Shown: in pieces, positions 1 to 64,000 of the stretch
How the letters are laid out: every line of letters starts with the position of its first letter
Numbering within the stretch: position 1 is the first letter of the stretch
Virus record (IMG/VR): IMGVR_UViG_3300025138_000014
Location: 87,330 to 151,329 of that record
Reading direction: 5' to 3' (one strand)
Source of the DNA: a virus
Length of the DNA stretch: 64,000 nucleotides
The notes under the pieces: model-generated
The model's input: only the letters and a program-made list of their open reading frames with translations
What the model was told of the DNA's origin: nothing
The model's database searches: none
Program-made: the position numbers and the translations under genes

Positions 1-27
1 CATGATGGAAGTGAAAAGAGTACGTAA
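1..27 (+). other. possible 3' end of an upstream gene
   Basis: The first bases read HDGSEKST followed by TAA at 25-27 in frame 1, which would overlap the next ATG by one base exactly as the following gene pair does. Two other frames also end within 40 bases, so the frame is not certain. Confidence 0.3.
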
Positions 28-248
28 TGGAAGGTGATATCGCAACAATGGGCGCTCTAATTGGCGCTGGACTAGCAACGTTCGGAATGGGTGGCGCCGC
101 CATCGCAGTAGGAATGATTGTTGGTAGTGTACTTAAAGTTATGCCCAAGAAGCCTGACTCTGGTACTATGTTTGTTGGTATTGCTTTTGCAGAAGCATTA
201 GGCATCTTTGCCTTTCTAACAGCATTGTTACTTATGTTCGCAGTCTAA
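27..248 (+). CDS. atpE: F0 ATP synthase subunit c-like protein
   Basis: 73 aa, two hydrophobic helices joined by a short polar loop, the fold of the proton-carrying c-subunit that forms the rotor ring of F1F0 ATP synthase in the inner membrane. Helix 1 is Gly/Ala-rich (about residues 8-34). The loop is MPKKPDSG where bacterial c-subunits usually have RNP in a loop about five residues longer. Helix 2 carries [11 protein letters not shown] with the proton-binding carboxylate at E56, and the C-terminus ends LLLMFAV as in many alphaproteobacteria. The family is normally 75-85 aa. Followed with a one-base overlap by a membrane gene and then a terminator. No other ATP synthase gene is present, so it probably inserts into, modifies or competes with the host ring (inference). 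Family assignment is strong; function in infection is unknown. Confidence 0.92.
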
Positions 249-460
249 TGGCTGAGAATCATTTTAGTGCAGAAGTGGTACAACGCATAGGCTTTTACTC
301 TTTTGCAACAATGTCTTCATTAATAGTAATATGTATTGCCTTTGGGTTTTATGCAGTATTACAAAAATTTAATGAACCAAGTTGGAAAGAGGCATGTATT
401 ACCAATGGCGGAGTTCCCGTCCAGATTGCAAAGTCAACATTCGACTGTAAAGTCATATAA
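248..460 (+). CDS. small membrane protein downstream of atpE
   Basis: 70 aa with one membrane segment at about residues 16-38 and a polar C-terminal part holding two cysteines (C50, C67), possibly outside the cytoplasm. The start ATG overlaps the atpE stop (TAATG), so translation is probably coupled and the two products may act together. I do not recognise the family. A role in c-subunit insertion or F0 interaction is only a guess from position. Confidence 0.8.
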   Translation: MAENHFSAEVVQRIGFYSFATMSSLIVICIAFGFYAVLQKFNEPSWKEACITNGGVPVQIAKSTFDCKVI

Positions 461-464
461 AATA

Positions 465-488
465 AAAAGAGGGCTTCGGCCCTCTTTT
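465..488 (+). terminator. Rho-independent terminator after atpE unit
   Basis: A perfect 10-bp stem, AAAAGAGGGC paired with GCCCTCTTTT, closes a TTCG tetraloop and ends in a T run. It lies 4 bases after the membrane gene and separates it from the polymerase promoter. Confidence 0.95.
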
Positions 489-492
489 GCTA

Positions 493-521
493 TTTACAAC
501 ACCGTCATAATAGTTTATAAT
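493..521 (+). promoter_or_regulatory. sigma70-type promoter for gp43
   Basis: TTTACA at 493-498, 17-nt spacer, TATAAT at 516-521, just after the terminator and 27 nt before the polymerase start. Confidence 0.85.
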
Positions 522-547
522 GATTATATCATAACGGAGTAATAATA

Positions 548-3043
548 TTGTCTTTTTACACATCAGTTAATCGTTACGGCAACTCTATCTTATATCGTGG
601 ATATAATGACTCTGGAGTTGCTACAGAAACAAAATATAAATTTACCCCTAAACTTTATATTCGATCTCAAGATACAAATACAGAATACAAAGCCCTAGAT
701 GGTACACCTGTAAAAGAAGTCAACTTTCCTAAAATGGCAGAAGCAAAAGAGTTTTGTGAACAGTACAAAGATATTAAAGATTTCAGCGTGTATGGTCAGA
801 CCAATTATATTCAACAGTTTATTACAGATAAGTTTCCCGGCAATATTATATTTAATCCTAAACAAGTTAATGTTGTAAACTTTGACATAGAAGTCGCTTC
901 CGATGAGGGTTTTCCTAGACCAGAAGAAGCATTGTTTCCAGTTATATCTATTGCTCTCAAGTCTAGCAAATCTTCCATATATGAAGTGTGGGGCCTTGGT
1001 GATTACGATCACGAGAAAACAGAATTGAATATGAATGGCGATCTTATTCGTTATAGAAAGTTTGATAGTGAGCAAGCACTTCTTGCCAGCTTCCATAAAT
1101 ATTGGTGTGAGAATAGACCAGATATTGTAACTGGCTGGAACTGTAGATTTTTTGATATACCATATATTATTAATAGATTGTATCGTATTGGTTCTCCAGA
1201 AGCAGTCAAAAGATTGTCTCCCTGGAACTTAGTAAATGAACGCAATACCAAAATCATGGGTAAAGAACAGCAAGGATATGAAATTGTTGGTATTCAACAA
1301 GCAGACTATCTTGAGCTGTTTAAAAAGTTTGGTTACTCTTATGGAACCCAAGAGTCATATGCATTAAATCATGTTGCATTTACTGTTCTTGGCGAGAAGA
1401 AATTATCATATGAAGAACATGGTAGTTTGCATACACTCTATGAAAAAGATCACCAAAAGTTTATTGATTATAACATTAAAGATGTTCAACTTGTTCAACG
1501 CATTGACGATAAGATGGGTCTTATTGAACTGGTACAAACTATGGCTTATCGTGCTGGTGTTAATATATCAGATACATTTGGTACTACGGCGATATGGGAT
1601 TCAATCATATATCGTTCACTAAATAGTCAAAAGATTGTTATCATGCCTATCACAGAAAAACAGAAACTACCTTACCCTGGTGGTTATGTAAAAGATCCAA
1701 AAGTTGGCATGCACGAGTGGGTTGTATCCTTTGACCTTAACTCACTATATCCAAATCTTATTGTACAATATAATATGTCTCCAGAAACAATCGTTGGTGG
1801 TTATCCCCTTGAGAATGGCGTAGAACATTATATGAACTGTGACAAAGTTGTTAGCGAATATGCTGTAGCAGCTAACGGTTCTCAATATAGAAAAGATAAG
1901 CAAGGCATTATCCCTAAAATTATTATTCAGTATTATTCAGAACGTAAAGAAGTCAAGAAGCGCATGTTAAAAGCGCAGAGTGATTATGAGAAGAATAAAA
2001 CCACAGAACTTGAAAGAGAAATCAATACACTTCATAACCAACAGATGGCTATTAAGATTTTGTTAAACAGTCTTTATGGCGCACTCGGTAATCGGTTCTT
2101 TAGATATTTTGATATGAGAATGGCCGAAGGTATTACTCTATCTGGTCAACTTTCTATCCTGTGGGCTGAACGTGCTATCAATGCAGAAATGAATAAAATT
2201 CTAAATACAACGGAGAAAGATTATGTTATTGCTATTGACACTGACTCAGTCTATATTAATTTTGGTCCTCTTATTGCTAAACTGGCGCCAGCGGACCCTG
2301 TTAAAGCACTGGACAAAATATGTAAGGAGCACTTCACTAAAATACTAGCTGACTCTTATGCTAAACTGTTTGATAATATGAATGGTTATGATAATAGAAT
2401 GGTTATGGAGCGTGAAGCAATTGCTGATAAAGCTATCTGGACTGCAAAGAAAAGATATATTTTAAACGTGCATAATAACGAAGGAGTCCAGTACAAAGAA
2501 CCTAAACTCAAGATCATGGGTATTGAAGCTGTTAAATCTTCGACACCTCAGGTTGTTAGAGACAAGTTCAAAGAAATTTTTGATGTTCTAATTAACGGTA
2601 CTGAAGTTACCACTCAGAAATACATAGCAGACTTCAGACGTGAATTCAATTCTCTACCTCCCGAAGCCGTATCATTTCCAAGAGGTGTGACTAATGTTAC
2701 AGATTGGATAGATAGAAAGACCATTTTCAAGAAAGGCTGTCCAATTCATGTTCGTGGTTCTATTCTATACAATAATACGGTCAAAAGTAAAGCAGTGGAC
2801 AAAAGATATGGTTTAATTCAGAATGGTGAGAAGATTAAGTTTGTTTATCTCAAGATGCCAAATCCAATAAAGCAAAATGTTATAGCATTTCCGCAATATC
2901 TGCCTACTGAATTAGCCCTGCATAAATACATTGACTACGATAAAATGTTTGAGAAAACTTTTATTGAACCTATTAAACCTATTCTGGACGCAATCGGATG
3001 GACTGTTGAAGATCAGATGACGCTGGAAGACTTTTTTGGATAA
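548..3043 (+). CDS. 43: T4-like DNA polymerase gp43 (family B)
   Basis: 831 aa replicative DNA polymerase with 3'-5' proofreading. Exonuclease motifs: D113-x-E115, N198 to D203, and Y308-x3-D312. Polymerase motifs: DLNSLYP from D396, K503 with NSLYG at 507-511, and DTDSVY with the catalytic pair D564/D566. The C-terminus LEDFFG is the sliding-clamp (gp45) binding tail, comparable to LDFLFG of T4. The length is near the 898 aa of T4 gp43 but shorter. The start is TTG at 548, preceded by ACGGAG; no in-frame ATG gives a full N-terminus. It lies under its own promoter at 493 and is followed 8 nt later by a phosphatase gene. Confidence 0.98.
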   Translation: MSFYTSVNRYGNSILYRGYNDSGVATETKYKFTPKLYIRSQDTNTEYKALDGTPVKEVNFPKMAEAKEFCEQYKDIKDFSVYGQTNYIQQFITDKFPGNIIFNPKQVNVVNFDIEVASDEGFPRPEEALFPVISIALKSSKSSIYEVWGLGDYDHEKTELNMNGDLIRYRKFDSEQALLASFHKYWCENRPDIVTGWNCRFFDIPYIINRLYRIGSPEAVKRLSPWNLVNERNTKIMGKEQQGYEIVGIQQADYLELFKKFGYSYGTQESYALNHVAFTVLGEKKLSYEEHGSLHTLYEKDHQKFIDYNIKDVQLVQRIDDKMGLIELVQTMAYRAGVNISDTFGTTAIWDSIIYRSLNSQKIVIMPITEKQKLPYPGGYVKDPKVGMHEWVVSFDLNSLYPNLIVQYNMSPETIVGGYPLENGVEHYMNCDKVVSEYAVAANGSQYRKDKQGIIPKIIIQYYSERKEVKKRMLKAQSDYEKNKTTELEREINTLHNQQMAIKILLNSLYGALGNRFFRYFDMRMAEGITLSGQLSILWAERAINAEMNKILNTTEKDYVIAIDTDSVYINFGPLIAKLAPADPVKALDKICKEHFTKILADSYAKLFDNMNGYDNRMVMEREAIADKAIWTAKKRYILNVHNNEGVQYKEPKLKIMGIEAVKSSTPQVVRDKFKEIFDVLINGTEVTTQKYIADFRREFNSLPPEAVSFPRGVTNVTDWIDRKTIFKKGCPIHVRGSILYNNTVKSKAVDKRYGLIQNGEKIKFVYLKMPNPIKQNVIAFPQYLPTELALHKYIDYDKMFEKTFIEPIKPILDAIGWTVEDQMTLEDFFG

Positions 3044-3051
3044 GGAAATAA

Positions 3052-3759
3052 ATGAAACATTATATTTTTGATATTGACGGAACTTTAACTCCAAGCCGTG
3101 GCAGAATTGATCCAGAGTTTGAAACATTTTTTAAAAGTTTTATCAATAAGAATAAAGTGTCTTTAGTTACTGGGTCAGATAGACCAAAAACTTTAGAACA
3201 AATTGGTATTGAAATCTCTGATAGTGTTGATACAATGTATCAATGCTCTGGTAATCACATTTGGAAAAAAGGTAAAGAGGTATCAAGAATAGATTGGCGC
3301 TTACCACATAAAGTGGTTCAATGGCTTTTAATAACTCTTGAGAATAGCAGCTATTCAAAAAGAACCGGTGATCATCTTGAAGAAAGAGTTGGTCTTGCCA
3401 ATTTCTCCATAGTGGGAAGAAAAGCAGATGCACGTCAAAGAAAAGCATATGTAAAATATGATACTAACGTGGGGGAACGTAAGCTAATTGCTTACAGATT
3501 TAATGAAAAATTTGGTAAAAAACTTAAAGCACAGGTTGCTGGAGAAACTGGTATAGATATTATCCCACTTGGTTGTGATAAGTCTCAAATATTAAAACAG
3601 ATACCACTTGATGATACAATAATCTTTTTTGGGGATAAGACTGAACTAGGTGGCAATGACTATGAAATTGCACAAGCTGTGGATAAAAGATTAAACGGAC
3701 ACTTCCATACAGTCACTGAATGGAAACATACATATAGTATATTGAAAGAGGAAATATAA
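3052..3759 (+). CDS. HAD hydrolase, phosphomannomutase-like
   Basis: 235 aa HAD-superfamily protein. The nucleophile motif FDIDGTLT has D7 and D9, and the C-terminal FFGDKTELGGNDYE (D195 region) is the signature of eukaryotic-type phosphomannomutases and related IIB phosphatases. It may act on a sugar phosphate, which would fit the sugar-nucleotide genes nearby, but the cap domain is short and a mutase role is not proven. The TAA stop overlaps the next ATG (TAATG). Confidence 0.85.
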   Translation: MKHYIFDIDGTLTPSRGRIDPEFETFFKSFINKNKVSLVTGSDRPKTLEQIGIEISDSVDTMYQCSGNHIWKKGKEVSRIDWRLPHKVVQWLLITLENSSYSKRTGDHLEERVGLANFSIVGRKADARQRKAYVKYDTNVGERKLIAYRFNEKFGKKLKAQVAGETGIDIIPLGCDKSQILKQIPLDDTIIFFGDKTELGGNDYEIAQAVDKRLNGHFHTVTEWKHTYSILKEEI

Positions 3760-4067
3760 TGAACGAAGTAGCACATTACGAAGAACTTATTGCACAGTGG
3801 CACCATGACCGCAATCTAATTAACGGAAGTACCGATAAAGATCAATATATGAAGTTGATTCAAGAAGCAGGTGAGTTGTCTGATAACATCTGCAAGGGCA
3901 GAGATATTCGTGACGACATTGGTGATATGATGGTAGTATTAATTAATATTGCAGAGCGTAATAAATTAACTCTTGCAGAATGTCTTAAAGTAGCATATGA
4001 TGATATTAAAGACCGAAAGGGTAAAATGATTGACGGAGTATTTGTCAAAGAAAGTGATTTACAATAG
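3759..4067 (+). CDS. MazG-like nucleotide pyrophosphohydrolase
   Basis: 102 aa all-alpha NTP-PPase. The metal-binding signature is visible as QEAGELSDN followed by RDDIGDMMV. MazG enzymes hydrolyse NTPs or dNTPs to monophosphates; phage versions are thought to clean the dNTP pool or recycle host nucleotides. It is coupled to the upstream HAD gene by a TAATG overlap. The final codons overlap the -35 box of the next promoter. Confidence 0.88.
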   Translation: MNEVAHYEELIAQWHHDRNLINGSTDKDQYMKLIQEAGELSDNICKGRDIRDDIGDMMVVLINIAERNKLTLAECLKVAYDDIKDRKGKMIDGVFVKESDLQ

Positions 4068-4086
4068 TGTTGGATTATGTTATAAT
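4058..4086 (+). promoter_or_regulatory. sigma70-type promoter
   Basis: TTTACA 4058-4063, 17-nt spacer, TATAAT 4081-4086. It drives the glycosyltransferase at 4106; AAGGAG follows as ribosome site. Confidence 0.85.
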
Positions 4087-4105
4087 AAGACAATAAGGAG
4101 AATAC

Positions 4106-5047
4106 ATGACTGATTACACTCAACCAAAATATCCAATTTATATTATTTCTAAAGGACGTGCAGACTCTAGGTTCACATCTAAAACTTTAGATGAACTTAA
4201 TGTACCATATCGTATTGTTATTGAGCAATCTGAATACAAAGATTATAATAAGAATATTCCAGCAGAGAAAATTTTGGTATTACCTGAAGGGTTTCGTGAA
4301 AATCCAAATTATGCTTTTCCAGATGCAGCTGGTCGGATGGGTGGTTCTATTCCAGCCAGAAACTTTGTATGGGAACACTCCATATCTGAAGGTCACAAGC
4401 GGCATTGGATTATGGATGATAACATTAGGCACTTTTATAGAGTGCATCAAAATCTAAAAACAATTGTTACATCTGGTAATACTATTAGAGCATGTGAAGA
4501 TTTCACAGATCGTTTTAAAGATGTAGCAATGTCTGGTATGAACTATCAGTATTTTGTTCCAGCTTCCCAAGCTAAAAAAGCATACACATTAAACACTAGA
4601 GTGTATTCTTGTATTCTACTCCGCAATGATATTAAACATCGTTGGCGTGGTAGATATAATGAAGATACTGATTTGAGCATAAATATTTTAAAAGACAATC
4701 ATAATACAATTTTATTTAATGCATTTGTTTGTGGAAAAATGACTACTCTTACAATGGGTGGCGGTAATACCGATAATGTTTATATTGATCAAGACAATAG
4801 ACGGACCTTTGCTGAAGCACTAAAAGAACAGCATCCCGATATTGTAGAAATAGTTTATAGGTACCGACGTTGGCACCATCACGTTGATTACTCTGGTTTT
4901 AAAAAGAATAAACTTGAGTTACGTGATGACTATGTTAAGAAAACTGGTATAAATGAATATGGAATGAAGATGGTTAAATTAACCGAAGCACAGCACGAGT
5001 TGCATAAAGCGACCTTCGGCAATACGGAGAATAGATATTATGACTAA
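4106..5047 (+). CDS. TAGT-type glycosyltransferase (TET-associated GT-A fold)
   Basis: 313 aa. The N-terminus YPIYIISKGRAD, a SIPARNFVW segment and WIMDDN (D104/D105, the expected metal/nucleotide-sugar site) match my memory of the TET-associated glycosyltransferase family found in phages with hypermodified DNA. A second, diverged copy lies at 44493. No TET/JBP hydroxylase or other base-modifying partner is visible in this window. A target on DNA is therefore an inference; a protein or glycan target is also possible. Strong ribosome site AAGGAG upstream. Confidence 0.75.
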   Translation: MTDYTQPKYPIYIISKGRADSRFTSKTLDELNVPYRIVIEQSEYKDYNKNIPAEKILVLPEGFRENPNYAFPDAAGRMGGSIPARNFVWEHSISEGHKRHWIMDDNIRHFYRVHQNLKTIVTSGNTIRACEDFTDRFKDVAMSGMNYQYFVPASQAKKAYTLNTRVYSCILLRNDIKHRWRGRYNEDTDLSINILKDNHNTILFNAFVCGKMTTLTMGGGNTDNVYIDQDNRRTFAEALKEQHPDIVEIVYRYRRWHHHVDYSGFKKNKLELRDDYVKKTGINEYGMKMVKLTEAQHELHKATFGNTENRYYD

Positions 5048-5315
5048 AAAGAGTAAAGCATCAAGCTTGTTTGTACTTGATGGAACCGAGGAAGATTACG
5101 CACAAAACTACTGGGAAGATATGCCAGAGTTTGAGCAGAATGATTTAGATATTTATGGATCAATGAATATTGCTTTTCGTACAGAAGAGGACTTCAGAGC
5201 ATTTGTTCAACTTATTGAACAGCCGAGTGTATCTATTAAATCACGTGGAGTTTACTACCCAGTTAGAGCAAAGAGTGAGAACACATTGCTCCGTTGGATG
5301 CCTGATGAAGAATAA
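5040..5315 (+). CDS. small acidic protein, unknown
   Basis: 91 aa, soluble, acidic, with no motif I recognise. It has its own ribosome site (ACGGAG) and overlaps the end of the glycosyltransferase by 8 nt, so the two are co-expressed. It may be an accessory of the glycosyltransferase (position only). Confidence 0.75.
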   Translation: MTKKSKASSLFVLDGTEEDYAQNYWEDMPEFEQNDLDIYGSMNIAFRTEEDFRAFVQLIEQPSVSIKSRGVYYPVRAKSENTLLRWMPDEE

Positions 5316-5317
5316 AC

Positions 5318-5346
5318 TTTACAGAAACCTTTAAATGTGATATAAT
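5318..5346 (+). promoter_or_regulatory. sigma70-type promoter, very short leader
   Basis: TTTACA 5318-5323, 17-nt spacer, TATAAT 5341-5346. The next ATG is at 5353, about where transcription should begin, and no Shine-Dalgarno lies between them. Confidence 0.85.
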
Positions 5347-5352
5347 TATATT

Positions 5353-6273
5353 ATGATAGACATTACAATATTTAAAAATCAATTCGACAATAAGACTCAT
5401 CGTAAGATGAGCTTTGCCGATAAAGATCAGTTTCTTGGATTTCTATCACAGTTATCAAAGAAACCCTTGGAGGGTAAAAGAAATGCGCAACTTATTAGTC
5501 CGGCTGTATATGTCGATGGTTCTACTAGAGCCAACAAAAATGTTTCTCATTGGGCAGGTTGGTGTGCTGTTGATGTTGACGATTATGTCTTTGAAGGAAA
5601 ACTGAAGGAAGTTTTAGATGAAAAACTCTCATGGGGGTATATTTGCTACAGTACTGCTAGCAGCACGATTGAACAACCAAAATTTAGATTGGTTTTCCAA
5701 ATCAAAGGAAACGTCCCCGCTGAAAGAATTAGACACTTCTGGTTTGCGCTCAACCAAGAACTTGAAGGAATGGGAGATAAACAGACTAAGGATCTCAGCC
5801 GAATGTACTTCATACCGGCCGAGTACAAAGATGCGAATAATTTCTTTTTCAGTAATCCTGGCGTGTCTATTGATCCCTATGAGTTAATGTCTCGGCATGA
5901 GTATAATGAAAAGAAAAACTCAAATAACTTTTTGGATAGACTACCAGAAAGTTTACAAGAACAAGTAATTGCTTATAGACAAACTCAATTAACTAATACC
6001 GATATCACTTGGACTTCTTATCTTGATTGCCCATTCTGGCCAAAACACTTAGCAACAGAATATATGATGATTGCTGGAGAAGGTTGGTATCGTAAGATGT
6101 ATGCAATTATGGTTAGAGTAGCAGCTACTGCTATCTATAGAGAGTATCCAATTACTGCTGATGAAATTGCTACACTATGTAAACAATTTGATATGGCTAA
6201 CGGTAACTGGTATGAAAACCGACCAATGAGAACTGAAGCAGATCGTGCTTTAGAATATGTACACAGAAATTAA
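5353..6273 (+). CDS. archaeo-eukaryotic type primase (AEP) protein
   Basis: 306 aa. AEP catalytic features are visible: VDVDD with D74 and D76, then YSTASS, KFRLVF, and DLSRMYFIP (D147 to R150). The C-terminal part, about residues 195-306, is helical and resembles primase C-terminal domains. It could make primers for gp43; I see no gp61-type primase in the window. The start ATG sits directly at the predicted transcription start, suggesting a leaderless message. Confidence 0.78.
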   Translation: MIDITIFKNQFDNKTHRKMSFADKDQFLGFLSQLSKKPLEGKRNAQLISPAVYVDGSTRANKNVSHWAGWCAVDVDDYVFEGKLKEVLDEKLSWGYICYSTASSTIEQPKFRLVFQIKGNVPAERIRHFWFALNQELEGMGDKQTKDLSRMYFIPAEYKDANNFFFSNPGVSIDPYELMSRHEYNEKKNSNNFLDRLPESLQEQVIAYRQTQLTNTDITWTSYLDCPFWPKHLATEYMMIAGEGWYRKMYAIMVRVAATAIYREYPITADEIATLCKQFDMANGNWYENRPMRTEADRALEYVHRN

Positions 6274-6276
6274 TGA

Positions 6277-6305
6277 TTTACAATAACCGAAAAATGTGAT
6301 ATACT
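6277..6305 (+). promoter_or_regulatory. sigma70-type promoter
   Basis: TTTACA 6277-6282, 17-nt spacer, TATACT 6300-6305, placed 46 nt before the GIY-YIG-like gene. Confidence 0.75.
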
Positions 6306-6350
6306 TACAGAATATTATTCACTAAATTTATATTATGGAGATTACAGAAT

Positions 6351-6857
6351 ATGGAGACTATTGCTCAACGTATGCGCAAAGTTGGTACTTACCTCGGATA
6401 CTTTGATATCCAACCCTATGAGAATGTGAATGAAGATAGTCCTAATTTTGGTGTATCTTACGACAGACTTATTTTCCACGCAGTACTTAAACGGCGAGAG
6501 TTTATCGCCTTTGGTGATCTAGTGTATTTTATGTACATTAACAATGATCTAGTCAAAGTCGGTAAAGCCGAAGGTGCTATTGGCTGGGCTGGTAGAATGA
6601 ACACTTACAGAAAAGATCCTGCTGACGATGCTACCAATAAAAAAATTATGGATATTATGAAAGAGGACTATAGTGTTGTAGAACCCATTTATGTGTATGC
6701 TATTTCAGTTCCAAGAGTTTCTTCAGATTACTATTGCAACTTAACAGATTCTGCAGTATGTGTATCAATACCACGTGCAGGTAAAGTTGAGACATATCTC
6801 ACTGAATGTGTAGAGGCTCAAGGTGAACAATTAATCTTTTGCAATCAAAAAACCTAA
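6351..6857 (+). CDS. GIY-YIG-like (T5orf172-type) protein
   Basis: 168 aa. A short core resembles the GIY-YIG fold: VYFMYINNDLVKVGKA, then an Arg in the helix (WAGRMNTYRK) and a later Glu in EAQGEQLI. It may be a nuclease, but the canonical GIY and YIG triplets are degenerate, so activity is uncertain. It stands between primase and sugar genes. Confidence 0.6.
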   Translation: METIAQRMRKVGTYLGYFDIQPYENVNEDSPNFGVSYDRLIFHAVLKRREFIAFGDLVYFMYINNDLVKVGKAEGAIGWAGRMNTYRKDPADDATNKKIMDIMKEDYSVVEPIYVYAISVPRVSSDYYCNLTDSAVCVSIPRAGKVETYLTECVEAQGEQLIFCNQKT

Positions 6858-6897
6858 TCATATATATAATGTATAAACAAAATTTGAAGGATATAAC

Positions 6898-7734
6898 ATG
6901 AAGAACAAAGTTGCCATTCTCGGTCACGGGTATGTAGGTAAAGCAGTAGAGTACGGCTTTTCAAATAAAAAGAATAAAATCCAATTAATTGATCCACATC
7001 TTTATGATAACTGTGTTGAAGATATTGAAGATCCAACTGTATCATTTGTATGTGTACCTACACCGATGAGTAGTGATGGCAATATTGATTCTAGTATCGT
7101 CGAAGAAGTAACCGAACAATTGATGATTCGTACTTCTGGTTTAATTGTTATCAAGTCTACAGTAATACCATCAGTAGTGAAAAGATTAAGCGATAAAAAT
7201 CATAGAGTAATTTATAACCCAGAATTTTTAACTGAAAGAAATGCTCTTATTGATTTTGTTAATCCTCCAATGCACGTATTTGGCGGACACGAAAATGAGA
7301 CAGAGCAGCTACATAAATTCTATACAACTAATAGCCGTTGTAAACCTGCTCCAATTTTTAAGATGAGTGCTGCAGAAGCAGCTTTTGTAAAATACGGAAT
7401 TAATAGTTTCCTTGCAACAAAGGTACTATGGTTCAATCAATATAAGGATATGATAGATGACTTTGGAGCTGATTTTGATAACATTTCTAGCGCTATCGGT
7501 TCTGATCCCAGAATTGGCCAATCTCACACTCAAGTTCCTGGCCCTGACGGTCGTGCTGGGTTTGGCGGCGCTTGTTTCCCCAAGGATACATCAGCTCTTA
7601 TCGGATTTGATCACGGTAATATCCTCAGCGTTCTAAAATTAGTCGTGCAGGAAAACAGTGTTTATCGTAACCAGTATGAGTTAGATAGCCGAGAAAAAGA
7701 ACAGAATGTTGTTTACATTGAGTCAAATGTATAG
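6898..7734 (+). CDS. UDP-glucose/GDP-mannose dehydrogenase, short form
   Basis: 278 aa NAD-dependent enzyme expected to oxidise UDP-glucose to UDP-glucuronate. It has the Rossmann motif GHGYVG at residues 9-14, the segment STVIPS, the middle-domain ESNP-like NPEFLTE, and the catalytic GFGGACFPKD with C226. Typical family members are 390-450 aa; the C-terminal UDP-binding domain is missing here while the stop is clean. It may work as a reduced enzyme, use another subunit, or bind a different substrate. It precedes a UDP-sugar epimerase. Confidence 0.88.
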   Translation: MKNKVAILGHGYVGKAVEYGFSNKKNKIQLIDPHLYDNCVEDIEDPTVSFVCVPTPMSSDGNIDSSIVEEVTEQLMIRTSGLIVIKSTVIPSVVKRLSDKNHRVIYNPEFLTERNALIDFVNPPMHVFGGHENETEQLHKFYTTNSRCKPAPIFKMSAAEAAFVKYGINSFLATKVLWFNQYKDMIDDFGADFDNISSAIGSDPRIGQSHTQVPGPDGRAGFGGACFPKDTSALIGFDHGNILSVLKLVVQENSVYRNQYELDSREKEQNVVYIESNV

Positions 7735-7740
7735 TATAAT
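7712..7740 (+). promoter_or_regulatory. sigma70-type promoter inside the end of the dehydrogenase gene
   Basis: TTTACA 7712-7717, 17-nt spacer, TATAAT 7735-7740. It drives the epimerase at 7764 (ribosome site TAAGGAAG). Confidence 0.8.
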
Positions 7741-7763
7741 AGACAGATTATAAGGAAGTTAAA

Positions 7764-8732
7764 ATGAAAAAACATATAATGGTAACAGGTGGTGCAGGCT
7801 TTATTGCTTACCATCTAATACAAAAACTTATTAAAGATGGCTATGAAGTATCTGCATTCGACAACTACAATGATTATTATGATCCAAAGTTGAAACATAA
7901 ACGTGCAGAGGAATTAATGTCTCTTGTTAATGTAGATGTACTTAATTGTGATCTAAAACAAGAAGAGGATCTGACTGATCTAGTTAGTGCTTACAAACCA
8001 GATGCTATTATCCATTTAGCTGCTTATGCTGGCGTAAGACATTCTTTGAGTGAACCACAAACATACATTGATAATAATATTACTGGAACACAAAATCTTA
8101 TTAATGCTTGTGAAAAAGCAGATGTTCAGCATGTAGTGTATGCTTCAACTTCTTGTACTATGGCGGGTAATGAATTACCGTGGAATGAAGATGAGAAAAC
8201 TGGTTATCAATTGAACCCATATGGCTATTCTAAATCAGCTAATGAAAACCAGATGATGTCCAGTAAAATTAAATTTACAACTGGTCTTCGGTTCTTTACT
8301 GTTTACGGACCATGGGGTCGCCCAGATATGGCTCTATTTGACTTTACTAAAGATATTATTGCAGGTACACCAATCAAGCTATTTAACTATGGCGACATGG
8401 TTCGTGATTTTACTTATGTAGATGATATTGTACAAGGCGTTGGCTTAGTTCTAAAAGATAGTTTTGATCGTGATAGTGAAGATACATTCGGCGAGATATA
8501 TAATATTGGTTACGGAGACCAAGTTAAGTTATTTGATTTTGTAACTGAGATTGAAGCTAATCTTGGTCGTGTAGCACAACGCGAGTTAGTTAAAATGCAT
8601 CCAGCCGATACACGTGAAACTTGGTCCGATACAACTAAAATTCGGAAGCTAGGTTACAATCCTACTACATCTATTGAAGATGGAGTGGCTAATTTTATAA
8701 CATGGTATAAAGGATATTATAATGTCAACTGA
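7764..8732 (+). CDS. NAD-dependent UDP-sugar epimerase (UDP-glucuronate 4-epimerase-like)
   Basis: 322 aa short-chain dehydrogenase-type epimerase. GGAGFIAYH near the N-terminus binds NAD; the catalytic Y153-x3-K157 lies in YGYSK; STSC gives the Ser/Thr partner. FDNYNDYYDPKLK after strand 2 is typical of UDP-glucuronate 4-epimerases. Together with the upstream dehydrogenase it could make UDP-galacturonate for the glycosyltransferases. The next small gene starts inside its last codons. Confidence 0.9.
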   Translation: MKKHIMVTGGAGFIAYHLIQKLIKDGYEVSAFDNYNDYYDPKLKHKRAEELMSLVNVDVLNCDLKQEEDLTDLVSAYKPDAIIHLAAYAGVRHSLSEPQTYIDNNITGTQNLINACEKADVQHVVYASTSCTMAGNELPWNEDEKTGYQLNPYGYSKSANENQMMSSKIKFTTGLRFFTVYGPWGRPDMALFDFTKDIIAGTPIKLFNYGDMVRDFTYVDDIVQGVGLVLKDSFDRDSEDTFGEIYNIGYGDQVKLFDFVTEIEANLGRVAQRELVKMHPADTRETWSDTTKIRKLGYNPTTSIEDGVANFITWYKGYYNVN

Positions 8733-8892
8733 TGCAGCAACACAACTTATGACTGAAGCCGCTAAATTTCATGGAATTACATATGCACAACTTCGGCATA
8801 GAATTACATCTGGTGGCGAAAGCCTTATGCAACCATATTATGAAAGCAAAAGCTGGAAAGATTTATATAAAGTAGCAGAACAATGCGAGTAG
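8722..8892 (+). CDS. small protein between epimerase and nucleotidyltransferase
   Basis: 56 aa (MSTDAATQLM...EQCE), soluble, unrecognised. ATG at 8722 is preceded by AAGGATA and overlaps the epimerase stop; its own stop overlaps the next gene by 10 nt. The tight coupling on both sides supports a real gene. Confidence 0.7.
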   Translation: MSTDAATQLMTEAAKFHGITYAQLRHRITSGGESLMQPYYESKSWKDLYKVAEQCE

Positions 8893-9305
8893 GTATTACA
8901 GCCTCAACCTTTGATTTGCTTCATGCTGGTCACGTTGCTATGCTTCGAGAAGCTAAAGAGCAATGTGATCACCTAATCTGTGCACTACAGATTGATCCTA
9001 CAATTGATAGAATAGAAAAGAACAAACCTATTCAAACTGTAGTTGAAAGATATACTCAGCTGGCAGCAGTAAGATATGTAGATGAAGTTATTGTATATTC
9101 TACAGAACAAGACTTACTAGATATTTTACAAATGTATCCAATTAATGTACGGATCTTAGGAGACGAATACAAGCTAAAAGAATTTACAGGAAAAAATGAA
9201 TGCCGTAAACTCGGCATTGAATTACATTTTAATAGCAGAAATCACAGGTTCTCAACATCAGATTTAAGAGAACGTGTCTGCAATGAGAGGAAAAAAACCA
9301 AATGA
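8883..9305 (+). CDS. cytidylyltransferase-like nucleotidyltransferase (TagD/RfaE-C type)
   Basis: 140 aa. HAGH at residues 14-17 and FSTSDLR near the C-terminus are the two signature motifs of small cytidylyltransferases such as glycerol-3-phosphate cytidylyltransferase or the ADP-heptose synthase C-domain. It joins a nucleotide to a small phosphorylated substrate, probably to activate a sugar or polyol for glycan synthesis. The substrate cannot be read from sequence. Confidence 0.85.
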   Translation: MRVGITASTFDLLHAGHVAMLREAKEQCDHLICALQIDPTIDRIEKNKPIQTVVERYTQLAAVRYVDEVIVYSTEQDLLDILQMYPINVRILGDEYKLKEFTGKNECRKLGIELHFNSRNHRFSTSDLRERVCNERKKTK

Positions 9306-10342
9306 GTTCCATTATGGATAAACTCCAGAAGAATACTAAGTTGAAAAATACTGAAATTTTATCTGAGTCAAAATTTTTTAATGAAAAAGATATGACTACA
9401 ACTTCTGTTCCGATGGTCAATGTGGCACTATCAGGATCAATGGACGGTGGATTATCCCCAGGACTAACAGTACTTGCTGGTCCATCTAAACACTTTAAAA
9501 CTTCCTTTGCTTTACTTATGGCAGGTGCTTATCTGGATAAACATCCGAATGCAGTAATGTTGTTTTACGACTCAGAGTTTGGTTCACCACAATCTTACTT
9601 TAAACAATTTGGTATTGATACAAAACGGGTACTTCATACACCAATTACTAATGTAGAAGAACTAAAATTTGACGTAGTAAATCAACTTGAAGGTCTTGAC
9701 CGAAAAGATGAAGTAATTATTGTTATTGACTCAATCGGTAATCTTGCTTCAAAGAAAGAACTTGAAGATGCTCAGAATGAAAAGTCTGTAGCAGATATGT
9801 CTCGTGCTAAACAGCTGAAGTCTTTGTTTAGAATGTGTACTCCATATCTTGCTATGAAAAATATTTCTATGCTAGCAGTCAATCACACTTATCAAGAAAT
9901 CGGTTTATTCCCTAAAGCAATTGTTTCTGGTGGAACTGGTATATATTATTCAGCTGATAATATTTGGATTATCGGTCGCCGCCAGAATAAAAAGGGTATG
10001 GAAGTTACTGGTTATGATTTTGTTATTAATGTTGAGAAGTCTCGGTTTGTTAAAGAGAAATCAAAGATTCCGATTACAGTATCATGGGAAGGCGGAGTAC
10101 AAACTTATTCAGGTTTGTTAGAAGTTGCAATGCAAGGTGAGTATGTAAGGAAACCAGCAAACGGTTGGTATGAACCAATTAACCCAGAAACAGGTGAAGT
10201 GTTGGCTGGCAAGGCTCGTGAAGCACAGACCCTAGAAAAAGAGTTTTGGGATCCAGTATTTGAGCAAACCAACTTTAAAGAATTTATCAAAAAACAGTTT
10301 ACAATTGGCCATAAAGCTGATATAGTATTAGAGGTAGAATAA
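9302..10342 (+). CDS. uvsX: UvsX RecA-like recombinase
   Basis: 346 aa strand-exchange ATPase for recombination-dependent replication. Walker A is GPSKHFKT at residues 60-67, the T4 UvsX variant; Walker B follows in VIIVIDSIGN. LAVNHTYQE and an SGGTGIYYSAD loop are also typical. Overlaps the previous stop by 4 nt (ATGA) and the next start by one base. Confidence 0.96.
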   Translation: MSSIMDKLQKNTKLKNTEILSESKFFNEKDMTTTSVPMVNVALSGSMDGGLSPGLTVLAGPSKHFKTSFALLMAGAYLDKHPNAVMLFYDSEFGSPQSYFKQFGIDTKRVLHTPITNVEELKFDVVNQLEGLDRKDEVIIVIDSIGNLASKKELEDAQNEKSVADMSRAKQLKSLFRMCTPYLAMKNISMLAVNHTYQEIGLFPKAIVSGGTGIYYSADNIWIIGRRQNKKGMEVTGYDFVINVEKSRFVKEKSKIPITVSWEGGVQTYSGLLEVAMQGEYVRKPANGWYEPINPETGEVLAGKAREAQTLEKEFWDPVFEQTNFKEFIKKQFTIGHKADIVLEVE

Positions 10343-10695
10343 TGACAGTAGAACATATATTTTATACGGAAGGAGAGGACTATGAATTAGTCCCTCCCGC
10401 CGATCTCAAAGATGATGAAGCGGGTTGGCACCTAAGAATTTTAACGGGAGAATATGTAGAAACAGTATTAACTTTTGGAAATGTATCACTAGATGGTACA
10501 GATCCAGATGAAGATGATCCAAAAATGTCTTTTAACTTTGAAATTGTTACAACACCAGATCCCGACCTAAGTACCGAAGATGAAGATTTTCAACACTATG
10601 CAGGTGATCTGCTGTTGTCTCTTATAGAACGATCAATAAAAGAGCAAACTATGCAAGTTGAAGAGAAAGCAAAACCAGTCTCAAGGCGCTCATGA
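10342..10695 (+). CDS. acidic protein between uvsX and gp41
   Basis: 117 aa, strongly acidic in the middle (DGTDPDEDDP), with a basic tail ending SRRS. Proteins in this position are common in T4-like marine phages but have no assigned function that I know. It may accompany the recombination machinery (position only). Confidence 0.8.
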   Translation: MTVEHIFYTEGEDYELVPPADLKDDEAGWHLRILTGEYVETVLTFGNVSLDGTDPDEDDPKMSFNFEIVTTPDPDLSTEDEDFQHYAGDLLLSLIERSIKEQTMQVEEKAKPVSRRS

Positions 10696-12059
10696 ATATA
10701 GAACAAGTAATTTTAAGAAACATCTTGGTAAATGAACCTTTCATGCGTAAGGTCTTACCATTTATTAAATCTGAATATTTTGAAGGAGTTTATAATGGCT
10801 TATTTAAACAAGTTGTAAATTATGTAAATACATATAATAGATTACCTAGCCTTGAATCGTTTAAAGTAGAAATTGATGATGGTAAGTTTTCTGATGAACA
10901 ATACAGACACGCAGTAGAAATTCTACCAGAAATTTTCAAAGATGATAAGATTGATTATGAATGGTTAGTTGATAAGACCGAAAAGTGGTGTCAAGATCGT
11001 GCTGTGTATAATGCTATTATGGAAAGTATATCCATAATTGATGGCAAGCATAAAGAATTGACAAAGCAGGCATTACCAGAATTGCTTAGTGAAGCCTTAT
11101 CAGTTACATTTGATGCAAATATCGGTCACGATTACTTTGATGATATGGTTAATCGTTACGAATCATATCATACCACTGAGTCACGTATGCCGTTTGACCT
11201 AGAGATGTTTAATAAGATTACCGATGGTGGTTTACCAAACAAGACTTTAAATATCTGTCTTGCTGGTACTGGAGTTGGTAAATCTTTGTTTATGTGTCAC
11301 ATGGGTGCGGCTGCTCTAACTCAAGGTAAAAATGTTCTTTATATTACTATGGAGATGTCCGAGGAGAAAATCTCGGAAAGAATAGATGCCAACTTGCTAA
11401 ATATCCCTATAGATCAACTTGATACATTAAGTAAAGATCAGTTTACAGAAAGGGTTAGAAAAGTACAAACATCTACAAATGGTAATCTTATTGTTAAAGA
11501 GTATCCAACAGGACAAGCCCATTCTTCACACTTCCGTGGCCTTTTAAATGAATTAAAACTAAAAAAGAAATTTAAACCAGATATCATTTTCATTGATTAT
11601 CTAAATATCTGTGCTTCATCAAGAATGAAAGGCATGGGAGGATCAATTAATTCGTACACATACATTAAAGCAATTGCTGAAGAATTACGTGGACTTGCAG
11701 TCGAGTTCAACGTACCGATCATCTCTGCAACGCAAACGACTCGTACTGGTTTTGGTAACTCGGATGTTGGGCTTGAAGATACGGCCGAGTCTTTTGGACT
11801 ACCCGCTACGGCAGATTTAATGTTTGCTTTAATTTCAACAGAAGAATTGGAAGCAGCAGGCCAGTTAATGGTTAAACAATTAAAGAATAGATATAATGAT
11901 CCTACTCAGAATAAAAGATTTATCATTGGAGTTGATAGATCAAAGATGAGATTGATGGATATAGATAATCCAACCGAGGGCGTTATGAATGATACGCCAG
12001 CATTTGATAATAGTAAACAGGGTCAGGATCAGAAGAAGTTTAAAGATTTTAAATTTTAG
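10692..12059 (+). CDS. 41: replicative DNA helicase gp41 (DnaB family)
   Basis: 455 aa hexameric 5'-3' helicase. The N-terminal helical domain is followed by the RecA-like core with Walker A AGTGVGKS at 191-198 and Walker B IIFIDYLNI; SATQTTR and a late MRLMD segment fit the family. The start overlaps the upstream stop (ATGA). Confidence 0.95.
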   Translation: MNIEQVILRNILVNEPFMRKVLPFIKSEYFEGVYNGLFKQVVNYVNTYNRLPSLESFKVEIDDGKFSDEQYRHAVEILPEIFKDDKIDYEWLVDKTEKWCQDRAVYNAIMESISIIDGKHKELTKQALPELLSEALSVTFDANIGHDYFDDMVNRYESYHTTESRMPFDLEMFNKITDGGLPNKTLNICLAGTGVGKSLFMCHMGAAALTQGKNVLYITMEMSEEKISERIDANLLNIPIDQLDTLSKDQFTERVRKVQTSTNGNLIVKEYPTGQAHSSHFRGLLNELKLKKKFKPDIIFIDYLNICASSRMKGMGGSINSYTYIKAIAEELRGLAVEFNVPIISATQTTRTGFGNSDVGLEDTAESFGLPATADLMFALISTEELEAAGQLMVKQLKNRYNDPTQNKRFIIGVDRSKMRLMDIDNPTEGVMNDTPAFDNSKQGQDQKKFKDFKF

Positions 12060-12067
12060 GAGATTAA

Positions 12068-12250
12068 ATGTTACCTGATGAAATGGAAGCAGAAAAAAAT
12101 AGAAAGATTATATTAGCTCAAGCACAACGAATAGAGATACTAGAAAAAAATGTAGCTGATTTGCAACAACAACTATATGAAGAATATATCCATAATATAA
12201 AAAGGTATAAAAGGGTGAAAGATTATGAGAGCAGGGAAGGTCTGGGGTAG
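12068..12250 (+). CDS. small coiled-coil protein
   Basis: 60 aa, mostly one charged amphipathic helix (about residues 5-50). Ribosome site AGGAG at 12058. Unrecognised. Overlaps the cupin gene by 26 nt in another frame. Confidence 0.65.
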   Translation: MLPDEMEAEKNRKIILAQAQRIEILEKNVADLQQQLYEEYIHNIKRYKRVKDYESREGLG

Positions 12251-12563
12251 TACAGAACTTATAGAAGCAAATAATGCTTTGGAGTTTCATAGAATTGAAT
12301 TTGAAACTGGTACGTGTTCTAAACATAAACACGAATTTAAATGGAATGGCTTTTATGTTGAATCTGGTATTATGATGATCAGAGTTTGGCAGAATGATTA
12401 TGATTTAGTTGATGAAACTGTTTTACAAGCAGGGGAATATACTAAAGTCAAACCAGGTGTTTATCACCAATTTGTAGGAATTGAGCCAGGTGTAGCCTTT
12501 GAGTTATATTGGGCAGAATTTAACCATAACGATATTATTAGAGAGACAGTAGGTCACGAATGA
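12225..12563 (+). CDS. cupin-fold protein
   Basis: 112 aa single cupin. Metal-ligand motif 1 is visible as HKHEFKWNGFYVESG and motif 2 as PGVYHQF. It may be a small sugar isomerase, dioxygenase or sensor; related phage cupins resemble the cupin half of mannose-6-phosphate isomerase. The start is ATG 12225, with GGGTGA upstream inside the previous gene. Confidence 0.8.
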   Translation: MRAGKVWGSTELIEANNALEFHRIEFETGTCSKHKHEFKWNGFYVESGIMMIRVWQNDYDLVDETVLQAGEYTKVKPGVYHQFVGIEPGVAFELYWAEFNHNDIIRETVGHE

Positions 12564-13228
12564 TTAAAGCAAAGCTAATGGGTTACACTCAAGTACATGA
12601 GTCACCCGCATTAGGTAATATTCAAGAACTTGTAGCATTTTGTGCAAGAGTATCTAATCCCTCAAATCAAATTAATAGTGAGACAAGTGAAAAACTCATT
12701 AAGTATTTGATAAAACATAAACATTGGTCTCCACTTGAAATGGTTTCGGCAACCATGGAAGTTAAGTGTACACGAGATATTGCACGACAGCTTTTACGGC
12801 ATCGGTCATTCTCTTTTCAGGAATTCAGTCAACGCTATGCTGATCCAGCAGATCAAGAGTCGCTATATGTATTGTCAGAAGCTAGGCTTCAAGATACAAA
12901 AAATAGACAAAACAGCATTGATTCAGATGATGAAGACTTGCAAGCCGCATGGAATTTACAACAACAAAATGTAATTGATCAAGCTAAAAAAGCATATGAC
13001 TTTGCAATCTTTAATGGAATTGCCAAGGAGCAAGCACGTAAAGTGTTACCCGAAGGACTTACTATGTCTACATTATATGTAAACGGAACACTTCGTTCTT
13101 GGATACACTATATAGAACTAAGGAGTGCAAACGGTACTCAGAAAGAACATATGGAATTAGCTAGGGCTTGCGGAGAAGCAATAGCAATTATATTTCCACT
13201 AGCAAAAAATTTAACATCAGGAGACTAA
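12560..13228 (+). CDS. thyX: flavin-dependent thymidylate synthase ThyX
   Basis: 222 aa, FAD-dependent conversion of dUMP to dTMP. The ThyX motif reads RHRSFSFQEFSQRY at residues 80-93 (family pattern RHRxxSxNExSxRY; Q replaces N here). Normal family length. It starts within the cupin stop (ATGA). Confidence 0.96.
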   Translation: MIKAKLMGYTQVHESPALGNIQELVAFCARVSNPSNQINSETSEKLIKYLIKHKHWSPLEMVSATMEVKCTRDIARQLLRHRSFSFQEFSQRYADPADQESLYVLSEARLQDTKNRQNSIDSDDEDLQAAWNLQQQNVIDQAKKAYDFAIFNGIAKEQARKVLPEGLTMSTLYVNGTLRSWIHYIELRSANGTQKEHMELARACGEAIAIIFPLAKNLTSGD

Positions 13229-13230
13229 AA

Positions 13231-13479
13231 ATGGGAAAAAAACTCTCAACTTATTATTCAGATTCCAGTGAAGATTATTGTGAAGTACATTTTAATTATA
13301 AAGAAGAATTTGCTTATATAAAATATTTCACGGCTGACGGTACAAGATATTTTGAAGAGTTTTTTCCTAATAAGGCTTTGTGTTATGTTGAAGATGCTGC
13401 AGAGAACTGGGCTTTAGGCTATAAAGATTTATCACCTGAGCATCATACACAATATACATTAAAGTTTCCAAATATGTAA
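13231..13479 (+). CDS. small acidic protein, unknown
   Basis: 82 aa starting MGKKLSTYY; ATG 13231 was chosen because CAGGAGA lies 7 nt upstream and it follows thyX by two bases. A longer reading from 13168 would run through the thyX gene. Resembles small conserved proteins of T4-like phages; no function known. Confidence 0.78.
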   Translation: MGKKLSTYYSDSSEDYCEVHFNYKEEFAYIKYFTADGTRYFEEFFPNKALCYVEDAAENWALGYKDLSPEHHTQYTLKFPNM

Positions 13480-13487
13480 AATAATGC

Positions 13488-13516
13488 TTTACATATCTTT
13501 CCTAATGTTTTATAAT
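13488..13516 (+). promoter_or_regulatory. sigma70-type promoter
   Basis: TTTACA 13488-13493, 17-nt spacer, TATAAT 13511-13516, serving the hydrolase gene at 13557. Confidence 0.85.
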
Positions 13517-13556
13517 GAGTATACAACAGCAAAAAAGAAAAGATAGAGGCACTATT

Positions 13557-14156
13557 ATGAAACTGAAGTATGTAGCAATAGTATTTACAAACATATGCGT
13601 AGCATCAGGTTTTGGTTACGTTGCGTATGAAGTACATAAGAGAATGAATATTGAAGCAGTTATGGCTACAGAAGCCGTACAAATGAGGGCAGAAGAAATA
13701 GCTGCAGAGATACAATTTGAGCAAGAGCAATTAGCTGATAAAGCAATCCAACTAGAGTGTCTTGCTACAAATATATATTATGAAACAATGGCCAAATCAT
13801 TAGCAGGTGCTATGGCTGTTACAGACGTTGTATTAAATAGAGTAGAACACGAAAAATATCCAAGTACACCTTGCGATGTTGTTCACCAATCATATCTAAA
13901 TGATAAAGGAGAACCTCTATTAAATAAGTGCCAATTCAGTTGGTACTGTGATGGAAAAGCTGATGAACCACAGAATGCAGATTCTTGGTTACTATCTCAA
14001 AACTATGCAAAAATTATAATGGATGGTAAGTGGAGAGGAATTACAGAAGGCGCAACTCACTACCACGCACCTTACGTTAGTCCAAAGTGGGCCAAGTCCT
14101 TTACTGCAATCGGACATATTGGCGAACACTTATTTTTTAGAATGGAAAGTAAATAA
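13557..14156 (+). CDS. SleB/CwlJ-like cell wall hydrolase
   Basis: 199 aa. An N-terminal membrane anchor or signal (residues 4-24) and a helical linker precede the hydrolase_2 domain: LATNIYYETM, GAMAVTDVVLNRV, CQFSWYCDG, ATHYHA. Family members cleave peptidoglycan. With a membrane anchor it may act from the periplasmic face. ATG 13557 was chosen because AGAGG precedes it and the codons before it fall in the promoter. A second, unrelated cell-wall enzyme is at 57200. Confidence 0.85.
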   Translation: MKLKYVAIVFTNICVASGFGYVAYEVHKRMNIEAVMATEAVQMRAEEIAAEIQFEQEQLADKAIQLECLATNIYYETMAKSLAGAMAVTDVVLNRVEHEKYPSTPCDVVHQSYLNDKGEPLLNKCQFSWYCDGKADEPQNADSWLLSQNYAKIIMDGKWRGITEGATHYHAPYVSPKWAKSFTAIGHIGEHLFFRMESK

Positions 14157-14599
14157 TGGCAAACTTAAACAACAATCGCAGCATGAATAAACAATACTGG
14201 GATCCTCAAACTCCACCAACTGAGCGTCTTATTACGCAAGAAGAGATTGATAATAATCTCGGAAGTTTGTTTAATGAACTACATGCAGCAGTGATGCCCA
14301 ACAGCGGTCTCACCGATGCAGGTGATGAAATAGAATATAAATTCAATGAAAGAAATTATATTGATGAATTCCAGCAGTATATAGATAAGACATATGAAGG
14401 ACATTACTCTACAAATAAATTTCAGTCTACTGAAGTCATTATTGACCGAGGTAACGGTACTGGGTTTTGTATGGGTAATGTAGATAAGTATTCTAATCGC
14501 TATGGAAACAAAGGTACTCGTGAAGATGCACGCAAAGACCTGATGAAAATACTACACTATGCATTAATTCAGTTGCACGTTCATGATAATGATCTGTAA
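14156..14599 (+). CDS. DUF3310-like protein
   Basis: 147 aa. The C-terminal FCMGNVDKYSNRYG...EDARKDLMKILHYA resembles the DUF3310 domain of phage proteins sometimes labelled nucleotide kinase-like. Coupled to the hydrolase by a TAATG overlap. Confidence 0.75.
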   Translation: MANLNNNRSMNKQYWDPQTPPTERLITQEEIDNNLGSLFNELHAAVMPNSGLTDAGDEIEYKFNERNYIDEFQQYIDKTYEGHYSTNKFQSTEVIIDRGNGTGFCMGNVDKYSNRYGNKGTREDARKDLMKILHYALIQLHVHDNDL

Positions 14600-14602
14600 C
14601 TA

Positions 14603-14610
14603 TATAAATA
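14603..14610 (+). promoter_or_regulatory. T4-type late promoter box
   Basis: TATAAATA, 31 nt before the outer-membrane-like gene at 14641 and just after the previous stop. Confidence 0.65.
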
Positions 14611-14640
14611 TTAAGTTATAACCAAACAAAGGAAAAACAA

Positions 14641-14988
14641 ATGAAAACTCTTACTCTCGCCACCGTTGCCATGCTATCGGCAACATCACTTTCAGCAGCC
14701 GATCTTGGAGGTGGATTTAGTTTAGGCGGAGAATTGGACGTCAATGCAAATTTGACAGATAATGTTGAGTCATATACACTAAAGCCAATTGCTGGATATA
14801 CAATCGGCGGTATTAATTTTGAAGCCAACACTATTGTTAATCTTGACAAAATTAGTGACTATAAAATCAACCTTGCATATGAAGCTACATATGACGTACA
14901 TTCTTCTTTAGAACTTTATGGCAGGATGAAAACAAATGATAGTTGGAATACAGATGATGTTACTTTCGGGGCTACATTCTCTTTCTAA
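14641..14988 (+). CDS. small outer-membrane beta-barrel-like protein
   Basis: 115 aa. A Sec signal peptide (about residues 1-19, LSAADLG around the cut) is followed by alternating hydrophobic strands and a terminal Phe in ATFSF, the usual C-terminal signature of outer-membrane barrels. At about 95 mature residues it is small for a pore and may be a few-stranded barrel or an oligomer. Preceded by a late promoter box and followed by a terminator, so it is expressed alone. Role in infection unknown: changed permeability, exclusion or lysis are possible. Confidence 0.75.
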   Translation: MKTLTLATVAMLSATSLSAADLGGGFSLGGELDVNANLTDNVESYTLKPIAGYTIGGINFEANTIVNLDKISDYKINLAYEATYDVHSSLELYGRMKTNDSWNTDDVTFGATFSF

Positions 14989-15006
14989 TAACAAAAATAA
15001 TTACAG

Positions 15007-15031
15007 AAAAGGCACTTTATGTGCCTTTTTT
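15007..15031 (+). terminator. Rho-independent terminator
   Basis: AAAAGGCAC, loop TTTAT, GTGCCTTTTT. It ends the outer-membrane-like gene. Confidence 0.95.
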
Positions 15032-15033
15032 AC

Positions 15034-15062
15034 TTTACATATACCAGTGTTTGTACTATAAT
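15034..15062 (+). promoter_or_regulatory. sigma70-type promoter
   Basis: TTTACA 15034-15039, 17-nt spacer, TATAAT 15057-15062, directly after the terminator, for the gene at 15107. Confidence 0.88.
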
Positions 15063-15106
15063 TATTATACAAGCTAAAATAGAGAAATCAAACTGGAGAG
15101 TATATA

Positions 15107-16081
15107 ATGGCACATCAAGTTGAAATGATTAATGGCGTAGCTCAAATGGCCTACGCAGGTGCACTTCCATGGCACGGTCTTGGAGAAGCAGTTAGCAATG
15201 ATTTAACTCCTCATCAAATGATGGAAAAAGCAGGATTGAATTGGGAAGTAAATAAAATCCCAATGAACTTTACCAACTCAGGTGGTAAACTCCAAACGAT
15301 CCCAGAAAAAGCAGCACTGGTTCGTTCTAGTGACTCAAAAGTCCTAGACATTGTAGGAGAAGGCTGGAACCCTATTCAAAACACTACGGCGTTTAACTTC
15401 TTTTATGAGTATGTACTAGCTGGCGATATGGAAATGCATACCGCAGGTAGTCTTAAAGGCGGTAAGCACATCTGGGCTTTAGCTAAAGTTAAAGAAAGTT
15501 TTGATGTATTCGGTGAAGATACAATTGAATCTTTTGTACTTTTCTCAAATCCTCACCAATACGGTAAATCAGCAGACGTTAGGTTTACACCAATCCGAGT
15601 TGTTTGCAATAACACTCTAAGCATGAGCCTTGGACAATCGGCTGATAGATCAGTACGGATCGGTCATGCAACACCGTTTAATCCAGATAGTGTAAAAGAG
15701 ACACTAGGTATTGCTTCTGAGAAATTTGCTAAGTACAAAGAAATGGCTGAATTTCTCGGTTCTAAAAGAGTATCAGCTGAGTCACTTCTCAACTTTTACA
15801 ATACTGTGTATCCACATAGTGCTAAGCCAGTTGTTAATCCAACTGAAGAAAAGCAGCTATCTCGTCCAGCAAAACTTTGCTATGATGCTCTTAATACACA
15901 ACCAGGTGCACACTTTGCCGAAGGTTCATGGTGGCAGGCTTTTAACTCTGTAACATATGTTACAGATCACGTTCAAGGTAATAGTGCAGAGAATAGATTA
16001 CATTCTCAGTGGTTTGGTGGAAATCAAGCACGTAAATTAAAAGCTGCAGAGGTTGCTGTAAAGATGGCAACTGCCGCTTAA
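15107..16081 (+). CDS. DUF932 phage/plasmid-like protein
   Basis: 324 aa. LPWHGLG near the N-terminus, VVCNNTLSMSL in the middle and the C-terminal half fit DUF932 proteins of phages and plasmids. The function is not established; such proteins are often highly expressed early. It forms a single-gene unit with its own promoter and terminator. Confidence 0.88.
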   Translation: MAHQVEMINGVAQMAYAGALPWHGLGEAVSNDLTPHQMMEKAGLNWEVNKIPMNFTNSGGKLQTIPEKAALVRSSDSKVLDIVGEGWNPIQNTTAFNFFYEYVLAGDMEMHTAGSLKGGKHIWALAKVKESFDVFGEDTIESFVLFSNPHQYGKSADVRFTPIRVVCNNTLSMSLGQSADRSVRIGHATPFNPDSVKETLGIASEKFAKYKEMAEFLGSKRVSAESLLNFYNTVYPHSAKPVVNPTEEKQLSRPAKLCYDALNTQPGAHFAEGSWWQAFNSVTYVTDHVQGNSAENRLHSQWFGGNQARKLKAAEVAVKMATAA

Positions 16082-16088
16082 TAAAACA

Positions 16089-16106
16089 GGGGAGCCTCGG
16101 CTCCCC
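16089..16106 (+). terminator. GC-rich hairpin after DUF932 gene
   Basis: GGGGAGC, loop CTCG, GCTCCCC. The stem is strong but the following T run is poor, so it may be an attenuator or an mRNA 3'-end hairpin. Confidence 0.7.
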
Positions 16107-16127
16107 CATCCTTAAAGGGAATATGTA

Positions 16128-16454
16128 ATGAGTGATTATAACTGTGACAACTGGGTCATTATCAAGATGAAAGGTGATGACCCACATTACCGACTTCTTG
16201 TCGGAACCTCAGGGGGTTACTTAGATGGCGACAGTTGGCGTATGAACAGTGGCATTACAAAGGTAGAAGAGGACGAAGCATTCTACTACTTTTATGGGTC
16301 TAGTGGGTCTCGATATCGTAGTTGTAAAGAGTCGTACACGCTGAGGATGAATAATGCTCATATCTGGGATCAGCTTCAGAAACTTCATGGCGACAAAGTT
16401 GAGATGATGCCAGAAGATACAGACTGGATAAATATGGATTGGATTATCAAATGA
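16128..16454 (+). CDS. protein of unknown function, coupled to aldolase gene
   Basis: 108 aa, soluble, Trp- and Tyr-rich, ending NMDWIIK. No motif recognised. Its TGA overlaps the aldolase ATG (ATGA), so both are made from one message. Confidence 0.75.
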   Translation: MSDYNCDNWVIIKMKGDDPHYRLLVGTSGGYLDGDSWRMNSGITKVEEDEAFYYFYGSSGSRYRSCKESYTLRMNNAHIWDQLQKLHGDKVEMMPEDTDWINMDWIIK

Positions 16455-17245
16455 AATTTATTGCTGCAATGGACCATAGTGGTGGATCAACAGGCGGAGT
16501 ACTTGATCGGTATGAACAAACATATACCGAAGAAACTAAAATGGATTTGATCCATGATATGCGAACACGAATGATTAATGCTCCAAGTTTTAACGGAGAT
16601 AATATTTGGGGAACAATTCTTTATAAAGACACAGTCCTACGTGGAGTGTCTGCTACTCTTTTGGAAAAAGAGATTGTATCATTCCTAAAAGTTGATAGTG
16701 GAGTTATCTTTAGTGGTATGCTCAAACCATTTAATCTTGGCGAAATGATTAATATTGCAAAAGAACATCGTTGTGTCGGTACAAAGATGCGAAGCATTGT
16801 TTATTCCAAAGACGTACTAGAACCAATTGTAAAAGAACAATTTGAACTAGGTCAACAGATTTTTGAAAACGGACTTATTCCTATTATTGAACCAGAAGTT
16901 CCTATAGATCATATGAATAAATCAGAACTTGAGACCATGCTAGACGCTTCATTGAAAGCACATCTTGCTAGATTTAAAGGTCAATGTATTCTAAAATTAA
17001 CTTTACCTGAAATCAATGGTCTTTATAGTGATTACTCTAATCACCCTAAAGTTGTAAAAGTTGTTGCACTTAGCGGTGGTTATAGTACAGAAGTTGCTTG
17101 TAAAAGACTATCAGAACAAAGTGCTATGGGAGCAAGTTTTAGTCGAGCACTTTCCGAAAATCTATATGCTAGTCAACGTGATGTAGATTTTAATTCATCT
17201 CTTGCTTGGAATATTAAAAGAATCAGTGAGGCTTGTTCAGTTTAA
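16451..17245 (+). CDS. class I fructose-bisphosphate aldolase
   Basis: 264 aa Schiff-base aldolase interconverting fructose-1,6-bisphosphate with DHAP and glyceraldehyde-3-phosphate. It aligns along its length with bacterial class I aldolases: FIAAMDHSGGST at the N-terminus, FLKVDSG (K80), GTKMRS, PIIEPEV, ILKLTLPE (K182 on the strand expected to carry the Schiff-base lysine), VVALSGGYS and ASFSRAL. ATG 16451 was chosen because it overlaps the upstream stop and matches the family start. Slightly shorter than the usual 290-300 aa. No zinc class II motif is present. Confidence 0.93.
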   Translation: MKFIAAMDHSGGSTGGVLDRYEQTYTEETKMDLIHDMRTRMINAPSFNGDNIWGTILYKDTVLRGVSATLLEKEIVSFLKVDSGVIFSGMLKPFNLGEMINIAKEHRCVGTKMRSIVYSKDVLEPIVKEQFELGQQIFENGLIPIIEPEVPIDHMNKSELETMLDASLKAHLARFKGQCILKLTLPEINGLYSDYSNHPKVVKVVALSGGYSTEVACKRLSEQSAMGASFSRALSENLYASQRDVDFNSSLAWNIKRISEACSV

Positions 17246-17577
17246 TGAAATATGTAATTGATATTGACGGTACTATTTGTAATGAAGTATTTAATAATAA
17301 CGGCACAAAGAATTATGCTCTACATGAGCCTGCAATGGATCGCATTGCAAAGGTAAACAAACTATATGATGCAGGGCATACTATTAAATATATGACAGCC
17401 CGAGGCGCAGTTAGTAAAGTTGATTATTATGATCTAACCAAGAAACAACTGGATAGTTGGGGTGCTAAATACCATGAGTTGAGTGTCGGAGAAAAAGAAC
17501 ATTACGATGTTTGGATTGATGACAAAGCATATTGGAGTGAAAACTTTTTTAGAAAATCTGGAGAAAGCTATGAGTAA
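17245..17577 (+). CDS. small HAD-superfamily phosphatase
   Basis: 110 aa. YVIDIDGTI gives the nucleophile pair and MTARG the second HAD motif, with DVWIDDKAY at the end. Such short HADs occur in capsule gene clusters and phages. ATG 17245 overlaps the aldolase stop (TAATG). Substrate unknown, plausibly a sugar phosphate. Confidence 0.82.
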   Translation: MKYVIDIDGTICNEVFNNNGTKNYALHEPAMDRIAKVNKLYDAGHTIKYMTARGAVSKVDYYDLTKKQLDSWGAKYHELSVGEKEHYDVWIDDKAYWSENFFRKSGESYE

Positions 17578-17884
17578 ATGGATATATGAATGTTGGAATG
17601 CAGTAATGGATTATGAAAAGAATCCCTTGAGTAATATTCCAGATGTTCAGACACGACATATGATTATGCAAGTTTTAGCTTGGATGTGGTGCATTGCATT
17701 TGGATTTATTGTAAGTAATCTATGGGCTGGTGTAATTAGTATGATGGCTCACATTGTATTAATAGGAGCAATAGCAATTACTGTAGCAACATTTGAAACA
17801 GCAAAATCTAATCCACAATTATTTACAAGAAGAAAACGTGTAGATGGTTATAACGGTAGACAAAATAACGGAGAGCACAACTAG
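17570..17884 (+). CDS. two-TM membrane protein
   Basis: 104 aa with two adjacent membrane helices (about residues 32-74) between a short N-terminal part and a basic tail. ATG 17570 is chosen for CTGGAGAA just upstream and its 8-nt overlap with the HAD gene. Unrecognised. Confidence 0.75.
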   Translation: MSKWIYECWNAVMDYEKNPLSNIPDVQTRHMIMQVLAWMWCIAFGFIVSNLWAGVISMMAHIVLIGAIAITVATFETAKSNPQLFTRRKRVDGYNGRQNNGEHN

Positions 17885-18118
17885 ATGGATAGAGTACGGG
17901 TTAATTCTAATACTCAGGCATCAAGTTTAATAGAGCCAAAAAGAACTATGGTTGACCCGCCTAACGGATGGAGATACGGGTTCCCTAAAATGCTTCCTCT
18001 AATTCCAAAAGAAGGTAAAGATTTTAAGTTAACAAGGTGGTTAGTATCAGAAGGATATCCACAACATGAGATAACAGACTTAGGTGCTGCATTTCATGTA
18101 AGGGTATGGGAAGTATAA
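17885..18118 (+). CDS. small soluble protein, unknown
   Basis: 77 aa starting directly after the previous stop. Pro/Trp-rich middle (PPNGWRYGFP). No family recognised. It sits in a run of coupled small genes leading to the transporter-like gene. Confidence 0.65.
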   Translation: MDRVRVNSNTQASSLIEPKRTMVDPPNGWRYGFPKMLPLIPKEGKDFKLTRWLVSEGYPQHEITDLGAAFHVRVWEV

Positions 18119-18120
18119 GG

Positions 18121-18597
18121 ATGAATAGAGAAAAGCAATTATGGAAAAAGGTAAAGAAAATGGATCTAGGAAACCCGATAATCACGACACTAGTTGGACT
18201 GGTTATTTTTTATATTGGACTTAAAACATTCTCGGGTGGTATGAAGTCCATGGGTAATATGGAACATCTAAATTGGTTCTTAGGTAGTCCAATATATATG
18301 TTCTTCGGTGGTATTATTATGACTTTGTTATGGCAATCCTCTTCTTTGTCTACAACGGCTATTATTGCTTTAGTTGCTTCAGGAGCACTCCCGCTTCCAG
18401 CTGCAATTGCATGTGTGCTAGGTGCAAATCTCGGAACTACTGGAACCATATGGTTAGCTGGTTTCTTTGTATCTGATGGAATGCCAAAGGGAGATACATT
18501 AAGAATTGCTATGGCTCATACTGGAATGAACTTACTTATGGCTCTTGCTTTACTACCATTTGTTGGAAGAATAGGTCAATTTTTAATGAAGTTTTAG
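18121..18597 (+). CDS. Na/Pi-cotransporter II-like half protein
   Basis: 158 aa membrane protein with one copy of the Na/Pi cotransporter repeat: FSGGMKSMG, then TLLWQSSSLSTTAIIAL and AAIACVLGANLGTTGT, the diagnostic QSSS and GxNxGTT motifs. Cellular NptA/YjbB proteins carry two inverted copies plus often a PhoU domain and exceed 300 aa; this has one, so it may dimerise. It probably moves phosphate or modifies host uptake. ATG 18121 has GGAAG 7 nt upstream; an ATG at 18106 is an alternative. Confidence 0.85.
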   Translation: MNREKQLWKKVKKMDLGNPIITTLVGLVIFYIGLKTFSGGMKSMGNMEHLNWFLGSPIYMFFGGIIMTLLWQSSSLSTTAIIALVASGALPLPAAIACVLGANLGTTGTIWLAGFFVSDGMPKGDTLRIAMAHTGMNLLMALALLPFVGRIGQFLMKF

Positions 18598-18619
18598 CAA
18601 TAATAATTCATTTTAGGGG

Positions 18620-18648
18620 TTTACAAGCTTTGAGGGTTGAGTTATAAA
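18620..18648 (+). promoter_or_regulatory. sigma70-type promoter with TTAGGGG element
   Basis: TTTACA 18620-18625, 17-nt spacer, TATAAA 18643-18648; TTAGGGG directly precedes the -35. Confidence 0.88.
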
Positions 18649-18683
18649 AGTATAACGAAACAAACTAGAAAGAGAGCCTCCAA

Positions 18684-19055
18684 ATGACTAAGTTTAACAA
18701 ATCAGATTTTGAATATTACGGTGGATACTTACATTACACAGGCACTTATGATAATGCAGAAGTTTGGCCTGCAATCACTAAAGGCGGTACCAAAGTTCAC
18801 CCATCAAGAGTCGGTAAGCAGAAGCCACTTTTCATTGCTCGGTTTAAGCACAGCGGACCATTTACTAAAGCCAAGTTCCTTGCACAGCTTATCAAAAACT
18901 TCACAGTTGAAGAGTATGTAGAAGCAAGAAACCAAGATGGACTAGATAGTTCTCCACTTCAAATTCTTCGGAATAAAAATGAAGATTGGTACTACAAAGT
19001 ATTGTTTGCCTGGAAGAAGAAAACTGCACCAGGAAGATACTTGCATCTGGACTAA
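18684..19055 (+). CDS. conserved phage protein, unknown
   Basis: 123 aa, basic, soluble, in its own promoter-terminator unit. Its style (YYGGYLHYTG, lysine-rich C-terminus) resembles small early proteins of T4-like marine phages. No function assigned. Confidence 0.78.
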   Translation: MTKFNKSDFEYYGGYLHYTGTYDNAEVWPAITKGGTKVHPSRVGKQKPLFIARFKHSGPFTKAKFLAQLIKNFTVEEYVEARNQDGLDSSPLQILRNKNEDWYYKVLFAWKKKTAPGRYLHLD

Positions 19056-19070
19056 ATAAATCCTCCCTAT

Positions 19071-19098
19071 AAAGGAGTCCTTCGGGGCTCCTTTTTTT
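19071..19098 (+). terminator. Rho-independent terminator
   Basis: AAAGGAGTCC, TTCG loop, GGGCTCC, then seven T. It ends the early unit before the late block. Confidence 0.95.
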
Positions 19099-19099
19099 G

Positions 19100-19107
19100 T
19101 ATAAATA
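19100..19107 (+). promoter_or_regulatory. T4-type late promoter box
   Basis: TATAAATA immediately after the terminator and 20 nt before the start at 19128. Confidence 0.75.
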
Positions 19108-19127
19108 TTATAGATAGGGAGAATTAA

Positions 19128-20009
19128 ATGGCCGAACTAACAGAGACCCAAGAAGGTACACGACAAGCACAAAAAGGTTTTATCTATGAAAGAAATGTCT
19201 TTGATGCTTTGAAGAAACCAGTCTTTAATATTATCCCTGATGGGTTTAGTCCAGCTGGTGCATCATCTAATCAACCAGACTTGAAAATACAAAAGATGAT
19301 GAAAACTAACCCACCAAGAGTAGCAAAAAGTGGAGTTGAATTAAAGATTTCTGCTGCGGCTGCTGGGTCTCTTAAAATAGAATATAATCCAGATGCAAGA
19401 CAGGGTAGCAGATGGGCTGTAGGTAAAGAAGGTGAATTGAGTAAAGAAAAGAAATTCATTCAATCAGTGGCTGCAAGAGAGAAAATTGCACAAAAATTAA
19501 ATGCAAAACCAGAGGACGGCGGTTGGAGAACCAATAAGACACCATTTGCTTATATGGCACGTAAGGACAAAAGATCCGTTCCTCCGATGGAAAGATACGA
19601 GCAAGATATGAAAATGTATAAAAGCATTACAGGTTCTATGGATGCACGATACATTGAAAGATATTACAATTTAAAAGACACTTACTATATAAATATTGGT
19701 ACAAGGGGTTTCTATTTACTTGGAACAAAAAACCCTCTAAACATAAATCGAGCAAGGAGCGCCAAAGGATCTTATGAACCTATTATACCATTTTCTAGTG
19801 TTGCTCAAACATCTTGGAGGGCAAGAGTACAGAAGAAAACAGAGGCAGGTGGATATCAGTTCACGTTAGAATTTGTGTTTACTATACCTGCATATAATCG
19901 GTCTCCTTTAAATATCGGACCGATTAGATCAGATGGCAAGACAGTTGATATTTACAACATAAGGGCGCAAGCGGATAATCTACAGAGTATATTCGGAATG
20001 GGTCGTTAG
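19128..20009 (+). CDS. putative PD-(D/E)xK nuclease-like late protein
   Basis: 293 aa. The N-terminal third has the order expected for a restriction-fold nuclease: IYERNVFDALKKP, NQPDLKI with an acidic residue, then GVELKIS giving ExK. The rest is basic with beta-rich segments. It heads the late block. It could be an endonuclease or a structural protein that keeps the motif by chance. Confidence 0.6.
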   Translation: MAELTETQEGTRQAQKGFIYERNVFDALKKPVFNIIPDGFSPAGASSNQPDLKIQKMMKTNPPRVAKSGVELKISAAAAGSLKIEYNPDARQGSRWAVGKEGELSKEKKFIQSVAAREKIAQKLNAKPEDGGWRTNKTPFAYMARKDKRSVPPMERYEQDMKMYKSITGSMDARYIERYYNLKDTYYINIGTRGFYLLGTKNPLNINRARSAKGSYEPIIPFSSVAQTSWRARVQKKTEAGGYQFTLEFVFTIPAYNRSPLNIGPIRSDGKTVDIYNIRAQADNLQSIFGMGR

Positions 20010-20047
20010 CGATATTTGTTATTAATGTAAAATAATGGAGAATAACA

Positions 20048-20536
20048 ATGATCGACCCACTCACAGCAATAGCTGCTGCATCGGCCGCATATAAAGGACT
20101 TACTAAAATAGTCCAAGCAGGGCAAGAACTTGAAAATTGTACAGACCAATTAGGAAAATGGTTTGGTGCACTTAATGATATTAATAGAGCAGAAGAACAA
20201 AGAAAAAGACCACCATTACACGCTAAGTTAATGGGTTCTGGTTCCATTGAGGAAGAAGCCTTTGCTATAATATCACATAAGAAAAAGATGAAAGAACAAG
20301 AAAAAGAAATTATGTTTATGTTGAATATGAGATTTGGTCCTAATACATGGGACGAAATGATGGAGTTAAGACGAGCAATTAAGAAAGAACGTGAAGATAC
20401 CATATACGCCGCCGAAGAGTTTAAGCATGCAGTTTTAAATGGTGCAATTATGCTTGCATTATCATTTGGTATAATATTTGCGGTATTTGGTGGAGTTTAT
20501 TTAATCGGAACGGTACAAAACCCACCTTGGTGGTAA
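20048..20536 (+). CDS. membrane-anchored late protein
   Basis: 162 aa. A long charged helical region is followed by one membrane helix near the C-terminus (about residues 132-155), then NPPWW. Similar proteins of unknown role occur in T4-like marine phages next to other late genes. Confidence 0.75.
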   Translation: MIDPLTAIAAASAAYKGLTKIVQAGQELENCTDQLGKWFGALNDINRAEEQRKRPPLHAKLMGSGSIEEEAFAIISHKKKMKEQEKEIMFMLNMRFGPNTWDEMMELRRAIKKEREDTIYAAEEFKHAVLNGAIMLALSFGIIFAVFGGVYLIGTVQNPPWW

Positions 20537-20544
20537 ATTAACTG

Positions 20545-20573
20545 TTTACAAGCTATTCATTATATGATATTAT
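20545..20573 (+). promoter_or_regulatory. sigma70-type promoter
   Basis: TTTACA 20545-20550, 17-nt spacer, TATTAT 20568-20573 (a TATAAA three bases further is an alternative -10). For the gene at 20605. Confidence 0.7.
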
Positions 20574-20604
20574 AAAGTTATATGATAAATAGGAGAAATA
20601 ATTA

Positions 20605-21828
20605 ATGTTAACCTTTAGTCAACTCAAAGAACAAAAAAACATGCACATGACTCATATAGAGGATAAAGTCCTTTATGGTGGTGTGAAAGGAACAAGACAG
20701 GCTATACTTGCACTTCGAGAGTTGCGAGATATGCTAAAAGGAGAACATGATGGAACAGTTAGTGTTAAATGGGATGGTGCTCCTGCTATTTTTGCTGGCA
20801 TTGATCCGTCTGACGGTAAGTTTTTTGTTGCTAAAAAATCAATATTCAATAAAAATCCTAAAGTCTACAAGTCGGCATCTGATGTCAATTCTGATACTAC
20901 AGGTGATCTTGCTCAAAAGCTGGTGCTTGCTCTAAAGTATCTACCAGAGTTAGGTATCACAGGTGTTATTCAAGGCGACTATTTATTTGAACAATCAGAC
21001 TTAAAGAAAGAAAAAATCAAAGGAGATGACTATGTCACTTTCCACCCTAATACAATTCTATACGCAATCCCAGCCAACTCTCAAGAAGCAAAAGAAGTAC
21101 AATCTGCTAAACTGGGTATTGTCTGGCATACAACATATAATGGCGCAAGTTTTCAAGAGATGAGAGCATCGTACGGCGTGAATGTATCTAAATTTAAAAA
21201 GTCCAAAAACGTGTGGTCACAAGATGCTATGTTAACTGATATGACCAACTATACTATGTCAAAATCAGAAACGGAGACTGTAAATGATCATCTACAAAAA
21301 GCTGGTAAACTTTTTAACCAGATTAATTCAACTACCCTTAAAACTCTTGAAGCTAATCAAGAGTTGGCTAAACTCATTGAAATGTTCAATAATACTTATG
21401 TTCGGAAGGGTGAAATCGTTAGTAGTCCGGCTGCTCATGCTACCAAGCTTGTTACTTGGATATCTGAAAGGTATGCTAAGGAAATAACTAAGTTAAAGAC
21501 CGAGAAGGGAAAAGCAGGTAAACAAGCCAAACTAGATAGTATTCTGAGTTTCTTTTCTGGGTCTAATAAAGTATCATTAATTAAGATGTTTGAATTACAG
21601 CAAACCATTGTTTTGGCTAAACTAAACCTTATAAATATACTTAATAAGCTATCAAAGACAAAAACTTTTGTTAAGACCAAAAACGGATATAAGACGACTG
21701 GTCCAGAAGGTTACGTTGCTATAGATAGACTTGGTGGTGGTGCTGTTAAAATAGTTGATAGGATGGAATTTTCCTACAATAACTTCTCAGCTGATATATT
21801 AAAGGGATGGGATAAACCAGGAAGGTAA
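20605..21828 (+). CDS. ligase-like nucleotidyltransferase-fold protein (KWDG)
   Basis: 407 aa. VSVKWDGAPAIF matches the KxDG adenylation motif of DNA/RNA ligases and capping enzymes; KFFVAKKS, GVIQGDYLFE and LGIVWHT follow in the order of later ligase motifs. Cyanophages carry related proteins filed under a DUF (DUF6267, from memory). The N-terminus MLTFSQLKEQ resembles a capsid-targeting sequence, so it may travel in the virion. RNA or DNA end joining is plausible but unproven. Confidence 0.75.
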   Translation: MLTFSQLKEQKNMHMTHIEDKVLYGGVKGTRQAILALRELRDMLKGEHDGTVSVKWDGAPAIFAGIDPSDGKFFVAKKSIFNKNPKVYKSASDVNSDTTGDLAQKLVLALKYLPELGITGVIQGDYLFEQSDLKKEKIKGDDYVTFHPNTILYAIPANSQEAKEVQSAKLGIVWHTTYNGASFQEMRASYGVNVSKFKKSKNVWSQDAMLTDMTNYTMSKSETETVNDHLQKAGKLFNQINSTTLKTLEANQELAKLIEMFNNTYVRKGEIVSSPAAHATKLVTWISERYAKEITKLKTEKGKAGKQAKLDSILSFFSGSNKVSLIKMFELQQTIVLAKLNLINILNKLSKTKTFVKTKNGYKTTGPEGYVAIDRLGGGAVKIVDRMEFSYNNFSADILKGWDKPGR

Positions 21829-21831
21829 AAG

Positions 21832-22269
21832 ATGACTAAGTCATTAGAAGAAATACGTGAGAACCGTATTGTAGAAGAAAAGTGTGAAGATTGCGGTTGC
21901 GACATGGACAATCCAAAAGACGATTGTGATTGTAGTAACCATACGAATGTGGATGAAGCACTAACTATTTCACAGCGCCGTAATAAGTCAATCAGCATGA
22001 AAAGAAATAAAGCAAAAGTTGCTATTGGTAGAAAACGTGCCGCGAAAAAGATGGCTAGTAGTGCAGTTATTGGCAAGCGTGCTCAAAGACAAGCACGTAA
22101 TCAGATGGCTAAAAAGTTCACTAAAGATGTACCAAAAAGTGATTTAAGTCCAGCGAGAAAAGCTGCAATTGAGAAACGCTTAGATAAGATGAAAGGGCGT
22201 ATTAATAGAATAGCCAAGAAATTGGTTAAAGACGTCCGTAGAAAAGAAATTGAAAGAAAGCGCGGCTAG
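21832..22269 (+). CDS. basic DNA-binding-like late protein with Cys cluster
   Basis: 145 aa. The N-terminal 40 residues carry CEDCGCDMDNP...DCDC, a possible metal site. The remainder is very rich in Lys/Arg (SISMKRNKAKVAIGRKRAAKK), as expected for an internal protein that condenses DNA. Similar basic proteins are conserved next to the flanking genes in T4-like marine phages. Confidence 0.75.
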   Translation: MTKSLEEIRENRIVEEKCEDCGCDMDNPKDDCDCSNHTNVDEALTISQRRNKSISMKRNKAKVAIGRKRAAKKMASSAVIGKRAQRQARNQMAKKFTKDVPKSDLSPARKAAIEKRLDKMKGRINRIAKKLVKDVRRKEIERKRG

Positions 22270-22272
22270 ATT

Positions 22273-23217
22273 ATGAAGTATAGTTTTTCCGACTATTTAA
22301 TTGAAGCGGAAGGTGCGGTATATTTTACTTTTGGTAGAATGAACCCACCAACCGAAGGTCATGGTAAGTTACTTGATAAATTATCAAGTTCTGCCAGAAA
22401 TGCTCCTTATATGGTATTCCTATCTCAAACAAATGATAAGAATAAAAACCCACTACAGTATAAAGATAAAATAAAATTTGTTAGAAAAATGTTTCCAAAA
22501 CATGCACGACAAATTATACTTGATACCAAAATTAAAACTCCAATGCATGCCTTAGACCACTTATATAACAAAGGTTATAAAAAAGTTGTTATGATTGCAG
22601 GTAGTGATAGAGTAGTAGAATGGGATCTTCGACTTAATAAATACAACGGAAAAAAGAGACACGAAGGTTTCTATAATTTTGAAGGTGGTATTAAAGTTGT
22701 ATCAGCTGGAATTAGAGACCCAGACTCAAAAGATGTAGAAGGTTATTCTGGTACTAAGCAAAGAGAATCAGCTAAGGCCAATGACTTTCAAACATTCTCA
22801 CTAGCACTTCCAAGAACAATGTCTGATAAAGATGCTAAAACTCTTTTCAATACTGTTCGGACTGGCATGGGTCTCAAAGAAGAAAAAGCATTTAAAAACC
22901 ACGTTGAATTTAACCCTGTTTCAGAAACTCGTGAGGCATATGTCTCTGGAGATTATCTGAAAGAAGGCGATAAAGTGATCGTTAAAGATAGTGAAGAAAT
23001 TTGCAAAGTTACTATGTTAGGTGCAAATTATGTTATAGTAGAATCCAGTTCAGGTAAAAGATCACGTAAGTGGCTTGATGCAGTTGAATTGTTAAAAGAA
23101 AAGAAAAAAGATCAACCTGAAGAAGGAACACCTGCAGCTACAGAAAAAATGAAAAAAGCTGTAGCTGGTCAGAAATCGTTTAAAGCATATATCGGAGCAA
23201 CAAATGAAAAAGTTTAA
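22273..23217 (+). CDS. HxGH-type nucleotidyltransferase with C-terminal SH3-like domain
   Basis: 314 aa. AVYFTFGRMNPPTEGHGKL gives a NxxxxGH variant of the cytidylyltransferase motif, and VVMIAGSDRV follows as in the family; residues about 15-200 form this domain. A KOW/SH3-like segment (LKEGDKVIVKD) follows near residues 235-275, then a lysine-rich tail. The N-terminus MKYSFSDYLIE fits a capsid-targeting sequence with an LIE cut site. It may be a virion-carried NAD- or nucleotide-modifying enzyme (inference). Confidence 0.78.
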   Translation: MKYSFSDYLIEAEGAVYFTFGRMNPPTEGHGKLLDKLSSSARNAPYMVFLSQTNDKNKNPLQYKDKIKFVRKMFPKHARQIILDTKIKTPMHALDHLYNKGYKKVVMIAGSDRVVEWDLRLNKYNGKKRHEGFYNFEGGIKVVSAGIRDPDSKDVEGYSGTKQRESAKANDFQTFSLALPRTMSDKDAKTLFNTVRTGMGLKEEKAFKNHVEFNPVSETREAYVSGDYLKEGDKVIVKDSEEICKVTMLGANYVIVESSSGKRSRKWLDAVELLKEKKKDQPEEGTPAATEKMKKAVAGQKSFKAYIGATNEKV

Positions 23218-23368
23218 AAAATTTATGGATGAGGGTGAAAAAGGTGGACTATGGGATAACATTCATAAGAAACGTGCACGTATTAAAAAAGGTTCAGGCG
23301 AAAAGATGCGTAAACCTGGATCAAAAGGCGCCCCAACTAATGCAGATTTAAAAGCTGCACAGAACTAG
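23204..23368 (+). CDS. small basic late protein
   Basis: 54 aa, starting MKKFKKFMDEGEK; ATG 23204 overlaps the end of the previous gene by 14 nt. The body (WDNIHKKRARIKKGSGEKM, then RKPGSKGAPT) is a short basic motif I have seen in many tailed phages, with no known function. The first ten residues again resemble a capsid-targeting sequence. Confidence 0.8.
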   Translation: MKKFKKFMDEGEKGGLWDNIHKKRARIKKGSGEKMRKPGSKGAPTNADLKAAQN

Positions 23369-23370
23369 AT

Positions 23371-23643
23371 ATGAAAACCTTTAAATCTATTAGAGAAAAA
23401 GATAAGCATTATCGTTCCACTAAGTCTGGAGCAGGTATGACACAAAAAGGTGTTGATGCTGTAAATAGAAAGACTGGTGGAAACTTACAAACTGCAGTTA
23501 CTGGTAATCCTAAACCAGGATCTAAAGATGCGGGTAGAAGAAAATCATTCTGTGCTAGAATGGGTGGAATGAAAGGTCCTATGAAGGATGATAAAGGCCG
23601 CCCTACAAGAAAAGCTATGTCACTAAAAAGATGGAAATGTTAA
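23371..23643 (+). CDS. DUF6321-like basic phage protein
   Basis: 90 aa. RRKSFCARMGGMKGPM and the end KRWKC are the hallmark of a widespread family of small phage proteins (DUF6321, from memory). Two cysteines may bind metal. The N-terminus MKTFKSIREKDK fits the capsid-targeting pattern (IRE). Probably virion-internal. Confidence 0.82.
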   Translation: MKTFKSIREKDKHYRSTKSGAGMTQKGVDAVNRKTGGNLQTAVTGNPKPGSKDAGRRKSFCARMGGMKGPMKDDKGRPTRKAMSLKRWKC

Positions 23644-23647
23644 GACA

Positions 23648-24190
23648 ATGATGAAATTCCAAACATTTAACGAGTCGGCCCTGTCCGCGCTTAGAACAGC
23701 CACTAAAGCACATGCAGGACAAACTAGAAAAAGCGGCGGTGCGTATATTAACCACCCTAAAGAAGTTGCCCGCTTTGTAAAACAATTTAAAAAGTCGAAT
23801 AACTTATCAGCTATGATTCAAGCTGCTTATCTTCACGACACTCTTGAAGATACTGATACGACATATCAAGACTTAGTTAAACAGTTCGGCGCTCTTGTAG
23901 CTGATATGGTCCAAGAATTAACTACCGATAAAGCAGCATCTGATGCAATTGGTAAAGGTGAATACATTGCAAATAAAATGGCTAAAATGTCCAGTTGGGC
24001 ACTAGTTGTTAAGTTAGCAGACAGACTTGCCAATGTGCAAGATATAGATACGAGACCAGCAGACTTTCAAAAGAAGTATGCAGCTCAAACTACATTAGCA
24101 ATTAAAAAATTAAGAAGTGATCGGTACTTGAGTAAAACTCATAACAAGATTATAACTGCAATTGAGAAGAAAATTAAAGAATATGTGTAA
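23648..24190 (+). CDS. HD-domain (p)ppGpp hydrolase-like protein (SpoT/MESH1 type)
   Basis: 180 aa single-domain metal-dependent phosphohydrolase. The RelA/SpoT hydrolase landmarks are in order: AHAGQTRKSGGAYINHP, AAYLHDTLEDT with the HD pair and ED, and VVKLADRLANVQD. There is no synthetase, TGS or ACT domain, so it matches small alarmone hydrolases in size. Likely reaction: removal of pyrophosphate from (p)ppGpp, damping the host stringent response. The first residues MKFQTFNES fit the capsid-targeting pattern. Confidence 0.85.
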   Translation: MMKFQTFNESALSALRTATKAHAGQTRKSGGAYINHPKEVARFVKQFKKSNNLSAMIQAAYLHDTLEDTDTTYQDLVKQFGALVADMVQELTTDKAASDAIGKGEYIANKMAKMSSWALVVKLADRLANVQDIDTRPADFQKKYAAQTTLAIKKLRSDRYLSKTHNKIITAIEKKIKEYV

Positions 24191-24191
24191 G

Positions 24192-24199
24192 TATAAATA
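24192..24199 (+). promoter_or_regulatory. T4-type late promoter box
   Basis: TATAAATA directly after the hydrolase stop, 20 nt before the start at 24219. Confidence 0.7.
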
Positions 24200-24218
24200 A
24201 ATTTAATGGGGCACCACT

Positions 24219-24500
24219 ATGGCTGAGGAAAATGACCAGGTTAGATTAGACCGAATAGAACAGAAGTTGGATAAGTTGGCTGAAGCACTAATCACAATTG
24301 CACGTTTTGAAGAAAAAATGGATGCTTATAATGAGTATCGTCTAAACTCGTGGGAACGAATGAATAAGTTTTCAGAAAAATTAGATAACATAGAGAAAAA
24401 AGTTGACGAAAATGCTCACACAGTTACTGTTATTAACAAACTGTTTTGGGTTGCAATAGTTGCGGCGTCTGGCGCCATAGCAGCACAAGTATGGATGTAA
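24219..24500 (+). CDS. coiled-coil protein with C-terminal TM
   Basis: 93 aa: heptad-rich helix (about residues 5-68) and one membrane helix at 73-91. This layout resembles XhlA-type holin-associated proteins. It may belong to the lysis set or be a small virion membrane protein. Confidence 0.75.
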   Translation: MAEENDQVRLDRIEQKLDKLAEALITIARFEEKMDAYNEYRLNSWERMNKFSEKLDNIEKKVDENAHTVTVINKLFWVAIVAASGAIAAQVWM

Positions 24501-24512
24501 AAGGAAAAAACC

Positions 24513-25925
24513 ATGAAACATAATAACAGTCTGAGTGCCATACTATTGTCACTCAAAGAGAAAAAACTTCACCCTAACCAAAAAGAGTTAGACAAAGATG
24601 GTGATGGTGATATCGACCCTAAAGATTTTGCTATGCTTAGAAAGCAAGCAGGCAAGATCAATAAGAAAAAAGATAAAGAAGAAGTTGAAGAAGCGCAGAT
24701 GGATAAAATGAAAAAGGTTAGCAAAGGGTTTGATGATCGCCGCAGCGCCACGCTCCATAATGATCACCTAGTGGGAAGTAAAAAGGCTTCAGGCAAAAGC
24801 TATGTTGACAAACACTCAGATGGAAAATTTTACGTTGTTGATGTGAAAGAAGAATCAGTCAATGAATTGAGCAAGAAAACTCTTGGTAGTTATGCCAAGA
24901 AAGCTATGACTGATAAAGATACACAAAGTCGCTTTGCCACCGAATATGAAAAGCGTGGAATGGCAGCTAAAAGCACTGCAGTGCAGCACAAGAATTTCAA
25001 AAAAGCAAACCGTGCAGATGATAAGTTTCGTAATCGTACAACTGGTATCAACAAAGCTATTGATAAACTGACTAAAGAAAGCAGCCTAGACGAAATCAGC
25101 AAAACAAAGATGGGTCAATATATCAATCGCGCTCATTCTGATAAAGACACTCAGACTAAACGTGCAGGTATGTTTGATAAAAAAGGCATGGATGCTGATA
25201 AAGACAAAGATATGTACAAGCAATTTGATAACGCTGATAAGGCTCGTAAGAAAGCTGCAAACAGAACGGCTGGTATTGGTAAAGCGGTTAATAAACTGAC
25301 TAAAGAATCCAATATCTCAAATAAGTCGGCTGATAAAAAACCAGAAGAATATACTGATGAAAAAGGTATGAAGCGGACTAGAATGGTTCCTGTAGACAGA
25401 CAAGTTTTAAAAGATGCAATGCCTTCACAAGCTGATGCAATTAAAGCGTTGAATAAAAAGACTGCTGCTCAGAAAGCTAAAAATACAGATAAACTTAAAG
25501 CTGCGGGTAAGATGATGCCTACTAAGGAATCAATAGGTAAAACAGCTGGAGATAGTAGTTATCATAATCTGCAAAAAGCAAAAAGAATGGCTTCTAAAGA
25601 TGGCCACGACTATGATAAGTTACCAGCATATGACCGTACACATGATAAACACAGAGAGTATTACGATAACAAAGCTAAAACAACAAAAGAATCAACTGAC
25701 TGGCCTATCTATAGAAGAATTATGGAAAAAGCTAATCATACATCTGATTCAAAAACATCCGAGCCAATGGATAGTAAACTACAACCATTTGAGAAAAAAA
25801 TGGTAGATGCTCATAAAGTTACTCCTCCAAATGAACTTGTAGATGTAAATAAAGCAATTGAAAAAAATCTAAAGACTTTGTCAACAGCACCTATTAAACA
25901 AGCTGCTAAACCAAACGGTCAATAA
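24513..25925 (+). CDS. large basic late protein with EF-hand loop and repeats
   Basis: 470 aa, lysine-rich. DKDGDGDIDPKDF near residues 28-40 is a canonical calcium-binding EF-hand/dockerin-type loop. Residues about 116-190 and 192-265 are two copies of one module (LSKKTLGSYAKKA... / ISKTKMGQYINRA...), each ending KLTKES. Similar proteins in T4-like marine phages are virion-associated or hypothetical. Internal LxE/KES sites could be cut by the prohead protease (inference). Confidence 0.8.
   Translation: MKHNNSLSAILLSLKEKKLHPNQKELDKDGDGDIDPKDFAMLRKQAGKINKKKDKEEVEEAQMDKMKKVSKGFDDRRSATLHNDHLVGSKKASGKSYVDKHSDGKFYVVDVKEESVNELSKKTLGSYAKKAMTDKDTQSRFATEYEKRGMAAKSTAVQHKNFKKANRADDKFRNRTTGINKAIDKLTKESSLDEISKTKMGQYINRAHSDKDTQTKRAGMFDKKGMDADKDKDMYKQFDNADKARKKAANRTAGIGKAVNKLTKESNISNKSADKKPEEYTDEKGMKRTRMVPVDRQVLKDAMPSQADAIKALNKKTAAQKAKNTDKLKAAGKMMPTKESIGKTAGDSSYHNLQKAKRMASKDGHDYDKLPAYDRTHDKHREYYDNKAKTTKESTDWPIYRRIMEKANHTSDSKTSEPMDSKLQPFEKKMVDAHKVTPPNELVDVNKAIEKNLKTLSTAPIKQAAKPNGQ
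24858..25310 (+). repeat. two direct coding repeats of about 225 nt
   Basis: The two protein modules at residues 116-190 and 192-265 share the segments MTDKDTQSR/HSDKDTQTK, RFATEYEKRGM/RAGMFDKKGM and NRTTGINKAIDKLTKES/NRTAGIGKAVNKLTKES. Confidence 0.8.
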
Positions 25926-25935
25926 AGGATGGAAA

Positions 25936-26049
25936 ATGATTAACGACACTAGTACTGCTAAAATAGCAGAAGCGTATAGAAAGATGGTAGCAGATCAAAA
26001 CAAGCCTGCTCCAGAGCCAACGCCTGCTCCAATTACAGAGGAAAAATAA
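25936..26049 (+). CDS. tiny late protein
   Basis: 37 aa: a short helix followed by a Pro/Glu tail (PAPEPTPAP). ATG 25936 follows AAAGGATGG, and its stop overlaps the next start by one base. A similar Pro-rich linker occurs in the next protein. Confidence 0.65.
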   Translation: MINDTSTAKIAEAYRKMVADQNKPAPEPTPAPITEEK

Positions 26050-26354
26050 TGTTAAAAGCCCCACCATGGTGTGAAAATGCCATTCCAACTCCAGAAGGGT
26101 GGACTGATCCAGATACGGGTGAAGTTTATGTTTCTACAAATTTTACTGCTGAACAAATGAACACATGGGGTAAATCTGCTCCTGCTCCTGCTCCAGAACC
26201 TGTAGTTGAAATGTTAACTGAAGCACCTGCTTCTCAGAGCCTTTCTTCTATGAGTAAACTTGAACTTGAAGCACTGGGACGTCAGCATGGTATTGAATTG
26301 GATCGGAGAAGTTCCAAGCCAGCACTTATAAGTAGATTAAATGAGGTAATTTAA
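26049..26354 (+). CDS. late protein with SAP/HeH-like C-terminal domain
   Basis: 101 aa. An N-terminal PPWCENAIPTPEGW segment, a Pro/Ala linker, and a C-terminal helix-extended loop-helix (SMSKLELEALGRQHGIELD) like SAP, HeH or Rho-N domains that bind nucleic acid. Coupled to its neighbours by one-base overlap. Confidence 0.75.
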   Translation: MLKAPPWCENAIPTPEGWTDPDTGEVYVSTNFTAEQMNTWGKSAPAPAPEPVVEMLTEAPASQSLSSMSKLELEALGRQHGIELDRRSSKPALISRLNEVI

Positions 26355-26376
26355 ACTTATAAGTGAAGTAGACATA

Positions 26377-26733
26377 ATGGAATTAAATCAAAGTAATTTT
26401 TATCTGTATGCAGCTAAAAACTATTATAACCCTTTAGGCGTTGATCATGATGAATTTAGTGAAGACTTGAAAAGATTTAAATATGTGAAGCGATTAGTTA
26501 ACAGATATCTGGAAACAGGTGAGTTATCTGATCGCCTCATTTTAAATCATTTAATTGTTATTCATAATGTATTTGGTATAGAAGCCTCAGTTGAAATGAT
26601 GGCATTAAAGTTACAAGGGGATCAATGGCCAGTAATTAAGCCTTTTTTGATTTTTCTTAGGTATATCACCAATGAAGAATTAACAGGTATTGATTTGGAT
26701 AAAAAAGTTGTAGAAAGATTAAGGAAAATTTAG
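26377..26733 (+). CDS. conserved T4-like marine phage protein
   Basis: 118 aa, mostly helical, with no catalytic motif visible. It resembles a conserved hypothetical protein in the late block of cyanophages. Directly adjacent to the next gene. Confidence 0.78.
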   Translation: MELNQSNFYLYAAKNYYNPLGVDHDEFSEDLKRFKYVKRLVNRYLETGELSDRLILNHLIVIHNVFGIEASVEMMALKLQGDQWPVIKPFLIFLRYITNEELTGIDLDKKVVERLRKI

Positions 26734-27294
26734 ATGGGAATATTAACAAGAGCAGCAGACATTACATATACGCTAAGGTTTTTGCGTCTGTTGACAACAC
26801 CATTTGATAAGACTACAGCATTTGAGTTAGGTATCATTGACGAGAAGGGCAAAAAGATCCGTAAGCCAAAAACAATAGCTGATCTTGCTGCCTATAATGC
26901 ATTTCATAGACTTGTATTTAATATCAAAAAGTTAATTCCTGGTAAGAGATTGGGAAGCTATGTAGCTGCACTCTTTTTACTTAAAGAGAAATATGGTGTT
27001 ACAATTAATAAAAAAATATTAGCTGCATCTGGAATAGATCCACTTGATCTACTATCAGAACAGACAGAATGGTTTTTATTAGAGAATAAGCAACTATCGC
27101 CTGGTGTGTATAGAATACATAATGAAAAAGTTTTAAATAATGATTGCGAAGATTTGGTAATGATGAGGGATAAAGTTAGGATTCCAGAAGATTGTTTTCC
27201 AGTTGGAGATATTTACGGTCTTGATGTATATGAAGCAATTCACTTTAGAAGCAATAAAAAAATATTCATTACAGCTGGAGAATTATTAAGATGA
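26734..27294 (+). CDS. conserved T4-like marine phage protein
   Basis: 186 aa. ITYTLRFLRLLTTPFDKT at the N-terminus and the basic helical body resemble conserved cyanophage virion-cluster proteins of unknown role. Its stop overlaps the next ATG (ATGA). Confidence 0.78.
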   Translation: MGILTRAADITYTLRFLRLLTTPFDKTTAFELGIIDEKGKKIRKPKTIADLAAYNAFHRLVFNIKKLIPGKRLGSYVAALFLLKEKYGVTINKKILAASGIDPLDLLSEQTEWFLLENKQLSPGVYRIHNEKVLNNDCEDLVMMRDKVRIPEDCFPVGDIYGLDVYEAIHFRSNKKIFITAGELLR

Positions 27295-27464
27295 AGAAAA
27301 AGAAAGTTGAAGAAGATGCCCCAACTAATGCAGTTGCTCATGGCAAGGTTCCTATGGGTCCGTTTGGTAAGAGACCTGACGTTGTCGACGTCACAGACAA
27401 AAGAAGAAAAAAAGATAAACCGCCAGTAGTCCTAAAACGGTTCAGAGCATATATTAATACATGA
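27291..27464 (+). CDS. small basic late protein
   Basis: 57 aa; the KKVEEDAPTNAVAHGKV segment followed by PMGPFGKRP and a basic tail resembles short late proteins of T4-like phages. ATGA overlaps on both ends place it firmly in the operon leading to the spanins. Confidence 0.75.
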   Translation: MKKKKVEEDAPTNAVAHGKVPMGPFGKRPDVVDVTDKRRKKDKPPVVLKRFRAYINT

Positions 27465-27838
27465 TTAGAATTTATATAGCCATAGCAATATTTACTCTTG
27501 TTGGAGGCGCCTCTTATGGTGCTTATGTAACATGGAATAAAATGCAAGCTAAAATAGAATACCAAGCAGAAATGATAGCAACACAAAAAGTTGCTCTTGC
27601 TTCATCAGCAAAAACTATTACTGATCTAAAAAATAACGCACAAGAACAAGAACAAGCAAATCGTGACTTAGCTATTAATTTACAAAAAGCTGAAGCAAGC
27701 ACTGATGATTTAAGACAGAAATTGTCTGATCATGATTTGACTAGATTAACATTAAAGAAACCGGGTTTAATTGAAAGGCGAGTCAATGGTGCTACGCAAT
27801 CTGTGTTTAGCGAGCTTGAGTCTATTACTGCTAAGTAA
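27461..27838 (+). CDS. i-spanin (Rz-like)
   Basis: 125 aa: an N-terminal inner-membrane helix (residues 4-22) followed by a long periplasmic coiled coil, the layout of Rz-type inner-membrane spanins that fuse the two membranes at lysis. The lipoprotein gene starting inside it in another frame supports the call. It begins within the upstream stop. Confidence 0.8.
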   Translation: MIRIYIAIAIFTLVGGASYGAYVTWNKMQAKIEYQAEMIATQKVALASSAKTITDLKNNAQEQEQANRDLAINLQKAEASTDDLRQKLSDHDLTRLTLKKPGLIERRVNGATQSVFSELESITAK

Positions 27839-28160
27839 TTGTACGGTCCCTGAGCCTGAAATAATAACGAATATAGAATACATTGAAAAGAGTATTCCCA
27901 TTCAAGCTAGGCCAAAAGCTGTTAACATGGCTGGAGTTGAATGGTATGTTATTACTGCAGACAACTTAGATGAAGTTATTGAGAAAATTGAATCTGATAA
28001 CGGCCAACTTGCTGTAATGGCTACCTCTGTTAGAGGTTATGAAAATCTTGCCCTTAATGTATCGGAACTCAAAAGATATATACTCCAACAACAGGAGATT
28101 ATAGTATATTACGAAAAACAGGCTGCGTCAAAAGATACCGAAGAAAAACTTTTAAAATAG
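27786..28160 (+). CDS. o-spanin lipoprotein (Rz1-like)
   Basis: 124 aa with signal peptide and lipobox LLLLSNC, then a polar periplasmic part ending in a coiled coil. ATG 27786 was chosen because it gives a compact lipoprotein signal and AGGCGAG lies upstream. It overlaps the i-spanin by 53 nt in another frame. At 124 aa it is longer than classical Rz1. Confidence 0.78.
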   Translation: MVLRNLCLASLSLLLLSNCTVPEPEIITNIEYIEKSIPIQARPKAVNMAGVEWYVITADNLDEVIEKIESDNGQLAVMATSVRGYENLALNVSELKRYILQQQEIIVYYEKQAASKDTEEKLLK

Positions 28161-28172
28161 CGTTTTAAGCTA

Positions 28173-28201
28173 TTTACAAGATCACTGTTTTAATATATAA
28201 T
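28173..28201 (+). promoter_or_regulatory. sigma70-type promoter for nrdBA
   Basis: TTTACA 28173-28178, 17-nt spacer, TATAAT 28196-28201. A roughly 60-nt leader follows. Confidence 0.88.
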
Positions 28202-28267
28202 ACTACCAATCAAGATAATTTAAATACAAATTGCAAAGTCCGTTTGCGATATAAGGATGTTTTACAT

Positions 28268-29239
28268 ATGCTATTCGAAGAACAAATTTCAAGAAAACCA
28301 GATTTATACCCATGGACTAAACAGTTCATTGAAGCTATATGGAAAGGGTTTTGGACACCAGAAGAATTTAATTTCCGTTCGGACTATTCCCAATTTAAAA
28401 CAGATTTAAGTTCAGAAGAACGAGAGATTGTAGTTAAGACAATGTCTGCTATCGGACAAATAGAAATTGCTGTTAAATCTTTTTGGGCCGATGTCGGTAA
28501 TCATTTACCTCATCCATCTATTAAAGATTTAGGGTATGCTATGGCCAACTCAGAAGTTATCCATAATATGGCATATGAGAAAATTCTCGACGTGTTGCAT
28601 TTGACTCACGTCTTTGAAGAAAACTTAAATGTTGATGTGATTAAAGGACGTGTAGATTATCTGCGCAAGTATAACAAGAAAGTGTATGCTGACGACAAGA
28701 AGCAATACATCTATTCTATTATGTTGTTTACTTTGTTTGTAGAAAATGTTAGTCTGTTTTCACAGTTCTATATTATTATGCATATGAATAGAAATAAGGC
28801 AGTGATGAAAGATTGTGCTCAGCAAGTACAATATACACGTAATGAAGAAATGCTACACGCTCAAGTCGGCATTAAGTTAATTAATACTTTACGTGAAGAA
28901 TATCCAGATTTATTCGATGATGAGTTAGAAGCACGTGTACGTGAAGAATGCATTGATGCTCTTAAAGCAGAGAGTAAAGTGATTGATTGGATTATGAGTG
29001 GATACCAAACAGACGGTCTATCTGCTCCTATTCTTAAATCATTCATTGCAAAAAGAATGGCAGAATCTTTAGATCAGATTGGATTTGATAGTAGTGAAAT
29101 TAAGTATGACCCAGATCTGTTACATGAGACACTCTGGTTTGATGAAGAATTGCTAGGCGCTAATATGACCGACTTCTTTCAAAAGCGCCCGGTAGAATAT
29201 GCTAAAGGTAAAGGCATTAGCGCTGATGATTTATTTTAA
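28268..29239 (+). CDS. nrdB: ribonucleotide reductase beta subunit (class I)
   Basis: 323 aa ferritin-like R2 subunit that holds the diiron-tyrosyl cofactor. Ligand motifs: E66 in GQIEIA, E96-x2-H99 in SEVIHN with Y103 four residues after the His (radical tyrosine spacing), and NEEMLHAQVG later. ATG 28268 follows AAGGATG by 8 nt; a TTG at 28244 would add eight residues. It works with NrdA to make dNDPs for phage DNA. Confidence 0.93.
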   Translation: MLFEEQISRKPDLYPWTKQFIEAIWKGFWTPEEFNFRSDYSQFKTDLSSEEREIVVKTMSAIGQIEIAVKSFWADVGNHLPHPSIKDLGYAMANSEVIHNMAYEKILDVLHLTHVFEENLNVDVIKGRVDYLRKYNKKVYADDKKQYIYSIMLFTLFVENVSLFSQFYIIMHMNRNKAVMKDCAQQVQYTRNEEMLHAQVGIKLINTLREEYPDLFDDELEARVREECIDALKAESKVIDWIMSGYQTDGLSAPILKSFIAKRMAESLDQIGFDSSEIKYDPDLLHETLWFDEELLGANMTDFFQKRPVEYAKGKGISADDLF

Positions 29240-29250
29240 AGGATTATATA

Positions 29251-30891
29251 ATGACATTTAAATGGGCTAACGATGACTCAAGAACATTTCTGAGTAGAGG
29301 TTATATTGATGGAAATATGACCGTTGAGGAGAGGGTAAGAACAATTGCCCAAACCGCTGAATCAATCCTTGAAATAGAAGGCTTTGGTGACAAATTCTAT
29401 GACTATATGAGCAAAGGTTATTATTCTCTTTCCTCTCCAGTATGGTCAAACTTCGGTACAAAGAAGGGTTTACCTATCTCTTGTAACGGAGTCAAGATTG
29501 AAGATAATATGGAATCAATTCTGCTTAAAGTAGCAGAAGTTGGAATGCAAACTAAAATGGGTGCTGGAACATCTGGTTACTTTGGTGCTTTGCGTTCCCG
29601 TGGAGAAGCTATTAAATCGGGTGGCACAGCGGATGGACCAGTTCACTTTATGAACTTAACTGAAACTACAGTAGATGTAGTTGCTCAGGGTAATGTACGA
29701 AGAGGTTCCTTTGCTGGTTATCTTGATATTGAATCTCCCGACATTTATGAGTTTCTTGACTGTCGTGAAGAAGGTTCTTCTATTATCAATATGAGTTTAG
29801 GTGTTTGTATCGGCGATGATTGGATGAACTCCATGATACACGGCGATCAAGAAAAGAGAACACTATGGGCAAGAGTATTGCGCAAGAGACGTGAGAGTGG
29901 TTACCCATATCTATTCTTTAAAGATACTGTAAACAATAATAAACCACAAGTCCTTAAAGATCAAGAGATTCCTATTTGGGCATCTAATCTATGTTCTGAG
30001 ATTTGTTTACCGTCAAGTCAAGAATGGTCTTTTGTTTGTAATCTGGCATCTATGAATTGTGCTACATTTGATGAATGGTCTGAAACTGATGCAGTGGAAG
30101 TAATGACTTACTTCCTTGATGCCGTAATGGAAGAGTATATCGAAAAGACAGCCAATATTCCGTTTATGAAATCAGCTCACGACTTTGCTGAAAATTGGCG
30201 TGCACTTGGTCTAGGACAACTCGGATGGCATTCTTATCTACAAGCAAATAACATTGCATTTGAATCATTTGATGCTCATATGAAAGCTGTTGAGATTAGT
30301 AGATTTATTGATGAAAGATCACTTATTGCTTCTCAAGAACTAGCTATTGAATATGGTGAGCCAGCTGGTATGTTAGGATATGGAGAACGTAATTTAACAA
30401 GAACAGCTGTTGCTCCAACTACAAGTTCATCATTTATTCTTGGACAAGTTTCTCCATCCATTGAACCACTAGCATCTAATTACTTTACAAAAGATTTGGC
30501 TAAAGGAAAGTTTACTTATCGTAACCCATATTTGGCCAAAGTATTCGAGAAATATGGTAAGGGAGAAGAAACTTGGATGGACGTGTTAAAGCACGGCGGA
30601 TCAGTACAACACTTAGACTTCTTGAGTGATCACGAAAGGAATATGTTTAAAACTTTCTCAGAAATATCACCGTTAATTATTGTACAACAAGCTGCTGCAA
30701 GACAGAAATATATTGATCAAGCACAATCTCTTAATATTATGATTGGACCAGATGTACCAGCTAAAGATGTTAATGCTCTATTAATAGAAGGTTGGAAACT
30801 AGGAGTCAAGACATTCTATTATCAACGCAGTTCTAATCCTGCTCAAGAATTAGTTAGGGATATTATGAACTGTGCGAGTTGTGAAGCATAA
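29251..30891 (+). CDS. nrdA: ribonucleotide reductase alpha subunit (class I), short form
   Basis: 546 aa catalytic subunit. LPISCNGVKI carries the first redox Cys, SNLCSEICLP the NxCxE active site, SPSIEPLASNYF a conserved loop, and the end CASCEA the C-terminal shuttle cysteines. The family is usually 730-760 aa; the N-terminal ATP-cone allosteric domain is absent, so overall dATP feedback is probably lost. Twelve nt after nrdB. Confidence 0.93.
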   Translation: MTFKWANDDSRTFLSRGYIDGNMTVEERVRTIAQTAESILEIEGFGDKFYDYMSKGYYSLSSPVWSNFGTKKGLPISCNGVKIEDNMESILLKVAEVGMQTKMGAGTSGYFGALRSRGEAIKSGGTADGPVHFMNLTETTVDVVAQGNVRRGSFAGYLDIESPDIYEFLDCREEGSSIINMSLGVCIGDDWMNSMIHGDQEKRTLWARVLRKRRESGYPYLFFKDTVNNNKPQVLKDQEIPIWASNLCSEICLPSSQEWSFVCNLASMNCATFDEWSETDAVEVMTYFLDAVMEEYIEKTANIPFMKSAHDFAENWRALGLGQLGWHSYLQANNIAFESFDAHMKAVEISRFIDERSLIASQELAIEYGEPAGMLGYGERNLTRTAVAPTTSSSFILGQVSPSIEPLASNYFTKDLAKGKFTYRNPYLAKVFEKYGKGEETWMDVLKHGGSVQHLDFLSDHERNMFKTFSEISPLIIVQQAAARQKYIDQAQSLNIMIGPDVPAKDVNALLIEGWKLGVKTFYYQRSSNPAQELVRDIMNCASCEA

Positions 30892-31100
30892 TGGCTCGGC
30901 ATAGTCAAGCGTATGTCCGTGAGAAAATGGCAGAACTCATGAAACCCATTGATCGTCAGATTATGATGACTGATGATCAAGAAGAAATACTTATGTTTGC
31001 TTGCACTATGTTACAACGTGTGAGAACGATACTAGATAGTCAGATAGGACCAACTGGTAGAAAACAAATCTTTCAAGATGCTATCGACCGTGATGATTAA
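30891..31100 (+). CDS. small helical protein after nrdA
   Basis: 69 aa, helical, starting on the last base of the nrdA stop (TAATG). Small proteins follow nrdA in many T4-like marine phages; no function known. Confidence 0.75.
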   Translation: MARHSQAYVREKMAELMKPIDRQIMMTDDQEEILMFACTMLQRVRTILDSQIGPTGRKQIFQDAIDRDD

Positions 31101-31380
31101 TACACACGGTTTTGAAGTAGTATGTGACGAAACAAACAATACACCAGCAAGTATTGATGCTAATGAATTTTATATTGATGTTGTGGACAAGGTTTATTTA
31201 GATATTAAGCCTCGTCCACAGCAATCTGAGGTTGTTAGGTCACTCAAAAATCAAGCGGGTGAAGAATGGAAGTCCAGATGCACTGAGCATTATGCTTGGA
31301 AAGCTGCCGAATATATTGAATTTCTTGAAAGTACAATAAGAAAGTATCAGATCAGTAATGACCCGTTTACAAAACTTTAA
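31093..31380 (+). CDS. small soluble protein, unknown
   Basis: 95 aa starting MINTHGFEV; ATG 31093 overlaps the upstream stop by 8 nt. An ATG at 31078 is an alternative. Acidic first half, helical second half (WKAAEYIEFLE). Not recognised. Confidence 0.68.
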   Translation: MINTHGFEVVCDETNNTPASIDANEFYIDVVDKVYLDIKPRPQQSEVVRSLKNQAGEEWKSRCTEHYAWKAAEYIEFLESTIRKYQISNDPFTKL

Positions 31381-31561
31381 GGCTTGGTTCAAACATTTAA
31401 AACAAGAAGGTATCAAAATGTACGGTGAAGATCAAAGCGATCTTGGTTGGTATGGAAAATATAACAATATGAATTGTTGTATATGGGCTTTCCATAATTC
31501 TGGCACTCACTTTACTAACGGTACATATTTTAAAAAAGGAAAAAGAATTGAGCAAAAATAA
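31358..31561 (+). CDS. small protein, unknown
   Basis: 67 aa, aromatic-rich (WYGKYNN, CCIWAFHN), overlapping both neighbours by about 20 nt. Not recognised. Confidence 0.6.
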   Translation: MTRLQNFKAWFKHLKQEGIKMYGEDQSDLGWYGKYNNMNCCIWAFHNSGTHFTNGTYFKKGKRIEQK

Positions 31562-31700
31562 AATACATCACTTGGTCTGTCCGGTATGTGAATATGAATG
31601 TTATATAGAACCTATTAATGATAAAGATCCGCCTGAACATTGTCCTATGTGTTCTGCTGTAGTTTCAATGGAATCAGATGACGAAGATGATTGGGAATAA
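31548..31700 (+). CDS. rubredoxin/zinc-ribbon-like miniprotein
   Basis: 50 aa from TTG 31548 (AGGA 7 nt upstream). Two CxxC knuckles, CPVC and CPMC, about 18 residues apart, then a very acidic tail. This is a rubredoxin-type or zinc-ribbon metal site. It lies just after the nrd genes, so electron transfer or nucleic-acid binding are both possible. Confidence 0.7.
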   Translation: MSKNKIHHLVCPVCEYECYIEPINDKDPPEHCPMCSAVVSMESDDEDDWE

Positions 31701-31717
31701 CCAATATAGATAATTAC

Positions 31718-32146
31718 ATGTGGATTTATAATGAAAAAGAATTTAAGCCTACACAAGACGATTTACAGTCTTGGGTAGGTTTTGTGTATCTGATTACTGA
31801 TACCGCTAACAGTAAAAAGTATATTGGTAAAAAACTATTTTGGTCTACAAGGAGACTAAAACCATTAAAGGGAAAGACACGAAAACGGGTTCAAGTTAAA
31901 GAATCAGATTGGACGACATATCATGGCTCAAGCGAAGAAGTGAAAGCATTAGTTGAAAACTCTGATCCTTCAAGATGGAAACGTGAAATAATTAGACTTT
32001 GTAAAGCAAAAGGGGAGATGAGTTACTATGAAACAAAAGAACAATTTGATAGACACGTGCTATTTTCTGATGAATATTACAATGAATTTATCGGTTGTAA
32101 AATTCACTCGCGCCATGTAAAGGGTAAGTGTGATGATCCAATATGA
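31718..32146 (+). CDS. GIY-YIG-family endonuclease-like protein
   Basis: 142 aa. GFVYLITDTANSKKYIGKKLF is a clear GIY-YIG core, followed by TRR with basic residues and a Glu-containing helix (MSYYETKEQ). Phages carry many such Seg-like or free-standing proteins. ATG 31718 was chosen near the domain start; TTG 31691 is an alternative. Confidence 0.82.
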   Translation: MWIYNEKEFKPTQDDLQSWVGFVYLITDTANSKKYIGKKLFWSTRRLKPLKGKTRKRVQVKESDWTTYHGSSEEVKALVENSDPSRWKREIIRLCKAKGEMSYYETKEQFDRHVLFSDEYYNEFIGCKIHSRHVKGKCDDPI

Positions 32147-32414
32147 CTGTGAAATACAAGATATGGGCCCAGAAGAAATAAAAGAAGCCAATCGTTTAAT
32201 GTGGCTTGTCAAAGGACAACTTTGTCCGATAGAGTACAGTAAAAAAGATATTCACGGTGTATTTCGAGGGTATTTTAAAAGGCTTTGGTGTAACAATGAA
32301 AGAAGTGAATATGCCGAAGATGGATTTGAAGAGGCTTGGAACCAAAGGCAATGGTACCTGGCAGAAAAAGAACAAGAAGAAATAGATACAATATGTATTA
32401 GATCAATGGATTAA
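32130..32414 (+). CDS. small protein, unknown
   Basis: 94 aa, acidic C-terminal half, two isolated cysteines, overlapping the GIY-YIG gene by 17 nt. Not recognised. Confidence 0.65.
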   Translation: MMIQYDCEIQDMGPEEIKEANRLMWLVKGQLCPIEYSKKDIHGVFRGYFKRLWCNNERSEYAEDGFEEAWNQRQWYLAEKEQEEIDTICIRSMD

Positions 32415-32437
32415 ATAAAAAAAAGCGATATTAGGTG

Positions 32438-32466
32438 TTTACATATACTTTTTTATGTAGTATAAA
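32438..32466 (+). promoter_or_regulatory. sigma70-type promoter with TTAGGTG element
   Basis: TTTACA 32438-32443, 17-nt spacer, TATAAA 32461-32466, with ATTAGGTG before the -35. For the gene at 32502. Confidence 0.88.
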
Positions 32467-32501
32467 AGTTATAGCAAAACAACTTAAAGAGAGACAAGAA
32501 A

Positions 32502-32933
32502 ATGTTTGACCTAATCTCAGATCTCCACAAAGAAGTTTACGGATTCCGCCCTACTCAAGATTGGTGGGTGGATTGGAATAACTCTTCAGATTCCCAGAAA
32601 GAAAAAATCTGGGATGAGTATAATCGTGTTAATGAGTTACAGATAGTAGAAGCGACTCAACGTGAAGAAAAAAACTTGCAAGATTTTAAATCTAATATTG
32701 CAAAGATGATGTTTGATCATAACTTGACTAAATTAGATGCCGTCCGCTGGTGGATTGAAGCCGAAGGTTTAAATGAGACTGATCTTATGTATGGATCAAG
32801 CTACATTAACTACAGCCACAATCTGCCATATCAGAATGATATGAATGAGATTATAGACGAAGCTTGTTCAGATCGAGTGCGTGAAATTTATGCCGCTGAA
32901 GAAGCAGAATATTCAGCTTTACAATACTCTTAA
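32502..32933 (+). CDS. conserved phage protein, unknown
   Basis: 143 aa soluble helical protein beginning MFDLISDLHKEVYGFRPT; such proteins recur in T4-like marine phages without a known role. Its last codons hold the -35 of the next promoter. Confidence 0.78.
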   Translation: MFDLISDLHKEVYGFRPTQDWWVDWNNSSDSQKEKIWDEYNRVNELQIVEATQREEKNLQDFKSNIAKMMFDHNLTKLDAVRWWIEAEGLNETDLMYGSSYINYSHNLPYQNDMNEIIDEACSDRVREIYAAEEAEYSALQYS

Positions 32934-32946
32934 ATTGTGTTATAAT
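32918..32946 (+). promoter_or_regulatory. sigma70-type promoter
   Basis: TTTACA 32918-32923, 17-nt spacer, TATAAT 32941-32946, for the genes from 32967. Confidence 0.85.
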
Positions 32947-32966
32947 AAGATTATAGGAGATACACA

Positions 32967-33122
32967 ATGGAATGGACTATAAAAGCATACCACTGGAAAG
33001 ATGGATCCAATCACATGGTTCAGTGGGCTAGTGGATTAAGTCACTCTCATGCAGCAAAGATGTTTAAACAACTGCATGATCGGAAAGAATTTGCAATGAT
33101 AACTATGAAAGAAAATAAATGA
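32967..33122 (+). CDS. small protein upstream of RNase H
   Basis: 51 aa (MEWTIKAYHW...), ribosome site TAGGAGA. Its TGA overlaps the RNase H ATG (ATGA). Unrecognised. Confidence 0.72.
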   Translation: MEWTIKAYHWKDGSNHMVQWASGLSHSHAAKMFKQLHDRKEFAMITMKENK

Positions 33123-33970
33123 TTTTACTTGATTTTTCAGGCGTGTCTATTGCGCCTATTGCTATGGGAGCTGCTCAGGTTGACGAGCATCTAATTCGTC
33201 ATATGGTTCTAAATAGTATTCGTATGTATAAGCAAAAGTTTAAAGAATACGGAGATATGGTTATTGTATGCGATGCTGGTGGTAACTGGCGCAAAGATGA
33301 ATACCCAGAATATAAAGGCAATCGTAAAAACTCCAGACAGGAGTCAAATATTGACTGGGATGAGGCTTTCCGTATTCTTAATATGGTAAGAGATGAGATT
33401 ACCGAGAACCTTCCATATAAAGTAATCCATCAATGGGGCTGTGAAGCAGATGACTCAATTGCCGAGATTGTTAAATGGACTCAAGAGTTTGGTAACTATG
33501 AAGAAGTTATGATTGTATCAGCTGACCGTGACTTTAAACAGTTACAGAAGTTTGATAATGTGAAGCAGTATTCTAATATTACTAAAAAGTTTGTTAAAGA
33601 ACCAAATCCACGTCTGTTCTTACAAGAACATATCTTGACTGGCTGCAGTGGTGATGGTGTACCAAATGTTTTATCTGATGATGATACACTAATTAATCCA
33701 GATAAGCGTCAACCACCATTAACTAAAAAGAAGAAAGAAGCATTACTTGAAGATCCTCGGGCTCTTGGCGATACTGTATATAGAAATTGGTGCCGAAACA
33801 AGAAGATGATTGACTTGACAGAAGAGTCACAGTGCCCAGAAGTAGTAAAAACAGAAATTATAAATACTTTTGAATCACAAGACAACATGTCTAAAAAGAG
33901 TAAGGTTTTACCATACTTGATTCAAAAAAGATGTAGATTATTAATTGAATGTGTAGAGGAATTTTTTTAA
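33119..33970 (+). CDS. rnh: T4-type RNase H (FEN-1 family 5' nuclease)
   Basis: 283 aa 5'-3' exonuclease and flap nuclease that removes RNA primers. Acidic metal-site motifs: LLDFSG (D5), CDAGGNWRK, CEADDSI, VSADRDFKQL and GCSGDGVP. The C-terminus CVEEFF resembles the clamp-binding tail of gp43. Length fits T4 RNase H (305 aa). Confidence 0.93.
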   Translation: MILLDFSGVSIAPIAMGAAQVDEHLIRHMVLNSIRMYKQKFKEYGDMVIVCDAGGNWRKDEYPEYKGNRKNSRQESNIDWDEAFRILNMVRDEITENLPYKVIHQWGCEADDSIAEIVKWTQEFGNYEEVMIVSADRDFKQLQKFDNVKQYSNITKKFVKEPNPRLFLQEHILTGCSGDGVPNVLSDDDTLINPDKRQPPLTKKKKEALLEDPRALGDTVYRNWCRNKKMIDLTEESQCPEVVKTEIINTFESQDNMSKKSKVLPYLIQKRCRLLIECVEEFF

Positions 33971-34422
33971 TGAAATTGGTTCATGAAGTGTTAGAGCTGT
34001 TACAAAAACAGCAAACAAAAGTAGAAAAAGTTAATGTGCTAAAGTCCAATGAGACTTGGGCACTAAAAGATATATTAAGAGGATCTATTGACAGTACAGT
34101 AGAGTGGGCGTTGCCAGCAGGCTCTCCACCCTATGTCGCAAATAGACCAGAGTCCACCCCATCAAACTTACTCAAGCAGAATGTAAAATTTAAATATTTT
34201 GTAAAGGGTGGACAATACGTGAATATGAAACAGGTAAAGCGTGAGAAACTCTTTATTGAAGTGCTTGAGTCAATTCACCCTAAAGATGCAGAATTAGTTG
34301 TAAACATGGTTTCTAAGCCTGAAGCTAAAGGCGGATGGTATGATCTAGGTTCATGCAAGATTACAAGACCTATGATTAATGAAGCCTTTCCTGACTTGCT
34401 GCAAGATAATAATAAGGAATGA
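33970..34422 (+). CDS. DUF6433-like conserved phage protein
   Basis: 150 aa from ATG 33970, which overlaps the RNase H stop. MKLVHEVLELL, ALKDILRG and LESIHPKDAEL match a conserved family in T4-like marine phages (DUF6433, from memory) that sits near recombination genes. Role unknown. Confidence 0.8.
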   Translation: MKLVHEVLELLQKQQTKVEKVNVLKSNETWALKDILRGSIDSTVEWALPAGSPPYVANRPESTPSNLLKQNVKFKYFVKGGQYVNMKQVKREKLFIEVLESIHPKDAELVVNMVSKPEAKGGWYDLGSCKITRPMINEAFPDLLQDNNKE

Positions 34423-34429
34423 CAAATAC

Positions 34430-34603
34430 ATGGTATCAGCTCAAATTGAACGATTGAAAAAAGATTCAAGGGAACTAAGTCAGTATTCAAGAAAATTAGA
34501 AAAAAAAGGAAGACATGATTTGAAACACAAAATAGACGTTAAACAAGACTACCTAGATCAAGTCATTGCTGATATCGAGGAACAAAAAAATACTTTTAAT
34601 TAG
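34430..34603 (+). CDS. small coiled-coil protein
   Basis: 57 aa highly charged helix from ATG 34430, with AAGGAA upstream. It follows the conserved 33970 gene. Could be a UvsY-like mediator in position, but it is far shorter than UvsY (137 aa). Confidence 0.65.
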   Translation: MVSAQIERLKKDSRELSQYSRKLEKKGRHDLKHKIDVKQDYLDQVIADIEEQKNTFN

Positions 34604-34606
34604 GGG

Positions 34607-34635
34607 TTTACAATTAACATTATAGCTGATATAGT
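34607..34635 (+). promoter_or_regulatory. sigma70-type promoter with TTAGGGG element
   Basis: TTTACA 34607-34612, 17-nt spacer, TATAGT 34630-34635; ATTAGGGG precedes the -35. Confidence 0.85.
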
Positions 34636-34665
34636 TAGTATAACAAAACAGCAACAGGTGAAAAC

Positions 34666-35229
34666 ATGAATATATTTGTATTAGATAATAACCCTATAAA
34701 AGCAGCACAACTGCAGTGCGATAAGCACGTAGTAAAAATGATCGTGGAGAGTGCACAGATGCTCTCCACGGCTCATCGTATGCTAGATGGTATAGAAACC
34801 AAAAAGCTGTCTAAATCAGGCAAACGTATGGTAAAATATTGGACTATGGAAGACGAGCTGAAAGAAAATACTTTGTATAAAGCAGTTCACTTTGCTCATC
34901 CTTGTACTGTATGGTCTATGGAATCAGTCCAAAATTATATCTGGCACTACGATCACTTCGATGCTCTTTGTATCGAGTACACATATCGCTACAGAAAAGT
35001 TCACGCAACTCAAACCAAGCTTGCAGATATGTTATCTATTCCCCCACGTAATTTGCCATCGGTAGGTCTTACTCCATTCCGTTTAGCTATGCAACACCAA
35101 CCACAGTGTATCAACGAGGCTGATCCAGTACAGTCTTACAAAGATTATTATCAGACTAAGCAAGAGAATTTCAAAATGGCTTGGACTGGTCGTAATATCC
35201 CGGAGTGGTTTAATGTGGCTGCAGCCTAA
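34666..35229 (+). CDS. conserved phage protein (MNIFVLD...CDKHVVKM family)
   Basis: 187 aa. The N-terminus (FVLDNNPIKAAQLQCDKHV and ESAQMLSTAHR) matches a well-conserved phage family whose function I do not know. A 9-bp perfect inverted repeat lies in this conserved part. Confidence 0.82.
   Translation: MNIFVLDNNPIKAAQLQCDKHVVKMIVESAQMLSTAHRMLDGIETKKLSKSGKRMVKYWTMEDELKENTLYKAVHFAHPCTVWSMESVQNYIWHYDHFDALCIEYTYRYRKVHATQTKLADMLSIPPRNLPSVGLTPFRLAMQHQPQCINEADPVQSYKDYYQTKQENFKMAWTGRNIPEWFNVAAA
34743..34770 (+). other. inverted repeat inside coding sequence
   Basis: CGTGGAGAG and CTCTCCACG form a perfect 9-bp stem around a 10-nt loop, within the gene at 34666 about 80 nt from its start. No T run follows. 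Confidence 0.6.
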
Positions 35230-35455
35230 TTATACAACTATAGATGAAATCAAAATCGGTAAGATAGTGGGTACAAATGGTCCACTGCCTTATCCAAAGA
35301 AACTTGGTACTCATTTAAGGCTCGTGGAAACGGAGACAGGGATGAGATATATACAACTATATTCAACCCTTTCAAAGCAGTGGAATATAATGTACAGATA
35401 TGAAATAGAAGCATCTTGGAAACAATGGAAAAAACATGCCAACATACACGATTAG
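35213..35455 (+). CDS. small basic protein, unknown
   Basis: 80 aa starting MWLQPNYTT, overlapping the previous gene by 17 nt. Probably beta-rich. Not recognised. Confidence 0.65.
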   Translation: MWLQPNYTTIDEIKIGKIVGTNGPLPYPKKLGTHLRLVETETGMRYIQLYSTLSKQWNIMYRYEIEASWKQWKKHANIHD

Positions 35456-35666
35456 AAATGAGAAAACAGGTATTGAAGAAACAGTAATTTGTTCTTGGAA
35501 AGATTTACAAGCAATAACTAATTCAGAACATATAACTCATGTCTTGAAACCACTACAAATAATTTCTAGCACAGGAAGCCTTGGATCAAAACGACCTGAT
35601 GGATTTACTGATGTTCTTAAAGAAATGAAGAAAAAAGCCGGCCGGGGAAACACTATAAAGATTTGA
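35436..35666 (+). CDS. conserved phage protein (MPTYTIRN family)
   Basis: 76 aa. MPTYTIRNEKTGIEE and GFTDVLKEMKKK match a short FmdB-like family common in T4-like marine phages, here without the zinc cysteines of FmdB. It precedes phoH. Confidence 0.78.
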   Translation: MPTYTIRNEKTGIEETVICSWKDLQAITNSEHITHVLKPLQIISSTGSLGSKRPDGFTDVLKEMKKKAGRGNTIKI

Positions 35667-35674
35667 GAAGTATT

Positions 35675-36367
35675 ATGAGCAGAAAAACTACTAAGTCAAT
35701 GACTATTCGTCTTGATGATCTACCTTCTTTCGAACCAAAAACAGAGAATCAAAGCATTGCATGTGATTCTTGGGATGAAAATGATAATCTAATACTAGCT
35801 GGATCAGCTGGTACTGGTAAAACATATCTCGCTATGTCTTTAGGACTTGAAGAGGTATTAGATAAAGAAACTCCATATAAAAATTTAACAATCGTGAGAT
35901 CAATTGTTCCGACACGAGACATTGGTTTTTTACCTGGTAACGAAGAAGAAAAGAAAGATGCTTACACAGCACCATATCGTGGAATCCTAACAGAAATTTT
36001 AGGTGATAAGGACGCTTGGAGTAAACTTAATCAAACTGGTTCTATATCATTTGAATCAACATCGTTTATTCGTGGTATTACATTTACCGACTCAATTATC
36101 ATTGTAGATGAAATGCAGAATTTAACATTTCATGAACTTGACTCAGTGATAACACGTCTAGGTGATAATTGCAGAATTATTTTCTGCGGTGATTATCAGC
36201 AATCAGATTTTCGCTTTAAAGACGAGAAGGAGGGTTTAGTACCGTTTATAAACATTTTAGAGCAACTGAAACACTTCACACTAATTAGTTTTGGTTGGGA
36301 AGATATTGTGCGGTCGGGAATCGTGCGAGATTATATCATGACAAAGGAGATGATGGGAATAGTCTGA
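35675..36367 (+). CDS. phoH: PhoH-like ATPase
   Basis: 230 aa P-loop protein: GSAGTGKT at residues 43-50, Walker B SIIIVDEMQN, and IIFCGDYQQ. PhoH proteins are common in marine phages and probably have RNA-related NTPase activity. ATG 35675 follows GAGAAG; an upstream ATG at 35663 is possible. Confidence 0.92.
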   Translation: MSRKTTKSMTIRLDDLPSFEPKTENQSIACDSWDENDNLILAGSAGTGKTYLAMSLGLEEVLDKETPYKNLTIVRSIVPTRDIGFLPGNEEEKKDAYTAPYRGILTEILGDKDAWSKLNQTGSISFESTSFIRGITFTDSIIIVDEMQNLTFHELDSVITRLGDNCRIIFCGDYQQSDFRFKDEKEGLVPFINILEQLKHFTLISFGWEDIVRSGIVRDYIMTKEMMGIV

Positions 36368-36558
36368 TGTCCAAATTTACTAGATTCGATCCAAGAAACA
36401 AAAAGAAAAACAGAAACAAGTACAATTCAATAGAAAAACATTTTCCTAAAATAAAAGACAAACAAGTTGTACTTAGAAAGTTAAATTATGAAATTCTTAC
36501 ACCAGAAAATACCGTTGGGGTATCTGGACCTGACGGCGGAGACCCTTCCAAAGGGTAG
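36367..36558 (+). CDS. small basic protein, unknown
   Basis: 63 aa, very Lys/Asn-rich N-terminal half, starting on the phoH stop (TGATG). It overlaps the nuclease gene by 71 nt in another frame, so the shared part could be fortuitous. Confidence 0.55.
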   Translation: MSKFTRFDPRNKKKNRNKYNSIEKHFPKIKDKQVVLRKLNYEILTPENTVGVSGPDGGDPSKG

Positions 36559-37159
36559 AACATATACCGATCCAGATGGTAACAAATATCCGAGTATTAC
36601 TACAGTCCTTGGTATTCTTTCACGTGACTCCATCGCAGCATGGAAAAAACGTGTTGGAGAAGAGGAAGCAAATAAGATTTCTTATAAAGCATCTAGTCGT
36701 GGTACCGCTGTTCACGACATTGTAGAGAAATATTTGAACAACGAGGATACAGGTAAAACCATGCCGCATATCCAAGCCAGCTTATCTAATTTAAAACCCA
36801 TTTTAAATAGAATTGATGTTATATATGGTCAAGAAGTACCGCTATATTCTAAGCATCTTGGAGTTGCTGGTAGAGTTGACTGTGTCGGTAAATTTGATGG
36901 TGTTCCATCCATAATTGATTTTAAAACATCCAAAAGAGTAAAGAAGCGAGAATGGTGTAAAGGTTACTTTATGCAAGAAGCAGCTTATGCTATCATGTGG
37001 GAAGAAAGAACTGGAATGCCTATTCCAAATCTGGTTACCATAATGGATGTAGATAATGAGGATCCATTAGTCTTTATAGAGCATAGAGATCAGTGGGTAC
37101 CAAAGTTATTTGAAACAATTGAATTATATCGTGAAGATATGAGAAAAAGACCACTTTAG
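36488..37159 (+). CDS. RecB/Cas4-like PD-(D/E)xK nuclease
   Basis: 223 aa. SSRGTAVHDIVEKYL gives the leading His, GVAGRVDCVG the acidic D131, IIDFKTS the D144-x-K146 pair and QEAAYAIM the last motif: a full RecB-family active site. Likely a single-strand exonuclease in recombination or packaging-end processing. Conserved next to phoH-type genes in T4-like marine phages. Confidence 0.85.
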   Translation: MKFLHQKIPLGYLDLTAETLPKGRTYTDPDGNKYPSITTVLGILSRDSIAAWKKRVGEEEANKISYKASSRGTAVHDIVEKYLNNEDTGKTMPHIQASLSNLKPILNRIDVIYGQEVPLYSKHLGVAGRVDCVGKFDGVPSIIDFKTSKRVKKREWCKGYFMQEAAYAIMWEERTGMPIPNLVTIMDVDNEDPLVFIEHRDQWVPKLFETIELYREDMRKRPL

Positions 37160-37162
37160 TTG

Positions 37163-37191
37163 TTTACAAGCCTTTCATAGTATAGTATAGT
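37163..37191 (+). promoter_or_regulatory. sigma70-type promoter
   Basis: TTTACA 37163-37168, 17-nt spacer, TATAGT 37186-37191, just after the nuclease stop. Confidence 0.82.
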
Positions 37192-37215
37192 TAATTATCA
37201 ACAGAGAGAGAAAGT

Positions 37216-37401
37216 ATGACTATGAATGAAATACAAGATGAAGTCAACCGTATCTATGCTTTACCTACGCCCGGTTCACTGCAAGGTATTATTGAGAAAG
37301 AGTTTTATGACTGGGCTGTAGATGCAGGTGTGTGGGTTCCAAGCGGACCATCACATAATGAAATTATGAAACAATTTGTACAACATAAAGGATGGAACTA
37401 A
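37216..37401 (+). CDS. small protein, unknown
   Basis: 61 aa soluble helical protein, GAGAGAG ribosome site, stop overlapping the next ATG. Not recognised. Confidence 0.72.
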   Translation: MTMNEIQDEVNRIYALPTPGSLQGIIEKEFYDWAVDAGVWVPSGPSHNEIMKQFVQHKGWN

Positions 37402-37589
37402 TGACACCTAAAATTAACCCATTATGGATTGTGTTCACAGTATTTTTTGGTGGACTTGGTATTTGGCTTATTGCGCTAGACTCGCTCGCAGGTTACTTAA
37501 TGTGCTTTGGTGTATTAGGTTGGTTGTTCATAGCAAATAATACAGATCAATTGTTTATTGAAGACGATGATGAAGAGGAAGATTATTAA
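37401..37589 (+). CDS. two-TM protein with acidic tail
   Basis: 62 aa from ATG 37401 (TAATG overlap). Two hydrophobic helices (about residues 8-47) are followed by a tail of Asp/Glu (EDDDEEEDY). A protein of similar layout is at 53581. Function unknown. Confidence 0.72.
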   Translation: MTPKINPLWIVFTVFFGGLGIWLIALDSLAGYLMCFGVLGWLFIANNTDQLFIEDDDEEEDY

Positions 37590-37591
37590 TT

Positions 37592-38188
37592 ATGTATGAC
37601 TTGGAAAAAGTAATCTTAACAGATTGCGATGGCGTATTCCTTAATTGGGAGTACGCTTTTATCACCTGGATGAATCAACACGGTTATGAGGAAGTTCAAA
37701 CTATTGGTACAGCACAATATGATGTATCAAAGAGGTTCGGTATATCTCGTGAAAAAGGTAAAGAGTTGGTAAAATTCTTTAATGAATCGGCTGCAATTGG
37801 TTTTCTCCCTCCGTTACGTGATGCAATGTATTATGTAGATTTGCTTCATAGAAAGCATGGCTACCAATTTCATATGATCACATCACTGTCTCTTGATAAG
37901 AATGCGCACCAACTCCGTATAAATAACATTAAGAAGTTATTTGGAGAAACTGCATTTTCTGAATATATCTTCTTGGATACAGGCGAAGATAAGGATCGTA
38001 TTCTAAGTCAGTATGAAGGCACTAATTATCTTTGGATTGAAGATAAGGTTGAGAATGCAGTCTGTGGTGCAAAGTTCGGACTTGAGTCAGTCCTTATGGA
38101 ACACGGACACAATATGAACAATACCGAATTCCCATTAATGGTTAACTGGAAAGAATTATATGAATATATCACTGGCATCTCTGCTTAA
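37592..38188 (+). CDS. HAD-like phosphatase/nucleotidase
   Basis: 198 aa. LTDCDGVFLNW supplies the two Asp of HAD motif I, MITSLS motif II, and YLWIEDKVENA motif III. Similar proteins are widespread in cyanophages; 5'(3')-deoxyribonucleotidase activity is a reasonable guess. Confidence 0.82.
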   Translation: MYDLEKVILTDCDGVFLNWEYAFITWMNQHGYEEVQTIGTAQYDVSKRFGISREKGKELVKFFNESAAIGFLPPLRDAMYYVDLLHRKHGYQFHMITSLSLDKNAHQLRINNIKKLFGETAFSEYIFLDTGEDKDRILSQYEGTNYLWIEDKVENAVCGAKFGLESVLMEHGHNMNNTEFPLMVNWKELYEYITGISA

Positions 38189-38414
38189 TCTACGAACTCA
38201 ATGGGAGCATGAAGTAGAAAATTTTAAATTTCCCGATGAAGAAAATTATAATGGTACTCTAAATAATTTGGCTTGGTTTCTAAAATATGGATATAAATCT
38301 AATAGTTTAAGACCCGGCTTTGATAATGCGATATACTTATCGGAACAAATCATAAAGGAGTGCCGACATGGCAACAAAAAGCCTAGAAAAAGGGTCACAG
38401 TGGGAACATCTTGA
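38160..38414 (+). CDS. conserved small phage protein
   Basis: 84 aa. FKFPDEENYNGTLNNLAWFLKYG matches a family I know from T4-like cyanophages, no function. It overlaps both neighbours (29 and 47 nt). Confidence 0.7.
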   Translation: MNISLASLLNLRTQWEHEVENFKFPDEENYNGTLNNLAWFLKYGYKSNSLRPGFDNAIYLSEQIIKECRHGNKKPRKRVTVGTS

Positions 38415-38745
38415 CGTAGATGGTGACGGAATAGTTAGTGATGAGGAGATAGCAATGGAACGACAGATGATCGAACTAGCTGATCTAAAGTCAGACATGG
38501 AGAATGAAGATAAGAAACAAGACGCACAACGGAATATGGCATGGTTTGCTTTATTCGGTATGCTATTATATCCATTCTCAGTTGTCTTGGCAGTACTGTT
38601 AAATCTAACACAAGCAGCAGAAATTCTTGGAGATATGGCTGCAGTTTACTTTGTATCAGTGGCTGCTATTGTAGCTGCATTCTATGCAAAAGAAGGTTTA
38701 ACTCAAAAGAAAAAAGCAAAGCCACCAGCCAACGATAGTAGATAA
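38368..38745 (+). CDS. EF-hand protein with two TM helices
   Basis: 125 aa. LDVDGDGIVSDEEI (about residues 15-28) is a full calcium-binding EF-hand loop. Two membrane helices follow (about 57-78 and 87-109) with a basic tail. Similar EF-hand membrane proteins occur in T4-like marine phages; calcium sensing at the membrane is possible. Ribosome site AAGGAG at 38355. Confidence 0.8.
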   Translation: MATKSLEKGSQWEHLDVDGDGIVSDEEIAMERQMIELADLKSDMENEDKKQDAQRNMAWFALFGMLLYPFSVVLAVLLNLTQAAEILGDMAAVYFVSVAAIVAAFYAKEGLTQKKKAKPPANDSR

Positions 38746-38759
38746 AATGGAATTTTATA

Positions 38760-39548
38760 ATGAAGAGATTAATATATCAGGTTTATGTAGGTAAACGATC
38801 TAAACTATATGATCACTGTGTAAAGTCAGTACAAGATTATTGTGACAAATATGGAATTGATTATCATATACAAACTCAACCAAAGCTGAGAATCACGCCT
38901 GATGTTTTCTCTACAAATCGTAGCCCGGAGTCCTATGGACGTCTGGGCTACTTGCCTATTTATGAGAAAGAAAATGCTTTTGAATACTTAGATAAGTATG
39001 ATCAAGTTGCTATTATTGATTCAGATGTTTATATTAGACCAGACGCACCTAATGTATTTGATACAATAAATAAAGATGTTGATTTTGCAGGTGTTCTTGA
39101 AAAAGAAATGCCTTGTACTGACGAATACTTTCGTAAAATTATGAATTATTCAAGAATGCAATACTCACAACCAAAGGCTCTGCATAACTTATTTGACTGG
39201 GGTAAAAATGGGTGTGCTGATTTCTACAATATGGGTATTATGATATTGAACAAATCTATCACTAGGTTTATTTTTCCAGATAGCCCATTATCATTTATTA
39301 GACGACCACAGTTTAAACCTTTTGTAGATGGTCTTGGAGCATGGAAGTGGTCTACAGATCAGACATTACTAAATTTCTGGGTAAAGAAAACCGATATGAA
39401 AGTTCAAAACTTATCTTATGAATGGAATGGTTTATATTCTGCAATACCAAAAGATAAGATTAAACAAGCACATTTTGTACACTTTTTCTTAAAAGATAAA
39501 TTACCAGAACGTGGCGAGAATGTTCCGGAGTTAATGAAGAATGTCTAA
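38760..39548 (+). CDS. GT-A glycosyltransferase (GT8-like), copy 1
   Basis: 262 aa. LIYQVYVG at the N-terminus and the DxD motif IDSDVYIRPD, then FYNMGIMILN and WSTDQTLLN, are typical of GT8-type retaining transferases. First of three tandem related genes. Donor and acceptor unknown; probably uses sugar nucleotides made by the 6.9-9.3 kb genes. Confidence 0.82.
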   Translation: MKRLIYQVYVGKRSKLYDHCVKSVQDYCDKYGIDYHIQTQPKLRITPDVFSTNRSPESYGRLGYLPIYEKENAFEYLDKYDQVAIIDSDVYIRPDAPNVFDTINKDVDFAGVLEKEMPCTDEYFRKIMNYSRMQYSQPKALHNLFDWGKNGCADFYNMGIMILNKSITRFIFPDSPLSFIRRPQFKPFVDGLGAWKWSTDQTLLNFWVKKTDMKVQNLSYEWNGLYSAIPKDKIKQAHFVHFFLKDKLPERGENVPELMKNV

Positions 39549-40218
39549 AAATATTATCCTACAACACTTTGATGGTGAGTTAAGAGAACTCGACAAACTA
39601 TCAATGGAAAATATTAAAGCATATGCAGATAGTGTTGGTGCAGATTACCAGTTGGTTACAGGAAAGCCGTTTAGAGAACATCTAACGTCTCCGTGCCAAA
39701 AAGTATTTATGATAGATGAGAAATGGGACGAATACGACCAGGTTTTAATGTTAGACATTGATATGTTTGCAACTAAAAAGTGTCCAGATATATTTACAAC
39801 TGAAAAGGGTATTGGTCTTTATAATCCTATACAACAAGGTTTGCATAGAAAGATTGTAAATCAATACGGAATGCAATCATCTAGAATGTCTCCATATTGG
39901 GGCGGCGCAATCTATAAAATACATAAACATATGAGACAAAGTTTGCGTAAATGTTTAGGTGGAAACGAACAATGGATGAATGTATATAATCAGCCCTATC
40001 ATTTTGAAGATGAAGGAATATTTCATACTCTTGCTATGAGAGCAGGCATTGGTTATATTTCTTCATTGAATATGGATCCACGTTGGTGTTATGATAACTA
40101 TCTGCCCGAACCAGAGAATGCATATATGATACACATTAGAACTAAAATTACACCAAATGGACCGAAACAAGAAAAGATTAAAAATTACCAAGAAATGGTT
40201 AAAAGAGGTATATTATGA
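39541..40218 (+). CDS. GT-A glycosyltransferase (GT8-like), copy 2
   Basis: 225 aa related to its neighbours: IILQHFDGELREL at the start, DxD in LMLDIDMF, WGGAIYKI. Overlaps copy 1 by 8 nt and copy 3 by 4 nt, so the three are translated together. Confidence 0.8.
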   Translation: MSKNIILQHFDGELRELDKLSMENIKAYADSVGADYQLVTGKPFREHLTSPCQKVFMIDEKWDEYDQVLMLDIDMFATKKCPDIFTTEKGIGLYNPIQQGLHRKIVNQYGMQSSRMSPYWGGAIYKIHKHMRQSLRKCLGGNEQWMNVYNQPYHFEDEGIFHTLAMRAGIGYISSLNMDPRWCYDNYLPEPENAYMIHIRTKITPNGPKQEKIKNYQEMVKRGIL

Positions 40219-41015
40219 AAAATCTAATCTATCAAGTTTGGGCTGGTGAATTAAGACCAGGCTGTAAGCACTCATCTAAACTTATGAAAGCCTATGCTGA
40301 TAGAATTGGTGCAGACTACAGACTAGACATTGATCCAAACATTGCTTCGGCAGTATGTGATGTGCCAATGTATTTTGAATGGTTGAATCCTATGCTTGAT
40401 GATTCTTTTTTAGAGTATGATAATGTTCTAGTTGTGGACTTAGATATATTTCCAACTACTAACTGTAGAAATATATTTGAAGAGGCTTACTTAGACGTTG
40501 GTATTTGCACTGAACCATTTCAAGGTAAATATAGAGCATCTACAATTATTGGTGGCCATATAGGAATAGTTAACGAAGAAAAGTGGTTTACATCTGTCCA
40601 AAAACAGTATAAAATAAATCTACCGAGAGATGCCGATGGTTATCTTAAAGTGTATAATGCTGGAATGGTTTTATTCTCTAACAAAGGTCTACAGAAATGT
40701 AGAGAAAAGTTTGAAACTTTCCAGAAATATATTAACTATATGAGAACGCAAAAACTAGGAAGATTTTATACTGTAGACCAAAATTACTTTCATGTAATGA
40801 TGTGTCAACATTTAGATTATACCGAGATGAGCAACGAATGGAATTGCTATATACACTACACAAGAGGTCCTCTTGGACTAACACAGCCTATTCATGATGG
40901 TAGAGGACCAGACCCGCAGTTTGTACACATACAACTATCGGGAGCAGACTTTTTTAATAATACAAAACTTGATCTAATTACAAACCAAAAACAGGAGAAT
41001 TGGGGGTTAGAGTGA
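40215..41015 (+). CDS. GT-A glycosyltransferase (GT8-like), copy 3
   Basis: 266 aa; LIYQVWAGELRPG closely echoes copy 1, DxD in VVDLDIFP, VYNAGMVLFS. Tandem duplication with divergence suggests different acceptors in a multi-step glycan. Confidence 0.82.
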   Translation: MKNLIYQVWAGELRPGCKHSSKLMKAYADRIGADYRLDIDPNIASAVCDVPMYFEWLNPMLDDSFLEYDNVLVVDLDIFPTTNCRNIFEEAYLDVGICTEPFQGKYRASTIIGGHIGIVNEEKWFTSVQKQYKINLPRDADGYLKVYNAGMVLFSNKGLQKCREKFETFQKYINYMRTQKLGRFYTVDQNYFHVMMCQHLDYTEMSNEWNCYIHYTRGPLGLTQPIHDGRGPDPQFVHIQLSGADFFNNTKLDLITNQKQENWGLE

Positions 41016-41740
41016 CACTTTGGCATGATTTTAGAAAAAGAATACATAGTGAATGGAATGGAACTTCAGACTGGTTAAGATGCAGAACTATACAACGATG
41101 TTTGCATCCGGCTCAAATAGTATTAGCTAAAAACCTGTGGGATGAACTTCTGGACACTGAATTGCACGCTGATCATGATTATGGTAATCCAGTCAGACTT
41201 ATAGCAGGCAATAGTTCTGTTAATTTACAACACCACTATTATATAAAGATGATAAAGAAACATATCGGTTCTATTAGTTTTAGCCATATATTGGAAGTTG
41301 GTGGCGGTTATGGTAATCAGTATAGAGTTTTTAAAAAAATGGGATTTCTCGGGCAATGGGAAATAGCAGATTTTCCAGAGTTACTTGAGATACAAAAAGA
41401 TTTTATAGATAGGGTTTGTGAAAATCCTGTTGTAATATATAGTACACTAAATCATTGCTGGAAAGATAGACCAAAGCAATTATTACTTGGAACATTTAGT
41501 CTAAATGAAATGCCATTATGTGATAGAGAAATTTTTGAAAAAAACCTTACAAAATACTCACATATTTTTATAGCACATAACCATGAATTTGATGGTATAG
41601 ATAACTATGAGTATTTTAAAAAATTAAAAGATAGACATTGCTTAGAATATAATATAAAACACTTTAAAGATCCTTTGTACAAATCAGCATGGTTTTGGAT
41701 AGCCAGTAGGGAAGCAAATGAAAATCGAGTTACACAGTAA
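41012..41740 (+). CDS. SAM methyltransferase, putative sugar O-methyltransferase
   Basis: 242 aa class I methyltransferase: ILEVGGGYGNQ is motif I, and LLGTFSLNEMP lies at the motif IV position. It resembles the putative sugar O-methyltransferase family. GTG 41012 overlaps the GT stop (GTGA); a TTG at 41000 is an alternative. Probably decorates the glycan built by the neighbouring transferases. Confidence 0.75.
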   Translation: MTLWHDFRKRIHSEWNGTSDWLRCRTIQRCLHPAQIVLAKNLWDELLDTELHADHDYGNPVRLIAGNSSVNLQHHYYIKMIKKHIGSISFSHILEVGGGYGNQYRVFKKMGFLGQWEIADFPELLEIQKDFIDRVCENPVVIYSTLNHCWKDRPKQLLLGTFSLNEMPLCDREIFEKNLTKYSHIFIAHNHEFDGIDNYEYFKKLKDRHCLEYNIKHFKDPLYKSAWFWIASREANENRVTQ

Positions 41741-41864
41741 TGAAGACCCCACAAGAAAAGAACTGACTAAAATGTTTAGGGATATGAAATTAGAATATCA
41801 TGTAACCAGCGAAGTCGACGGACTTTTAAACGTACATTTTATAGTTAAGCCAGAAAGCAAATAA
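41718..41864 (+). CDS. small protein, unknown
   Basis: 48 aa (MKIELHSNED...PESK) with TAGGGA upstream, overlapping the methyltransferase by 23 nt and directly followed by the next ATG. Not recognised. Confidence 0.68.
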   Translation: MKIELHSNEDPTRKELTKMFRDMKLEYHVTSEVDGLLNVHFIVKPESK

Positions 41865-42437
41865 ATGATTAATGTGAATTTGAGCCACGTGAAAAACGTA
41901 GCAGAGTTTTATAAAGATATAAGAGCGGGACAAGAAGCAGAACACGGAAAAGATTATTGTGCACAACATGATGCAATTAAAAAATATTTTAACCTTGGTT
42001 ATGGCTGTACTTCTTATAAAGAATTAGGAGTACATCAAGGTGGTACCGCAGCAAATGCTATGTTGATGGGTGCAAAATATATTGAACTTGTAGATATTAG
42101 TATGGTCAAATATAATAAATATCTGAGACCACTAGCTGCTAAGCATTGTAAAGATAATGATATTGATCTCGTAATTAGAGAGGCTGACTCAACTGGTCTT
42201 GGTTCTATTGGAAAAGCAGTAGATATGATGTTAATTGATTCAGTACACAAATGGTTTCATACCGAAAAAGAATTAACCCTTCACGCCAATAATGTAAAAA
42301 AATATATTGTGTTTCACGATACTGCAACTTGTCACGATATTGCTAATGGAGTTGAACATTGGTGTGAGACTAAGCCGTGGAAGATTATTGAAATCGGAAA
42401 AGCAAACGTAGGCTATACAGTAATAGAAAGAATTTAA
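41865..42437 (+). CDS. SAM methyltransferase-like protein
   Basis: 190 aa. YKELGVHQGGTAANAML is a motif I variant and DMMLIDSVHKW the motif IV position, as in Methyltransf_24/cephalosporin hydroxylase-type proteins, often sugar methyltransferases in glycan clusters. Stop overlaps the next ATG. Confidence 0.75.
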   Translation: MINVNLSHVKNVAEFYKDIRAGQEAEHGKDYCAQHDAIKKYFNLGYGCTSYKELGVHQGGTAANAMLMGAKYIELVDISMVKYNKYLRPLAAKHCKDNDIDLVIREADSTGLGSIGKAVDMMLIDSVHKWFHTEKELTLHANNVKKYIVFHDTATCHDIANGVEHWCETKPWKIIEIGKANVGYTVIERI

Positions 42438-42664
42438 TGTTTACTGTAGAACACGAATTTGACTACACTAGCGTTACTATTTTGGATAATGCAGCTCAAG
42501 CTGACGATGTGGAACTAATCTTTGATGATGAATATGTTTATATAAGACAGTATGACAATGAAGATGATTTCAACATTGTCGTGATAACAAATTCTATGTT
42601 TGAAGAAATGATTGCATCTTATTGTAGCCCTGAGGGTTCTTTCATGACAAGGGATAAATCATGA
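42437..42664 (+). CDS. small acidic protein, unknown
   Basis: 75 aa, strongly acidic, beta-rich pattern. TAATG start overlap and ATGA end overlap couple it to the methyltransferase and GT25 genes. Confidence 0.7.
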   Translation: MFTVEHEFDYTSVTILDNAAQADDVELIFDDEYVYIRQYDNEDDFNIVVITNSMFEEMIASYCSPEGSFMTRDKS

Positions 42665-43353
42665 CTGCTCATATTATAACAATCAAAGATCATCCTATAT
42701 CAGAAAATGCCGCCCATGAGTGTATAAAGTCCTCTTGGAGTAGAAATAATGAATTTAAATGTAAATCGTTTAAGGCAACTACACCTGTAGAAGCAGAACA
42801 AGAGTTAGTAGATTTCAAACTTAAATGGAATTACCCGTGGGAAGGATCAATAATAGACCTTTCAACTGGACTCACAAAGTCTGCATATAAAACTAGAAAT
42901 CAACTTGCTCGTGTAGCATGTTCATTGAGTCATTTTAAACTATGGGTTAAATGTTTTGAAATAAGAGAACCAATTATAGTATGTGAGCATGATGCTATTT
43001 GGACCAATAAACTTCCATTACAAAAACTATTAGAGAATAGGTTCCATATTATCGGAATCAATAACCCTCTCGGCGCAACACGTAGGTCGAGACAATACCA
43101 CGATACAATCCAGTCATCATTAGCAGAAGTACAAGAAGTGCCATGGATAGATGAAAAGAATATCCCTCAGGGGTTAGCTGGTAATTCAGCATATATCCTA
43201 AAGCCAGAAGGTGCTGAAGCATTAATATCGGCCGCGTATAGATATGGGTTGTGGCCCAATGATGCACTGATGTGTAAACAGTTAATAAGAAACTTAGGCG
43301 TGACACGCACGTTTTACACAGGACTACAGAAAACCCTATCAACAACAACTTAA
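42661..43353 (+). CDS. GT25-family glycosyltransferase
   Basis: 230 aa. ARVACSLSHFKLW and IIVCEHDAIW are the conserved core of LPS-type GT25 enzymes. A related gene is at 49460. It starts within the previous stop. Confidence 0.85.
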   Translation: MTAHIITIKDHPISENAAHECIKSSWSRNNEFKCKSFKATTPVEAEQELVDFKLKWNYPWEGSIIDLSTGLTKSAYKTRNQLARVACSLSHFKLWVKCFEIREPIIVCEHDAIWTNKLPLQKLLENRFHIIGINNPLGATRRSRQYHDTIQSSLAEVQEVPWIDEKNIPQGLAGNSAYILKPEGAEALISAAYRYGLWPNDALMCKQLIRNLGVTRTFYTGLQKTLSTTT

Positions 43354-43375
43354 TAGAAAGAGAACACATAGGAAA

Positions 43376-44434
43376 ATGATTAAAGTTTTAACAATCGTAG
43401 CAGCAGCAATGTTAGCGACAAGCGCATGGGCTGGGGATAAAGTTAAAGTAGGTTTCATTTACGTTGGACCAACTGGAGATCATGGTTGGACTTATCGTCA
43501 TGATATCGGCCGTCAAGATGTAGAAGAACATTTTGGAGATAAAGTAGAAACTTTTTATGTTGAAAGTGTTGCAGAAGGGCCAGACGCAGAAAGAGTGATT
43601 CGTGGTATGGTTCTACAAGGCGCTGATATTATCTTTACAACTTCTTTTGGCTATATGGATGCAACAGCAAAAATGGCTAGAGAATATCCACATGTAAAAT
43701 TTGAACATGCAACTGGATATAAACAATCCGAGAATATGTCTAGTTATGCACTTCGTTTGTATCAAGCACGTCACGTTCAAGGAGTTATTGCAGGTCTTAT
43801 GACTAAATCAGATAAGATTTGTTATATCGGTGCATATCCAATCCCAGAAGTTATCCGTCATATCAACACATATTTTATGGGCGCTCGAAGTGTAAATCCT
43901 GATGTTGATATGGATGTTATTTGGGTAAACACTTGGTATAATCCTGGAAAAGAATCAGATGCAGCTAAAGTTCTAATGTCACAAGGTTGTGATATGGTTG
44001 CACAACATACTGATTCACCTGCTCCTATTCAAGCGGCTGAACAACAAGGTAGATTTGGTTTTGGCCAAGCATCGGATCAAATTAGATTTGCGCCAAAATC
44101 ACAGCTAACTGCAACTATTGATAATTGGTCTCCATACTATATTCGTAAAGTTGGAGCAGTTATTGATGGAACTTGGGAAAGTGAAAACTATTTCGGTGGA
44201 GTAGCAGGAGGTGGTGTTGTTATGGCTCCATTTACAAATATGCCGTTTGCTGTTCGTGCTAAAGCTGCTAATCTTTTACAACGGATTAGTGACGGAGAGT
44301 ATTTTGCCTTTACTGGACCCATTAAAGATCAAGCAGGTGAAATTCGTATCCCAGAAGGTCATATTGCTACAGATATGGAACTAAATACTATGGATTATTA
44401 TGTCGAAGGTATTACGGCAAAGTTTCCTCTATAA
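43376..44434 (+). CDS. BMP/PnrA-type periplasmic substrate-binding protein
   Basis: 352 aa. A Sec signal peptide (residues 1-19, cut at AWA/GD) precedes a type I periplasmic-binding fold: VGFIYVGPTGDHGWTYRHD, IIFTTSFGYMD, YALRLYQARHVQGVIAG. This is the BMP family that delivers nucleosides or related ligands to ABC importers. No lipobox, so it is soluble in the periplasm as in proteobacteria. No permease or ATPase gene is near, so it would have to serve the host transporter. A terminator ends the unit. The -35/-10 match upstream is poor. Confidence 0.93.
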   Translation: MIKVLTIVAAAMLATSAWAGDKVKVGFIYVGPTGDHGWTYRHDIGRQDVEEHFGDKVETFYVESVAEGPDAERVIRGMVLQGADIIFTTSFGYMDATAKMAREYPHVKFEHATGYKQSENMSSYALRLYQARHVQGVIAGLMTKSDKICYIGAYPIPEVIRHINTYFMGARSVNPDVDMDVIWVNTWYNPGKESDAAKVLMSQGCDMVAQHTDSPAPIQAAEQQGRFGFGQASDQIRFAPKSQLTATIDNWSPYYIRKVGAVIDGTWESENYFGGVAGGGVVMAPFTNMPFAVRAKAANLLQRISDGEYFAFTGPIKDQAGEIRIPEGHIATDMELNTMDYYVEGITAKFPL

Positions 44435-44442
44435 AAATATTA

Positions 44443-44467
44443 GGGGGCAGTTAGCTGCCTCCTTTTT
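44443..44467 (+). terminator. Rho-independent terminator
   Basis: GGGGGCAG, loop TTAG, CTGCCTCC and five T, nine nt after the BMP stop. Confidence 0.93.
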
Positions 44468-44492
44468 ACAACATAATGAAAAGAAAATATCT

Positions 44493-45338
44493 ATGATTGA
44501 TAAAATTTATATACCAACTGCCTGTAGAGTTGATAAGCAAATAACATATAATAACTTGCCAAAAGAGTTGCAAGATAAAGTTGTGTTTGTTGTACAAGAG
44601 TGGGAAAGAGATCAGTATACACTTGATGCCGAGTACCTGGTACTTCCACCAGAGATTACACTTACTTCTAAAAATGCTTTGTCACGTACTCGTAAGATTA
44701 TCTATGAGACTGCTAAAGATACCCGTTATGCAATGCTAGATGATGATATGCATTTCCAACGTAGGAATTCAAAGTATTGGAACGGTGTTTCTAATATGGA
44801 GAAATCATGCCAGAAATGTACTGATGATGATATTATTGAAATGTTTGAATTATTTGATAGTTGGTTAGATCAAGGTTTTACTTTTTGTGGTCCAGCTCAA
44901 AAGAATAATCCACCCACAGGAAATTTATACCAAGATAATTGTTCTATGTCTGGCTTCTATGTATTTAATGGATATGATTGGAAAGACATAATTGATGATC
45001 TAAAGGTAGATCAAGTAAGAGTTGCAGAGGATGTTCTACTTATCATAGGACTATTAAACCGTGGGTATTCTAATCGTACAAGCCAAGAGTTTATTCAAAG
45101 CAATCAAAGTTATGCTTCTAAGTCGGAGAAATCAGTCCTTTGGGATGAAACCGAAGTTGCTGAAGTCAATGAGAATCATATTTTTATTAATAGTATGTAC
45201 CCAAAATATTTTAAAATTTTACGTGATGAAAACGGTGATAGGATACCAGGCGGCTTCAGAGACGTTGGTAAAACTAAAATTAGCTGGAGTCAAGCCTATA
45301 AGGACTCCCAACTCAATTCTTTATCGGAGTTCTTTTAA
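44493..45338 (+). CDS. TAGT-like glycosyltransferase, second copy
   Basis: 281 aa. IYIPTACRVD, ALSRTRKIIY and AMLDDDMHF align in order with the N-terminal half of the glycosyltransferase at 4106 (IYIISKGRAD, SIPARNFVW, WIMDDN). The C-terminus ends SLSEFF, like the clamp-binding tails of gp43 (LEDFFG) and of the protein at 51644 (LENFFG). T4 alpha-glucosyltransferase is reported to contact the gp45 clamp, so a DNA-modifying role is an attractive inference. Confidence 0.72.
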   Translation: MIDKIYIPTACRVDKQITYNNLPKELQDKVVFVVQEWERDQYTLDAEYLVLPPEITLTSKNALSRTRKIIYETAKDTRYAMLDDDMHFQRRNSKYWNGVSNMEKSCQKCTDDDIIEMFELFDSWLDQGFTFCGPAQKNNPPTGNLYQDNCSMSGFYVFNGYDWKDIIDDLKVDQVRVAEDVLLIIGLLNRGYSNRTSQEFIQSNQSYASKSEKSVLWDETEVAEVNENHIFINSMYPKYFKILRDENGDRIPGGFRDVGKTKISWSQAYKDSQLNSLSEFF

Positions 45339-45388
45339 TTACACATTTATTTCAAAAGATTAATTTTATTAGTCACGCAGGTCTTCCT

Positions 45389-45754
45389 ATGACATGGAAA
45401 ATTGAGTGCGATGCTATTTCACCAGATGAGTGGAAATGCCTTGCCATGATGATTAGAGAAAATGAACCACAAAATTGGCAGAAAGCTGTTGGCATTCCAC
45501 GTGGAGGATGTCCACTTGGAGAAGCATTAGATGAATATAGTACAGGTGTTTCAACGGATCCTGTTCTAATAGCCGATGATGTTTACACAACAGGAATGAG
45601 TCAAAAAGTATTTAAAGAGGAGCATTATAAAGATATAGCCACTATACAATGGGTAGTGTTTTCTCGTGAACCAACAGTCGGTAAAGTTAAAGCACTCTTT
45701 ACAATGCCTAATAGGTCTAAACATAAATCTCTTATCCCAGCAATATATGAATAA
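45389..45754 (+). CDS. phosphoribosyltransferase-like protein
   Basis: 121 aa from the first ATG. VLIADDVYTTGMS is the PRPP-binding loop of type I phosphoribosyltransferases (orotate-PRTase-like); IPRGGCPLG is the second loop. The codons before this ATG stay open to 45338 and read FISHAGLP, matching the usual N-terminal FxLxSG region of orotate PRTases. An ATT at 45338, overlapping the previous TAA and 8 nt after CGGAG, may be the true start. Confidence 0.8.
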   Translation: MTWKIECDAISPDEWKCLAMMIRENEPQNWQKAVGIPRGGCPLGEALDEYSTGVSTDPVLIADDVYTTGMSQKVFKEEHYKDIATIQWVVFSREPTVGKVKALFTMPNRSKHKSLIPAIYE

Positions 45755-45780
45755 CTATCTAAAGTATAGTTAGGCGATTG

Positions 45781-45788
45781 TATAAATA
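45781..45788 (+). promoter_or_regulatory. T4-type late promoter box
   Basis: TATAAATA, 26 nt before the exported virion-like gene at 45814. Confidence 0.75.
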
Positions 45789-45813
45789 CTACTGACCTAA
45801 GGGAGCCAGTTTT

Positions 45814-46374
45814 ATGCACAAGCTATTGATATTGATATTATTTTTATTACCAACATTTGCTATGTCACAAACAGTTGTAAACACAACAACTGACAGTAAC
45901 AGCGAAGTAGATTCGAAGGGAAGAACAATTGTTATTTCACCTCCGCCCTCAGCTATATCTCCGGGCGTTAGTGGTAATAGCCAAGACTTATGTACAGTTG
46001 GTATATCCGGTGCTGTACAAACCCAAATTTTAGGTATCTCCACTGGTGAGACCATAAGAGATGCTAATTGTGAAAGACTAAAAATATCCAAAACATTATA
46101 TGATTTCGGTATGAAAGTTGCCGCGGTATCAGTATTGTGTCAAGATAGACGAGTACATGATGCTATGGGAATGGCTGGGACTCCATGCCCTTTCAACGGA
46201 AAGATCGGAGAGGACGCTGCTGCCAGCTGGAAACTACCATCTGGTAAGAAGAAAGTTCCTCCACATTTAGTATTGGAGACAAAGAAAGATGTTCAAAAGA
46301 GACAGTGGGAACAGAATAAATCTGTTATCGGCGGTGCTCTGTTGTTTATTATTATGCTTGCCGCAGGCGGCTAA
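45814..46374 (+). CDS. exported conserved protein of T4-like marine phages
   Basis: 186 aa with signal peptide (residues 1-18, AMSQ). SPPPSAISPG, then GISGAVQTQILGIS, NCERLKISKTLYDFGMKVAA and AGTPCPFNGKIG match a family conserved in cyanophages. A C-terminal membrane helix ends the protein. Late promoter box upstream. Possibly a virion or envelope component. Confidence 0.82.
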   Translation: MHKLLILILFLLPTFAMSQTVVNTTTDSNSEVDSKGRTIVISPPPSAISPGVSGNSQDLCTVGISGAVQTQILGISTGETIRDANCERLKISKTLYDFGMKVAAVSVLCQDRRVHDAMGMAGTPCPFNGKIGEDAAASWKLPSGKKKVPPHLVLETKKDVQKRQWEQNKSVIGGALLFIIMLAAGG

Positions 46375-48493
46375 TAGCCAAACAACTACTAACCCGGACG
46401 ATGGACCCGATGTATCTTTAGAAACAGACGGTATTATAACAAATGGTCTGTGTAATGCTGCTTCCAATTCTCACGTTAATATTCTAACAGGTGACAACCA
46501 TAATTGGGGTTCAGGTGATGTATTACAGTTTGGAGCATGTAATGATACTTTTGCTATAGCAATAGGAATCAATGCCGCATTAGCAGAAGCTGGTAGCGGT
46601 ATTTCTTTGGATAAAGTACACTATAAATGGCAATGGATCAACGGCTGTTTTAATGTAACAAAGCCTGATGGTACTACTATCTATTGTGACGCAGATATTG
46701 AAAATAGATTAGATGAAAATTTTAAACCGACGGGTGAATTTGCTGATCAGTTTGACGATTTAAAAGTTGTAGTGACTATTACTGATTCTAGTGGTGATCT
46801 AGTTGAAACTAGGACTTATGACTATGATACATGGTTTCACTGGCACGAAGAAAATGCTCACAGTGATAACGAAGTACAAGAAGGCAACTCTATCTGGCAA
46901 GTAACCGAAGATGTTATAGAATTATTTAATCACTCAACTGGTTCTGGTACAATTTATTCTCCTGAACAACTCGGCAATTTAACCTTTGTAGTTACTTCTT
47001 CCGATAACGGAAACTGGGATGGATATTATGGACCAGTTGTGAAAGGCGGAGATGCTTGGTTTACCTATAGAGCAAATCCTTGTGAACTGGATACTTTATT
47101 TAATCCATCATGCCCTGGTTATGCAGAAGCGTATGCAACTTACCTTTATAATACAAGTTGTACAGCTAGTCCATTATATGATATTGGCTGCCCTGGTTAT
47201 GCGTTAGCATTTTATAATCAACAGTGTCAAATTGATGCAACATATGATGCTGGTTGTCCTGGTTATGAAAATGCTTATCTATATAAACAATGTAAACTCG
47301 ACGTATTCTATAGCCCGTCATGTGATGGATATGATGCAGCTTATCTATCTCAGCAATGTGCAATAGATGATCTTTATGATAAAGAGTGCCCAAATTATGC
47401 GTCTGCTTACTTAGATCAACAGTGTACTTATGATTCGTTATATGATATTCAATGCCCAATGTATCAAGTTGCTTTATTTAATCAACAGTGTGAGTTAGAT
47501 CCTCAATCAGATATTAGTTGCCCTGACTACAAAACTATAACAGATGCGCCAGATATAGCAGATCCAGTTGCAGATTTAATTAAACCACCAGCAGTTACAG
47601 TAGAAATCATACCAGATATGATGCCTGAAATGGTAGAGGTGCCCATAATAAATATACCATTGCCGCCAGTAATTCCCTTAATGGAAAGGCCTGTAATGGA
47701 ACCAGAAATCACTATGGAATCTCTTGATATAGAGATTGCACAGATGGAGATAGAGTTAAATGAAACCAGACCTGAGGAGCCAATTAAAGAAGTCGATCCC
47801 GGACCAGAGCCAGACACCACAGATACCAGCGGAGAAGGAGATTCTGGATCCGAGCCAGGGCCAGAGCCGGAGCCGGACACAACCGAGTCGGAAGAGAACA
47901 ACGGATCTGAACCAGAGCCTGATGGAGAAAGTGAAGAACCACCCGTTGATGAACCGAGCGAGTCCGAGGATAATGATGGAGAAGAAAAAGACGCTGGGGA
48001 AGATACTAGCACTGAAGGAGACGATGAGACGGATGAGAAAGAAAAACCAGTAGAGGATGAAAAAGATGATGAAACAGATGAAAAAGAAACAGATGACAAA
48101 GATAAAGAAAGTGAAGACGAGGGAGAGGTTAAATCTACAACTGAGACTGATGACAAGCCAGTTAAGAAAGAAAAACCGAAGCCTGAGCCTACTGAGAAAG
48201 AAAAGAAAAACTCAAGAACTAAAAAGATCAAACAACTTATTGCAAGTAAGATAGCAACACTTAAAGCTGAAATTGGAGATGCTAAAACAATTGAAGAGCA
48301 AATGGCTAAACAGTCACAGCTAGTTGCTCTGATAGCATTTGTACCGAATTTTGATTACACCGAAATGGAAGTCCCTAAAACTTTTATGTATCCACCTAAA
48401 CCTACTATAGACCATCAATTTTCTCGGTTCTTCTTAAATGACCCGACCTTTGGTGTTATGGAAGATTTACAGTACCCGAGTCTGAGACAATGA
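46289..48493 (+). CDS. large exported protein with Cys repeats and acidic domain
   Basis: 734 aa. A signal peptide (residues 10-30) is followed by a beta-rich domain to about 260, seven 22-residue Cys repeats at about 265-414 (pattern D..YD..CPGY..AY..QQC), a Pro-rich linker, an extremely acidic Asp/Glu/Ser/Pro stretch (about 490-640) and a helical tail. Related proteins occur in cyanophages next to the same neighbours. It may be an envelope or virion surface protein with disulfides. The start overlaps the upstream gene by 86 nt; GGAGAC precedes it. Confidence 0.82.
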   Translation: MFKRDSGNRINLLSAVLCCLLLCLPQAANSQTTTNPDDGPDVSLETDGIITNGLCNAASNSHVNILTGDNHNWGSGDVLQFGACNDTFAIAIGINAALAEAGSGISLDKVHYKWQWINGCFNVTKPDGTTIYCDADIENRLDENFKPTGEFADQFDDLKVVVTITDSSGDLVETRTYDYDTWFHWHEENAHSDNEVQEGNSIWQVTEDVIELFNHSTGSGTIYSPEQLGNLTFVVTSSDNGNWDGYYGPVVKGGDAWFTYRANPCELDTLFNPSCPGYAEAYATYLYNTSCTASPLYDIGCPGYALAFYNQQCQIDATYDAGCPGYENAYLYKQCKLDVFYSPSCDGYDAAYLSQQCAIDDLYDKECPNYASAYLDQQCTYDSLYDIQCPMYQVALFNQQCELDPQSDISCPDYKTITDAPDIADPVADLIKPPAVTVEIIPDMMPEMVEVPIINIPLPPVIPLMERPVMEPEITMESLDIEIAQMEIELNETRPEEPIKEVDPGPEPDTTDTSGEGDSGSEPGPEPEPDTTESEENNGSEPEPDGESEEPPVDEPSESEDNDGEEKDAGEDTSTEGDDETDEKEKPVEDEKDDETDEKETDDKDKESEDEGEVKSTTETDDKPVKKEKPKPEPTEKEKKNSRTKKIKQLIASKIATLKAEIGDAKTIEEQMAKQSQLVALIAFVPNFDYTEMEVPKTFMYPPKPTIDHQFSRFFLNDPTFGVMEDLQYPSLRQ
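47081..47530 (+). repeat. seven tandem 66-nt coding repeats
   Basis: Each unit encodes about 22 residues with two invariant Cys, CPxY and QQC. Units differ at many positions, so the array is old and kept by selection on the protein. Confidence 0.88.
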
Positions 48494-48807
48494 TATTTGG
48501 AATAGTATTAACTTTGCACATGGGTATGGAGGGAAATTATAATCAGTTCCATCCAATAGTTAGCCAGAAGTTTAATCATGGAACTGTTGGCGTCTTTTTA
48601 AATAGTATGGATGATGTAAGTGTATTTGCTTCAAGACAACTTGAGTGGAAACAAATAGAACTAGAATATGGATTGGTATCGGGTTATGATGATATAGCGC
48701 CTGTAGTACCATTTGGTAGATTAAAATATAAAGATTACTTTTTAGCACCAGGTATCGAGAATGGTGGACTAAAAGGTTTTGTAATCGGAAAACAATTTAA
48801 CTTTTAG
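48490..48807 (+). CDS. small beta-barrel-like protein
   Basis: 105 aa without an obvious signal peptide, alternating strands, ending QFNF with terminal Phe. LTLHMGMEGNYNQFHP, then EYGLVSGYDD, are characteristic of a conserved cyanophage protein in this position. Starts in the previous stop (ATGA). Confidence 0.75.
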   Translation: MIFGIVLTLHMGMEGNYNQFHPIVSQKFNHGTVGVFLNSMDDVSVFASRQLEWKQIELEYGLVSGYDDIAPVVPFGRLKYKDYFLAPGIENGGLKGFVIGKQFNF

Positions 48808-48816
48808 GATAATAAA

Positions 48817-49404
48817 ATGGCAGAGATAGAATACGGAGGCATAAAACTAGGTGGCTCAAAACTTTTACTGGTTATTCCTTTACTTGGAACAATCGGTGGC
48901 GCATTATGGGGAGGCTTTGAATTTTACAAAGACTATGTAGATATGAAAGAGCAAATACAAAGTTATACTGCTCCTGACTTATCTGGTTTTGATAAGAAAC
49001 TAGCATTACTTGAAGAGGAAATGGTTACAACTAGAATAGTAGTGCAGGCTTTTAAAGATGAAATTATTATTATTCGTGATAGCATTATAGACACTCAAGA
49101 TAACTTCAGAGACACTAAACACGACTTGCGTGGAGAAATAGTCCGTACTGAAAAACTACTTGAAAAAGTGGAAACAGATATTAATGAAGTTGAAGATGAA
49201 GTAAGGGTAATGATTGATGAGGGAGAAGTGGAACAAGATAAATTAAAAGTTGATGTGCGCGTGATGATTGAAGATGCTAATAACAGATTTAATGATAAAG
49301 TAACAGGTCTTGAAGGTTATGTAAAACGTGAATTACAGTCACTTGATGATGAACTAAATAGTTTGATAACAAAAGCACTGGATAATCCATTAGCTAATAG
49401 GTAG
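48817..49404 (+). CDS. membrane-anchored coiled-coil protein
   Basis: 195 aa. IEYGGIKLGGSKLLLV begins a conserved N-terminus with one membrane helix (about residues 14-32); the rest is a long acidic coiled coil. Conserved in T4-like cyanophages after the two genes upstream; role unknown. Confidence 0.8.
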   Translation: MAEIEYGGIKLGGSKLLLVIPLLGTIGGALWGGFEFYKDYVDMKEQIQSYTAPDLSGFDKKLALLEEEMVTTRIVVQAFKDEIIIIRDSIIDTQDNFRDTKHDLRGEIVRTEKLLEKVETDINEVEDEVRVMIDEGEVEQDKLKVDVRVMIEDANNRFNDKVTGLEGYVKRELQSLDDELNSLITKALDNPLANR

Positions 49405-49407
49405 CTG

Positions 49408-49436
49408 TTTACATCTGGGTTGTTATGTGATATAAT
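49408..49436 (+). promoter_or_regulatory. sigma70-type promoter
   Basis: TTTACA 49408-49413, 17-nt spacer, TATAAT 49431-49436, for the second half of the glycosylation island. Confidence 0.87.
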
Positions 49437-49459
49437 TAAGATTGATTGAAAGGAATATT

Positions 49460-50110
49460 ATGAAAGCATATGTGATTACAATATTGGACAACCCAGATTC
49501 AGTTAAGGCATCTGAAGGATGTATCGAATCATTTAAAAGAAATAACCCTGGTCTTGAGATAGCTCAATGGGAAGCTAAAACTCCCGACAAAGATGACATC
49601 TATGAGATTGCTAGGGCTCAGAGTATTCCAGTATCAAAATTTGAAGAAGTGTATTCTCGGTTTGACCGTTGTCTTGCTGCTTTCCTATCTCATTATTCTA
49701 TATGGGACTTTGTAGCAAATCATACAAAAGAAAATACTTTAATATTTGAGCATGATGCTTATGTTACAAATAAGATTCCTCGGATTCATTTTAATAGCAT
49801 TATTAATTTAGGTAAGCCATCGTACGGTAAGTTTAACACTCCTGGTATGGGAGTTGGTCCGATGTTTTCTAAAAGATATTTACCAGGTGCACATGCTTAT
49901 GCTATATCTCCAAAGGGTGCTAAAAACTTAGTGAAGCTGGCTAAAACAGAAGCTGGTCCAACCGATATTTTTATCAACAATATTAGATTTCCTTCACTAC
50001 AAGAATACTATCCATGGCCAGTTGAGTGTCGTGATACATTTACTACAATACAACAAGAGGCTGGGTGTTTAGCTAAACATAACTATGGAGATGACTATGG
50101 AATCATCTAA
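49460..50110 (+). CDS. GT25-like glycosyltransferase, second copy
   Basis: 216 aa from ATG 49460 (AAAGGA upstream). AYVITILDNPDS, LAAFLSHYSIW and LIFEHDAYV parallel the GT25 core of the gene at 42661. PKGAKNLVKLA near the end fits the family. Confidence 0.83.
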   Translation: MKAYVITILDNPDSVKASEGCIESFKRNNPGLEIAQWEAKTPDKDDIYEIARAQSIPVSKFEEVYSRFDRCLAAFLSHYSIWDFVANHTKENTLIFEHDAYVTNKIPRIHFNSIINLGKPSYGKFNTPGMGVGPMFSKRYLPGAHAYAISPKGAKNLVKLAKTEAGPTDIFINNIRFPSLQEYYPWPVECRDTFTTIQQEAGCLAKHNYGDDYGII

Positions 50111-50696
50111 ATTATTTATCACAGGGTGTGATAAGAAAACACGATGGATGCTACCGTGGTTTGAAAGCAACTTCTATAAACATAATCCAGATGCTAAACT
50201 GCACGTCTTTGACTTTGATAAGGGCAATGGTTGGTTTCAGAAGCCTAGTGTAATGATACAGGCATCTCGTTGGTCTAAAGGCGTGTGTTGGTTAGATACT
50301 GACTGTGAAGTCCGGGGCAATTTAGACCCTCTTTGGAATCATGTTGTAGTAAACAAGATTAGCATGGCTATAGATAAACCATGGTCTAAAAGAAGGCCAG
50401 ATAGAGGTAACTGGTATAATTCTGGAGTTGTAGCTTTTGGTGGAATTCCACCTGTTCTTTCCGAATGGGCTAGATATATCAAAGAAGGTCTTACAAATGA
50501 AGTTGGCGATCAAGAGGTTTTAAACTGGATGCTTGGTGGTGATGCATTAAGAGAAATGACTCATATCCATAGGCTACCTCATAAGTTTAATACACTAAGA
50601 ATTGACCTAATAGATAATACTGAACCAAAGAATATACAAGTTATGCACTGGACTGGTCACAAAGGTAAAATGGAAATAATGGAACAAATGAAATGA
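50097..50696 (+). CDS. GT-A glycosyltransferase-like protein
   Basis: 199 aa. VCWLDTDCEV supplies a DxD; YNSGVVAFGG and GDQEVLNWML follow as in GT8/GT32-type enzymes. ATG 50097 chosen for GGAG 6 nt upstream; two other in-frame ATGs lie just before. Confidence 0.78.
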   Translation: MESSKLFITGCDKKTRWMLPWFESNFYKHNPDAKLHVFDFDKGNGWFQKPSVMIQASRWSKGVCWLDTDCEVRGNLDPLWNHVVVNKISMAIDKPWSKRRPDRGNWYNSGVVAFGGIPPVLSEWARYIKEGLTNEVGDQEVLNWMLGGDALREMTHIHRLPHKFNTLRIDLIDNTEPKNIQVMHWTGHKGKMEIMEQMK

Positions 50697-50884
50697 TGAC
50701 AATAGAGGATCTTTCAACGGTCTTGGCAGATCGGGAAAAGAATTGGCACACCGTATTAAATGAGAATACTATAATTATCCCAGACGATTGTATGAATCAA
50801 ATGGGCTGGGATTTTGGAGATGAACTTATTGCTTCGGTGAATGACGGTTGTCTGCATTTAACAAAAAAAGTAAAAGGTAAATAG
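50693..50884 (+). CDS. AbrB/MazE-fold small DNA-binding-like protein
   Basis: 63 aa. IIIPDDCMNQMGWDFGDELI followed by a final strand is the swapped-hairpin AbrB pattern. It could be a transcription regulator or antitoxin-like protein; no toxin is adjacent. Overlaps the glycosyltransferase stop by 4 nt. Confidence 0.72.
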   Translation: MMTIEDLSTVLADREKNWHTVLNENTIIIPDDCMNQMGWDFGDELIASVNDGCLHLTKKVKGK

Positions 50885-50887
50885 ATA

Positions 50888-51484
50888 ATGGTCGATCGTG
50901 TGAATGTTATTGGTAATGGTAAATCTGCTATGATGTTTGACCAGGACAACCCTGGCTTGAATATAGTATGTAATCTACCGCCCATACAAATGAAGAAAGT
51001 ATATGCATCTGTTATGGTTGACTTTAAGATGATGAGAGCAATCGCAGAAGGTAGTGTACAGGTACCATTTATGTGGGTTCTTGGAGCAAGACCAAAGCTA
51101 TTTACTGAACAACAAAGTGGGTTCTTTATTCAATATGCAAAACAAATTAGAGAATTTCATCTTGACTTACCTAAGTATGTAGCAAACTACACTGATTTTA
51201 ATTGTGGCCATATGGCTACACATTATGGACTTAAAAAGTTTGCGCCAGAAGAAATGCACTTATATGGATTTAATTCTATGTTTGACTTTGATCTAACCTC
51301 AAGCACAGATATGTTTCTTGAGTCGGATCGTGGAGCCGTAAATAACACACGGCTTACTAACAACTGGCGTAATATCTGGCCACAGTTGTTTTCTGAGTTT
51401 CCCGATACACTATTTCATCTATATCATAAACATAAGAACATCAAGTTCAATCTCCCAGATAATGTGGTAATTATCACTAAATAA
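50888..51484 (+). CDS. putative glycan-related protein (GNGKS motif)
   Basis: 198 aa. VNVIGNGKSA at the N-terminus resembles the nucleotide-sugar binding start of sialyltransferase-like or DUF115-type proteins, but I cannot assign a family. The position at the end of the glycosylation island supports a glycan role. Confidence 0.65.
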   Translation: MVDRVNVIGNGKSAMMFDQDNPGLNIVCNLPPIQMKKVYASVMVDFKMMRAIAEGSVQVPFMWVLGARPKLFTEQQSGFFIQYAKQIREFHLDLPKYVANYTDFNCGHMATHYGLKKFAPEEMHLYGFNSMFDFDLTSSTDMFLESDRGAVNNTRLTNNWRNIWPQLFSEFPDTLFHLYHKHKNIKFNLPDNVVIITK

Positions 51485-51487
51485 CAC

Positions 51488-51516
51488 TTTACACCTCTAT
51501 AGTTTTATATTATAAT
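51488..51516 (+). promoter_or_regulatory. sigma70-type promoter
   Basis: TTTACA 51488-51493, 17-nt spacer, TATAAT 51511-51516. Confidence 0.87.
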
Positions 51517-51540
51517 AAATAAACTATAAGGGAGACTATT

Positions 51541-51681
51541 ATGCCTTACGATAAGCCTATGGGTTATGATGATCCGTGTGACGATTGGTCCAAAGTGGCC
51601 TCCGAAGTTGTAGAGTATTTGAAAAAGAAAATGAGAGACAGTGATGAACTTAGACAACGTGACGCAAGAGATATTAAGTAA
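51541..51681 (+). CDS. small acidic/helical protein
   Basis: 46 aa (MPYDKPMGYD...ARDIK), strong AAGGGAG ribosome site, first gene after the promoter. Unrecognised. Overlaps the next gene by 38 nt. Confidence 0.72.
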   Translation: MPYDKPMGYDDPCDDWSKVASEVVEYLKKKMRDSDELRQRDARDIK

Positions 51682-52006
51682 AAACAAAAATATGTATGTG
51701 CCATACTATCTTATGGCTGCTTATGCTTACTATGAAGAGGATAATCCAATTCTCTCAGATCATCTATTTGATAGTATGGCAAAATCTATGCTGTACTATT
51801 GGGATGATATAGAACACCATCATAAACATTTATTAAATAAAGATGACCTCAACGCAGGGTCTTATCTTGGTACATATCCAGAACGTGTCAAAGGCGGCTT
51901 AGAAGCCCTCAGGAGCAAATACTATGACAAACCCCAAAGAAAAGTCAAAGCCAAAAAAGTCAAGTCAGTCCCAGCCGAAGCCAGTCTTGAAAACTTCTTC
52001 GGATAA
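51644..52006 (+). CDS. small protein with clamp-binding tail, candidate late-transcription co-activator
   Basis: 120 aa. VPYYLMAAYAYYEEDNPILSD in the first half recalls a conserved phage family and the Ia segment of NAD-dependent ligases. The C-terminus SLENFFG nearly equals the gp43 tail LEDFFG, pointing to binding of the gp45 sliding clamp. T4 gp33 and gp55 also bind the clamp by such tails, so a gp33-like role in late transcription is possible, not proven. Confidence 0.75.
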   Translation: MNLDNVTQEILSKNKNMYVPYYLMAAYAYYEEDNPILSDHLFDSMAKSMLYYWDDIEHHHKHLLNKDDLNAGSYLGTYPERVKGGLEALRSKYYDKPQRKVKAKKVKSVPAEASLENFFG

Positions 52007-52070
52007 ACGAGAGGGTTATTATGACTATATGTTAAGACGCATTAGTGAAGAAAATATTAAAAAAAAGTAA
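51924..52070 (+). CDS. small basic overlapping protein
   Basis: 48 aa (MTNPKEKSKP...ENIKKK) in another frame over the last 83 nt of the previous gene, with AGGAG at ideal distance before ATG 51924. Lysine-rich. The ribosome site argues for a real gene; the overlap argues for caution. Confidence 0.55.
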   Translation: MTNPKEKSKPKKSSQSQPKPVLKTSSDKREGYYDYMLRRISEENIKKK

Positions 52071-52079
52071 CATTAGGTG

Positions 52080-52108
52080 TTTACATACCCTGACAGTTTA
52101 GATATAGT
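52080..52108 (+). promoter_or_regulatory. sigma70-type promoter with TTAGGTG element
   Basis: TTTACA 52080-52085, 17-nt spacer, TATAGT 52103-52108, ATTAGGTG before the -35. Confidence 0.86.
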
Positions 52109-52140
52109 AATTATAGAAACTTTAAACAGGAGACCTTCTA

Positions 52141-52392
52141 ATGGCATATTGGACTCACGCAGAAAATCAAGTCGGTGTATTTACCGAGTGCGAAACTGGT
52201 AACCACTTCGAGTTTAGCCCGAACAACGACGGCAATTTCTTCGGTAATGACTTTGCTCATATCGTATGGGTTCTCAACGGTTACCGATATGCCAACGTAA
52301 AGAAAACAGTTCTTGAAATCTGCATCGACGAAGATGAGGATGGTCCAGTTGTACAAAAGTGGCATATAAGGAATAAAAGAGATTATAAATGA
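52141..52392 (+). CDS. small conserved protein, unknown
   Basis: 83 aa, acidic, Asn/Phe-rich first half; AGGAGACC ribosome site. Its stop overlaps the PEP carboxykinase start (ATGA), so the two share one message. Confidence 0.75.
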   Translation: MAYWTHAENQVGVFTECETGNHFEFSPNNDGNFFGNDFAHIVWVLNGYRYANVKKTVLEICIDEDEDGPVVQKWHIRNKRDYK

Positions 52393-53591
52393 ATATTAGT
52401 ATTACCACCCATCCCACAGGCAGAAGTCCAGAAAACAAATGGTTCTTTGGAGAACGGACTTCAGCTTTGGACCTTACTCGTCCAAAGTATAATAAGATAG
52501 GCAGAGAACAAGACTTTCAATGGTTCTATGCGCAAATGCAAGATGTAGATTACGAACATAATCTTGTGTTCTATACTTGTGGGAAGTGTTTTAGAGTAGA
52601 AACAACTGACGTCAGGCATGCACAGTTCGTGCGCAATATGTTTACTGTAGTTGATAATCCACATGATCATTGTGCTGACTGGGTGATATTTCATAGCCCT
52701 ACATCATCGACAGAGCCTAAGATATATGTACACTTAGATGATCACGTAATGCTTATTGCAGGTACAACATTCCTAGGCGAGATTAAAAAGGGCGTGTTTG
52801 GTATTCTAAGTTTTGAACTACCTACACTAGACGCACTGCCTATGCACTGTAGTGCATTTACATATCAACATAATGGCGGCCCTAAAACCAATCTAATGTT
52901 TGGACTTAGCGGCACAGGCAAGACTACACTAAGTAGTGATCCAGAGTATAGGCTTATCAGCGATGATGAAGTTGCTTGGACGTCGGATAGTGTACAGATG
53001 ATTGAAACGGGATGTTATGCAAAGAGTGAAGGACTTAGTGTAGAGACACATCCTACTATTTTTAATGCGGTTGAGTTGGCCAGAAGCCAAGATAGATTAG
53101 TTGAAGAGAATCCTGGTGCTTCTAATGCTAGATTAAGTTATCCACTGAGTACAGTTGAAAATGCATATGATTATGATGATAACCTAAGACACCCTCATAA
53201 CATTTTCTTTCTCACGATGGACGCTAAAGGTTTATTTCCACCAGTGAGTAAAATTACTGGAGAAACCATAAAGCGGTTCTTTGAAACGGGCTACACTAGC
53301 CAGATGCCGGGTACTGAAGCAGGTGATAATCAGATTAAACCACTGTTCAGTCCATGCTATGGCTCTCCATTTATGCCTCTTGACATAAGTGTTTATAGTG
53401 ATATGCTTATGGAGATGATTAGAATACATAAAGTAAATGTTTACTTAATAAACACAGGTATGGATAGTGATGGAGTGCGTTATTCACTAGACTTTACCAG
53501 GGAATGTGTTAAACTAGCAATACAGAAAGGCGCACCTGATAATAGTGATGTCTGCTTAAACATATTAGAGGAACTGATCAATGGATCTTAA
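52389..53591 (+). CDS. pckA: ATP-type PEP carboxykinase-like enzyme
   Basis: 400 aa, homologous along its length to ATP-dependent PEP carboxykinase, which converts oxaloacetate and ATP to phosphoenolpyruvate. Landmarks: TGRSP (R12), LIAGTTFLGEIKKGVF (K133/K134), LPMHCSA (H153), Walker A GLSGTGKT at 172-179, ISDDE (D192/D193) where the family has GDDEHGW, GCYAK, and NARLSYP (R248 at the position of the nucleotide-contact Arg). Cellular enzymes have about 530 aa; this one is shorter at the N-terminus and in loops but keeps the active-site set. GDDEHGW is changed to SDDEVAW, so altered substrate use is possible. Confidence 0.92.
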   Translation: MNISITTHPTGRSPENKWFFGERTSALDLTRPKYNKIGREQDFQWFYAQMQDVDYEHNLVFYTCGKCFRVETTDVRHAQFVRNMFTVVDNPHDHCADWVIFHSPTSSTEPKIYVHLDDHVMLIAGTTFLGEIKKGVFGILSFELPTLDALPMHCSAFTYQHNGGPKTNLMFGLSGTGKTTLSSDPEYRLISDDEVAWTSDSVQMIETGCYAKSEGLSVETHPTIFNAVELARSQDRLVEENPGASNARLSYPLSTVENAYDYDDNLRHPHNIFFLTMDAKGLFPPVSKITGETIKRFFETGYTSQMPGTEAGDNQIKPLFSPCYGSPFMPLDISVYSDMLMEMIRIHKVNVYLINTGMDSDGVRYSLDFTRECVKLAIQKGAPDNSDVCLNILEELINGS

Positions 53592-53796
53592 TATCGCACT
53601 TGGAAACCTAGTAGAAATTGTAGTTTTAATTACTGTCTTTGGAATATTCGGCATAGTATTTGCGGAAATGATGTCACTAGCAGATAAATCAACTAGGTAT
53701 GAATATGAAGATGAAGATGATGATCTGTTTGAAGACGACGAGTTTACCGAAATGGATCAAGAAGATGAAGATGAATTAAAAATGCATTTTAATTGA
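53581..53796 (+). CDS. membrane protein with acidic tail
   Basis: 71 aa: one membrane helix (about residues 10-32) and a long Asp/Glu tail, similar in layout to the protein at 37401. Overlaps the PEP carboxykinase gene by 11 nt. Confidence 0.72.
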   Translation: MDLNIALGNLVEIVVLITVFGIFGIVFAEMMSLADKSTRYEYEDEDDDLFEDDEFTEMDQEDEDELKMHFN

Positions 53797-53805
53797 AATT
53801 AGGGG

Positions 53806-53834
53806 TTTACATACTATATTGGACAAGTTATAGT
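53806..53834 (+). promoter_or_regulatory. sigma70-type promoter with TTAGGGG element
   Basis: TTTACA 53806-53811, 17-nt spacer, TATAGT 53829-53834. Confidence 0.86.
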
Positions 53835-53865
53835 AAATATAGAAACAGAAACTAGGAGAAATAAG

Positions 53866-54069
53866 ATGCATAAGAAAAATGATTATAAGTTTGAAACTCT
53901 TTGCGCCGCAACAAAGTTTGCAGATGCAGAAAAAGTATCATATGATCCTTCATGCGATGTTTATGTAACCGGTCCGTTTTTAGTAGATGAAGCAAGAACC
54001 TTTAAAGATATGGACTGGGTAGTACCTGCAGATCCATACTGGCAAGTAGGTGTGGAGATTTATCGGTAA
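53866..54069 (+). CDS. small early protein, unknown
   Basis: 67 aa, two Cys, acidic; AGGAGAAA ribosome site. The stop overlaps the next ATG by one base. Confidence 0.7.
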   Translation: MHKKNDYKFETLCAATKFADAEKVSYDPSCDVYVTGPFLVDEARTFKDMDWVVPADPYWQVGVEIYR

Positions 54070-54251
54070 TGTATAAGATAACATCACATCTATTCACCCA
54101 AGCGTTGCAGGCCCAACAGGCTAAACTGTATGGGCGCAATACTGAAGCTGAACAAAAGGCTATGCCTACACGACCCGCAAGACCCGGTATCGATCTTAAA
54201 CTATCCAAAGAAGCAAAAAGATTGATAAAAATGCAAAAAAGTGGCGATTAA
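54069..54251 (+). CDS. small basic helical protein
   Basis: 60 aa, Gln/Ala-rich helix then basic KEAKRLIK tail. TAATG coupling. Not recognised. Confidence 0.65.
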   Translation: MYKITSHLFTQALQAQQAKLYGRNTEAEQKAMPTRPARPGIDLKLSKEAKRLIKMQKSGD

Positions 54252-54254
54252 CTC

Positions 54255-54283
54255 TTTACAGTACTATTTGTCTATGATATAAA
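54255..54283 (+). promoter_or_regulatory. sigma70-type promoter
   Basis: TTTACA 54255-54260, 17-nt spacer, TATAAA 54278-54283. Confidence 0.86.
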
Positions 54284-54319
54284 AGATATAACAGAAGCAA
54301 AGAAGAAAGAGAGAATAAA

Positions 54320-54679
54320 ATGAAAACTAAACTTCCCTCATCAGTAACCGGTATCGGTACTTGGAATGATTATGTAAATAATGCCTCTTCAAATGTTTCA
54401 GCCCGCTTTCAGTTTGAGCGTGTTAAGCAAGCAGGTGAGTGGTCTTATGATACTCCAATTTGGGATATTAAGTATACAGAAGATGGGTATCATTATCACG
54501 ATGTAGGTTGTGTCACAGCCTTTCCCGGAGACGGTGTTCAAGCTACCATTTGGAATAATGATACAATATCAGGTTCTGATCCATTCGAAGTATTTGAGAA
54601 AGCAGTCTCAGTTGCAAAGGATGACTTTGATCTTGAAGCATGGTATCATCGTCATGATACAGAAGAGGTATTTGCATAA
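54320..54679 (+). CDS. small early protein, unknown
   Basis: 119 aa soluble acidic protein with many aromatic residues and a His/Asp-rich end (YHRHDTEEVF). AAAGAGAG ribosome site. Stop overlaps the next start. Confidence 0.72.
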   Translation: MKTKLPSSVTGIGTWNDYVNNASSNVSARFQFERVKQAGEWSYDTPIWDIKYTEDGYHYHDVGCVTAFPGDGVQATIWNNDTISGSDPFEVFEKAVSVAKDDFDLEAWYHRHDTEEVFA

Positions 54680-54894
54680 TGGAAGTTCAAGAAGTATTCG
54701 TGATGTTCCGTGGTCCAATGACTGAAGATTGCTATAGAATGTGCGATGTGCGTAGTATGCATCTGGAGAAAACTGAAGATGGAATTATGCGACCACACGC
54801 AATAGTTAAGAGTCCATTCGGGACAGCTAAAATACACGGTGAAACATACAATGCCAAGTTTATAAATGAACAATGGTTTGTTTATTTGGATTAA
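54679..54894 (+). CDS. small protein, unknown
   Basis: 71 aa, beta-rich, coupled by TAATG to the previous gene. No family recognised. Confidence 0.68.
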   Translation: MEVQEVFVMFRGPMTEDCYRMCDVRSMHLEKTEDGIMRPHAIVKSPFGTAKIHGETYNAKFINEQWFVYLD

Positions 54895-54902
54895 AAAAAG
54901 AC

Positions 54903-54931
54903 TGTACAAACGTATCTAAATGTGTTACTAT
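54903..54931 (+). promoter_or_regulatory. weaker sigma70-type promoter
   Basis: TGTACA 54903-54908, 17-nt spacer, TACTAT 54926-54931. It could transcribe the small gene at 54958 and the tRNA behind it. Confidence 0.55.
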
Positions 54932-54957
54932 GTAAATAAGAGTTAAAAGGAATAACA

Positions 54958-55134
54958 ATGAGCCAACCAGACGTAAGATTTACACACAATCAGACACTTA
55001 CTTTGATTGAATGTGAATGTGAAAAAGCATATCAGCATGGACTTCATAAAGTCTGGCTGAAACCTAATGATGATTACGATGGTATGCAGATTGTTGATTA
55101 TGGCGGACCAAGGTTGGGTCTTAAAGAGGAGTAA
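54958..55134 (+). CDS. small protein before the tRNA region
   Basis: 58 aa (MSQPDVRFTH...LGLKEE), AAAAGGAA ribosome site 9 nt before ATG. Contains CECEKAY. Not recognised. Confidence 0.72.
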   Translation: MSQPDVRFTHNQTLTLIECECEKAYQHGLHKVWLKPNDDYDGMQIVDYGGPRLGLKEE

Positions 55135-55174
55135 ACTGCAAGTTACACCTCACGTGGTTGCAGCCACGTCTGAT

Positions 55175-55208
55175 AAGATTAGGGTTCAATTCCCTATCCG
55201 TTCCACCA
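55175..55208 (+). pseudogene. orphan tRNA 3' half (T arm, acceptor strand, CCA)
   Basis: TAGGG, TTCAATT loop, CCCTA makes a perfect T arm at 55180-55196, followed by T, CCGTTCC, A and CCA at 55206-55208. No GGAACGG-type 5' strand or D arm lies upstream; the preceding bases instead form a hairpin ACGTGG/CCACGT at 55152-55169. It looks like a tRNA remnant or part of an unusual RNA. Confidence 0.5.
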
Positions 55209-55215
55209 GAATTTA

Positions 55216-55292
55216 GGTTCCTTAGCTCAGCAGGATAGAGCAAGTGCCTTCTAAGCACTAGGTCAGAGGTTCGAATCCTCTAGGGACTACCA
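55216..55292 (+). tRNA. tRNA-Arg (anticodon UCU)
   Basis: 77 nt with encoded CCA. Acceptor GGTTCCT/AGGGACT (two GU pairs), D arm GCTC/GAGC, anticodon stem AGTGC/GCACT with loop CTTCTAA (anticodon TCT), T arm AGAGG/CCTCT with loop TTCGAAT. Reads AGA codons, which suits an AT-rich phage in a host that may use AGA rarely. Confidence 0.96.
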
Positions 55293-55340
55293 AAATTACC
55301 ACTACGATAACTTTAACCCTACAAACAAATGGAGATTATA

Positions 55341-55541
55341 ATGGGTTTAGAATTTGCAATCGTACTAATTAGCGGACTGTTTCTTGAAGACAACCGTGAC
55401 TTCTTTGAAGCTAGTGAGAAGAATACTGGCGAATGGGAATATGTAGGAGCACAAGCACCTCCTGCTAATATGGTCTCAATCACTTCAGTTAACCCTGACA
55501 CTGGCAAAGAATATGTTTACTTTGTCCGTAAGTCGAATTAA
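55341..55541 (+). CDS. small protein after tRNA-Arg
   Basis: 66 aa from ATG 55341, chosen for TGGAG 7 nt upstream (ATG 55329 is an alternative). Acidic, soluble. No family recognised. Confidence 0.68.
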   Translation: MGLEFAIVLISGLFLEDNRDFFEASEKNTGEWEYVGAQAPPANMVSITSVNPDTGKEYVYFVRKSN

Positions 55542-55548
55542 TAGGAAT

Positions 55549-55567
55549 TCCCTTTCGAAGAAAGGGA
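55549..55567 (+). terminator. hairpin after the 55341 gene
   Basis: TCCCTTTC, loop GAA, GAAAGGGA: eight base pairs directly after the stop, with no T run. Possibly a terminator or mRNA-stabilising hairpin. Confidence 0.55.
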
Positions 55568-55716
55568 TGTAATCTTATCTTCCGATTGTACACGGTTTAG
55601 ATAAGTGGGTATATCATCTGGTACCGACGGAAACCCAGGCGCTTCTATTGGCGGTATAATAGATAAGGGGAGGGGCGAGCTGCAGCAAACCCCTCCCACG
55701 ACTATATCATTACTTG

Positions 55717-55724
55717 TATAAATA
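55717..55724 (+). promoter_or_regulatory. T4-type late promoter box
   Basis: TATAAATA, 18 nt before the gene at 55742, which has AAAGGAG as ribosome site. Confidence 0.75.
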
Positions 55725-55741
55725 ACAGAAAGGAGATAACA

Positions 55742-55948
55742 ATGGTTCATGCTTTTCTGTTAATGCTTTGGCTAGATGATGAGTTAGTTTCCAATAATAT
55801 GTATTTCTTTGATGTTAAACGGTGCAATTATTTTGCTAAAGAATTAGAAAACCAATATGGTAATAGTAAGAAATATAATCAACATAATACGGTTATATAT
55901 TGCTTACCAAAACTGGTTAACTCTAAAGAGGTTACGATTTATCCATGA
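55742..55948 (+). CDS. small conserved phage protein
   Basis: 68 aa; HAFLLMLWLDDELVSNNMYFF at the N-terminus recurs in T4-like marine phages. Hydrophobic start may be a membrane helix or buried strand. Behind a late promoter box; overlaps the next start by 4 nt. Confidence 0.73.
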   Translation: MVHAFLLMLWLDDELVSNNMYFFDVKRCNYFAKELENQYGNSKKYNQHNTVIYCLPKLVNSKEVTIYP

Positions 55949-56235
55949 AACTACCACTAACTGTTACAGATGACGCCAGAGAATATTTGGCAAGCGTAGG
56001 CAAACCTAATGTGTCACTAGCTGTAAAAGGCGGTGGCTGTGCTGGTTTTCAATACGAATGGGGTGTAACAGATAAAGACCCCACAGTTGATAATTTATGG
56101 CTTGATCCAATGGCCGAGATGTTTGTCTTTGGTTGTACAGTAGATTATGTAAAGGAACTAGGTGGTTCCTATCTAAAAGTAATCAATCCAAACTCAACAG
56201 CAAACTGTGGCTGTGGAGAAAGTTTTGGAGTTTAA
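55945..56235 (+). CDS. IscA/HesB-like A-type Fe-S carrier
   Basis: 96 aa. The three cluster cysteines are at C32 (GGGCAGF), C88 and C90 (NCGCGESF), the complete A-type carrier signature. These proteins deliver Fe-S clusters. Marine phages carry similar genes; here it sits after a late promoter, so it may serve late-made Fe-S proteins or tail assembly. Confidence 0.92.
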   Translation: MKLPLTVTDDAREYLASVGKPNVSLAVKGGGCAGFQYEWGVTDKDPTVDNLWLDPMAEMFVFGCTVDYVKELGGSYLKVINPNSTANCGCGESFGV

Positions 56236-56247
56236 AGGGAGATTAAC

Positions 56248-56460
56248 ATGGCTTGGGTAAACATTACTAATAATACTGGATACCAATACAATAACGCACC
56301 AACAGAACCAGGAGCCACTACGGCTGCTCATAAACTTTGGTCACTAGGAACATCTGGTATCCGTACAAACGGTAGTAGTAAGGTTTATACAAACGTGCGT
56401 AAAGCTGGGACAACAAAAGATATTGGTGAAATGAGCAAAACCTTTTGGGATAACGGCTAA
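56248..56460 (+). CDS. small late protein (MAWVN family)
   Basis: 70 aa; MAWVNITNNTGYQY and the end MSKTFWDNG match short proteins in T4-like cyanophages, probably virion-associated. Ends two nt before the tmRNA acceptor piece. Confidence 0.75.
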   Translation: MAWVNITNNTGYQYNNAPTEPGATTAAHKLWSLGTSGIRTNGSSKVYTNVRKAGTTKDIGEMSKTFWDNG

Positions 56461-56461
56461 A

Positions 56462-56764
56462 TAAGACTGTAACGTTGAAGCGATTTGACGACTGAACTGG
56501 ACCTGGGGGCGGTACCCAGCAGCTCCACCATAAGGGCACCAAGATCAGCTTGGTACTCGATGCATAGAGAACGCCTCCACTGGTGTCCTTTTGATGGGGC
56601 TGAAATAGGATCGACAGGCAGGATAGATGAGTGGAGTTACCCCGATGTAAGCTGGGTGAACGCGAACAAAACTACAAGTGCAAACACTAACAGTGCACCT
56701 TCTGATTACGCCCTAGCGGCCTAATTAAGGGGGTTGGTGACTTACCTAGCAACAGAAAAGTCAC
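56462..56764 (+). ncRNA. ssrA: circularly permuted two-piece tmRNA
   Basis: Trans-translation RNA that rescues stalled ribosomes and tags their products. The acceptor piece comes first: T arm CTGGG/CCCAG with loop GGCGGTA (56503-56519), acceptor strand CAGCTCC, A, CCA ending 56530. A roughly 65-nt intervening loop follows, in which AAGGGCACCA pairs with TGGTGTCCTT. Then the coding piece begins GGGGCTG at 56596, pairing with all seven acceptor bases, and continues AAATAGGATCGAC. The tag frame from GCA at 56680 reads ANTNSAPSDYALAA, stop 56722-56724, followed by a GTGACTT/AAGTCAC hairpin. This permuted layout and T loop are those of alphaproteobacteria. Outer ends are approximate. Confidence 0.95.
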
Positions 56765-56783
56765 GCTAATAACGGAGATAAAG

Positions 56784-57188
56784 ATGCTATCATTTAAGAA
56801 CTATCTGGCTGAAGATACAAGCTGTGATCTAATAGGTCTACAGAAGATTAAGGCTTTTGAGAAGTTTGTCGATAAGATGTTTAAGAGGTATGATATTGAC
56901 TTCAACTTCACGAGACATTTTGGAGACCGTATGAGTGATAAGAGGAACACACCTTGTATCACCATGAAAGAGTTAGCCAATTTTATCCAAAAGATATATA
57001 AGAATGCAGGCAAATCACTCAAAGCTGAGAAGGGTGCCGAAGCAGTTATTAAAGATATGCAGTCAGACTTAAACATACCTATTGCGGTTAAATACGATCA
57101 ACGTAAAGATGAGTTTGATGTAGTAATGAAAACAATAATGCGTAAGAAGAATTTTAAAACCCCTAACAAATTAATTACTTACAAATAA
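56784..57188 (+). CDS. conserved phage protein with capsid-targeting-like N-terminus
   Basis: 134 aa. MLSFKNYLAEDT fits the T4 capsid-targeting pattern with an LAE cut site. The body (FEKFVDKMFKRYDIDFNF and AEAVIKDMQSDLN) matches a family conserved in cyanophages. AACGGAG ribosome site just after the tmRNA. Confidence 0.8.
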   Translation: MLSFKNYLAEDTSCDLIGLQKIKAFEKFVDKMFKRYDIDFNFTRHFGDRMSDKRNTPCITMKELANFIQKIYKNAGKSLKAEKGAEAVIKDMQSDLNIPIAVKYDQRKDEFDVVMKTIMRKKNFKTPNKLITYK

Positions 57189-57199
57189 AGGAGCCCAAT

Positions 57200-57652
57200 A
57201 TGGGATTTAAACTATCAAGCAGATCATTAGGCAAACTTGAAGGAGTTAATGACCAGATGATTGCTGTAGTGCATGGTGCAATTAAAGCAACAAAGATTGA
57301 TTTTGGTGTGACATATGGTATGCGTACAGTGGAAGAGCAAGAGAAGTTAGTAGCAGCTGGTCGTAGTCAGACCATGAAATCAAAGCACCTTACTGGGCAT
57401 GCGGTTGATCTTATGGCTTATGTAGATGGTAAAGGCTGTTGGGAATTAAACGTGTATGATGATTTAGCTGATGCTATGGCTGAATCTGCACGAGCAGAAG
57501 GTGTTGCCGTTAAGTGGGGAGCAGCTTGGAGTGAGGGTGATATTAGAGATTATTCTGGTACTGCCGAAGATGCCATGATGGCTTATATTGATTTGAGAAG
57601 GAGTCAAGGACGGAGACCATTCATTGATGGGCCGCACTTTGAACTAATGTAA
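57200..57652 (+). CDS. M15-family peptidase endolysin
   Basis: 150 aa. SKHLTGHAVDL supplies the zinc His and Asp, DGPHFEL the second His, as in L-Ala-D-Glu/D-Ala-D-Ala peptidase endolysins of T5 type. It cuts peptidoglycan cross-links at lysis. There is no signal peptide, so a holin is needed. Confidence 0.92.
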   Translation: MGFKLSSRSLGKLEGVNDQMIAVVHGAIKATKIDFGVTYGMRTVEEQEKLVAAGRSQTMKSKHLTGHAVDLMAYVDGKGCWELNVYDDLADAMAESARAEGVAVKWGAAWSEGDIRDYSGTAEDAMMAYIDLRRSQGRRPFIDGPHFELM

Positions 57653-57653
57653 T

Positions 57654-58265
57654 ATGTATCAGAAGTTATTTTATGAGATTTTGAGAGAACTTGGTTATGA
57701 TAGGGAAGAGGAGTTAATAGATCCTCCTCCCACATTGAAACATCCAATGGAGGTAGCGGAGGGTAATTACTCTGCTACCTTTTTACAATTTGTCTCCAGT
57801 TATCCTAACAAAGATAGTTACTGTTATACTGCTTTTGTAGATGATTTGCAGATAAACGGATTAAATAAGCAACAGCTGAAGTATAATTTATCTGAGTTAT
57901 GTAAGGATATTAAGTTTGAAGAGCCGTCTCGTGTACATGAGTTAGGGTTTCAATTCAGGTCTGAGATACATCAGTCAGAGATTCCTAAGCGTGTCCGTTA
58001 TAAGATGTTAATGCAGTTCTTTAGGAGGGGTAAGGCTGACGTGGCTAATTCCACTTGGGGTACTGAGCGTGGTGAAGATGGTGATACTATTATAGTGTAT
58101 CCATATGGTGATAAGGACTATAAAACGTGGTTACGCAAGACTATTGCTCTTGGTACCAAACAACGGCAGAGTATGGCTAAGCAATGGGGATTTGGTTCTC
58201 TATCCGAAGAAGGCAATATGTATGCTACATTTAGGGAAGGAAAACTACACCCATGGAAAAGGTAA
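57654..58265 (+). CDS. conserved phage protein, unknown
   Basis: 203 aa, soluble, helical C-terminal half (KTWLRKTIALGTKQRQ). It starts two bases after the endolysin stop. I do not recognise a function. Confidence 0.75.
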   Translation: MYQKLFYEILRELGYDREEELIDPPPTLKHPMEVAEGNYSATFLQFVSSYPNKDSYCYTAFVDDLQINGLNKQQLKYNLSELCKDIKFEEPSRVHELGFQFRSEIHQSEIPKRVRYKMLMQFFRRGKADVANSTWGTERGEDGDTIIVYPYGDKDYKTWLRKTIALGTKQRQSMAKQWGFGSLSEEGNMYATFREGKLHPWKR

Positions 58266-58378
58266 TACAATTTCCGATCACATCTGAACTTGATAAGCAG
58301 TTTATTGAGTTAGAAAAGCAACAGCAACTCATTAAGGAGCAGTCTGCCCTTATAAACAAAAAGGATATAAACAAATGA
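58253..58378 (+). CDS. tiny coiled-coil protein
   Basis: 41 aa, Gln/Lys/Glu helix, GGAAGG upstream. ATGA overlap with the next gene and 13-nt overlap with the previous one. Confidence 0.6.
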   Translation: MEKVIQFPITSELDKQFIELEKQQQLIKEQSALINKKDINK

Positions 58379-58632
58379 GTGATATGTTTGACTTTGGTTT
58401 TACTGCAGTGAATGAACAAGAGTTAGATGTAGCCAAAACTGCCACTCAAGCCTTGTCAGCCACTACATCAACACAAAAGAGACTTGATGATCTATATAAT
58501 GCTATAATGCCTCTTCTGAATAATCTCAAAGCTAATCCCGAAAAAGAATACATTCTATGGCCAGATAGACTGAGTAAGGTAGAATCATTTGAAACTTTGC
58601 TTCAGAACATATATAAGGATCCAAACAAATGA
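58375..58632 (+). CDS. small conserved phage protein
   Basis: 85 aa starting MFDFGFTAVNEQEL, helical, acidic. Similar small proteins appear in T4-like marine phages. Coupled at both ends by ATGA. Confidence 0.72.
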   Translation: MSDMFDFGFTAVNEQELDVAKTATQALSATTSTQKRLDDLYNAIMPLLNNLKANPEKEYILWPDRLSKVESFETLLQNIYKDPNK

Positions 58633-59030
58633 AAACACTTGCACTTACTATAGCACTCGCAGCATGTTCACCAGTAGCAGCACAAAATATACCAACATCA
58701 CCTAAAAATCTTGATATAACAGCACCATGTAATACCATGGCATATGTCTTTGATCTAATGAATAAACATGACGAAGAACCATTCTTTACTGGTACAGGAA
58801 CAGTACAAGGTTCCCAACACAATGGACACTTAAATCAACTGTACCCCGGTGGTCTACAAGTATGGGCTAATCTTGACAAACAAACATACTCTATTACTAT
58901 TATGTTTCCCGATGGTATGATCTGTCTACTCACTTCTGGACAAAACTTTCAAACATATTCAGGAGAACATCCTAATGATCTATACAAGAAAGAAGTAGAG
59001 AAACAGAAGAACAAGAAAGATAAACAATAA
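58629..59030 (+). CDS. exported small protein
   Basis: 133 aa with a signal peptide (residues 1-18, VAAQ). Two Cys in the mature part and a Lys-rich tail. Similar secreted proteins of unknown role occur in cyanophages. Probably periplasmic. Confidence 0.75.
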   Translation: MKTLALTIALAACSPVAAQNIPTSPKNLDITAPCNTMAYVFDLMNKHDEEPFFTGTGTVQGSQHNGHLNQLYPGGLQVWANLDKQTYSITIMFPDGMICLLTSGQNFQTYSGEHPNDLYKKEVEKQKNKKDKQ

Positions 59031-59322
59031 CCTAACACAAAATCGCATAAACCGCATAGGTACAGTAGGAACCTCAAGGGTTCTTTACCGGGCAGAAGAT
59101 TCATATAAGAGATATATATGGGCTTCCGCCCTTTCTTCGTTTTTGAGCAAGGGTACACGGTTAATGACGTATTTAGTTCACGAGTAGAATAAAACAAAAA
59201 GTGCGTAGATCACGGGAGGACTAAGTAGCCTCTCTGAAATTAATTTAAATAAAATGCATTTAGTGCTTTACAATGCCGAGCTGATGTGATATGAATAGTA
59301 CAACGAAACATGAGGTATCACA
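59031..59322 (+). ncRNA. 292-nt non-coding stretch, possible small RNA
   Basis: A hairpin GTAGGAACC/GGTTCTTTAC lies at 59065-59088 and a terminator-like GGGC-TTCC-GCCC followed by a T-rich run at 59120-59143. A second half (59144-59266) shows no clear structure before the next promoter. The first half could be a small RNA or a 3' UTR. Confidence 0.4.
59267..59295 (+). promoter_or_regulatory. sigma70-type promoter
   Basis: TTTACA 59267-59272, 17-nt spacer, TATGAA 59290-59295. Confidence 0.75.
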
Positions 59323-59502
59323 ATGAAGATTATCAAGCAAGGCTCCTACACAGCAAAGATCAGCCACGACAATTATGTAATGATTATTGCCGATGATGGA
59401 AGCACGAACGGCCGAGTGTGCAACTATCCAGCAGCCCGTTACTATGCAAATCCTAAGACAGCTGAAAGAGGCGCTATAAAATTATTGAAATTAGTTGCAT
59501 AA
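59323..59502 (+). CDS. small early protein
   Basis: 59 aa (MKIIKQGSYT...LLKLVA), basic, beta-strand start then helix. TGAGG upstream. Unrecognised; forms a single-gene unit with its own promoter. Confidence 0.72.
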   Translation: MKIIKQGSYTAKISHDNYVMIIADDGSTNGRVCNYPAARYYANPKTAERGAIKLLKLVA

Positions 59503-59517
59503 AGTTGCAATTAGTTC

Positions 59518-59546
59518 TTTACATACCTATGCAGATATGGTATAAA
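59518..59546 (+). promoter_or_regulatory. sigma70-type promoter
   Basis: TTTACA 59518-59523, 17-nt spacer, TATAAA 59541-59546. Confidence 0.87.
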
Positions 59547-59581
59547 AGTATAACAGAAACAAAGAAAAGAAAGTCCTTAAC

Positions 59582-59794
59582 ATGAACATTCAAACAGCAT
59601 TTGACAAAGCCTTCTTAAAAGCAGTAAAGAATGATGAGAATGTCGATAGCGGCATGGAAGATTATATGAACTGGGATTTCGTTGAAGCAGACATGTGGAT
59701 GGATATGCAGAAGATGGGTTTTAAAGCCGAAGACATTTCAGCCCAGTTCATTGCATTTGAAGATACAATCGATGAGTGGCTGGAAGAAAAATAA
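59582..59794 (+). CDS. small acidic early protein
   Basis: 70 aa, acidic and helical (EDYMNWDFVEADMWMDM). Own promoter. Function unknown; acidic, DNA-mimic-like composition is noted but not diagnostic. Confidence 0.7.
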   Translation: MNIQTAFDKAFLKAVKNDENVDSGMEDYMNWDFVEADMWMDMQKMGFKAEDISAQFIAFEDTIDEWLEEK

Positions 59795-59807
59795 TTCATT
59801 TTAGGGG

Positions 59808-59836
59808 TTTACAAGTACACTGGATTGTGGTATAAT
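59808..59836 (+). promoter_or_regulatory. sigma70-type promoter with TTAGGGG element
   Basis: TTTACA 59808-59813, 17-nt spacer, TATAAT 59831-59836. Confidence 0.88.
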
Positions 59837-59866
59837 AAACTAAGGTTTTTCGGAGGGGAGAGTAGT

Positions 59867-60133
59867 ATGAATATGGTAGAGTCAGAAGTCCGTAAGCGGA
59901 TGGGTAAAAAGAGATGTTCTATTATAGAGGATTATGATTACTATTCAGACTGCTTTGATCTTCTCATGGTAGAGGGCTGGATCGACTCCTACGGTTGTAC
60001 AACAGTCATATTAGAATGGGATGGTGAAGAAACCAAATGGGATATGCTTAATGAATTAAAGAGGCGTATTGATGACTTTGAATATGATATGGAAGCATGG
60101 AAAAAAGAAGGAAACATACCTAGTGGAAGTTAA
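59867..60133 (+). CDS. small early protein
   Basis: 88 aa from ATG 59867, chosen for GAGGGGAG upstream and because earlier codons fall on the promoter. Acidic, Tyr/Asp-rich. Not recognised. Confidence 0.7.
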   Translation: MNMVESEVRKRMGKKRCSIIEDYDYYSDCFDLLMVEGWIDSYGCTTVILEWDGEETKWDMLNELKRRIDDFEYDMEAWKKEGNIPSGS

Positions 60134-60368
60134 ATTAAAATCACGGAGCAGAGAGATTGTACAGAAGATTTTGGACATCTCTCTGAAAGGCATTATGATT
60201 GTAGTATCACTTGCTATGGTCATTGCGTTAGCTAACCAAGTATATTTAATGTATATTGGTGATCCAGAAGCAAAAGCATTTGTTACTACAGTAGGCGTAG
60301 CAGGTGGCGCAGTATTCATTATAGGGTATTGCTTTATTAAACTTATTGATTGGATATATGAATTATGA
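60123..60368 (+). CDS. two-TM small membrane protein
   Basis: 81 aa from GTG 60123 (AAGGAA 9 nt upstream; an ATG at 60069 is less likely). A basic N-terminus and two membrane helices (about residues 20-40 and 50-72). Not recognised. Confidence 0.65.
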   Translation: MEVKLKSRSREIVQKILDISLKGIMIVVSLAMVIALANQVYLMYIGDPEAKAFVTTVGVAGGAVFIIGYCFIKLIDWIYEL

Positions 60369-60622
60369 CTGAAGACCAAAAGGCTCTGCGATACCGAATG
60401 ATTAAGAGTATCGCAGAAAGAAATAAAAAAATGAAAGAGGTTAAGAGGCGTTCAAAGAATGTAATAAAGAACATACCTAAACCTAAAAAGAAAAAAGATG
60501 AGTATGCTCAGTTTTATTCTAACGACAATGTAAATCATTGGACTGATGCGAGTAAGTATGCTAAGCAGTACTATGGAGAAACACTCCATGAAACAACCAA
60601 ATGGGATAATGAGTGGGATTAA
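60365..60622 (+). CDS. small basic protein
   Basis: 85 aa: Lys/Arg-rich N-terminal two thirds, acidic/aromatic C-terminus. ATGA overlap with the membrane gene. May bind nucleic acid. Confidence 0.68.
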   Translation: MTEDQKALRYRMIKSIAERNKKMKEVKRRSKNVIKNIPKPKKKKDEYAQFYSNDNVNHWTDASKYAKQYYGETLHETTKWDNEWD

Positions 60623-60625
60623 AGT

Positions 60626-60961
60626 ATGCAGGTGATTCAACGAGGGGCGGCTAGTTCTAAAATAAAAAGAAAGAAAACTCCGGGGCTAGATAAGAAACGT
60701 GCTGAACACGAGCGTTATCTGAAGAGCCTTGGTGTTGGAAAGACTAAGCCAAATGCTCACTTGGAGATCCCCTGCTATACCGAAAAGGCTGCACCAGTTA
60801 TCTCTACAGAAAGTATATGTGGTCACGGGGCTGCTAAGGAGAGAAAGATATATACTGGTAATGAGATTGCTGGTATCGTTGTTACTCACAAGAGTAATCT
60901 GATGCCTATACGTAAAGATAACAAGCAGGCTGCCATTGATGCAGCTAATATGAGGCGATAA
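60626..60961 (+). CDS. conserved phage protein, unknown
   Basis: 111 aa. KIYTGNEIAGIVVTHKSNLMP and the end AANMRR match a widespread conserved phage protein of unknown role. Confidence 0.78.
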   Translation: MQVIQRGAASSKIKRKKTPGLDKKRAEHERYLKSLGVGKTKPNAHLEIPCYTEKAAPVISTESICGHGAAKERKIYTGNEIAGIVVTHKSNLMPIRKDNKQAAIDAANMRR

Positions 60962-61044
60962 TGCTTAGAAAGATATTAGGATACTTTGCAATATTAGTTG
61001 CATTAATTTGGGTTTTTGAAGTATTAGGGGTTTACATCTCCTGA
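60961..61044 (+). CDS. 27-residue membrane peptide
   Basis: MLRKILGYFA start, then a single hydrophobic helix. TAATG overlap with the previous gene. The last codons overlap the next promoter. Short but positioned like a translated gene. Confidence 0.5.
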   Translation: MLRKILGYFAILVALIWVFEVLGVYIS

Positions 61045-61059
61045 GGGATTAGTTATAAC
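61031..61059 (+). promoter_or_regulatory. sigma70-type promoter with TTAGGGG element
   Basis: TTTACA 61031-61036, 17-nt spacer, TATAAC 61054-61059. Confidence 0.85.
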
Positions 61060-61089
61060 TAATTAACAGAAGCAAAGAGAGAGAACCAA

Positions 61090-61323
61090 ATGATTAACTT
61101 TATCACAGCAAGCGACAGCCAAGTAGTTCTAATGAGCAACGACACAGTAGTTGTTAGATCAGCCGATGCAGAAGTATTAGCAGCAGCAATCACAGGCTAC
61201 GGTATGAGCGAAGACACTTTCTGTTCTTCTTCCATGGACTTTGCAGATGAAGAAGGATTTGAGACTGCCGGTGCAGCTTATGCAATCCTTGATGATGCAC
61301 AATATCTTGCACTTAACGCATAA
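61090..61323 (+). CDS. small acidic early protein
   Basis: 77 aa, acidic, Ala-rich, beta-alpha pattern. GAGAGAG ribosome site. Unrecognised. Confidence 0.72.
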   Translation: MINFITASDSQVVLMSNDTVVVRSADAEVLAAAITGYGMSEDTFCSSSMDFADEEGFETAGAAYAILDDAQYLALNA

Positions 61324-61335
61324 GGGAAATACATT

Positions 61336-61539
61336 ATGTTAGATTGTGAAAGCCAGACTTGGGAAAACACCATGACAGAACGTAAAGAGTTTGTTGCAGA
61401 GATGATTCGTGTACGGGGAGAACAGTATGCACTAGGTTATCTTGAGTCAATGTTTGTATATACTAATGAATATGGGACTGCTGTTCCATTAACTGATGAT
61501 CAACGTAGCAACTTAAATCTTTGGAAGGATACAGTATAA
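61336..61539 (+). CDS. small helical protein
   Basis: 67 aa, soluble. Stop overlaps the next ATG by one base. Not recognised. Confidence 0.7.
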   Translation: MLDCESQTWENTMTERKEFVAEMIRVRGEQYALGYLESMFVYTNEYGTAVPLTDDQRSNLNLWKDTV

Positions 61540-61898
61540 TGCGTGTCGAGGTATATTATAATCTTCATAAGAAAACTTTTTCTGTTCGTCATAAGGGCAA
61601 AGTAATAGAGCATACTGATCGTATCGTTCTACAAGATGTCACATTTGCTGTACAGCCCGCAGGTCGTGCTAAAGTTGTAAGAGAAGGCAAAAAGAATGTA
61701 CACGCTTTTGTTCGTGGTACTATAGGTGAAAGACCAGTTGATTGGAACACGATATGTGACTGGGCCTTTGTAGAATATAACCCATATTACAATTCAAGCT
61801 TTGTGGACGATGAAACAAAGGAACCAGTACACTCTGCCAAAGTTGTAAAGTTGTTAAAGCCCGAATCTGCTGCTCCACAAATAACTGCATTTTATTGA
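61539..61898 (+). CDS. conserved T4-like marine phage protein
   Basis: 119 aa from ATG 61539 (TAATG). YNLHKKTFSVRHKGKVIEH and VQPAGRAKVV match a conserved cyanophage protein of unknown function. Basic, beta-rich. Confidence 0.78.
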   Translation: MRVEVYYNLHKKTFSVRHKGKVIEHTDRIVLQDVTFAVQPAGRAKVVREGKKNVHAFVRGTIGERPVDWNTICDWAFVEYNPYYNSSFVDDETKEPVHSAKVVKLLKPESAAPQITAFY

Positions 61899-61907
61899 AA
61901 TTAGGTG

Positions 61908-61936
61908 TTTACATATGCCTCGGTATGGGTTATTCT
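61908..61936 (+). promoter_or_regulatory. sigma70-type promoter with TTAGGTG element
   Basis: TTTACA 61908-61913, 17-nt spacer, TATTCT 61931-61936. Near twin of the one at 62225. Confidence 0.83.
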
Positions 61937-61960
61937 AATTATAGAAACAGGAGATAGCAA

Positions 61961-62215
61961 ATGTCTACAGAACTTAGAAATGTACCAGACTGTGTAGCAC
62001 AGAATGAATTGAATCAGACTAGGTTCTGGGGTGGCAAAGACAGAATGACTTGCATACAGGTCACACAAGTGAAGCCAAAGAGTGAACGCACTACAAGCGG
62101 TTCAACAGACTTCTTCAACCACTTGTCATTGACACGTCACCAGGCACGTATGTTAGCAACAGAGTTGATGTTGTTTGCAGAAGAACGTGAAGTAGAAGAA
62201 TATGATCCTAGCTAA
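61961..62215 (+). CDS. small early protein
   Basis: 84 aa, soluble; ACAGGAGATAGC leader identical to that of the gene at 62278. Not recognised. Confidence 0.72.
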   Translation: MSTELRNVPDCVAQNELNQTRFWGGKDRMTCIQVTQVKPKSERTTSGSTDFFNHLSLTRHQARMLATELMLFAEEREVEEYDPS

Positions 62216-62224
62216 AATTAGGTG

Positions 62225-62253
62225 TTTACATCTACCTTGATATAGGTTATTCT
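62225..62253 (+). promoter_or_regulatory. sigma70-type promoter with TTAGGTG element
   Basis: TTTACA 62225-62230, 17-nt spacer, TATTCT 62248-62253. It shares its leader with the promoter at 61908. Confidence 0.83.
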
Positions 62254-62277
62254 AAGTACAGAAACAGGAGATAGCAA

Positions 62278-62424
62278 ATGACTAAGCAACAACTAATCAA
62301 AGAAGCACTGAGACTGAAAAAGATCATCCAAGATCCTAAAGAAGCACACTCTGATTTAGATTGGTATAAGCATTTGTTTGTAACTGTTGTTAACCGTATC
62401 GAAAATAAGGAGTACACAGTATGA
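62278..62424 (+). CDS. small helical early protein
   Basis: 48 aa (MTKQQLIKEA...ENKEYTV), helix-rich, good AGGAG site, ATGA overlap with the next gene. Not recognised. Confidence 0.72.
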   Translation: MTKQQLIKEALRLKKIIQDPKEAHSDLDWYKHLFVTVVNRIENKEYTV

Positions 62425-62684
62425 AAAAGAATTATCGTAAAGCATTCGACTCACTACGCAAAATCGGTGCACCTGTACTAGAAGGTGGTGATAACGGCGA
62501 GGATACATTCCGTATTAGTGCAGAAGATAATAATCATACTACATGGGCTGACTATTATATAGAACATGATAATAACGGTATGTTCTTGTTCGGTGTAAAC
62601 AATCAAATCACTCAAGTGCTAGATGAGAATGGTCTCTATGCAGAGTGGATCAACCCCGGCGTTCTAGCCGTATGTGAGGTGTAA
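62421..62684 (+). CDS. small acidic protein
   Basis: 87 aa, basic first 15 residues then acidic, beta-rich. Coupled to its neighbours. Not recognised. Confidence 0.72.
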   Translation: MKKNYRKAFDSLRKIGAPVLEGGDNGEDTFRISAEDNNHTTWADYYIEHDNNGMFLFGVNNQITQVLDENGLYAEWINPGVLAVCEV

Positions 62685-62685
62685 T

Positions 62686-62901
62686 ATGCAGATAAAAGGT
62701 GCAACAACAATTCTAAATAAGCGTGCAGAGTTTTTTGGTAAAACACTGAGCGAATTAATTGATATGTACGATAATGGTTTTGACGACAATCATAATGTGC
62801 TTGTAGCATATGAAGTTTATAAAATGTCTCAAGGCTTTTACTGGAAAGGTACCGAGGGCGACACTTGGATACTGAGACAAGAGAGGAATATTAATGCGTA
62901 A
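62686..62901 (+). CDS. small protein, unknown
   Basis: 71 aa from ATG 62686 (TGAGGTG upstream); a GTG at 62674 is an alternative. Overlaps the next gene by 8 nt. Confidence 0.68.
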   Translation: MQIKGATTILNKRAEFFGKTLSELIDMYDNGFDDNHNVLVAYEVYKMSQGFYWKGTEGDTWILRQERNINA

Positions 62902-63127
62902 AAAAATTCATAAAGATTTCCGTGTAGTGGAAGAAAGAACTGGTCTTGATACAATCTATCGTATTAAGATTGGTCCCAATGGCAACACTACCACTATAGC
63001 TCAGAATAGAGATTATGATACTGCAGTTACTATGTGTGAAAATCTAAATAAAGATCGATGGTTCTTGGACCGTGGAAAAACCAGAGCAGATGTACTTGCT
63101 CGTCATAGCAAAATGGAGAATGTGTAA
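62894..63127 (+). CDS. small basic protein, unknown
   Basis: 77 aa, beta-rich then helical; AGAGGAA ribosome site; TAATG end overlap. Not recognised. Confidence 0.7.
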   Translation: MRKKIHKDFRVVEERTGLDTIYRIKIGPNGNTTTIAQNRDYDTAVTMCENLNKDRWFLDRGKTRADVLARHSKMENV

Positions 63128-63423
63128 TGAACTTGTCAAATGGAACACGATCAGAAATGATTAATGAACTAAAGAAAAGCACTTGTCGTGTTATCTTTAC
63201 AAAAGTCAATGGTGATGAACGTAATATGGTTTGCACTCTTGATGAGAGTATTATCCCTGCTCCAGTAGTAGCAGCTGAAAATCGTGGCACAATGATTAAA
63301 GAAATTCAGAGTCGCACGGTAAATGAAGATGTTATTCCTGTATGGGATATTACTGCAGAGGGATGGCGCTCTTTTAGAGTTGATTCTGTACTGTCTTTTG
63401 TATGTGAGGGTACTGTAGCATAA
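63127..63423 (+). CDS. DUF2693/WYL-like phage protein
   Basis: 98 aa. CRVIFTKVNGDERNMVCTL and VWDITAEGWRSFRVDSV match the DUF2693 family of small phage proteins, a WYL-related SH3-like fold from memory. Confidence 0.78.
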   Translation: MNLSNGTRSEMINELKKSTCRVIFTKVNGDERNMVCTLDESIIPAPVVAAENRGTMIKEIQSRTVNEDVIPVWDITAEGWRSFRVDSVLSFVCEGTVA

Positions 63424-63633
63424 ATGTACATTGACCCGAATGTAATACATCTAATGTTTGGTGTTGTCTGCTTTGGCTGTGGAGTCATGGCAGGCTACCA
63501 TTTCTTTCGTCGAAATAATGATATAATTATCGGTGATACTATAGACTTTCTCATAGAAGGTAAGTATATTAAACATAGAATAAATGAAGATGGCGAAGTA
63601 GAAATCATCCCACTTAAAGGAGACAAGAAATGA
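63424..63633 (+). CDS. single-TM small protein
   Basis: 69 aa with one membrane helix (about residues 8-28) and a soluble C-terminal part. First of four consecutive small membrane genes. Confidence 0.7.
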   Translation: MYIDPNVIHLMFGVVCFGCGVMAGYHFFRRNNDIIIGDTIDFLIEGKYIKHRINEDGEVEIIPLKGDKK

Positions 63634-63716
63634 GCAATGAATTAATTATTTTATTTGTAGCAATTCCTGTAGTTGTTGCTGTAGTGGCAATGTGTATTGA
63701 CGTGGGGGATAGATAA
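63630..63716 (+). CDS. 28-residue membrane peptide
   Basis: One hydrophobic helix (IILFVAIPVVVAVVAM) with polar ends. ATGA overlap upstream and AAAGGAG ribosome site. Confidence 0.58.
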   Translation: MSNELIILFVAIPVVVAVVAMCIDVGDR

Positions 63717-63836
63717 GTGTTTGAACTGGCTATAATAATATTCGCAGTTTTTCTTCTTGTCTTATGTCTCACAGTACCAATCTTGGGACTTGCATGGATG
63801 TTCTTTGATATGTTTAAAAATCGTAATAAACTATGA
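63717..63836 (+). CDS. 39-residue membrane protein
   Basis: Starts at GTG 63717 directly after the previous stop. Long hydrophobic helix and a basic tail (KNRNKL). Overlaps the next ATG (ATGA). Confidence 0.55.
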   Translation: MFELAIIIFAVFLLVLCLTVPILGLAWMFFDMFKNRNKL

Positions 63837-63994
63837 GCGAACAAACAAACTATTGCACAACCAAAGGTTTAGGTTGGGCTTTCTTAATCCTTGTTATTGG
63901 TATGGTAGGTTTGCCTATACTTGGATCAGCGATTGCTTATCCAGACAACTGCAAACAGACTATTCTTATTCCTTGTTTAGGATTAGAGAAATGA
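63833..63994 (+). CDS. 53-residue membrane protein
   Basis: One membrane helix (about residues 14-37), then PDNCKQTILIPCLG with two Cys, possibly periplasmic. ATGA overlaps at both ends; the next gene starts at 63991 and leaves the window. Confidence 0.62.
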   Translation: MSEQTNYCTTKGLGWAFLILVIGMVGLPILGSAIAYPDNCKQTILIPCLGLEK

Positions 63995-64000
63995 GTATGT
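63991..64000 (+). CDS. start of a gene cut by the window edge
   Basis: ATGAGTATGT: an ATG overlapping the previous TGA in the same coupling pattern as its neighbours. Only three codons are visible. Confidence 0.4.

Follow-up and report, generated by a model that had tools for sequence, protein, structure and literature searches.

Probable T4-type capsid-targeting sequences on enzymes and basic proteins of a marine T4-like phage

Why should neighboring phage genes that encode unrelated proteins begin with nearly the same ten residues? The question is raised by a stretch of 64,000 nucleotides (positions 87,330 to 151,329 of IMG/VR record IMGVR_UViG_3300025138_000014; hereafter the window) from the 151-kb genome of a T4-like ocean phage, in which the original prediction likened the N-termini of six ORFs to the capsid-targeting sequence (CTS) of the T4 internal proteins. 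The six ORFs and their starts were borne out (Table 1), except that 23648 reads MMKFQTFNES and not MKFQTFNES. The proposed ending in hydrophobic-x-E is present as [LIM]-x-E in five of the six, 23648 having F-N-E instead, and the proposed cluster range of 20605-25925 extends too far to the right, as 24219 and 24513 are without a clear tag. Of the targeting residues, the Phe is F4 in all of the six window proteins but 22273, where the tag is one residue longer and has F5, and residue 7 is aromatic or hydrophobic. The processing site at residues 8-10 is clear in 22273, 23204 and 56784, and one residue short in 20605 and 23371; the tag of 23648 is likewise one residue short and carries its F-N-E in place of [ILV]-x-E. 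The imperfect tag of 21832, MTKSLEEIRE/NRIVEE, is without F4. The tagged proteins have a pI of 9.5-11, whereas the median over the genome is 5.3 (p 4e-5). It is to be noted that the 214 genes were called by a home-made program on a genome read in pieces, and the start codons are therefore provisional.

Table 1. Features of the window, by window position; a slash marks a predicted cleavage position.
Position	Strand	Feature	Remarks
19100..19107	+	T4-type late-promoter-like box TATAAATA	28 nt upstream of 19128
19128..20009	+	Operon-leading 293-aa protein	Untagged here; relatives start MDSFKGYISE
20605..21828	+	DUF6267 protein, 407 aa, pI 9.5	PF19782, E 1e-101
20605..20631	+	Tag of DUF6267 protein, MLTFSQLKE/	Short register F4, L7, E9; ORF MLTFSQLKEQ
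21832..22269	+	Very basic 145-aa protein, pI 10.2	Imperfect tag; PHROG 23027
22273..23217	+	HIGH-type cytidylyl/NMN-adenylyltransferase-like protein, 314 aa, pI 9.5	PF01467, E 3e-5; phrog_3041/395
22273..22305	+	Tag of cytidylyltransferase, MKYSFSDYLIE/	One residue longer: F5, Y8, L9, E11
23204..23368	+	54-aa basic protein, pI 10.3	Overlaps end of 22273; phrog_16028
23204..23233	+	Tag of 54-aa protein, MKKFKKFMDE/	F4, F7, M8, E10
23371..23643	+	DUF6321 protein, 90 aa, pI 11.0	PF19846, E 1e-19
23371..23397	+	Class-2 tag of DUF6321 protein, MKTFKSIRE/	Near-twin of prohead-core MKTFKHIRE/
23648..24190	+	MESH1/SpoT-type HD (p)ppGpp hydrolase, 180 aa	PF13328, E 1.5e-16; MESH1 3nr1, E 6e-17
23648..23674	+	Tag of HD hydrolase, MMKFQTFNE/SAL	F4, F7 kept; F-N-E site non-canonical
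24513..25925	+	470-aa basic repeat-containing protein	Internal VNE/LSKK, LDE/ISKT; no canonical tag
56784..57188	+	Basic 134-aa protein, pI 9.6	Far from main cluster; PHROG 23027, as 21832
56784..56813	+	Tag of 134-aa protein, MLSFKNYLAE/	Perfect: F4, Y7, L8, E10; relative MKRFNSYLDE

The strict motif was defined as F/Y, two residues, an aromatic or hydrophobic residue, and then [ILVMF]-x-E at the N-terminus. It occurs in 7 of the 214 called genes genome-wide, versus 0.65 +/- 0.82 expected when each N-terminus was shuffled; a looser form, which also admits 22273 and 21832, matched 10 genes versus 2.2 expected, and the IPII and IPIII proteins of T4, serving as a control, were recovered by the same regex. 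All six consecutive genes from 20605 to 23648 carry the looser motif, as opposed to 4 of the 208 others, with a p of about 2e-9; this value is post hoc, the six having been known when the regex was composed. A very loose test, requiring just a hydrophobic-x-E within residues 8-12, produced no excess over chance (24 versus 19 expected); the signal resides in the aromatic positions of the tag and not in the bare hydrophobic-x-E. Besides the six ORFs, the sole further convincing copy in the genome is MKTFKHIREA of gene 71447, directly upstream of the protease gene; the matches at 60844 and 76393 are probably false. When IMG/VR homologs were used to train a position-specific score matrix, it ranked 56784 and 22273 at the top of this genome and the cytidylyltransferase and kinase at the top of the cyanophage S-CREM2, but it was over-fitted and penalized the short-register tags, and hence the simple motifs are reported instead.

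Non-circular evidence was obtained from homologs that were selected by their protein bodies and not by their tags. Three unrelated families bear the label in their IMG/VR relatives, in 94% (DUF6267), 75% (cytidylyltransferase) and 61% (MESH1-like HD hydrolase) of distinct N-termini, where 1-5% was expected; for the neighboring 24219 and 26734, the share is 0%. DUF6267 relatives have MENFKTHITE/, MLRFGNYLTE/ or MISFKQTITE/ at the equivalent place, with F4 and E9 invariant in 23 aligned homologs; the cytidylyltransferase family has the consensus MINSFSQFLVE/ in 45 of 60 distinct N-termini; and relatives of 23648 have either MKSFKQYISE/ or a later L-N-E/SAL site. Similar starts are found in relatives of DUF6321 (MKSFIAFLSE, MQSFKSYIIE), in some relatives of 24513 (MKTFKDLRE or MKTFGKYLEE) and, as a full tag, in relatives of 21832 (MLSFKQFVSE in C48C1, MLKFKHFFTE in IMG/VR). 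Information in these families peaks at positions 4 (F, about 4 bits), 7 (Y/F), 8 (I/L) and 10 (E), i.e., the same positions as were mapped by mutagenesis of T4 IPIII, in which residues 4 and 7 serve capsid targeting and residues 8 and 10 protease processing (PMC9026906). The search for the N-terminal motif in related phages, suggested with the original prediction, was indeed positive: across 157 related loci it was found at 447 start-region Met codons, versus 4 after shuffling and 6 at internal Met, with 438 of 438 motif-bearing ORFs on the coding strand and a spread over 31 body clusters, or about 20 to 30 unrelated protein bodies. Elsewhere, the counts were 71 versus 3 in 80 cyanophage loci and 46 versus 3 in 80 pelagiphage loci. 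Nonetheless, several cyanophages and pelagiphages have untagged DUF6267 or cytidylyltransferase homologs (Syn1, MSNVKQLKHLEHLED; HTVC008M, MYNDLLVEDKNTH), and loading is thus not universal for these two families. No paper proposing capsid-targeting sequences in cyanophages or pelagiphages was found in the open-licence literature.

A tag of this kind would call for a matching protease, and a gp21-type prohead protease, the presence of which had been proposed as a check, is encoded elsewhere in the genome (71747-72175; PF03420, E 4e-43), together with a gp23 capsid protein (E 3e-150). The gp23 has its own predicted site, SLTE/AAPT, at residue 53, which is of the L-T-E/A type seen in T4 (FLTE/AEIG) and S-CREM2 (LLTE/APTQ). 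Gene 71447, with an N-terminus nearly identical to that of 23371 (MKTFKSIREK), is located between a gp67-like gene and gp21, the position of a prohead-core gene. Late-promoter-like boxes lie upstream of 19128 and 24219; they are suggestive only, since the plus strand has 26 such boxes versus 16 expected.

Virions of relatives offer a more direct view. Published mass spectrometry of S-CREM2 virions lists the SAM hydrolase, kinase, cytidylyltransferase, gp13, gp15 and gp136. The first three start with MKDFDSFLEE, VKRFDAFLTEE and MKNFSSFLTE, respectively, and gp13, gp15 and gp136 are also tagged. Among non-structural S-CREM2 CDS in that table, which gives protein-level coverage only, 6 of 14 tagged and 20 of 179 untagged products were detected (p 0.005). 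Over all CDS in the same table the association did not reach significance (p 0.10), since the proteins of capsid and tail have other ways into the virion. Eight tag-like N-termini were absent from the virion proteins listed there, and the motif alone therefore yields false positives; the authors also mention possible co-purification in CsCl. In S-SM1, the cytidylyltransferase (T4-GC190), starting with MKKFSAFLNE, is a virion protein by mass spectrometry. The S-SM1 and S-CREM2 papers, in their accessible parts, do not mention a loading signal. Both virion cytidylyltransferases are homologous to 22273, which is known here from sequence, and are tagged likewise. Overall, the protease, the gp23 site, the conserved positions matching those of T4 and the tagged relatives in virions agree with the capsid-targeting reading, which we regard as largely supported on the strength of conservation in relatives and presence in S-CREM2 and S-SM1 virions; the six N-termini are very probably T4-type capsid-targeting sequences.

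What the tags would carry can be read in part from the protein bodies. The alarmone hydrolase named in the original prediction is supported by the MESH1 match of 23648, which has the HD fold and the catalytic H..HDTLED..DRLAN motifs (HDxxED and D-x-x-x-N) in common with MESH1 and small alarmone hydrolases. Unlike these, it is phage-encoded and has an extra 11-residue N-terminal tag: the alignment with MESH1 begins at residue 12, leaving an extension of about 11 residues, and untagged homologs in Burkholderia, Vibrio and Erwinia phages start directly at the HD domain. Of the two nucleotidyltransferase-fold proteins also foreseen, the cytidylyltransferase was upheld (Pfam CTP_transf_like, 24.6 bits; cut-off 21), with a small C-terminal domain, and DUF6267 moderately so. 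In 44 DUF6267 sequences of 34-72% identity, K55-W-D-G (the KxDG motif I), E368-G-Y-V and K382 (motifs IV and V) are invariant, offering moderate support for a predicted ligase/capping-type covalent nucleotidyltransferase with K55 as catalytic residue. Residues of about 50-211 matched RNA and DNA ligases, among them T4 Rnl2, REL1, Trl1 and archaeal RNA ligases, weakly, with Z of 5-7, although helical matches score alike, and Foldseek with the whole model returned no significant match. Sequence searches retrieved no solved relative of DUF6267 or of 22273, and PADLOC assigned five window proteins to no known defence family. For the basic tagged proteins, a DNA-condensing role is a candidate suggested by their high pI. 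The segment of 23204 is, in relatives, part of polyproteins of the cytidylyltransferase cluster, and the product of 24513, judging from its internal sites, is possibly a cleaved polyprotein.

Could such N-termini arise by accident, as short amphipathic starts in which F and E are present by coincidence? The motif is indeed short, and some of its matches in the genome are probably false, but the 447 starts against 4, their confinement to the coding strand and the retention of the tag across divergent homologs refute this for the families as a whole; chance resemblance is thus hardly credible, except in individual weak cases such as 21832. A shared sequence with another purpose, such as an address for the membrane or the nucleoid, or a start region that enhances translation in late operons, is also quite improbable, even considering that the tagged genes lie together, probably on a common transcript, and that start regions can share codon bias. 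Against it, what is conserved is the amino-acid sequence, with codons that vary synonymously (TTT/TTC, GAA/GAG), and the best-conserved positions are those of the T4 CTS; the same-operon genes 24219 and 26734 are untagged; and the tag is found on single genes outside clusters (56784; S-CREM2 gp6 and gp13-15).

Somewhat less improbable, though still unlikely, is that the tags are real prohead-core binding signals on core or assembly parts that are consumed in the prohead and not delivered as active enzymes. The closest twin of the tags, that of 71447, is indeed in a prohead-core position, and several tagged proteins are small and basic. However, the tag sits on some 30 unrelated scaffolds, the tagged bodies are conserved enzymes whose catalytic motifs (HDTLED, KWDG) are intact, and in S-CREM2 and S-SM1 tagged enzymes are still present in the mature virion.

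Under the capsid-targeting reading, the tagged proteins would bind the prohead core late in infection through residues 4 (F) and 7 (aromatic or hydrophobic), and gp23 assembling around the core would enclose them. The gp21-type protease would then cut past the Glu of [ILV]-x-E and so release the mature enzyme into the head interior; there, positive charge may hold it with the DNA until it is ejected with the genome into the next host. The putative cargo comprises the MESH1-like (p)ppGpp hydrolase, the cytidylyl/NMN-adenylyltransferase-like enzyme, the DUF6267 ligase-type nucleotidyltransferase, together with four basic proteins of small to medium size (23204, 23371, 56784 and probably 21832). 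For this phage, we infer core binding, cleavage, injection and enzyme action alike. By analogy with T4, the cargo would be ready to act at injection, as originally proposed, and most likely its effect would be to suppress the stringent response of the host and to adjust the metabolism of nucleotides and RNA ahead of any phage gene expression.

The tags are probably of the already known T4 CTS kind, with diverse cargo. The likeness to T4 IPI, IPII and IPIII (MKTYQEFIAE) comprises an N-terminal label of about 10 residues with aromatic 4 and 7, I/L 8 and E 10, basic proteins, a gp21-type protease and the gp23 L-T-E/A site. The bodies, in contrast, are unrelated to those of T4 and include recognizable enzymes, the short register (F4, I/L7, E9) is common, and the phages are of the marine Kyanoviridae type. 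T4 Alt, an injected ADP-ribosyltransferase, is likewise a head-carried enzyme behind a short propeptide. No Alt homolog was recognized among the tagged window genes, where the enzymes are the (p)ppGpp hydrolase and nucleotidyltransferases, and a tagged ADP-ribosyltransferase-like protein was found in related loci (L123:5757-6695, PF03496). We know of no shared 10-residue label in phiKZ/SPN3US, and the phiKZ sites, unlike the window tags, are S/A-x-E. The likeness to the ejection proteins of those phages lies in head packaging and maturation by a gp21-related protease (PMC9026906).

Phage head contents are known for a few laboratory phages only. We lean towards the wider view that the tag serves marine T4-like phages as a loading code of general use, exchangeable between proteins and by now attached to dozens of unrelated ones (alarmone hydrolase, nucleotidyltransferases, ADP-ribosyltransferase, restriction-like and HNH nucleases, SAM hydrolase, kinase), such that the injected set may be readable from N-termini alone, and that this phage starts infection by destroying host ppGpp. 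If true, this would account for the detection of cytidylyltransferases, kinases and SAM hydrolases among cyanophage virion proteins, and would predict countermeasures to restriction and to the stringent response ahead of phage transcription. Should the tags function as they do in T4, a pattern of ten residues would provide a list of injected proteins from the genomes of one of the sea's most abundant groups of viruses, among them an enzyme that destroys ppGpp, the bacterial starvation signal.

All six ORFs credited in the original prediction with a capsid-targeting-like N-terminus (20605, 22273, 23204, 23371, 23648 and 56784, named by start coordinate) are indeed open, and the proposed start was correct for five of them, the real N-terminus of 23648 being MMKFQTFNES; 24219 and 24513, which lie within the interval proposed for the tagged proteins, have no clear tag. 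The window covers the final 64 kb of a virus record of 151,329 bases. Among isolates, those closest to this record are all classed under Kyanoviridae: Phage C48C1, pelagiphage HTVC008M and cyanophages. The gp21-type protease gene anticipated elsewhere in the genome is present in a T4 head module, in which gp20, gp67 and gp22 were assigned by gene order. Of the 214 genes called in the whole genome, 7 have a strict motif, where shuffling the N-termini gave an expectation of 0.65. The regular expression was composed with the six proteins already known, so that the strong clustering p-value should not be over-read. Apart from genes of the window, the match that stands out most is MKTFKHIREA, almost identical to the N-terminal peptide of 23371 (MKTFKSIREK); it starts gene 71447 (genome coordinate), which has the gp67-like gene on one side and the gp21 protease gene on the other and so occupies the prohead-core position. 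This gene uses a second, common class of tag that is one residue shorter (M-K-x-F-K-x-[IL]-R-E). As in T4 late promoters, TATAAATA boxes lie 27-30 nt upstream of 71447 and, within the window, of 19128 and 24219.

IMG/VR relatives were gathered by the bodies of the DUF6267 protein (20605) and the HD protein (23648), and their N-termini were inspected only afterwards. The motif was present in 94% (DUF6267), 75% (cytidylyltransferase, 22273) and 61% (HD) of the distinct N-termini, where 1-5% was expected, and in 0% of those of the neighbor genes 24219 and 26734. Per-family information was highest at positions 4 (F), 7 (Y/F), 8 (I/L) and 10 (E), and synonymous codons varied at the conserved positions; suppressor mutagenesis of T4 IPIII has assigned residues 4 and 7 to targeting, and 8 and 10 to processing (PMC9026906). 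In the HD protein the MESH1 alignment begins at residue 12, making the tag an additional N-terminal extension, and homologs of Burkholderia, Vibrio and Erwinia phages begin directly at the domain. Since homologs in some phages are untagged, the tag has been gained or lost on given enzymes; the same applies to the operon-leading 293-aa protein 19128, which is untagged in the window phage and has 44%-identity homologs beginning MDSFKGYISE (L091, L124, L153).

When 157 loci collected by the same two protein bodies were scanned at ORF starts, the motif occurred at 447 of 8289 start-region methionines versus 4 after shuffling, and at 6 of 4838 internal ones. All 438 tagged ORFs lie on the coding strand; they fall into 31 body clusters, 21 of them with at least two members. 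Tagged proteins not found in the window include an ADP-ribosyltransferase-like protein (PF03496), a tRNA nucleotidyltransferase (PF01743), an HNH nuclease, a type II restriction-like protein and a DUF3008 protein whose match to EcoRI falls below threshold; the first, second and fourth of these are predicted to be further injected cargo. Around DUF6267 genes of cyanophage and pelagiphage type the tag counts were 71 versus 3 and 46 versus 3, respectively, the tag there being carried by other proteins. In Syn1-type phages a separate C-terminal domain of the cytidylyltransferase starts MKDFKKLREEA, and the catalytic part is untagged.

The gp23 of the window phage has the site SLTE|AAPT at residue 53, which parallels FLTE|AEIG of T4 and LLTE|APTQ of S-CREM2, and is of the same [LIV]-x-E kind as the tag ends. 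T4 was scanned with the motif as a control, which picked up IPII and IPIII together with gp2, gene 61.1 and dda, the last being probably a false hit; the gene 61.1 product is predicted from its N-terminus to be an additional T4 internal protein. The cleavage site of 23648 itself is atypical (F-N-E|SAL); in relatives the sequence is I-S-E, or there is a second site, L-N-E|SAL. The tag of 21832 lacks F4. More than 12 distinct N-termini of its IMG/VR relatives (e.g., MLKFKDLITVDY, MAVGFKDFLTVDY) keep the pattern at positions 4, 7 and 8 and finish V-D-Y in place of E; these could be targeted yet uncut, since Asp at position 10 permits targeting in T4 and blocks processing there.

Evidence from virions comes from two cyanophages. 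Non-structural proteins listed for the S-CREM2 virion (PMC10665884, Table 3) include a SAM hydrolase, a kinase, a cytidylyltransferase and a Cas9-like protein, of which the first three translate to MKDFDSFLEE, VKRFDAFLTEE and MKNFSSFLTEA, and the fourth has LRFASFMAEA at residues 17-26. In this Cas9-like protein (gp12) a CTG codon precedes the tag, which, unless the start is misannotated, functions from an internal position. Three more proteins listed as detected are tagged, namely gp13 (MKDLHSFLTE), gp15 (MNFSEFNES) and gp136 (MQTFSMFFSE). The S-CREM2 authors warn that co-purification is possible; among non-structural CDS, detection in the virion was listed for 6 of the 14 that are tag-like versus 20 of the 179 others (p 0.005). 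The S-SM1 cytidylyltransferase T4-GC190, reported as an experimentally identified virion protein (PMC3037559), begins MKKFSAFLNEA. A G-[FY]-T-G-A-...-G-P-x-A-G-Y-D-P segment is common to two non-capsid proteins and the start of the mature major capsid protein, and the S-CREM2 protein of this pair is listed in its virion proteome.

As for the cargo, the proposed alarmone hydrolase is supported, 23648 being by sequence a (p)ppGpp hydrolase of MESH1/SpoT type, and 22273 is a HIGH-type cytidylyltransferase-like protein. In DUF6267 the KWDG, EGYV and K motifs are invariant among 44 sequences; in both of its AlphaFold models (mean pLDDT 68 for one, 73.5 for the other) residues ~50-211 align with RNA/DNA-ligase folds at a modest Z of 5-7, placing K55 at or beside the catalytic lysine, which in the Palaeococcus ligase entry is K92, and Foldseek alone gave no significant match for these models. 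Proteins 23204, 23371, 56784 and 21832, candidates for the proposed DNA-condensing role, are of small size and strongly basic; tagged proteins have a pI of 9.5-11, where the median for the genome is 5.3. Several of these segments form parts of longer fusion proteins in relatives, and some of those proteins have internal [LI]-D-E|[IL]-S sites. Some cargo may therefore be produced as polyproteins that the same protease cuts, which we regard as a lead and not a result. Segments of the form [VL]-[ND]-E|[LI]-S-K recur in two basic proteins, which resemble polyproteins with spaced protease sites.

Coordinates of features (window positions unless a record, genome or locus is named; L numbers, related loci or genome pieces)
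Feature	Location	N-terminus
T4 head module: gp20-, gp67-like, gp21-, gp22-, gp23-type genes	69640-74703 of record, outside window	
TATAAATA box, core gene 71447	genome 71417, outside window	
TATAAATA box, gene 19128	19100	
TATAAATA box, gene 24219	24192	
Operon-leading protein	19128-20009	
Basic protein, repeated segments	24513-25925	
Basic protein, repeated segments	L147:5881-7698	
Tagged ADP-ribosyltransferase-like protein	L123:5757-6695	
Tagged tRNA nucleotidyltransferase	L128:5531-6754	
Tagged type II restriction-like protein	L062:4440-5453	
T4 gene 61.1	NC_000866, 18966-19130	MKTFKEFIKED
T4 gp2	NC_000866, 76061-76885	MAIFQIINES
S-CREM2 gp12	L169, 7704-10313, minus	
S-CREM2 protein, G-[FY]-T-G-A segment	128342-129235 (L170)	
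P-SSM4 protein, G-[FY]-T-G-A segment	L009:14661-15200	

Overall, the excess of the motif over shuffling, the T4 targeting positions kept in relatives and the tagged virion proteins of other phages support the proposed reading of the shared N-termini as T4-type capsid targeting in the window phage. By analogy with T4, its tagged proteins would be loaded, cleaved and injected, and the enzymes would be active. We found no earlier proposal of capsid targeting for this lineage in open-licence papers. T4-type capsid targeting is itself already known; the cargo in this lineage is unexpectedly broad and rich in enzymes.

Follow-up and report, generated by a model that had tools for sequence, protein, structure and literature searches.

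Marine T4-like phages carry a real and widespread family of compact PEP carboxykinases (PEPCKs), and PEPCK is a recurrent gene of these phages, which was not visible from a single contig. The member described here lies in a 64-kb window, the whole stretch of DNA that was analysed, comprising bases 87330-151329 of a 151,329-base IMG/VR record. Judging from its sequence, predicted fold and gene context, we consider it likely that this gene encodes a compact ATP-dependent PEPCK of a marine T4-like phage, one that would most likely convert oxaloacetate to PEP.

52389-53591, + strand: ORF of 400 aa, ATP-PEPCK homologue

Compared with the Pfam profile PF01293 (PEPCK_ATP), the translated ORF scored 300.2 bits (E=3.2e-89) against a gathering cut-off of 26.5 and covered profile positions 34-438 of 465. 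The earlier note had read the ORF as a 400-aa PEPCK homologue, and this reading is borne out far beyond chance. With the pckA equivalog TIGR00224 the score was 247.5 bits, below the curated cut-off of 590, partly because the protein is shorter; it is a relative of the curated equivalog but lies outside it. None of the PHROG families fits the ORF. An AlphaFold2 model of the 400 residues (pLDDT 89.8) matched the ATP-PEPCK fold, aligning with 374 residues of T. thermophilus PEPCK (1j3b; 35% identity, Z 38.8, rmsd 2.0). Z-scores were 34-39 against ATP-PEPCK structures and about 27 against GTP-PEPCK. Residue-by-residue alignment of the contig PEPCK with E. coli PDB chains, from which the E. coli numbering was counted, gave the following correspondence (E. 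coli = contig):

R65=R12, Y207=F128, K212/K213=K133/K134, H232=H153, S250/K254/T255=S174/K178/T179
D268/D269=D192/D193, K288=K212, E297=H221, R333=R248, R449=R364, T455=T370

The P-loop GLSGTGKTT occupies residues 172-180, and the kinase-2 DD is present. Each of the residues listed earlier as kept (R12, K133/K134, H153, the P-loop, D192/D193 and R248) is there, and the family motif GDDEHGW does read SDDEVAW.

The contig is that of a T4-like myovirus. It has T4-like PHROG matches to DNA polymerase gp43, UvsX, helicase, clamp loader gp44 and gp46, as well as to the major head protein gp23, the tail sheath and terminase. With these core genes on the contig, cellular contamination was rejected as the source of PEPCK; it is also contradicted by the relatives, in many of which PEPCK adjoins the gp43 polymerase or a gp46-like gene. 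The window also holds a tRNA-Arg (55216-55292), a predicted tmRNA gene (56438-56815, tag ANTNSAPSDYALAA; ARAGORN, with an asterisk flag) and a gene for a Bmp/PnrA-like ABC transporter substrate-binding protein (43376-44434; PF02608, E=1e-47), relatives of which occur near PEPCK in L054, L056 and L068.

Within the window, PEPCK is flanked by two small ORFs and two promoter-like elements.

52073-52108, + strand: promoter-like element TTAGGTGTTTACA-N17-TATAGT, immediately before the PEPCK unit, a consensus match only
52141-52392, + strand: 83-aa ORF, phrog_23785, whose stop overlaps the PEPCK start (ATGA)
53581-53796, + strand: 71-aa ORF overlapping the PEPCK end
53799-53832, + strand: next promoter-like copy, just past the PEPCK unit

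The ATGA overlap suggests translational coupling of the 83-aa ORF and PEPCK, and the 71-aa ORF is probably the last gene of the unit. The -35 part of the element, TTAGGNGTTTACA, occurs ten times in the window when one mismatch is allowed (at 18613, 32431, 34600, 37156, 52073, 53799, 59801, 61024, 61901 and 62218), always on the + strand, compared with 0.47 copies expected. Most copies have a TATA about 17 bases downstream, and the rest of the contig holds more of them. This arrangement suggests that the genes between the copies at 52073 and 53799 form one short transcription unit. A 'leader' peptide seemingly shared by the regions upstream of PEPCK, upstream of aldolase and at window position 17483 was rejected, since it seems to be the 3' part of the HAD-like gene just before it, translated in a different frame.

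A protein scan of IMG/VR found at least 70 compact PEPCK loci with 59-100% identity to the contig PEPCK, and with a wider alignment probe 172 were confirmed; the 80 best of these were retained. The majority of the loci are uninterrupted ORFs of 394-442 aa. Their median dN/dS is 0.17, with a maximum of 0.31 (164 pairs), and the compact PEPCK is under purifying selection. Phylogeny placed the family beside ATP-PEPCK on a very long stem, in a tree built from PEPCK and PEPCK-like sequences. A divergent PEPCK-like group, mostly from Clostridia (L126-L158), is about 26% identical to the phage family.

Residue statistics were compiled for 77 aligned compact members and 60 canonical sequences. Equivalents of R65, K212, K213, H232, S250, K254, T255, D268, D269, K288, R333, R449 and T455 are invariant in all 77 compact members. 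These include the oxaloacetate-binding arginines R65 and R333 (R12 and R248), the adenine-site residues K288, R449 and T455 (K212, R364 and T370), and the metal site K213, H232, T255 and D269 (K134, H153, T179 and D193); a loss of the manganese site was looked for and none was seen. The family resembles cellular ATP-PEPCK (PckA; T. thermophilus 1j3b, E. coli 1aq2/2pxz) in fold, metal site, P-loop, oxaloacetate arginines and most adenine contacts. It differs in being about 130 residues shorter (about 400 versus 530-540), with several short loops absent and roughly 40 alignment columns missing at the N-terminus and 50 at the C-terminus, and in the changes Y207F, E297H, I290E, H271V/I and G283T.

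Glu297, found in all 60 canonical sequences, is His in every compact member (77/77). Tyr207, near the substrate/CO2 site, is Phe in 75 of the 77; it is Tyr in 59 canonical sequences, the sixtieth having an unread X. At the His271 equivalent (position 195), all 77 compact members have Val or Ile, and five of the 60 canonical sequences also lack the His. The canonical GDDEHGW is thus replaced by [S/G]DDE[V/I]xW throughout the family, and the altered motif that had been singled out in the contig PEPCK is a family trait, not a peculiarity of this protein. The loss of this His is probably not what matters most for function in the compact enzyme; Y207F and E297H are the active-site changes of greater interest. 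Phe at 207 is not by itself a bar to substrate binding, since the PDB contains an E. coli Y207F mutant with oxaloacetate bound (6at3). We found no reports on Tyr207 mutants in the open-access literature.

Compact PEPCK also occurs in bacteria. Five alphaproteobacterial single-cell genomes (one of them titled a MAG) encode a copy that is 61-62% identical to that of the window. No second PF01293 match was found in these five genomes, although this is not proof of absence because single-cell genomes are incomplete. The flanks are chromosomal, in the order ETF-like subunits, 3-hydroxyacyl-CoA dehydrogenase-like, RapZ, HprK, PEPCK and acyl-CoA dehydrogenase; the identities of RapZ, HprK and acyl-CoA dehydrogenase were checked, and the other two labels were given by eye. 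Canonical pckA lies beside HprK and RapZ in ten of ten relatives, selected among genomes with canonical pckA and not at random, and in eight of them pckA is flanked on its opposite side by an acyl-CoA dehydrogenase homologue. Four other relatives have canonical pckA in a different neighbourhood. Two further compact matches come from MAGs (L079 and L084) and resemble phage contigs that were binned with bacteria. The L079 contig (335 kb, binned as Marinimicrobia) is probably a large phage, with PEPCK neighbours in common with the viral contig L071; near its PEPCK lies a gene that by eye is 5-aminolevulinate synthase-like (8820-10013).

In a denser tree, the bacterial copies fell inside a 100/100 clade with the phage contigs L364, L350, L369 and L368, as sister to L368 (96/90), a sequence that shares 81% identity with the bacterial copy L080. 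These four contigs carry phage genes or genes common with phage contigs, including gp43 in L368. A compact PEPCK nested in a phage clade and sitting at the pckA locus suggests a phage-to-bacterium replacement. The converse course of descent, whatever the function, is that compact PEPCK arose in bacteria and was taken up by phages. An AU test is compatible with it, for a single clade of all phage sequences was not rejected (p 0.40 and 0.39 for two trees), probably because the canonical outgroup is very distant and the root weakly placed. Against it stands, besides the nesting, the number of canonical states retained out of 157, which is lower in the bacterial copies (86-87) than in L368 (91) or in L052, L057 and L059 (95); in addition, all of the longer compact forms seen (416-442 aa) came from phages. 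Retained states and longer forms favor transfer from phage to bacterium, which we think fairly likely; uptake from the host is the less likely alternative.

Gene neighbors of PEPCK vary among the viral records, and certain enzymes recur. Aldolase is found in 22 and GAPDH in 12 of 44 records, counting only those that bear PEPCK, many of which are fragments; about half of these records show no aldolase. Conversely, when 80 phage aldolase loci were examined, PEPCK was within reach in 15, and both PEPCK and GAPDH in eight. In related phages, PEPCK belongs to near-overlapping gene strings, some of these loci being near-copies of each other:

L003-L005: ALD-GAPDH-PEPCK
L009, L010 and L060: Prs-GAPDH-PEPCK
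L033/L354: GAPDH-ALD-KdsA-PEPCK
L379 and L256: KdsA-PEPCK-KdsB
L371/L372/L375: KdsA-KdsB-PEPCK
L362/L366: PEPCK-KdsA

KdsA exceeded the NCBIfam equivalog cut-offs NF003543 and TIGR01362, while KdsB remained below its own; GAPDH exceeded that of TIGR01534 and keeps SCTTN. Among the neighbors, Pfam confirmed the identities of Prs, GAPDH, MetK and an AIR-synthase-related protein. The last of these (PurM-like; L052 4973-5824) lies directly upstream of PEPCK on a viral contig and fits a nucleotide theme. A phage contig has an array of several radical-SAM-looking genes, noticed at L074 (8857-19791, contig about 48.9-59.8 kb) and L073 (9116-18089), with CxxxCxxC-like motifs by eye.

Candidate partners of PEPCK in the window itself lie at a distance from it.

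3052-3759, + strand: eukaryotic-type phosphomannomutase-family HAD protein
6898-7734, + strand: UDP-glucose/GDP-mannose dehydrogenase-family protein
7764-8732, + strand: NAD-dependent epimerase
16439-17245, + strand: class I fructose-bisphosphate aldolase homologue (NF003784 E=1e-74, below the curated cut-off)
17233-17577, + strand: small HAD-like ORF adjoining aldolase, labeled by eye since it has no Pfam match

The earlier note had placed PEPCK upstream of the phage aldolase, with TCA carbon drawn into PEP. Gene context supports this in pathway terms, but on the DNA it is the aldolase that lies upstream, 35 kb from PEPCK; the two adjoin only in related phages. Despite this distance, the aldolase is a probable partner of PEPCK in the same pathway. 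The small HAD-like ORF recurs beside phage aldolase, at 56 of 80 loci, and also beside PEPCK, and the phosphomannomutase-family protein adjoins PEPCK in other phages. The dehydrogenase and the epimerase are possible users of sugar phosphates. GAPDH, KdsA and KdsB were not found in the contig, which may be incomplete, and the pathway here would therefore rely on host enzymes.

We propose that in the infected cell host oxaloacetate and ATP would yield PEP, CO2 and ADP. Part of the PEP would be spent by KdsA (KDO-8-phosphate synthase), host-encoded here if there is no phage copy, and another part would go up by way of GAPDH and aldolase to form the hexose and pentose phosphates needed for sugar nucleotides and PRPP. 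The hosts would be marine Alphaproteobacteria living on TCA intermediates. In a subset of phages the nearest partner of PEPCK is KdsA, and since KdsA uses PEP, a PEP source beside it is coherent. The changes fixed across the family near the substrate and nucleotide sites (Y207F, E297H, I290E, H271V), together with the long stem that separates it from cellular PEPCK, could instead mark a PEPCK-fold kinase shifted to another substrate or nucleotide. We consider such a new specificity unlikely, given that both oxaloacetate arginines and every metal and phosphate residue are invariant, that the compact gene stands at the pckA locus of bacteria in which no other PEPCK was found, and that the PEP user KdsA is among the neighbors. 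The profile match, the predicted fold, catalytic residues that never vary and the gene's place at the pckA locus of five bacteria all point to a PEPCK-like enzyme. Also improbable is a PEPCK run in reverse, from PEP, CO2 and ADP to oxaloacetate and ATP, to refill the TCA cycle or make ATP: the reaction is reversible in principle and hosts may lack TCA intermediates during infection, but the neighbors are PEP-consuming (KdsA) or, in context, sugar-forming (aldolase, GAPDH, PRPP synthetase, the UDP-glucose dehydrogenase family), and Phe at 207 would presumably weaken the carboxylating direction, an effect that we extrapolate from the equivalent Tyr of GTP-PEPCK.

A survey of 50,697 phage records yielded a single plausible phage PEPCK, that of the 636-kb uncultured phage LR756504 (L077 7854-9428). 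It is likewise phage-encoded, among structural-looking genes, but is full-length (524 aa), has GDDEHGW and grouped with cellular sequences in the tree. A Staphylococcus UPMK_1 match was checked and set aside as bacterial DNA, and Salmonella and Escherichia matches were judged bacterial by annotation. In BFVD the only strong structural matches were the PEPCKs of giant viruses (Catovirus, Klosneuvirus), which are also viral but belong to eukaryotic viruses, are 30% identical and are longer (480 aa in Catovirus). A study of trench sediments (PMC12448302) gives pckA and ALDO among viral auxiliary metabolic genes; it treats them at gene-list level, and no architecture, operon or host-replacement analysis was seen in it. 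Other reports describe pps/ppsA as gluconeogenic viral genes (PMC10653327) and aceBA in a T4-like viral genome (PMC5332604). Pelagimyophages, which are T4-like and marine, carry the LPS-related genes rfaE, UDP-glucose dehydrogenase and glycosyltransferases, whereas the main text of that survey contains no PEPCK, aldolase, glyceraldehyde or KDO terms (PMC7029224). No earlier account of the compact PEPCKs, of their operons or of the bacterial replacement was found in the open-licence literature; one may exist elsewhere.

PEPCK stands at the branch point between the TCA cycle and gluconeogenesis. Taken together, gene context and conserved residues suggest that the compact PEPCK is most likely an active enzyme that turns oxaloacetate into PEP and feeds sugar, KDO and nucleotide synthesis. 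A widespread phage PEPCK with PEP-consuming neighbors would mean that marine phages draw host TCA carbon into sugars, KDO and nucleotides, and the family offers a natural 400-residue PEPCK design that can be put to the test. We would give an even chance to the fuller proposal that a phage-evolved compact PEPCK replaced pckA in place in a lineage of marine Alphaproteobacteria and, in phages, supplies PEP to a transportable gluconeogenesis-KDO-PRPP module. Should the bacterial copies derive from phages, a viral gene would have assumed a core step in the metabolism of its host, and a central carbon enzyme of free-living bacteria would be of viral descent.

Follow-up and report, generated by a model that had tools for sequence, protein, structure and literature searches.

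The two-piece tmRNA was first demonstrated in Caulobacter. Virus-borne tmRNA genes are also carried by mycobacteriophages (Wildcat, Bxz1) and by Streptomyces phages, which have other hosts and the standard one-piece gene order. In mycobacteriophage Wildcat the tmRNA gene is the highest-expressed lytic gene (PMC7474061), a precedent for expression. A published marine phage with a two-piece tmRNA is Melnitz (2022), and a count over the phage genomes available in January 2021 gave 53 two-piece forms, 50 of which came from marine or aquatic samples (PMC9004378). Amino-acid recycling was proposed for the Melnitz tmRNA, which was also read partly as a sign of a host switch from SAR11 to OM43 (PMC9004378). 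Phage tmRNAs are known, yet almost untested, and the gene described here is a new member of the phage two-piece forms.

The window, i.e., the whole stretch of 64,000 nucleotides that was analysed, belongs to a 151,329-base IMG/VR virus contig (IMGVR_UViG_3300025138_000014, positions 87,330 to 151,329). The DNA polymerase, DnaB-type helicase and ribonucleotide reductase of this record are all phage-type. Judged by its DNA polymerase, which is nearest to that of Phage C48C1 (59%, classified in Kyanoviridae) and then to those of cyanophages, the virus is T4-like.

A cmscan search of the window returned RF04321 (tmRNA_permuted) at 56469-56724 (+) with 106.7 bits (E 8e-20, curated cut-off 47 bits), and this match is complete, covering model positions 1-213. 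RF01849 (alpha_tmRNA) likewise gave a complete match at 56441-56767 with 87.7 bits (E 2e-22, cut-off 50 bits), and ARAGORN predicted a permuted tmRNA at 56438-56815 with the tag ANTNSAPSDYALAA at 56680-56724. The initial annotation, made from the letters alone, had proposed a permuted two-piece tmRNA of alphaproteobacterial type on a phage. Both models, ARAGORN and the virus record bear this out, the alpha_tmRNA score lies above its cut-off and so does not refute it, the acceptor strand, CCA, seven acceptor pairs, T arm and closing stem of the intervening loop lie in the sequence where they had been placed, and ARAGORN gives the same tag. The window thus contains a permuted two-piece tmRNA that is carried by a phage and whose degron-like tag is intact; "alphaproteobacterial type" names the RNA family and not the host. 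Its parts and neighbours are the following:

55945-56235, plus strand: Fe-S carrier gene upstream of the tmRNA, in a compact same-strand run
ending at 56460, plus strand: 70-aa ORF directly upstream of the tmRNA
56469-56530, plus strand: acceptor piece (RF04321 alignment, sequence); the 5' end is approximate, from the model match, and the 3' end is the encoded CCA
56503-56519, plus strand: T arm CTGGG-GGCGGTA-CCCAG (sequence, RF04321; stem covariation in viruses)
56520-56530, plus strand: acceptor 3' strand CAGCTCC (56520-56526), discriminator A (56527) and CCA (56528-56530) (sequence, ARAGORN)
56531-56595, plus strand: intervening segment of 65 bases, predicted to be removed (sequence, fold)
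56532-56541 with 56581-56590, plus strand: closing stem of the intervening segment, AAGGGCACCA with TGGTGTCCTT, 10 pairs including one G-U (sequence, fold)
56596-56764, plus strand: coding piece (sequence, RF04321); the 3' end is approximate
56596-56602, plus strand: acceptor 5' strand GGGGCTG, forming seven acceptor pairs with a G3-U70 wobble (sequence)
56680-56724, plus strand: tag reading frame ANTNSAPSDYALAA and stop TAA (ARAGORN; selection on viral tags)
56737-56764, plus strand: 3' hairpin with a conserved GCAACAGAA motif (covariance model, comparison of relatives)
from 56784, plus strand: 134-aa ORF directly downstream of the tmRNA

The acceptor piece lies upstream of the coding piece in the gene according to RF04321 and ARAGORN. 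The tRNA-like domain has a 7-pair acceptor stem (56520-56530 with 56596-56602), the G3-U70 pair and an encoded CCA, and the tag combines an alanine resume codon with a hydrophobic -LAA end before the stop. The folding energy of the region is unremarkable (z -1.46) and was dropped as support; the case therefore rests on the covariance model and on covariation among relatives.

The gene resembles the RF04321 and RF01849 families in gene order, acceptor pairing, T-loop type, resume-codon context and the CAACAGAA hairpin, as well as in the full model match. Its T-arm loop is of the type commonest among alphaproteobacterial two-piece tmRNAs, and the GCAACAGAA motif of the 3' hairpin occurs in 117/132 viral and 62/64 host genes. 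However, the window gene has C-G and U-A at pairs 5:68 and 6:67, where the majority of hosts have G-C and C-G. In addition, the intervening segment has 65 bases against a host median of 31, the tag has 14 aa and the gene is phage-borne. Like the window gene, that of Methylophilales phage Melnitz is a permuted tmRNA from a large marine phage of the T4-like kind; the two fall on the same side of the tree, and both have a 14-aa tag ending in YALAA (ANDNYVPVDYALAA in Melnitz). Melnitz differs in its acceptor (GGGGGCG), in its tmRNA neighbourhood and in a reported glutamine riboswitch (PMC9004378), none being detected in the window at Rfam cut-offs. Permuted tmRNAs are also present in the ~150-kb phages DSS3_MAL1, RcXuper and vB_RpoS-V10, two of which have recorded Rhodobacterales hosts; ssrA is annotated in DSS3_MAL1 only, the copies of the other two being unannotated. 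These three differ from the window gene by the acceptor GGGGCCG, by tags ending in MEMAIAA or MEMRLAA, by a separate tree branch and by an ssrA that adjoins tRNA genes.

Evidence of function was drawn from relatives. The 20-base start of the coding piece, GGGGCTGAAATAGGATCGAC, occurs in at least 119 viral contigs, and as this set is itself selected on the acceptor strand, the acceptor statistics were taken from a covariance-model set and a separate T-arm scan. The covariance-model set holds 15 distinct tmRNAs on contigs picked mostly by homologues of the PEP carboxykinase (PEPCK) homologue or of the downstream ORF, and is largely unselected on tmRNA sequence (the 26 records searched include two picked by the T-arm scan and one by the 20-mer scan). 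G3-U70 is present in 15/15 of these relatives, and a G-U at 3:70 in 130/132 viral genes. Each of the pairs 4:69, 5:68, 6:67 and 7:66 occurs in two to four Watson-Crick types among the 15 relatives, with bases changed on both sides, and none is broken. The T-stem pairs 49-51 are highly variable in type and paired in 99-100% of the 132 viral genes. For 65 viral tags of 14 aa a pN/pS of 0.385 was obtained; the last two alanines and N4 are invariant, with codons that vary synonymously. The viral tag, judged by these codon patterns, evolves under purifying selection. In four other viral permuted tmRNAs (L257, L276, L307 and L274) the predicted tags are unusually long at 22-25 aa, e.g., ANTKALGFADLTVGMSELRLAA.

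The tmRNA is present in 10/11 related contigs with a length of 100 kb or more, which had been chosen by homologues of PEPCK or of the downstream ORF without regard to the tmRNA; such counts across relatives are of sequences and not of independent events. Its neighbours vary by genome: it follows DUF3310 genes in some, precedes homologues of 45814-46374 or of 17507-17884 in others, or lies elsewhere. Since the gene moves between sites, is retained and stays intact, it is probably selected for, as far as genome comparison tells. The isolate with the closest DNA polymerase, Phage C48C1, lacks a tmRNA, and the gene is therefore dispensable in some related phages.

The initial annotation had also held that the tmRNA identifies the host lineage. 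The comparison does not bear this out: 129 of 130 alphaproteobacterial rows are separated from the viral genes, and none of the tags is common to the 94 viral and 89 host tags compared. In the tree of 263 rows (133 viral, 130 host) the label changes 4 times, compared with ~88 in shuffles; this tree is unrooted, has many weak branches and is based on a 161-column alignment, its host rows are alphaproteobacteria only, and fragments of bacterial DNA may be among the viral contigs. Constraining 129 hosts together, i.e., without the second copy of Labrenzia, gave a likelihood that beats the free search (p-AU 0.911). Base composition is disfavoured as the cause of the split because 27 low-GC host genes fall among the grouped host rows. 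The nearest rows of the window gene are all viral (18 rows, SH-aLRT 97), and Melnitz, whose host is not alphaproteobacterial, sits within the viral set. Tags of 13-14 aa are found in 100/132 viral genes against 15/136 host genes, host tags being mostly 10-12 aa long. No recent descent from a chromosomal alphaproteobacterial lineage was seen among the sampled hosts in this unrooted tree. By sequence comparison, the window gene is from a lineage seen in viruses and is not recently derived from the sampled chromosomes, and host identification by the tmRNA is not supported.

The split could alternatively reflect unsampled hosts, the true donor (e.g., marine Rhodobacterales or SAR116) having this type on its chromosome. 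A Roseobacter 16S probe for Rhodobacterales matched 0/279 genomes, so that coverage of the likely hosts is unproven. A permuted tmRNA is present in 270/289 alphaproteobacterial genomes, and the 20-base signature was found in just 2/385. Among 84,980 species genomes its 22-base version turned up in no more than two contigs, namely the second Labrenzia copy and a contig of a "Bacteroidetes" MAG (L127). These signature counts speak against an unsampled donor, which we regard as unlikely. L127 was rejected as a genuine "Bacteroidetes" copy: its tag is identical to that of the viral contig L096 and it is probably a misplaced viral contig. The second permuted ssrA of Labrenzia sp. OB1 lies near 2770-3136 (-) on a 19.5-kb contig (L564), has the unusual tag VADNDNDWVAAKAVA and clusters with roseophage tmRNAs (SH-aLRT 93). 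It was not accepted as a prophage gene, as it adjoins secretion-system-like genes and a transposase with no recognisable prophage.

That viral two-piece tmRNAs are a set apart with a longer tag seems less appreciated within the literature searched. It is an even bet whether the two-piece tmRNA of marine phages forms a long-lived viral lineage that passes from phage to phage independently of host chromosomes, moves between genome sites and has evolved a longer degradation tag of its own. If it does, the SAR11-to-OM43 switch could reflect gene flow between phages instead; the place of Melnitz within the viral set already weakens its tmRNA as a sign of that switch. From the comparison it seems that a ribosome-rescue RNA with a tag typical of viruses is close to standard equipment in marine T4-like phages, and that such viral RNAs should not serve for naming hosts. 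It raises the questions of whether a phage needs its own tmRNA despite the host copy and what the viral tag does.

For the gene itself our main reading, at a probability of about 0.78, is a working phage two-piece tmRNA from a viral lineage that would serve host-dependent ribosome rescue during infection. Only 8 bases separate the upstream ORF from the RF04321 match, and no sigma-70 or T4-late promoter match of its own was found immediately upstream, counts not being above chance. Given the short gap and the absence of a convincing promoter, the RNA is likely produced by co-transcription with the closely packed neighbouring genes and subsequent processing. Host RNase P would then cut before 56596, and the encoded CCA that ends at 56530 would be exposed by 3' processing. 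With the 65-base intervening segment lost, the two pieces would be held together by the acceptor stem and helix 2. G3-U70 is the alanine identity pair, through which host alanyl-tRNA synthetase may charge the RNA. Host SmpB and EF-Tu would bring it to ribosomes that have stalled on broken mRNA, where translation would restart at GCA 56680, append ANTNSAPSDYALAA and terminate, releasing the ribosome. The LAA end should route the tagged protein to host ClpXP. Acceptance of the phage RNA by these host factors is expected from general knowledge of trans-translation. The benefit to the phage is most likely a steady supply of ribosomes while phage and host nucleases break mRNA. Neither this record nor 17 other viral records yielded an smpB gene, a provisional result as the metagenome contig may be incomplete. 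The host would have to supply SmpB together with AlaRS, EF-Tu, RNase P and ClpXP.

A different emphasis would be that the tmRNA mainly tags and destroys proteins, either host proteins for their amino acids or chosen targets, and does not primarily free ribosomes. The tag is long, selected, ends in YALAA and is unlike every sampled host tag; clpP genes occur in 4/14 viral records searched, and amino-acid recycling has been put forward for Melnitz (PMC9004378). However, stalled ribosomes are what tmRNA acts on, and no means is known by which it could choose full-length host proteins; this record yielded no clpP, and the difference in tags may be drift within a degron. We consider this improbable and ribosome rescue remains the preferred reading. 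Less probable still is a decoy that titrates SmpB and blocks host trans-translation, like the tmRNA of mycobacteriophage DS6A, which consists of the tRNA domain only: such a domain inhibits tmRNA in E. coli (PMC11915505; PMC4131195) and no smpB of its own was found in the phage record, but the mRNA-like half is complete and the tag under selection, and a decoy would need no tag. Recent passive capture of a host gene without selected function, e.g., by imprecise excision at ssrA, a frequent integration site, would reveal the host and has equally little to commend it, given the separation from 129/130 host rows, the covarying stems and conserved tag, and the retention in 10/11 large related contigs.

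No defence-system families were found among the neighbouring ORFs. A tRNA-Arg(TCT) gene lies at 55216-55292 (+), 1.2 kb upstream of the tmRNA, and Melnitz has two tRNA-Arg(TCT) genes (PMC9004378). At 57200-57652 (+) an M15-type endolysin is encoded with 81% identity to the endolysin of Roseobacter phage CRP-13. By this similarity it gives the strongest single clue to a Roseobacter-group host and is a better lead than the tmRNA, yet it is one mobile gene.

The PEPCK homologue at 52389-53591 (+) is a 400-aa protein of the ATP type (PF01293, E 3e-89). At least 70 viral contigs encode homologues with 59-100% identity, while matches in the phage-record collection reach ~35% identity only and resemble bacterial DNA. 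Compared with Thermus PEPCK (1j3b) it keeps TGR, EIKK, PMH, GLSGTGKTTLS, DDE and the arginine of NxRxSYP, and its C-terminal part is missing. By homology it is a possible carbon-metabolism gene of the phage. Further upstream, the phage encodes a PnrA/Bmp-type ABC transporter substrate-binding protein at 43376-44434 (+) (PF02608, E 1e-47) and a TET-associated glycosyltransferase domain (PF20691) at 44400-45338 (+), the latter hinting at hypermodified phage DNA.
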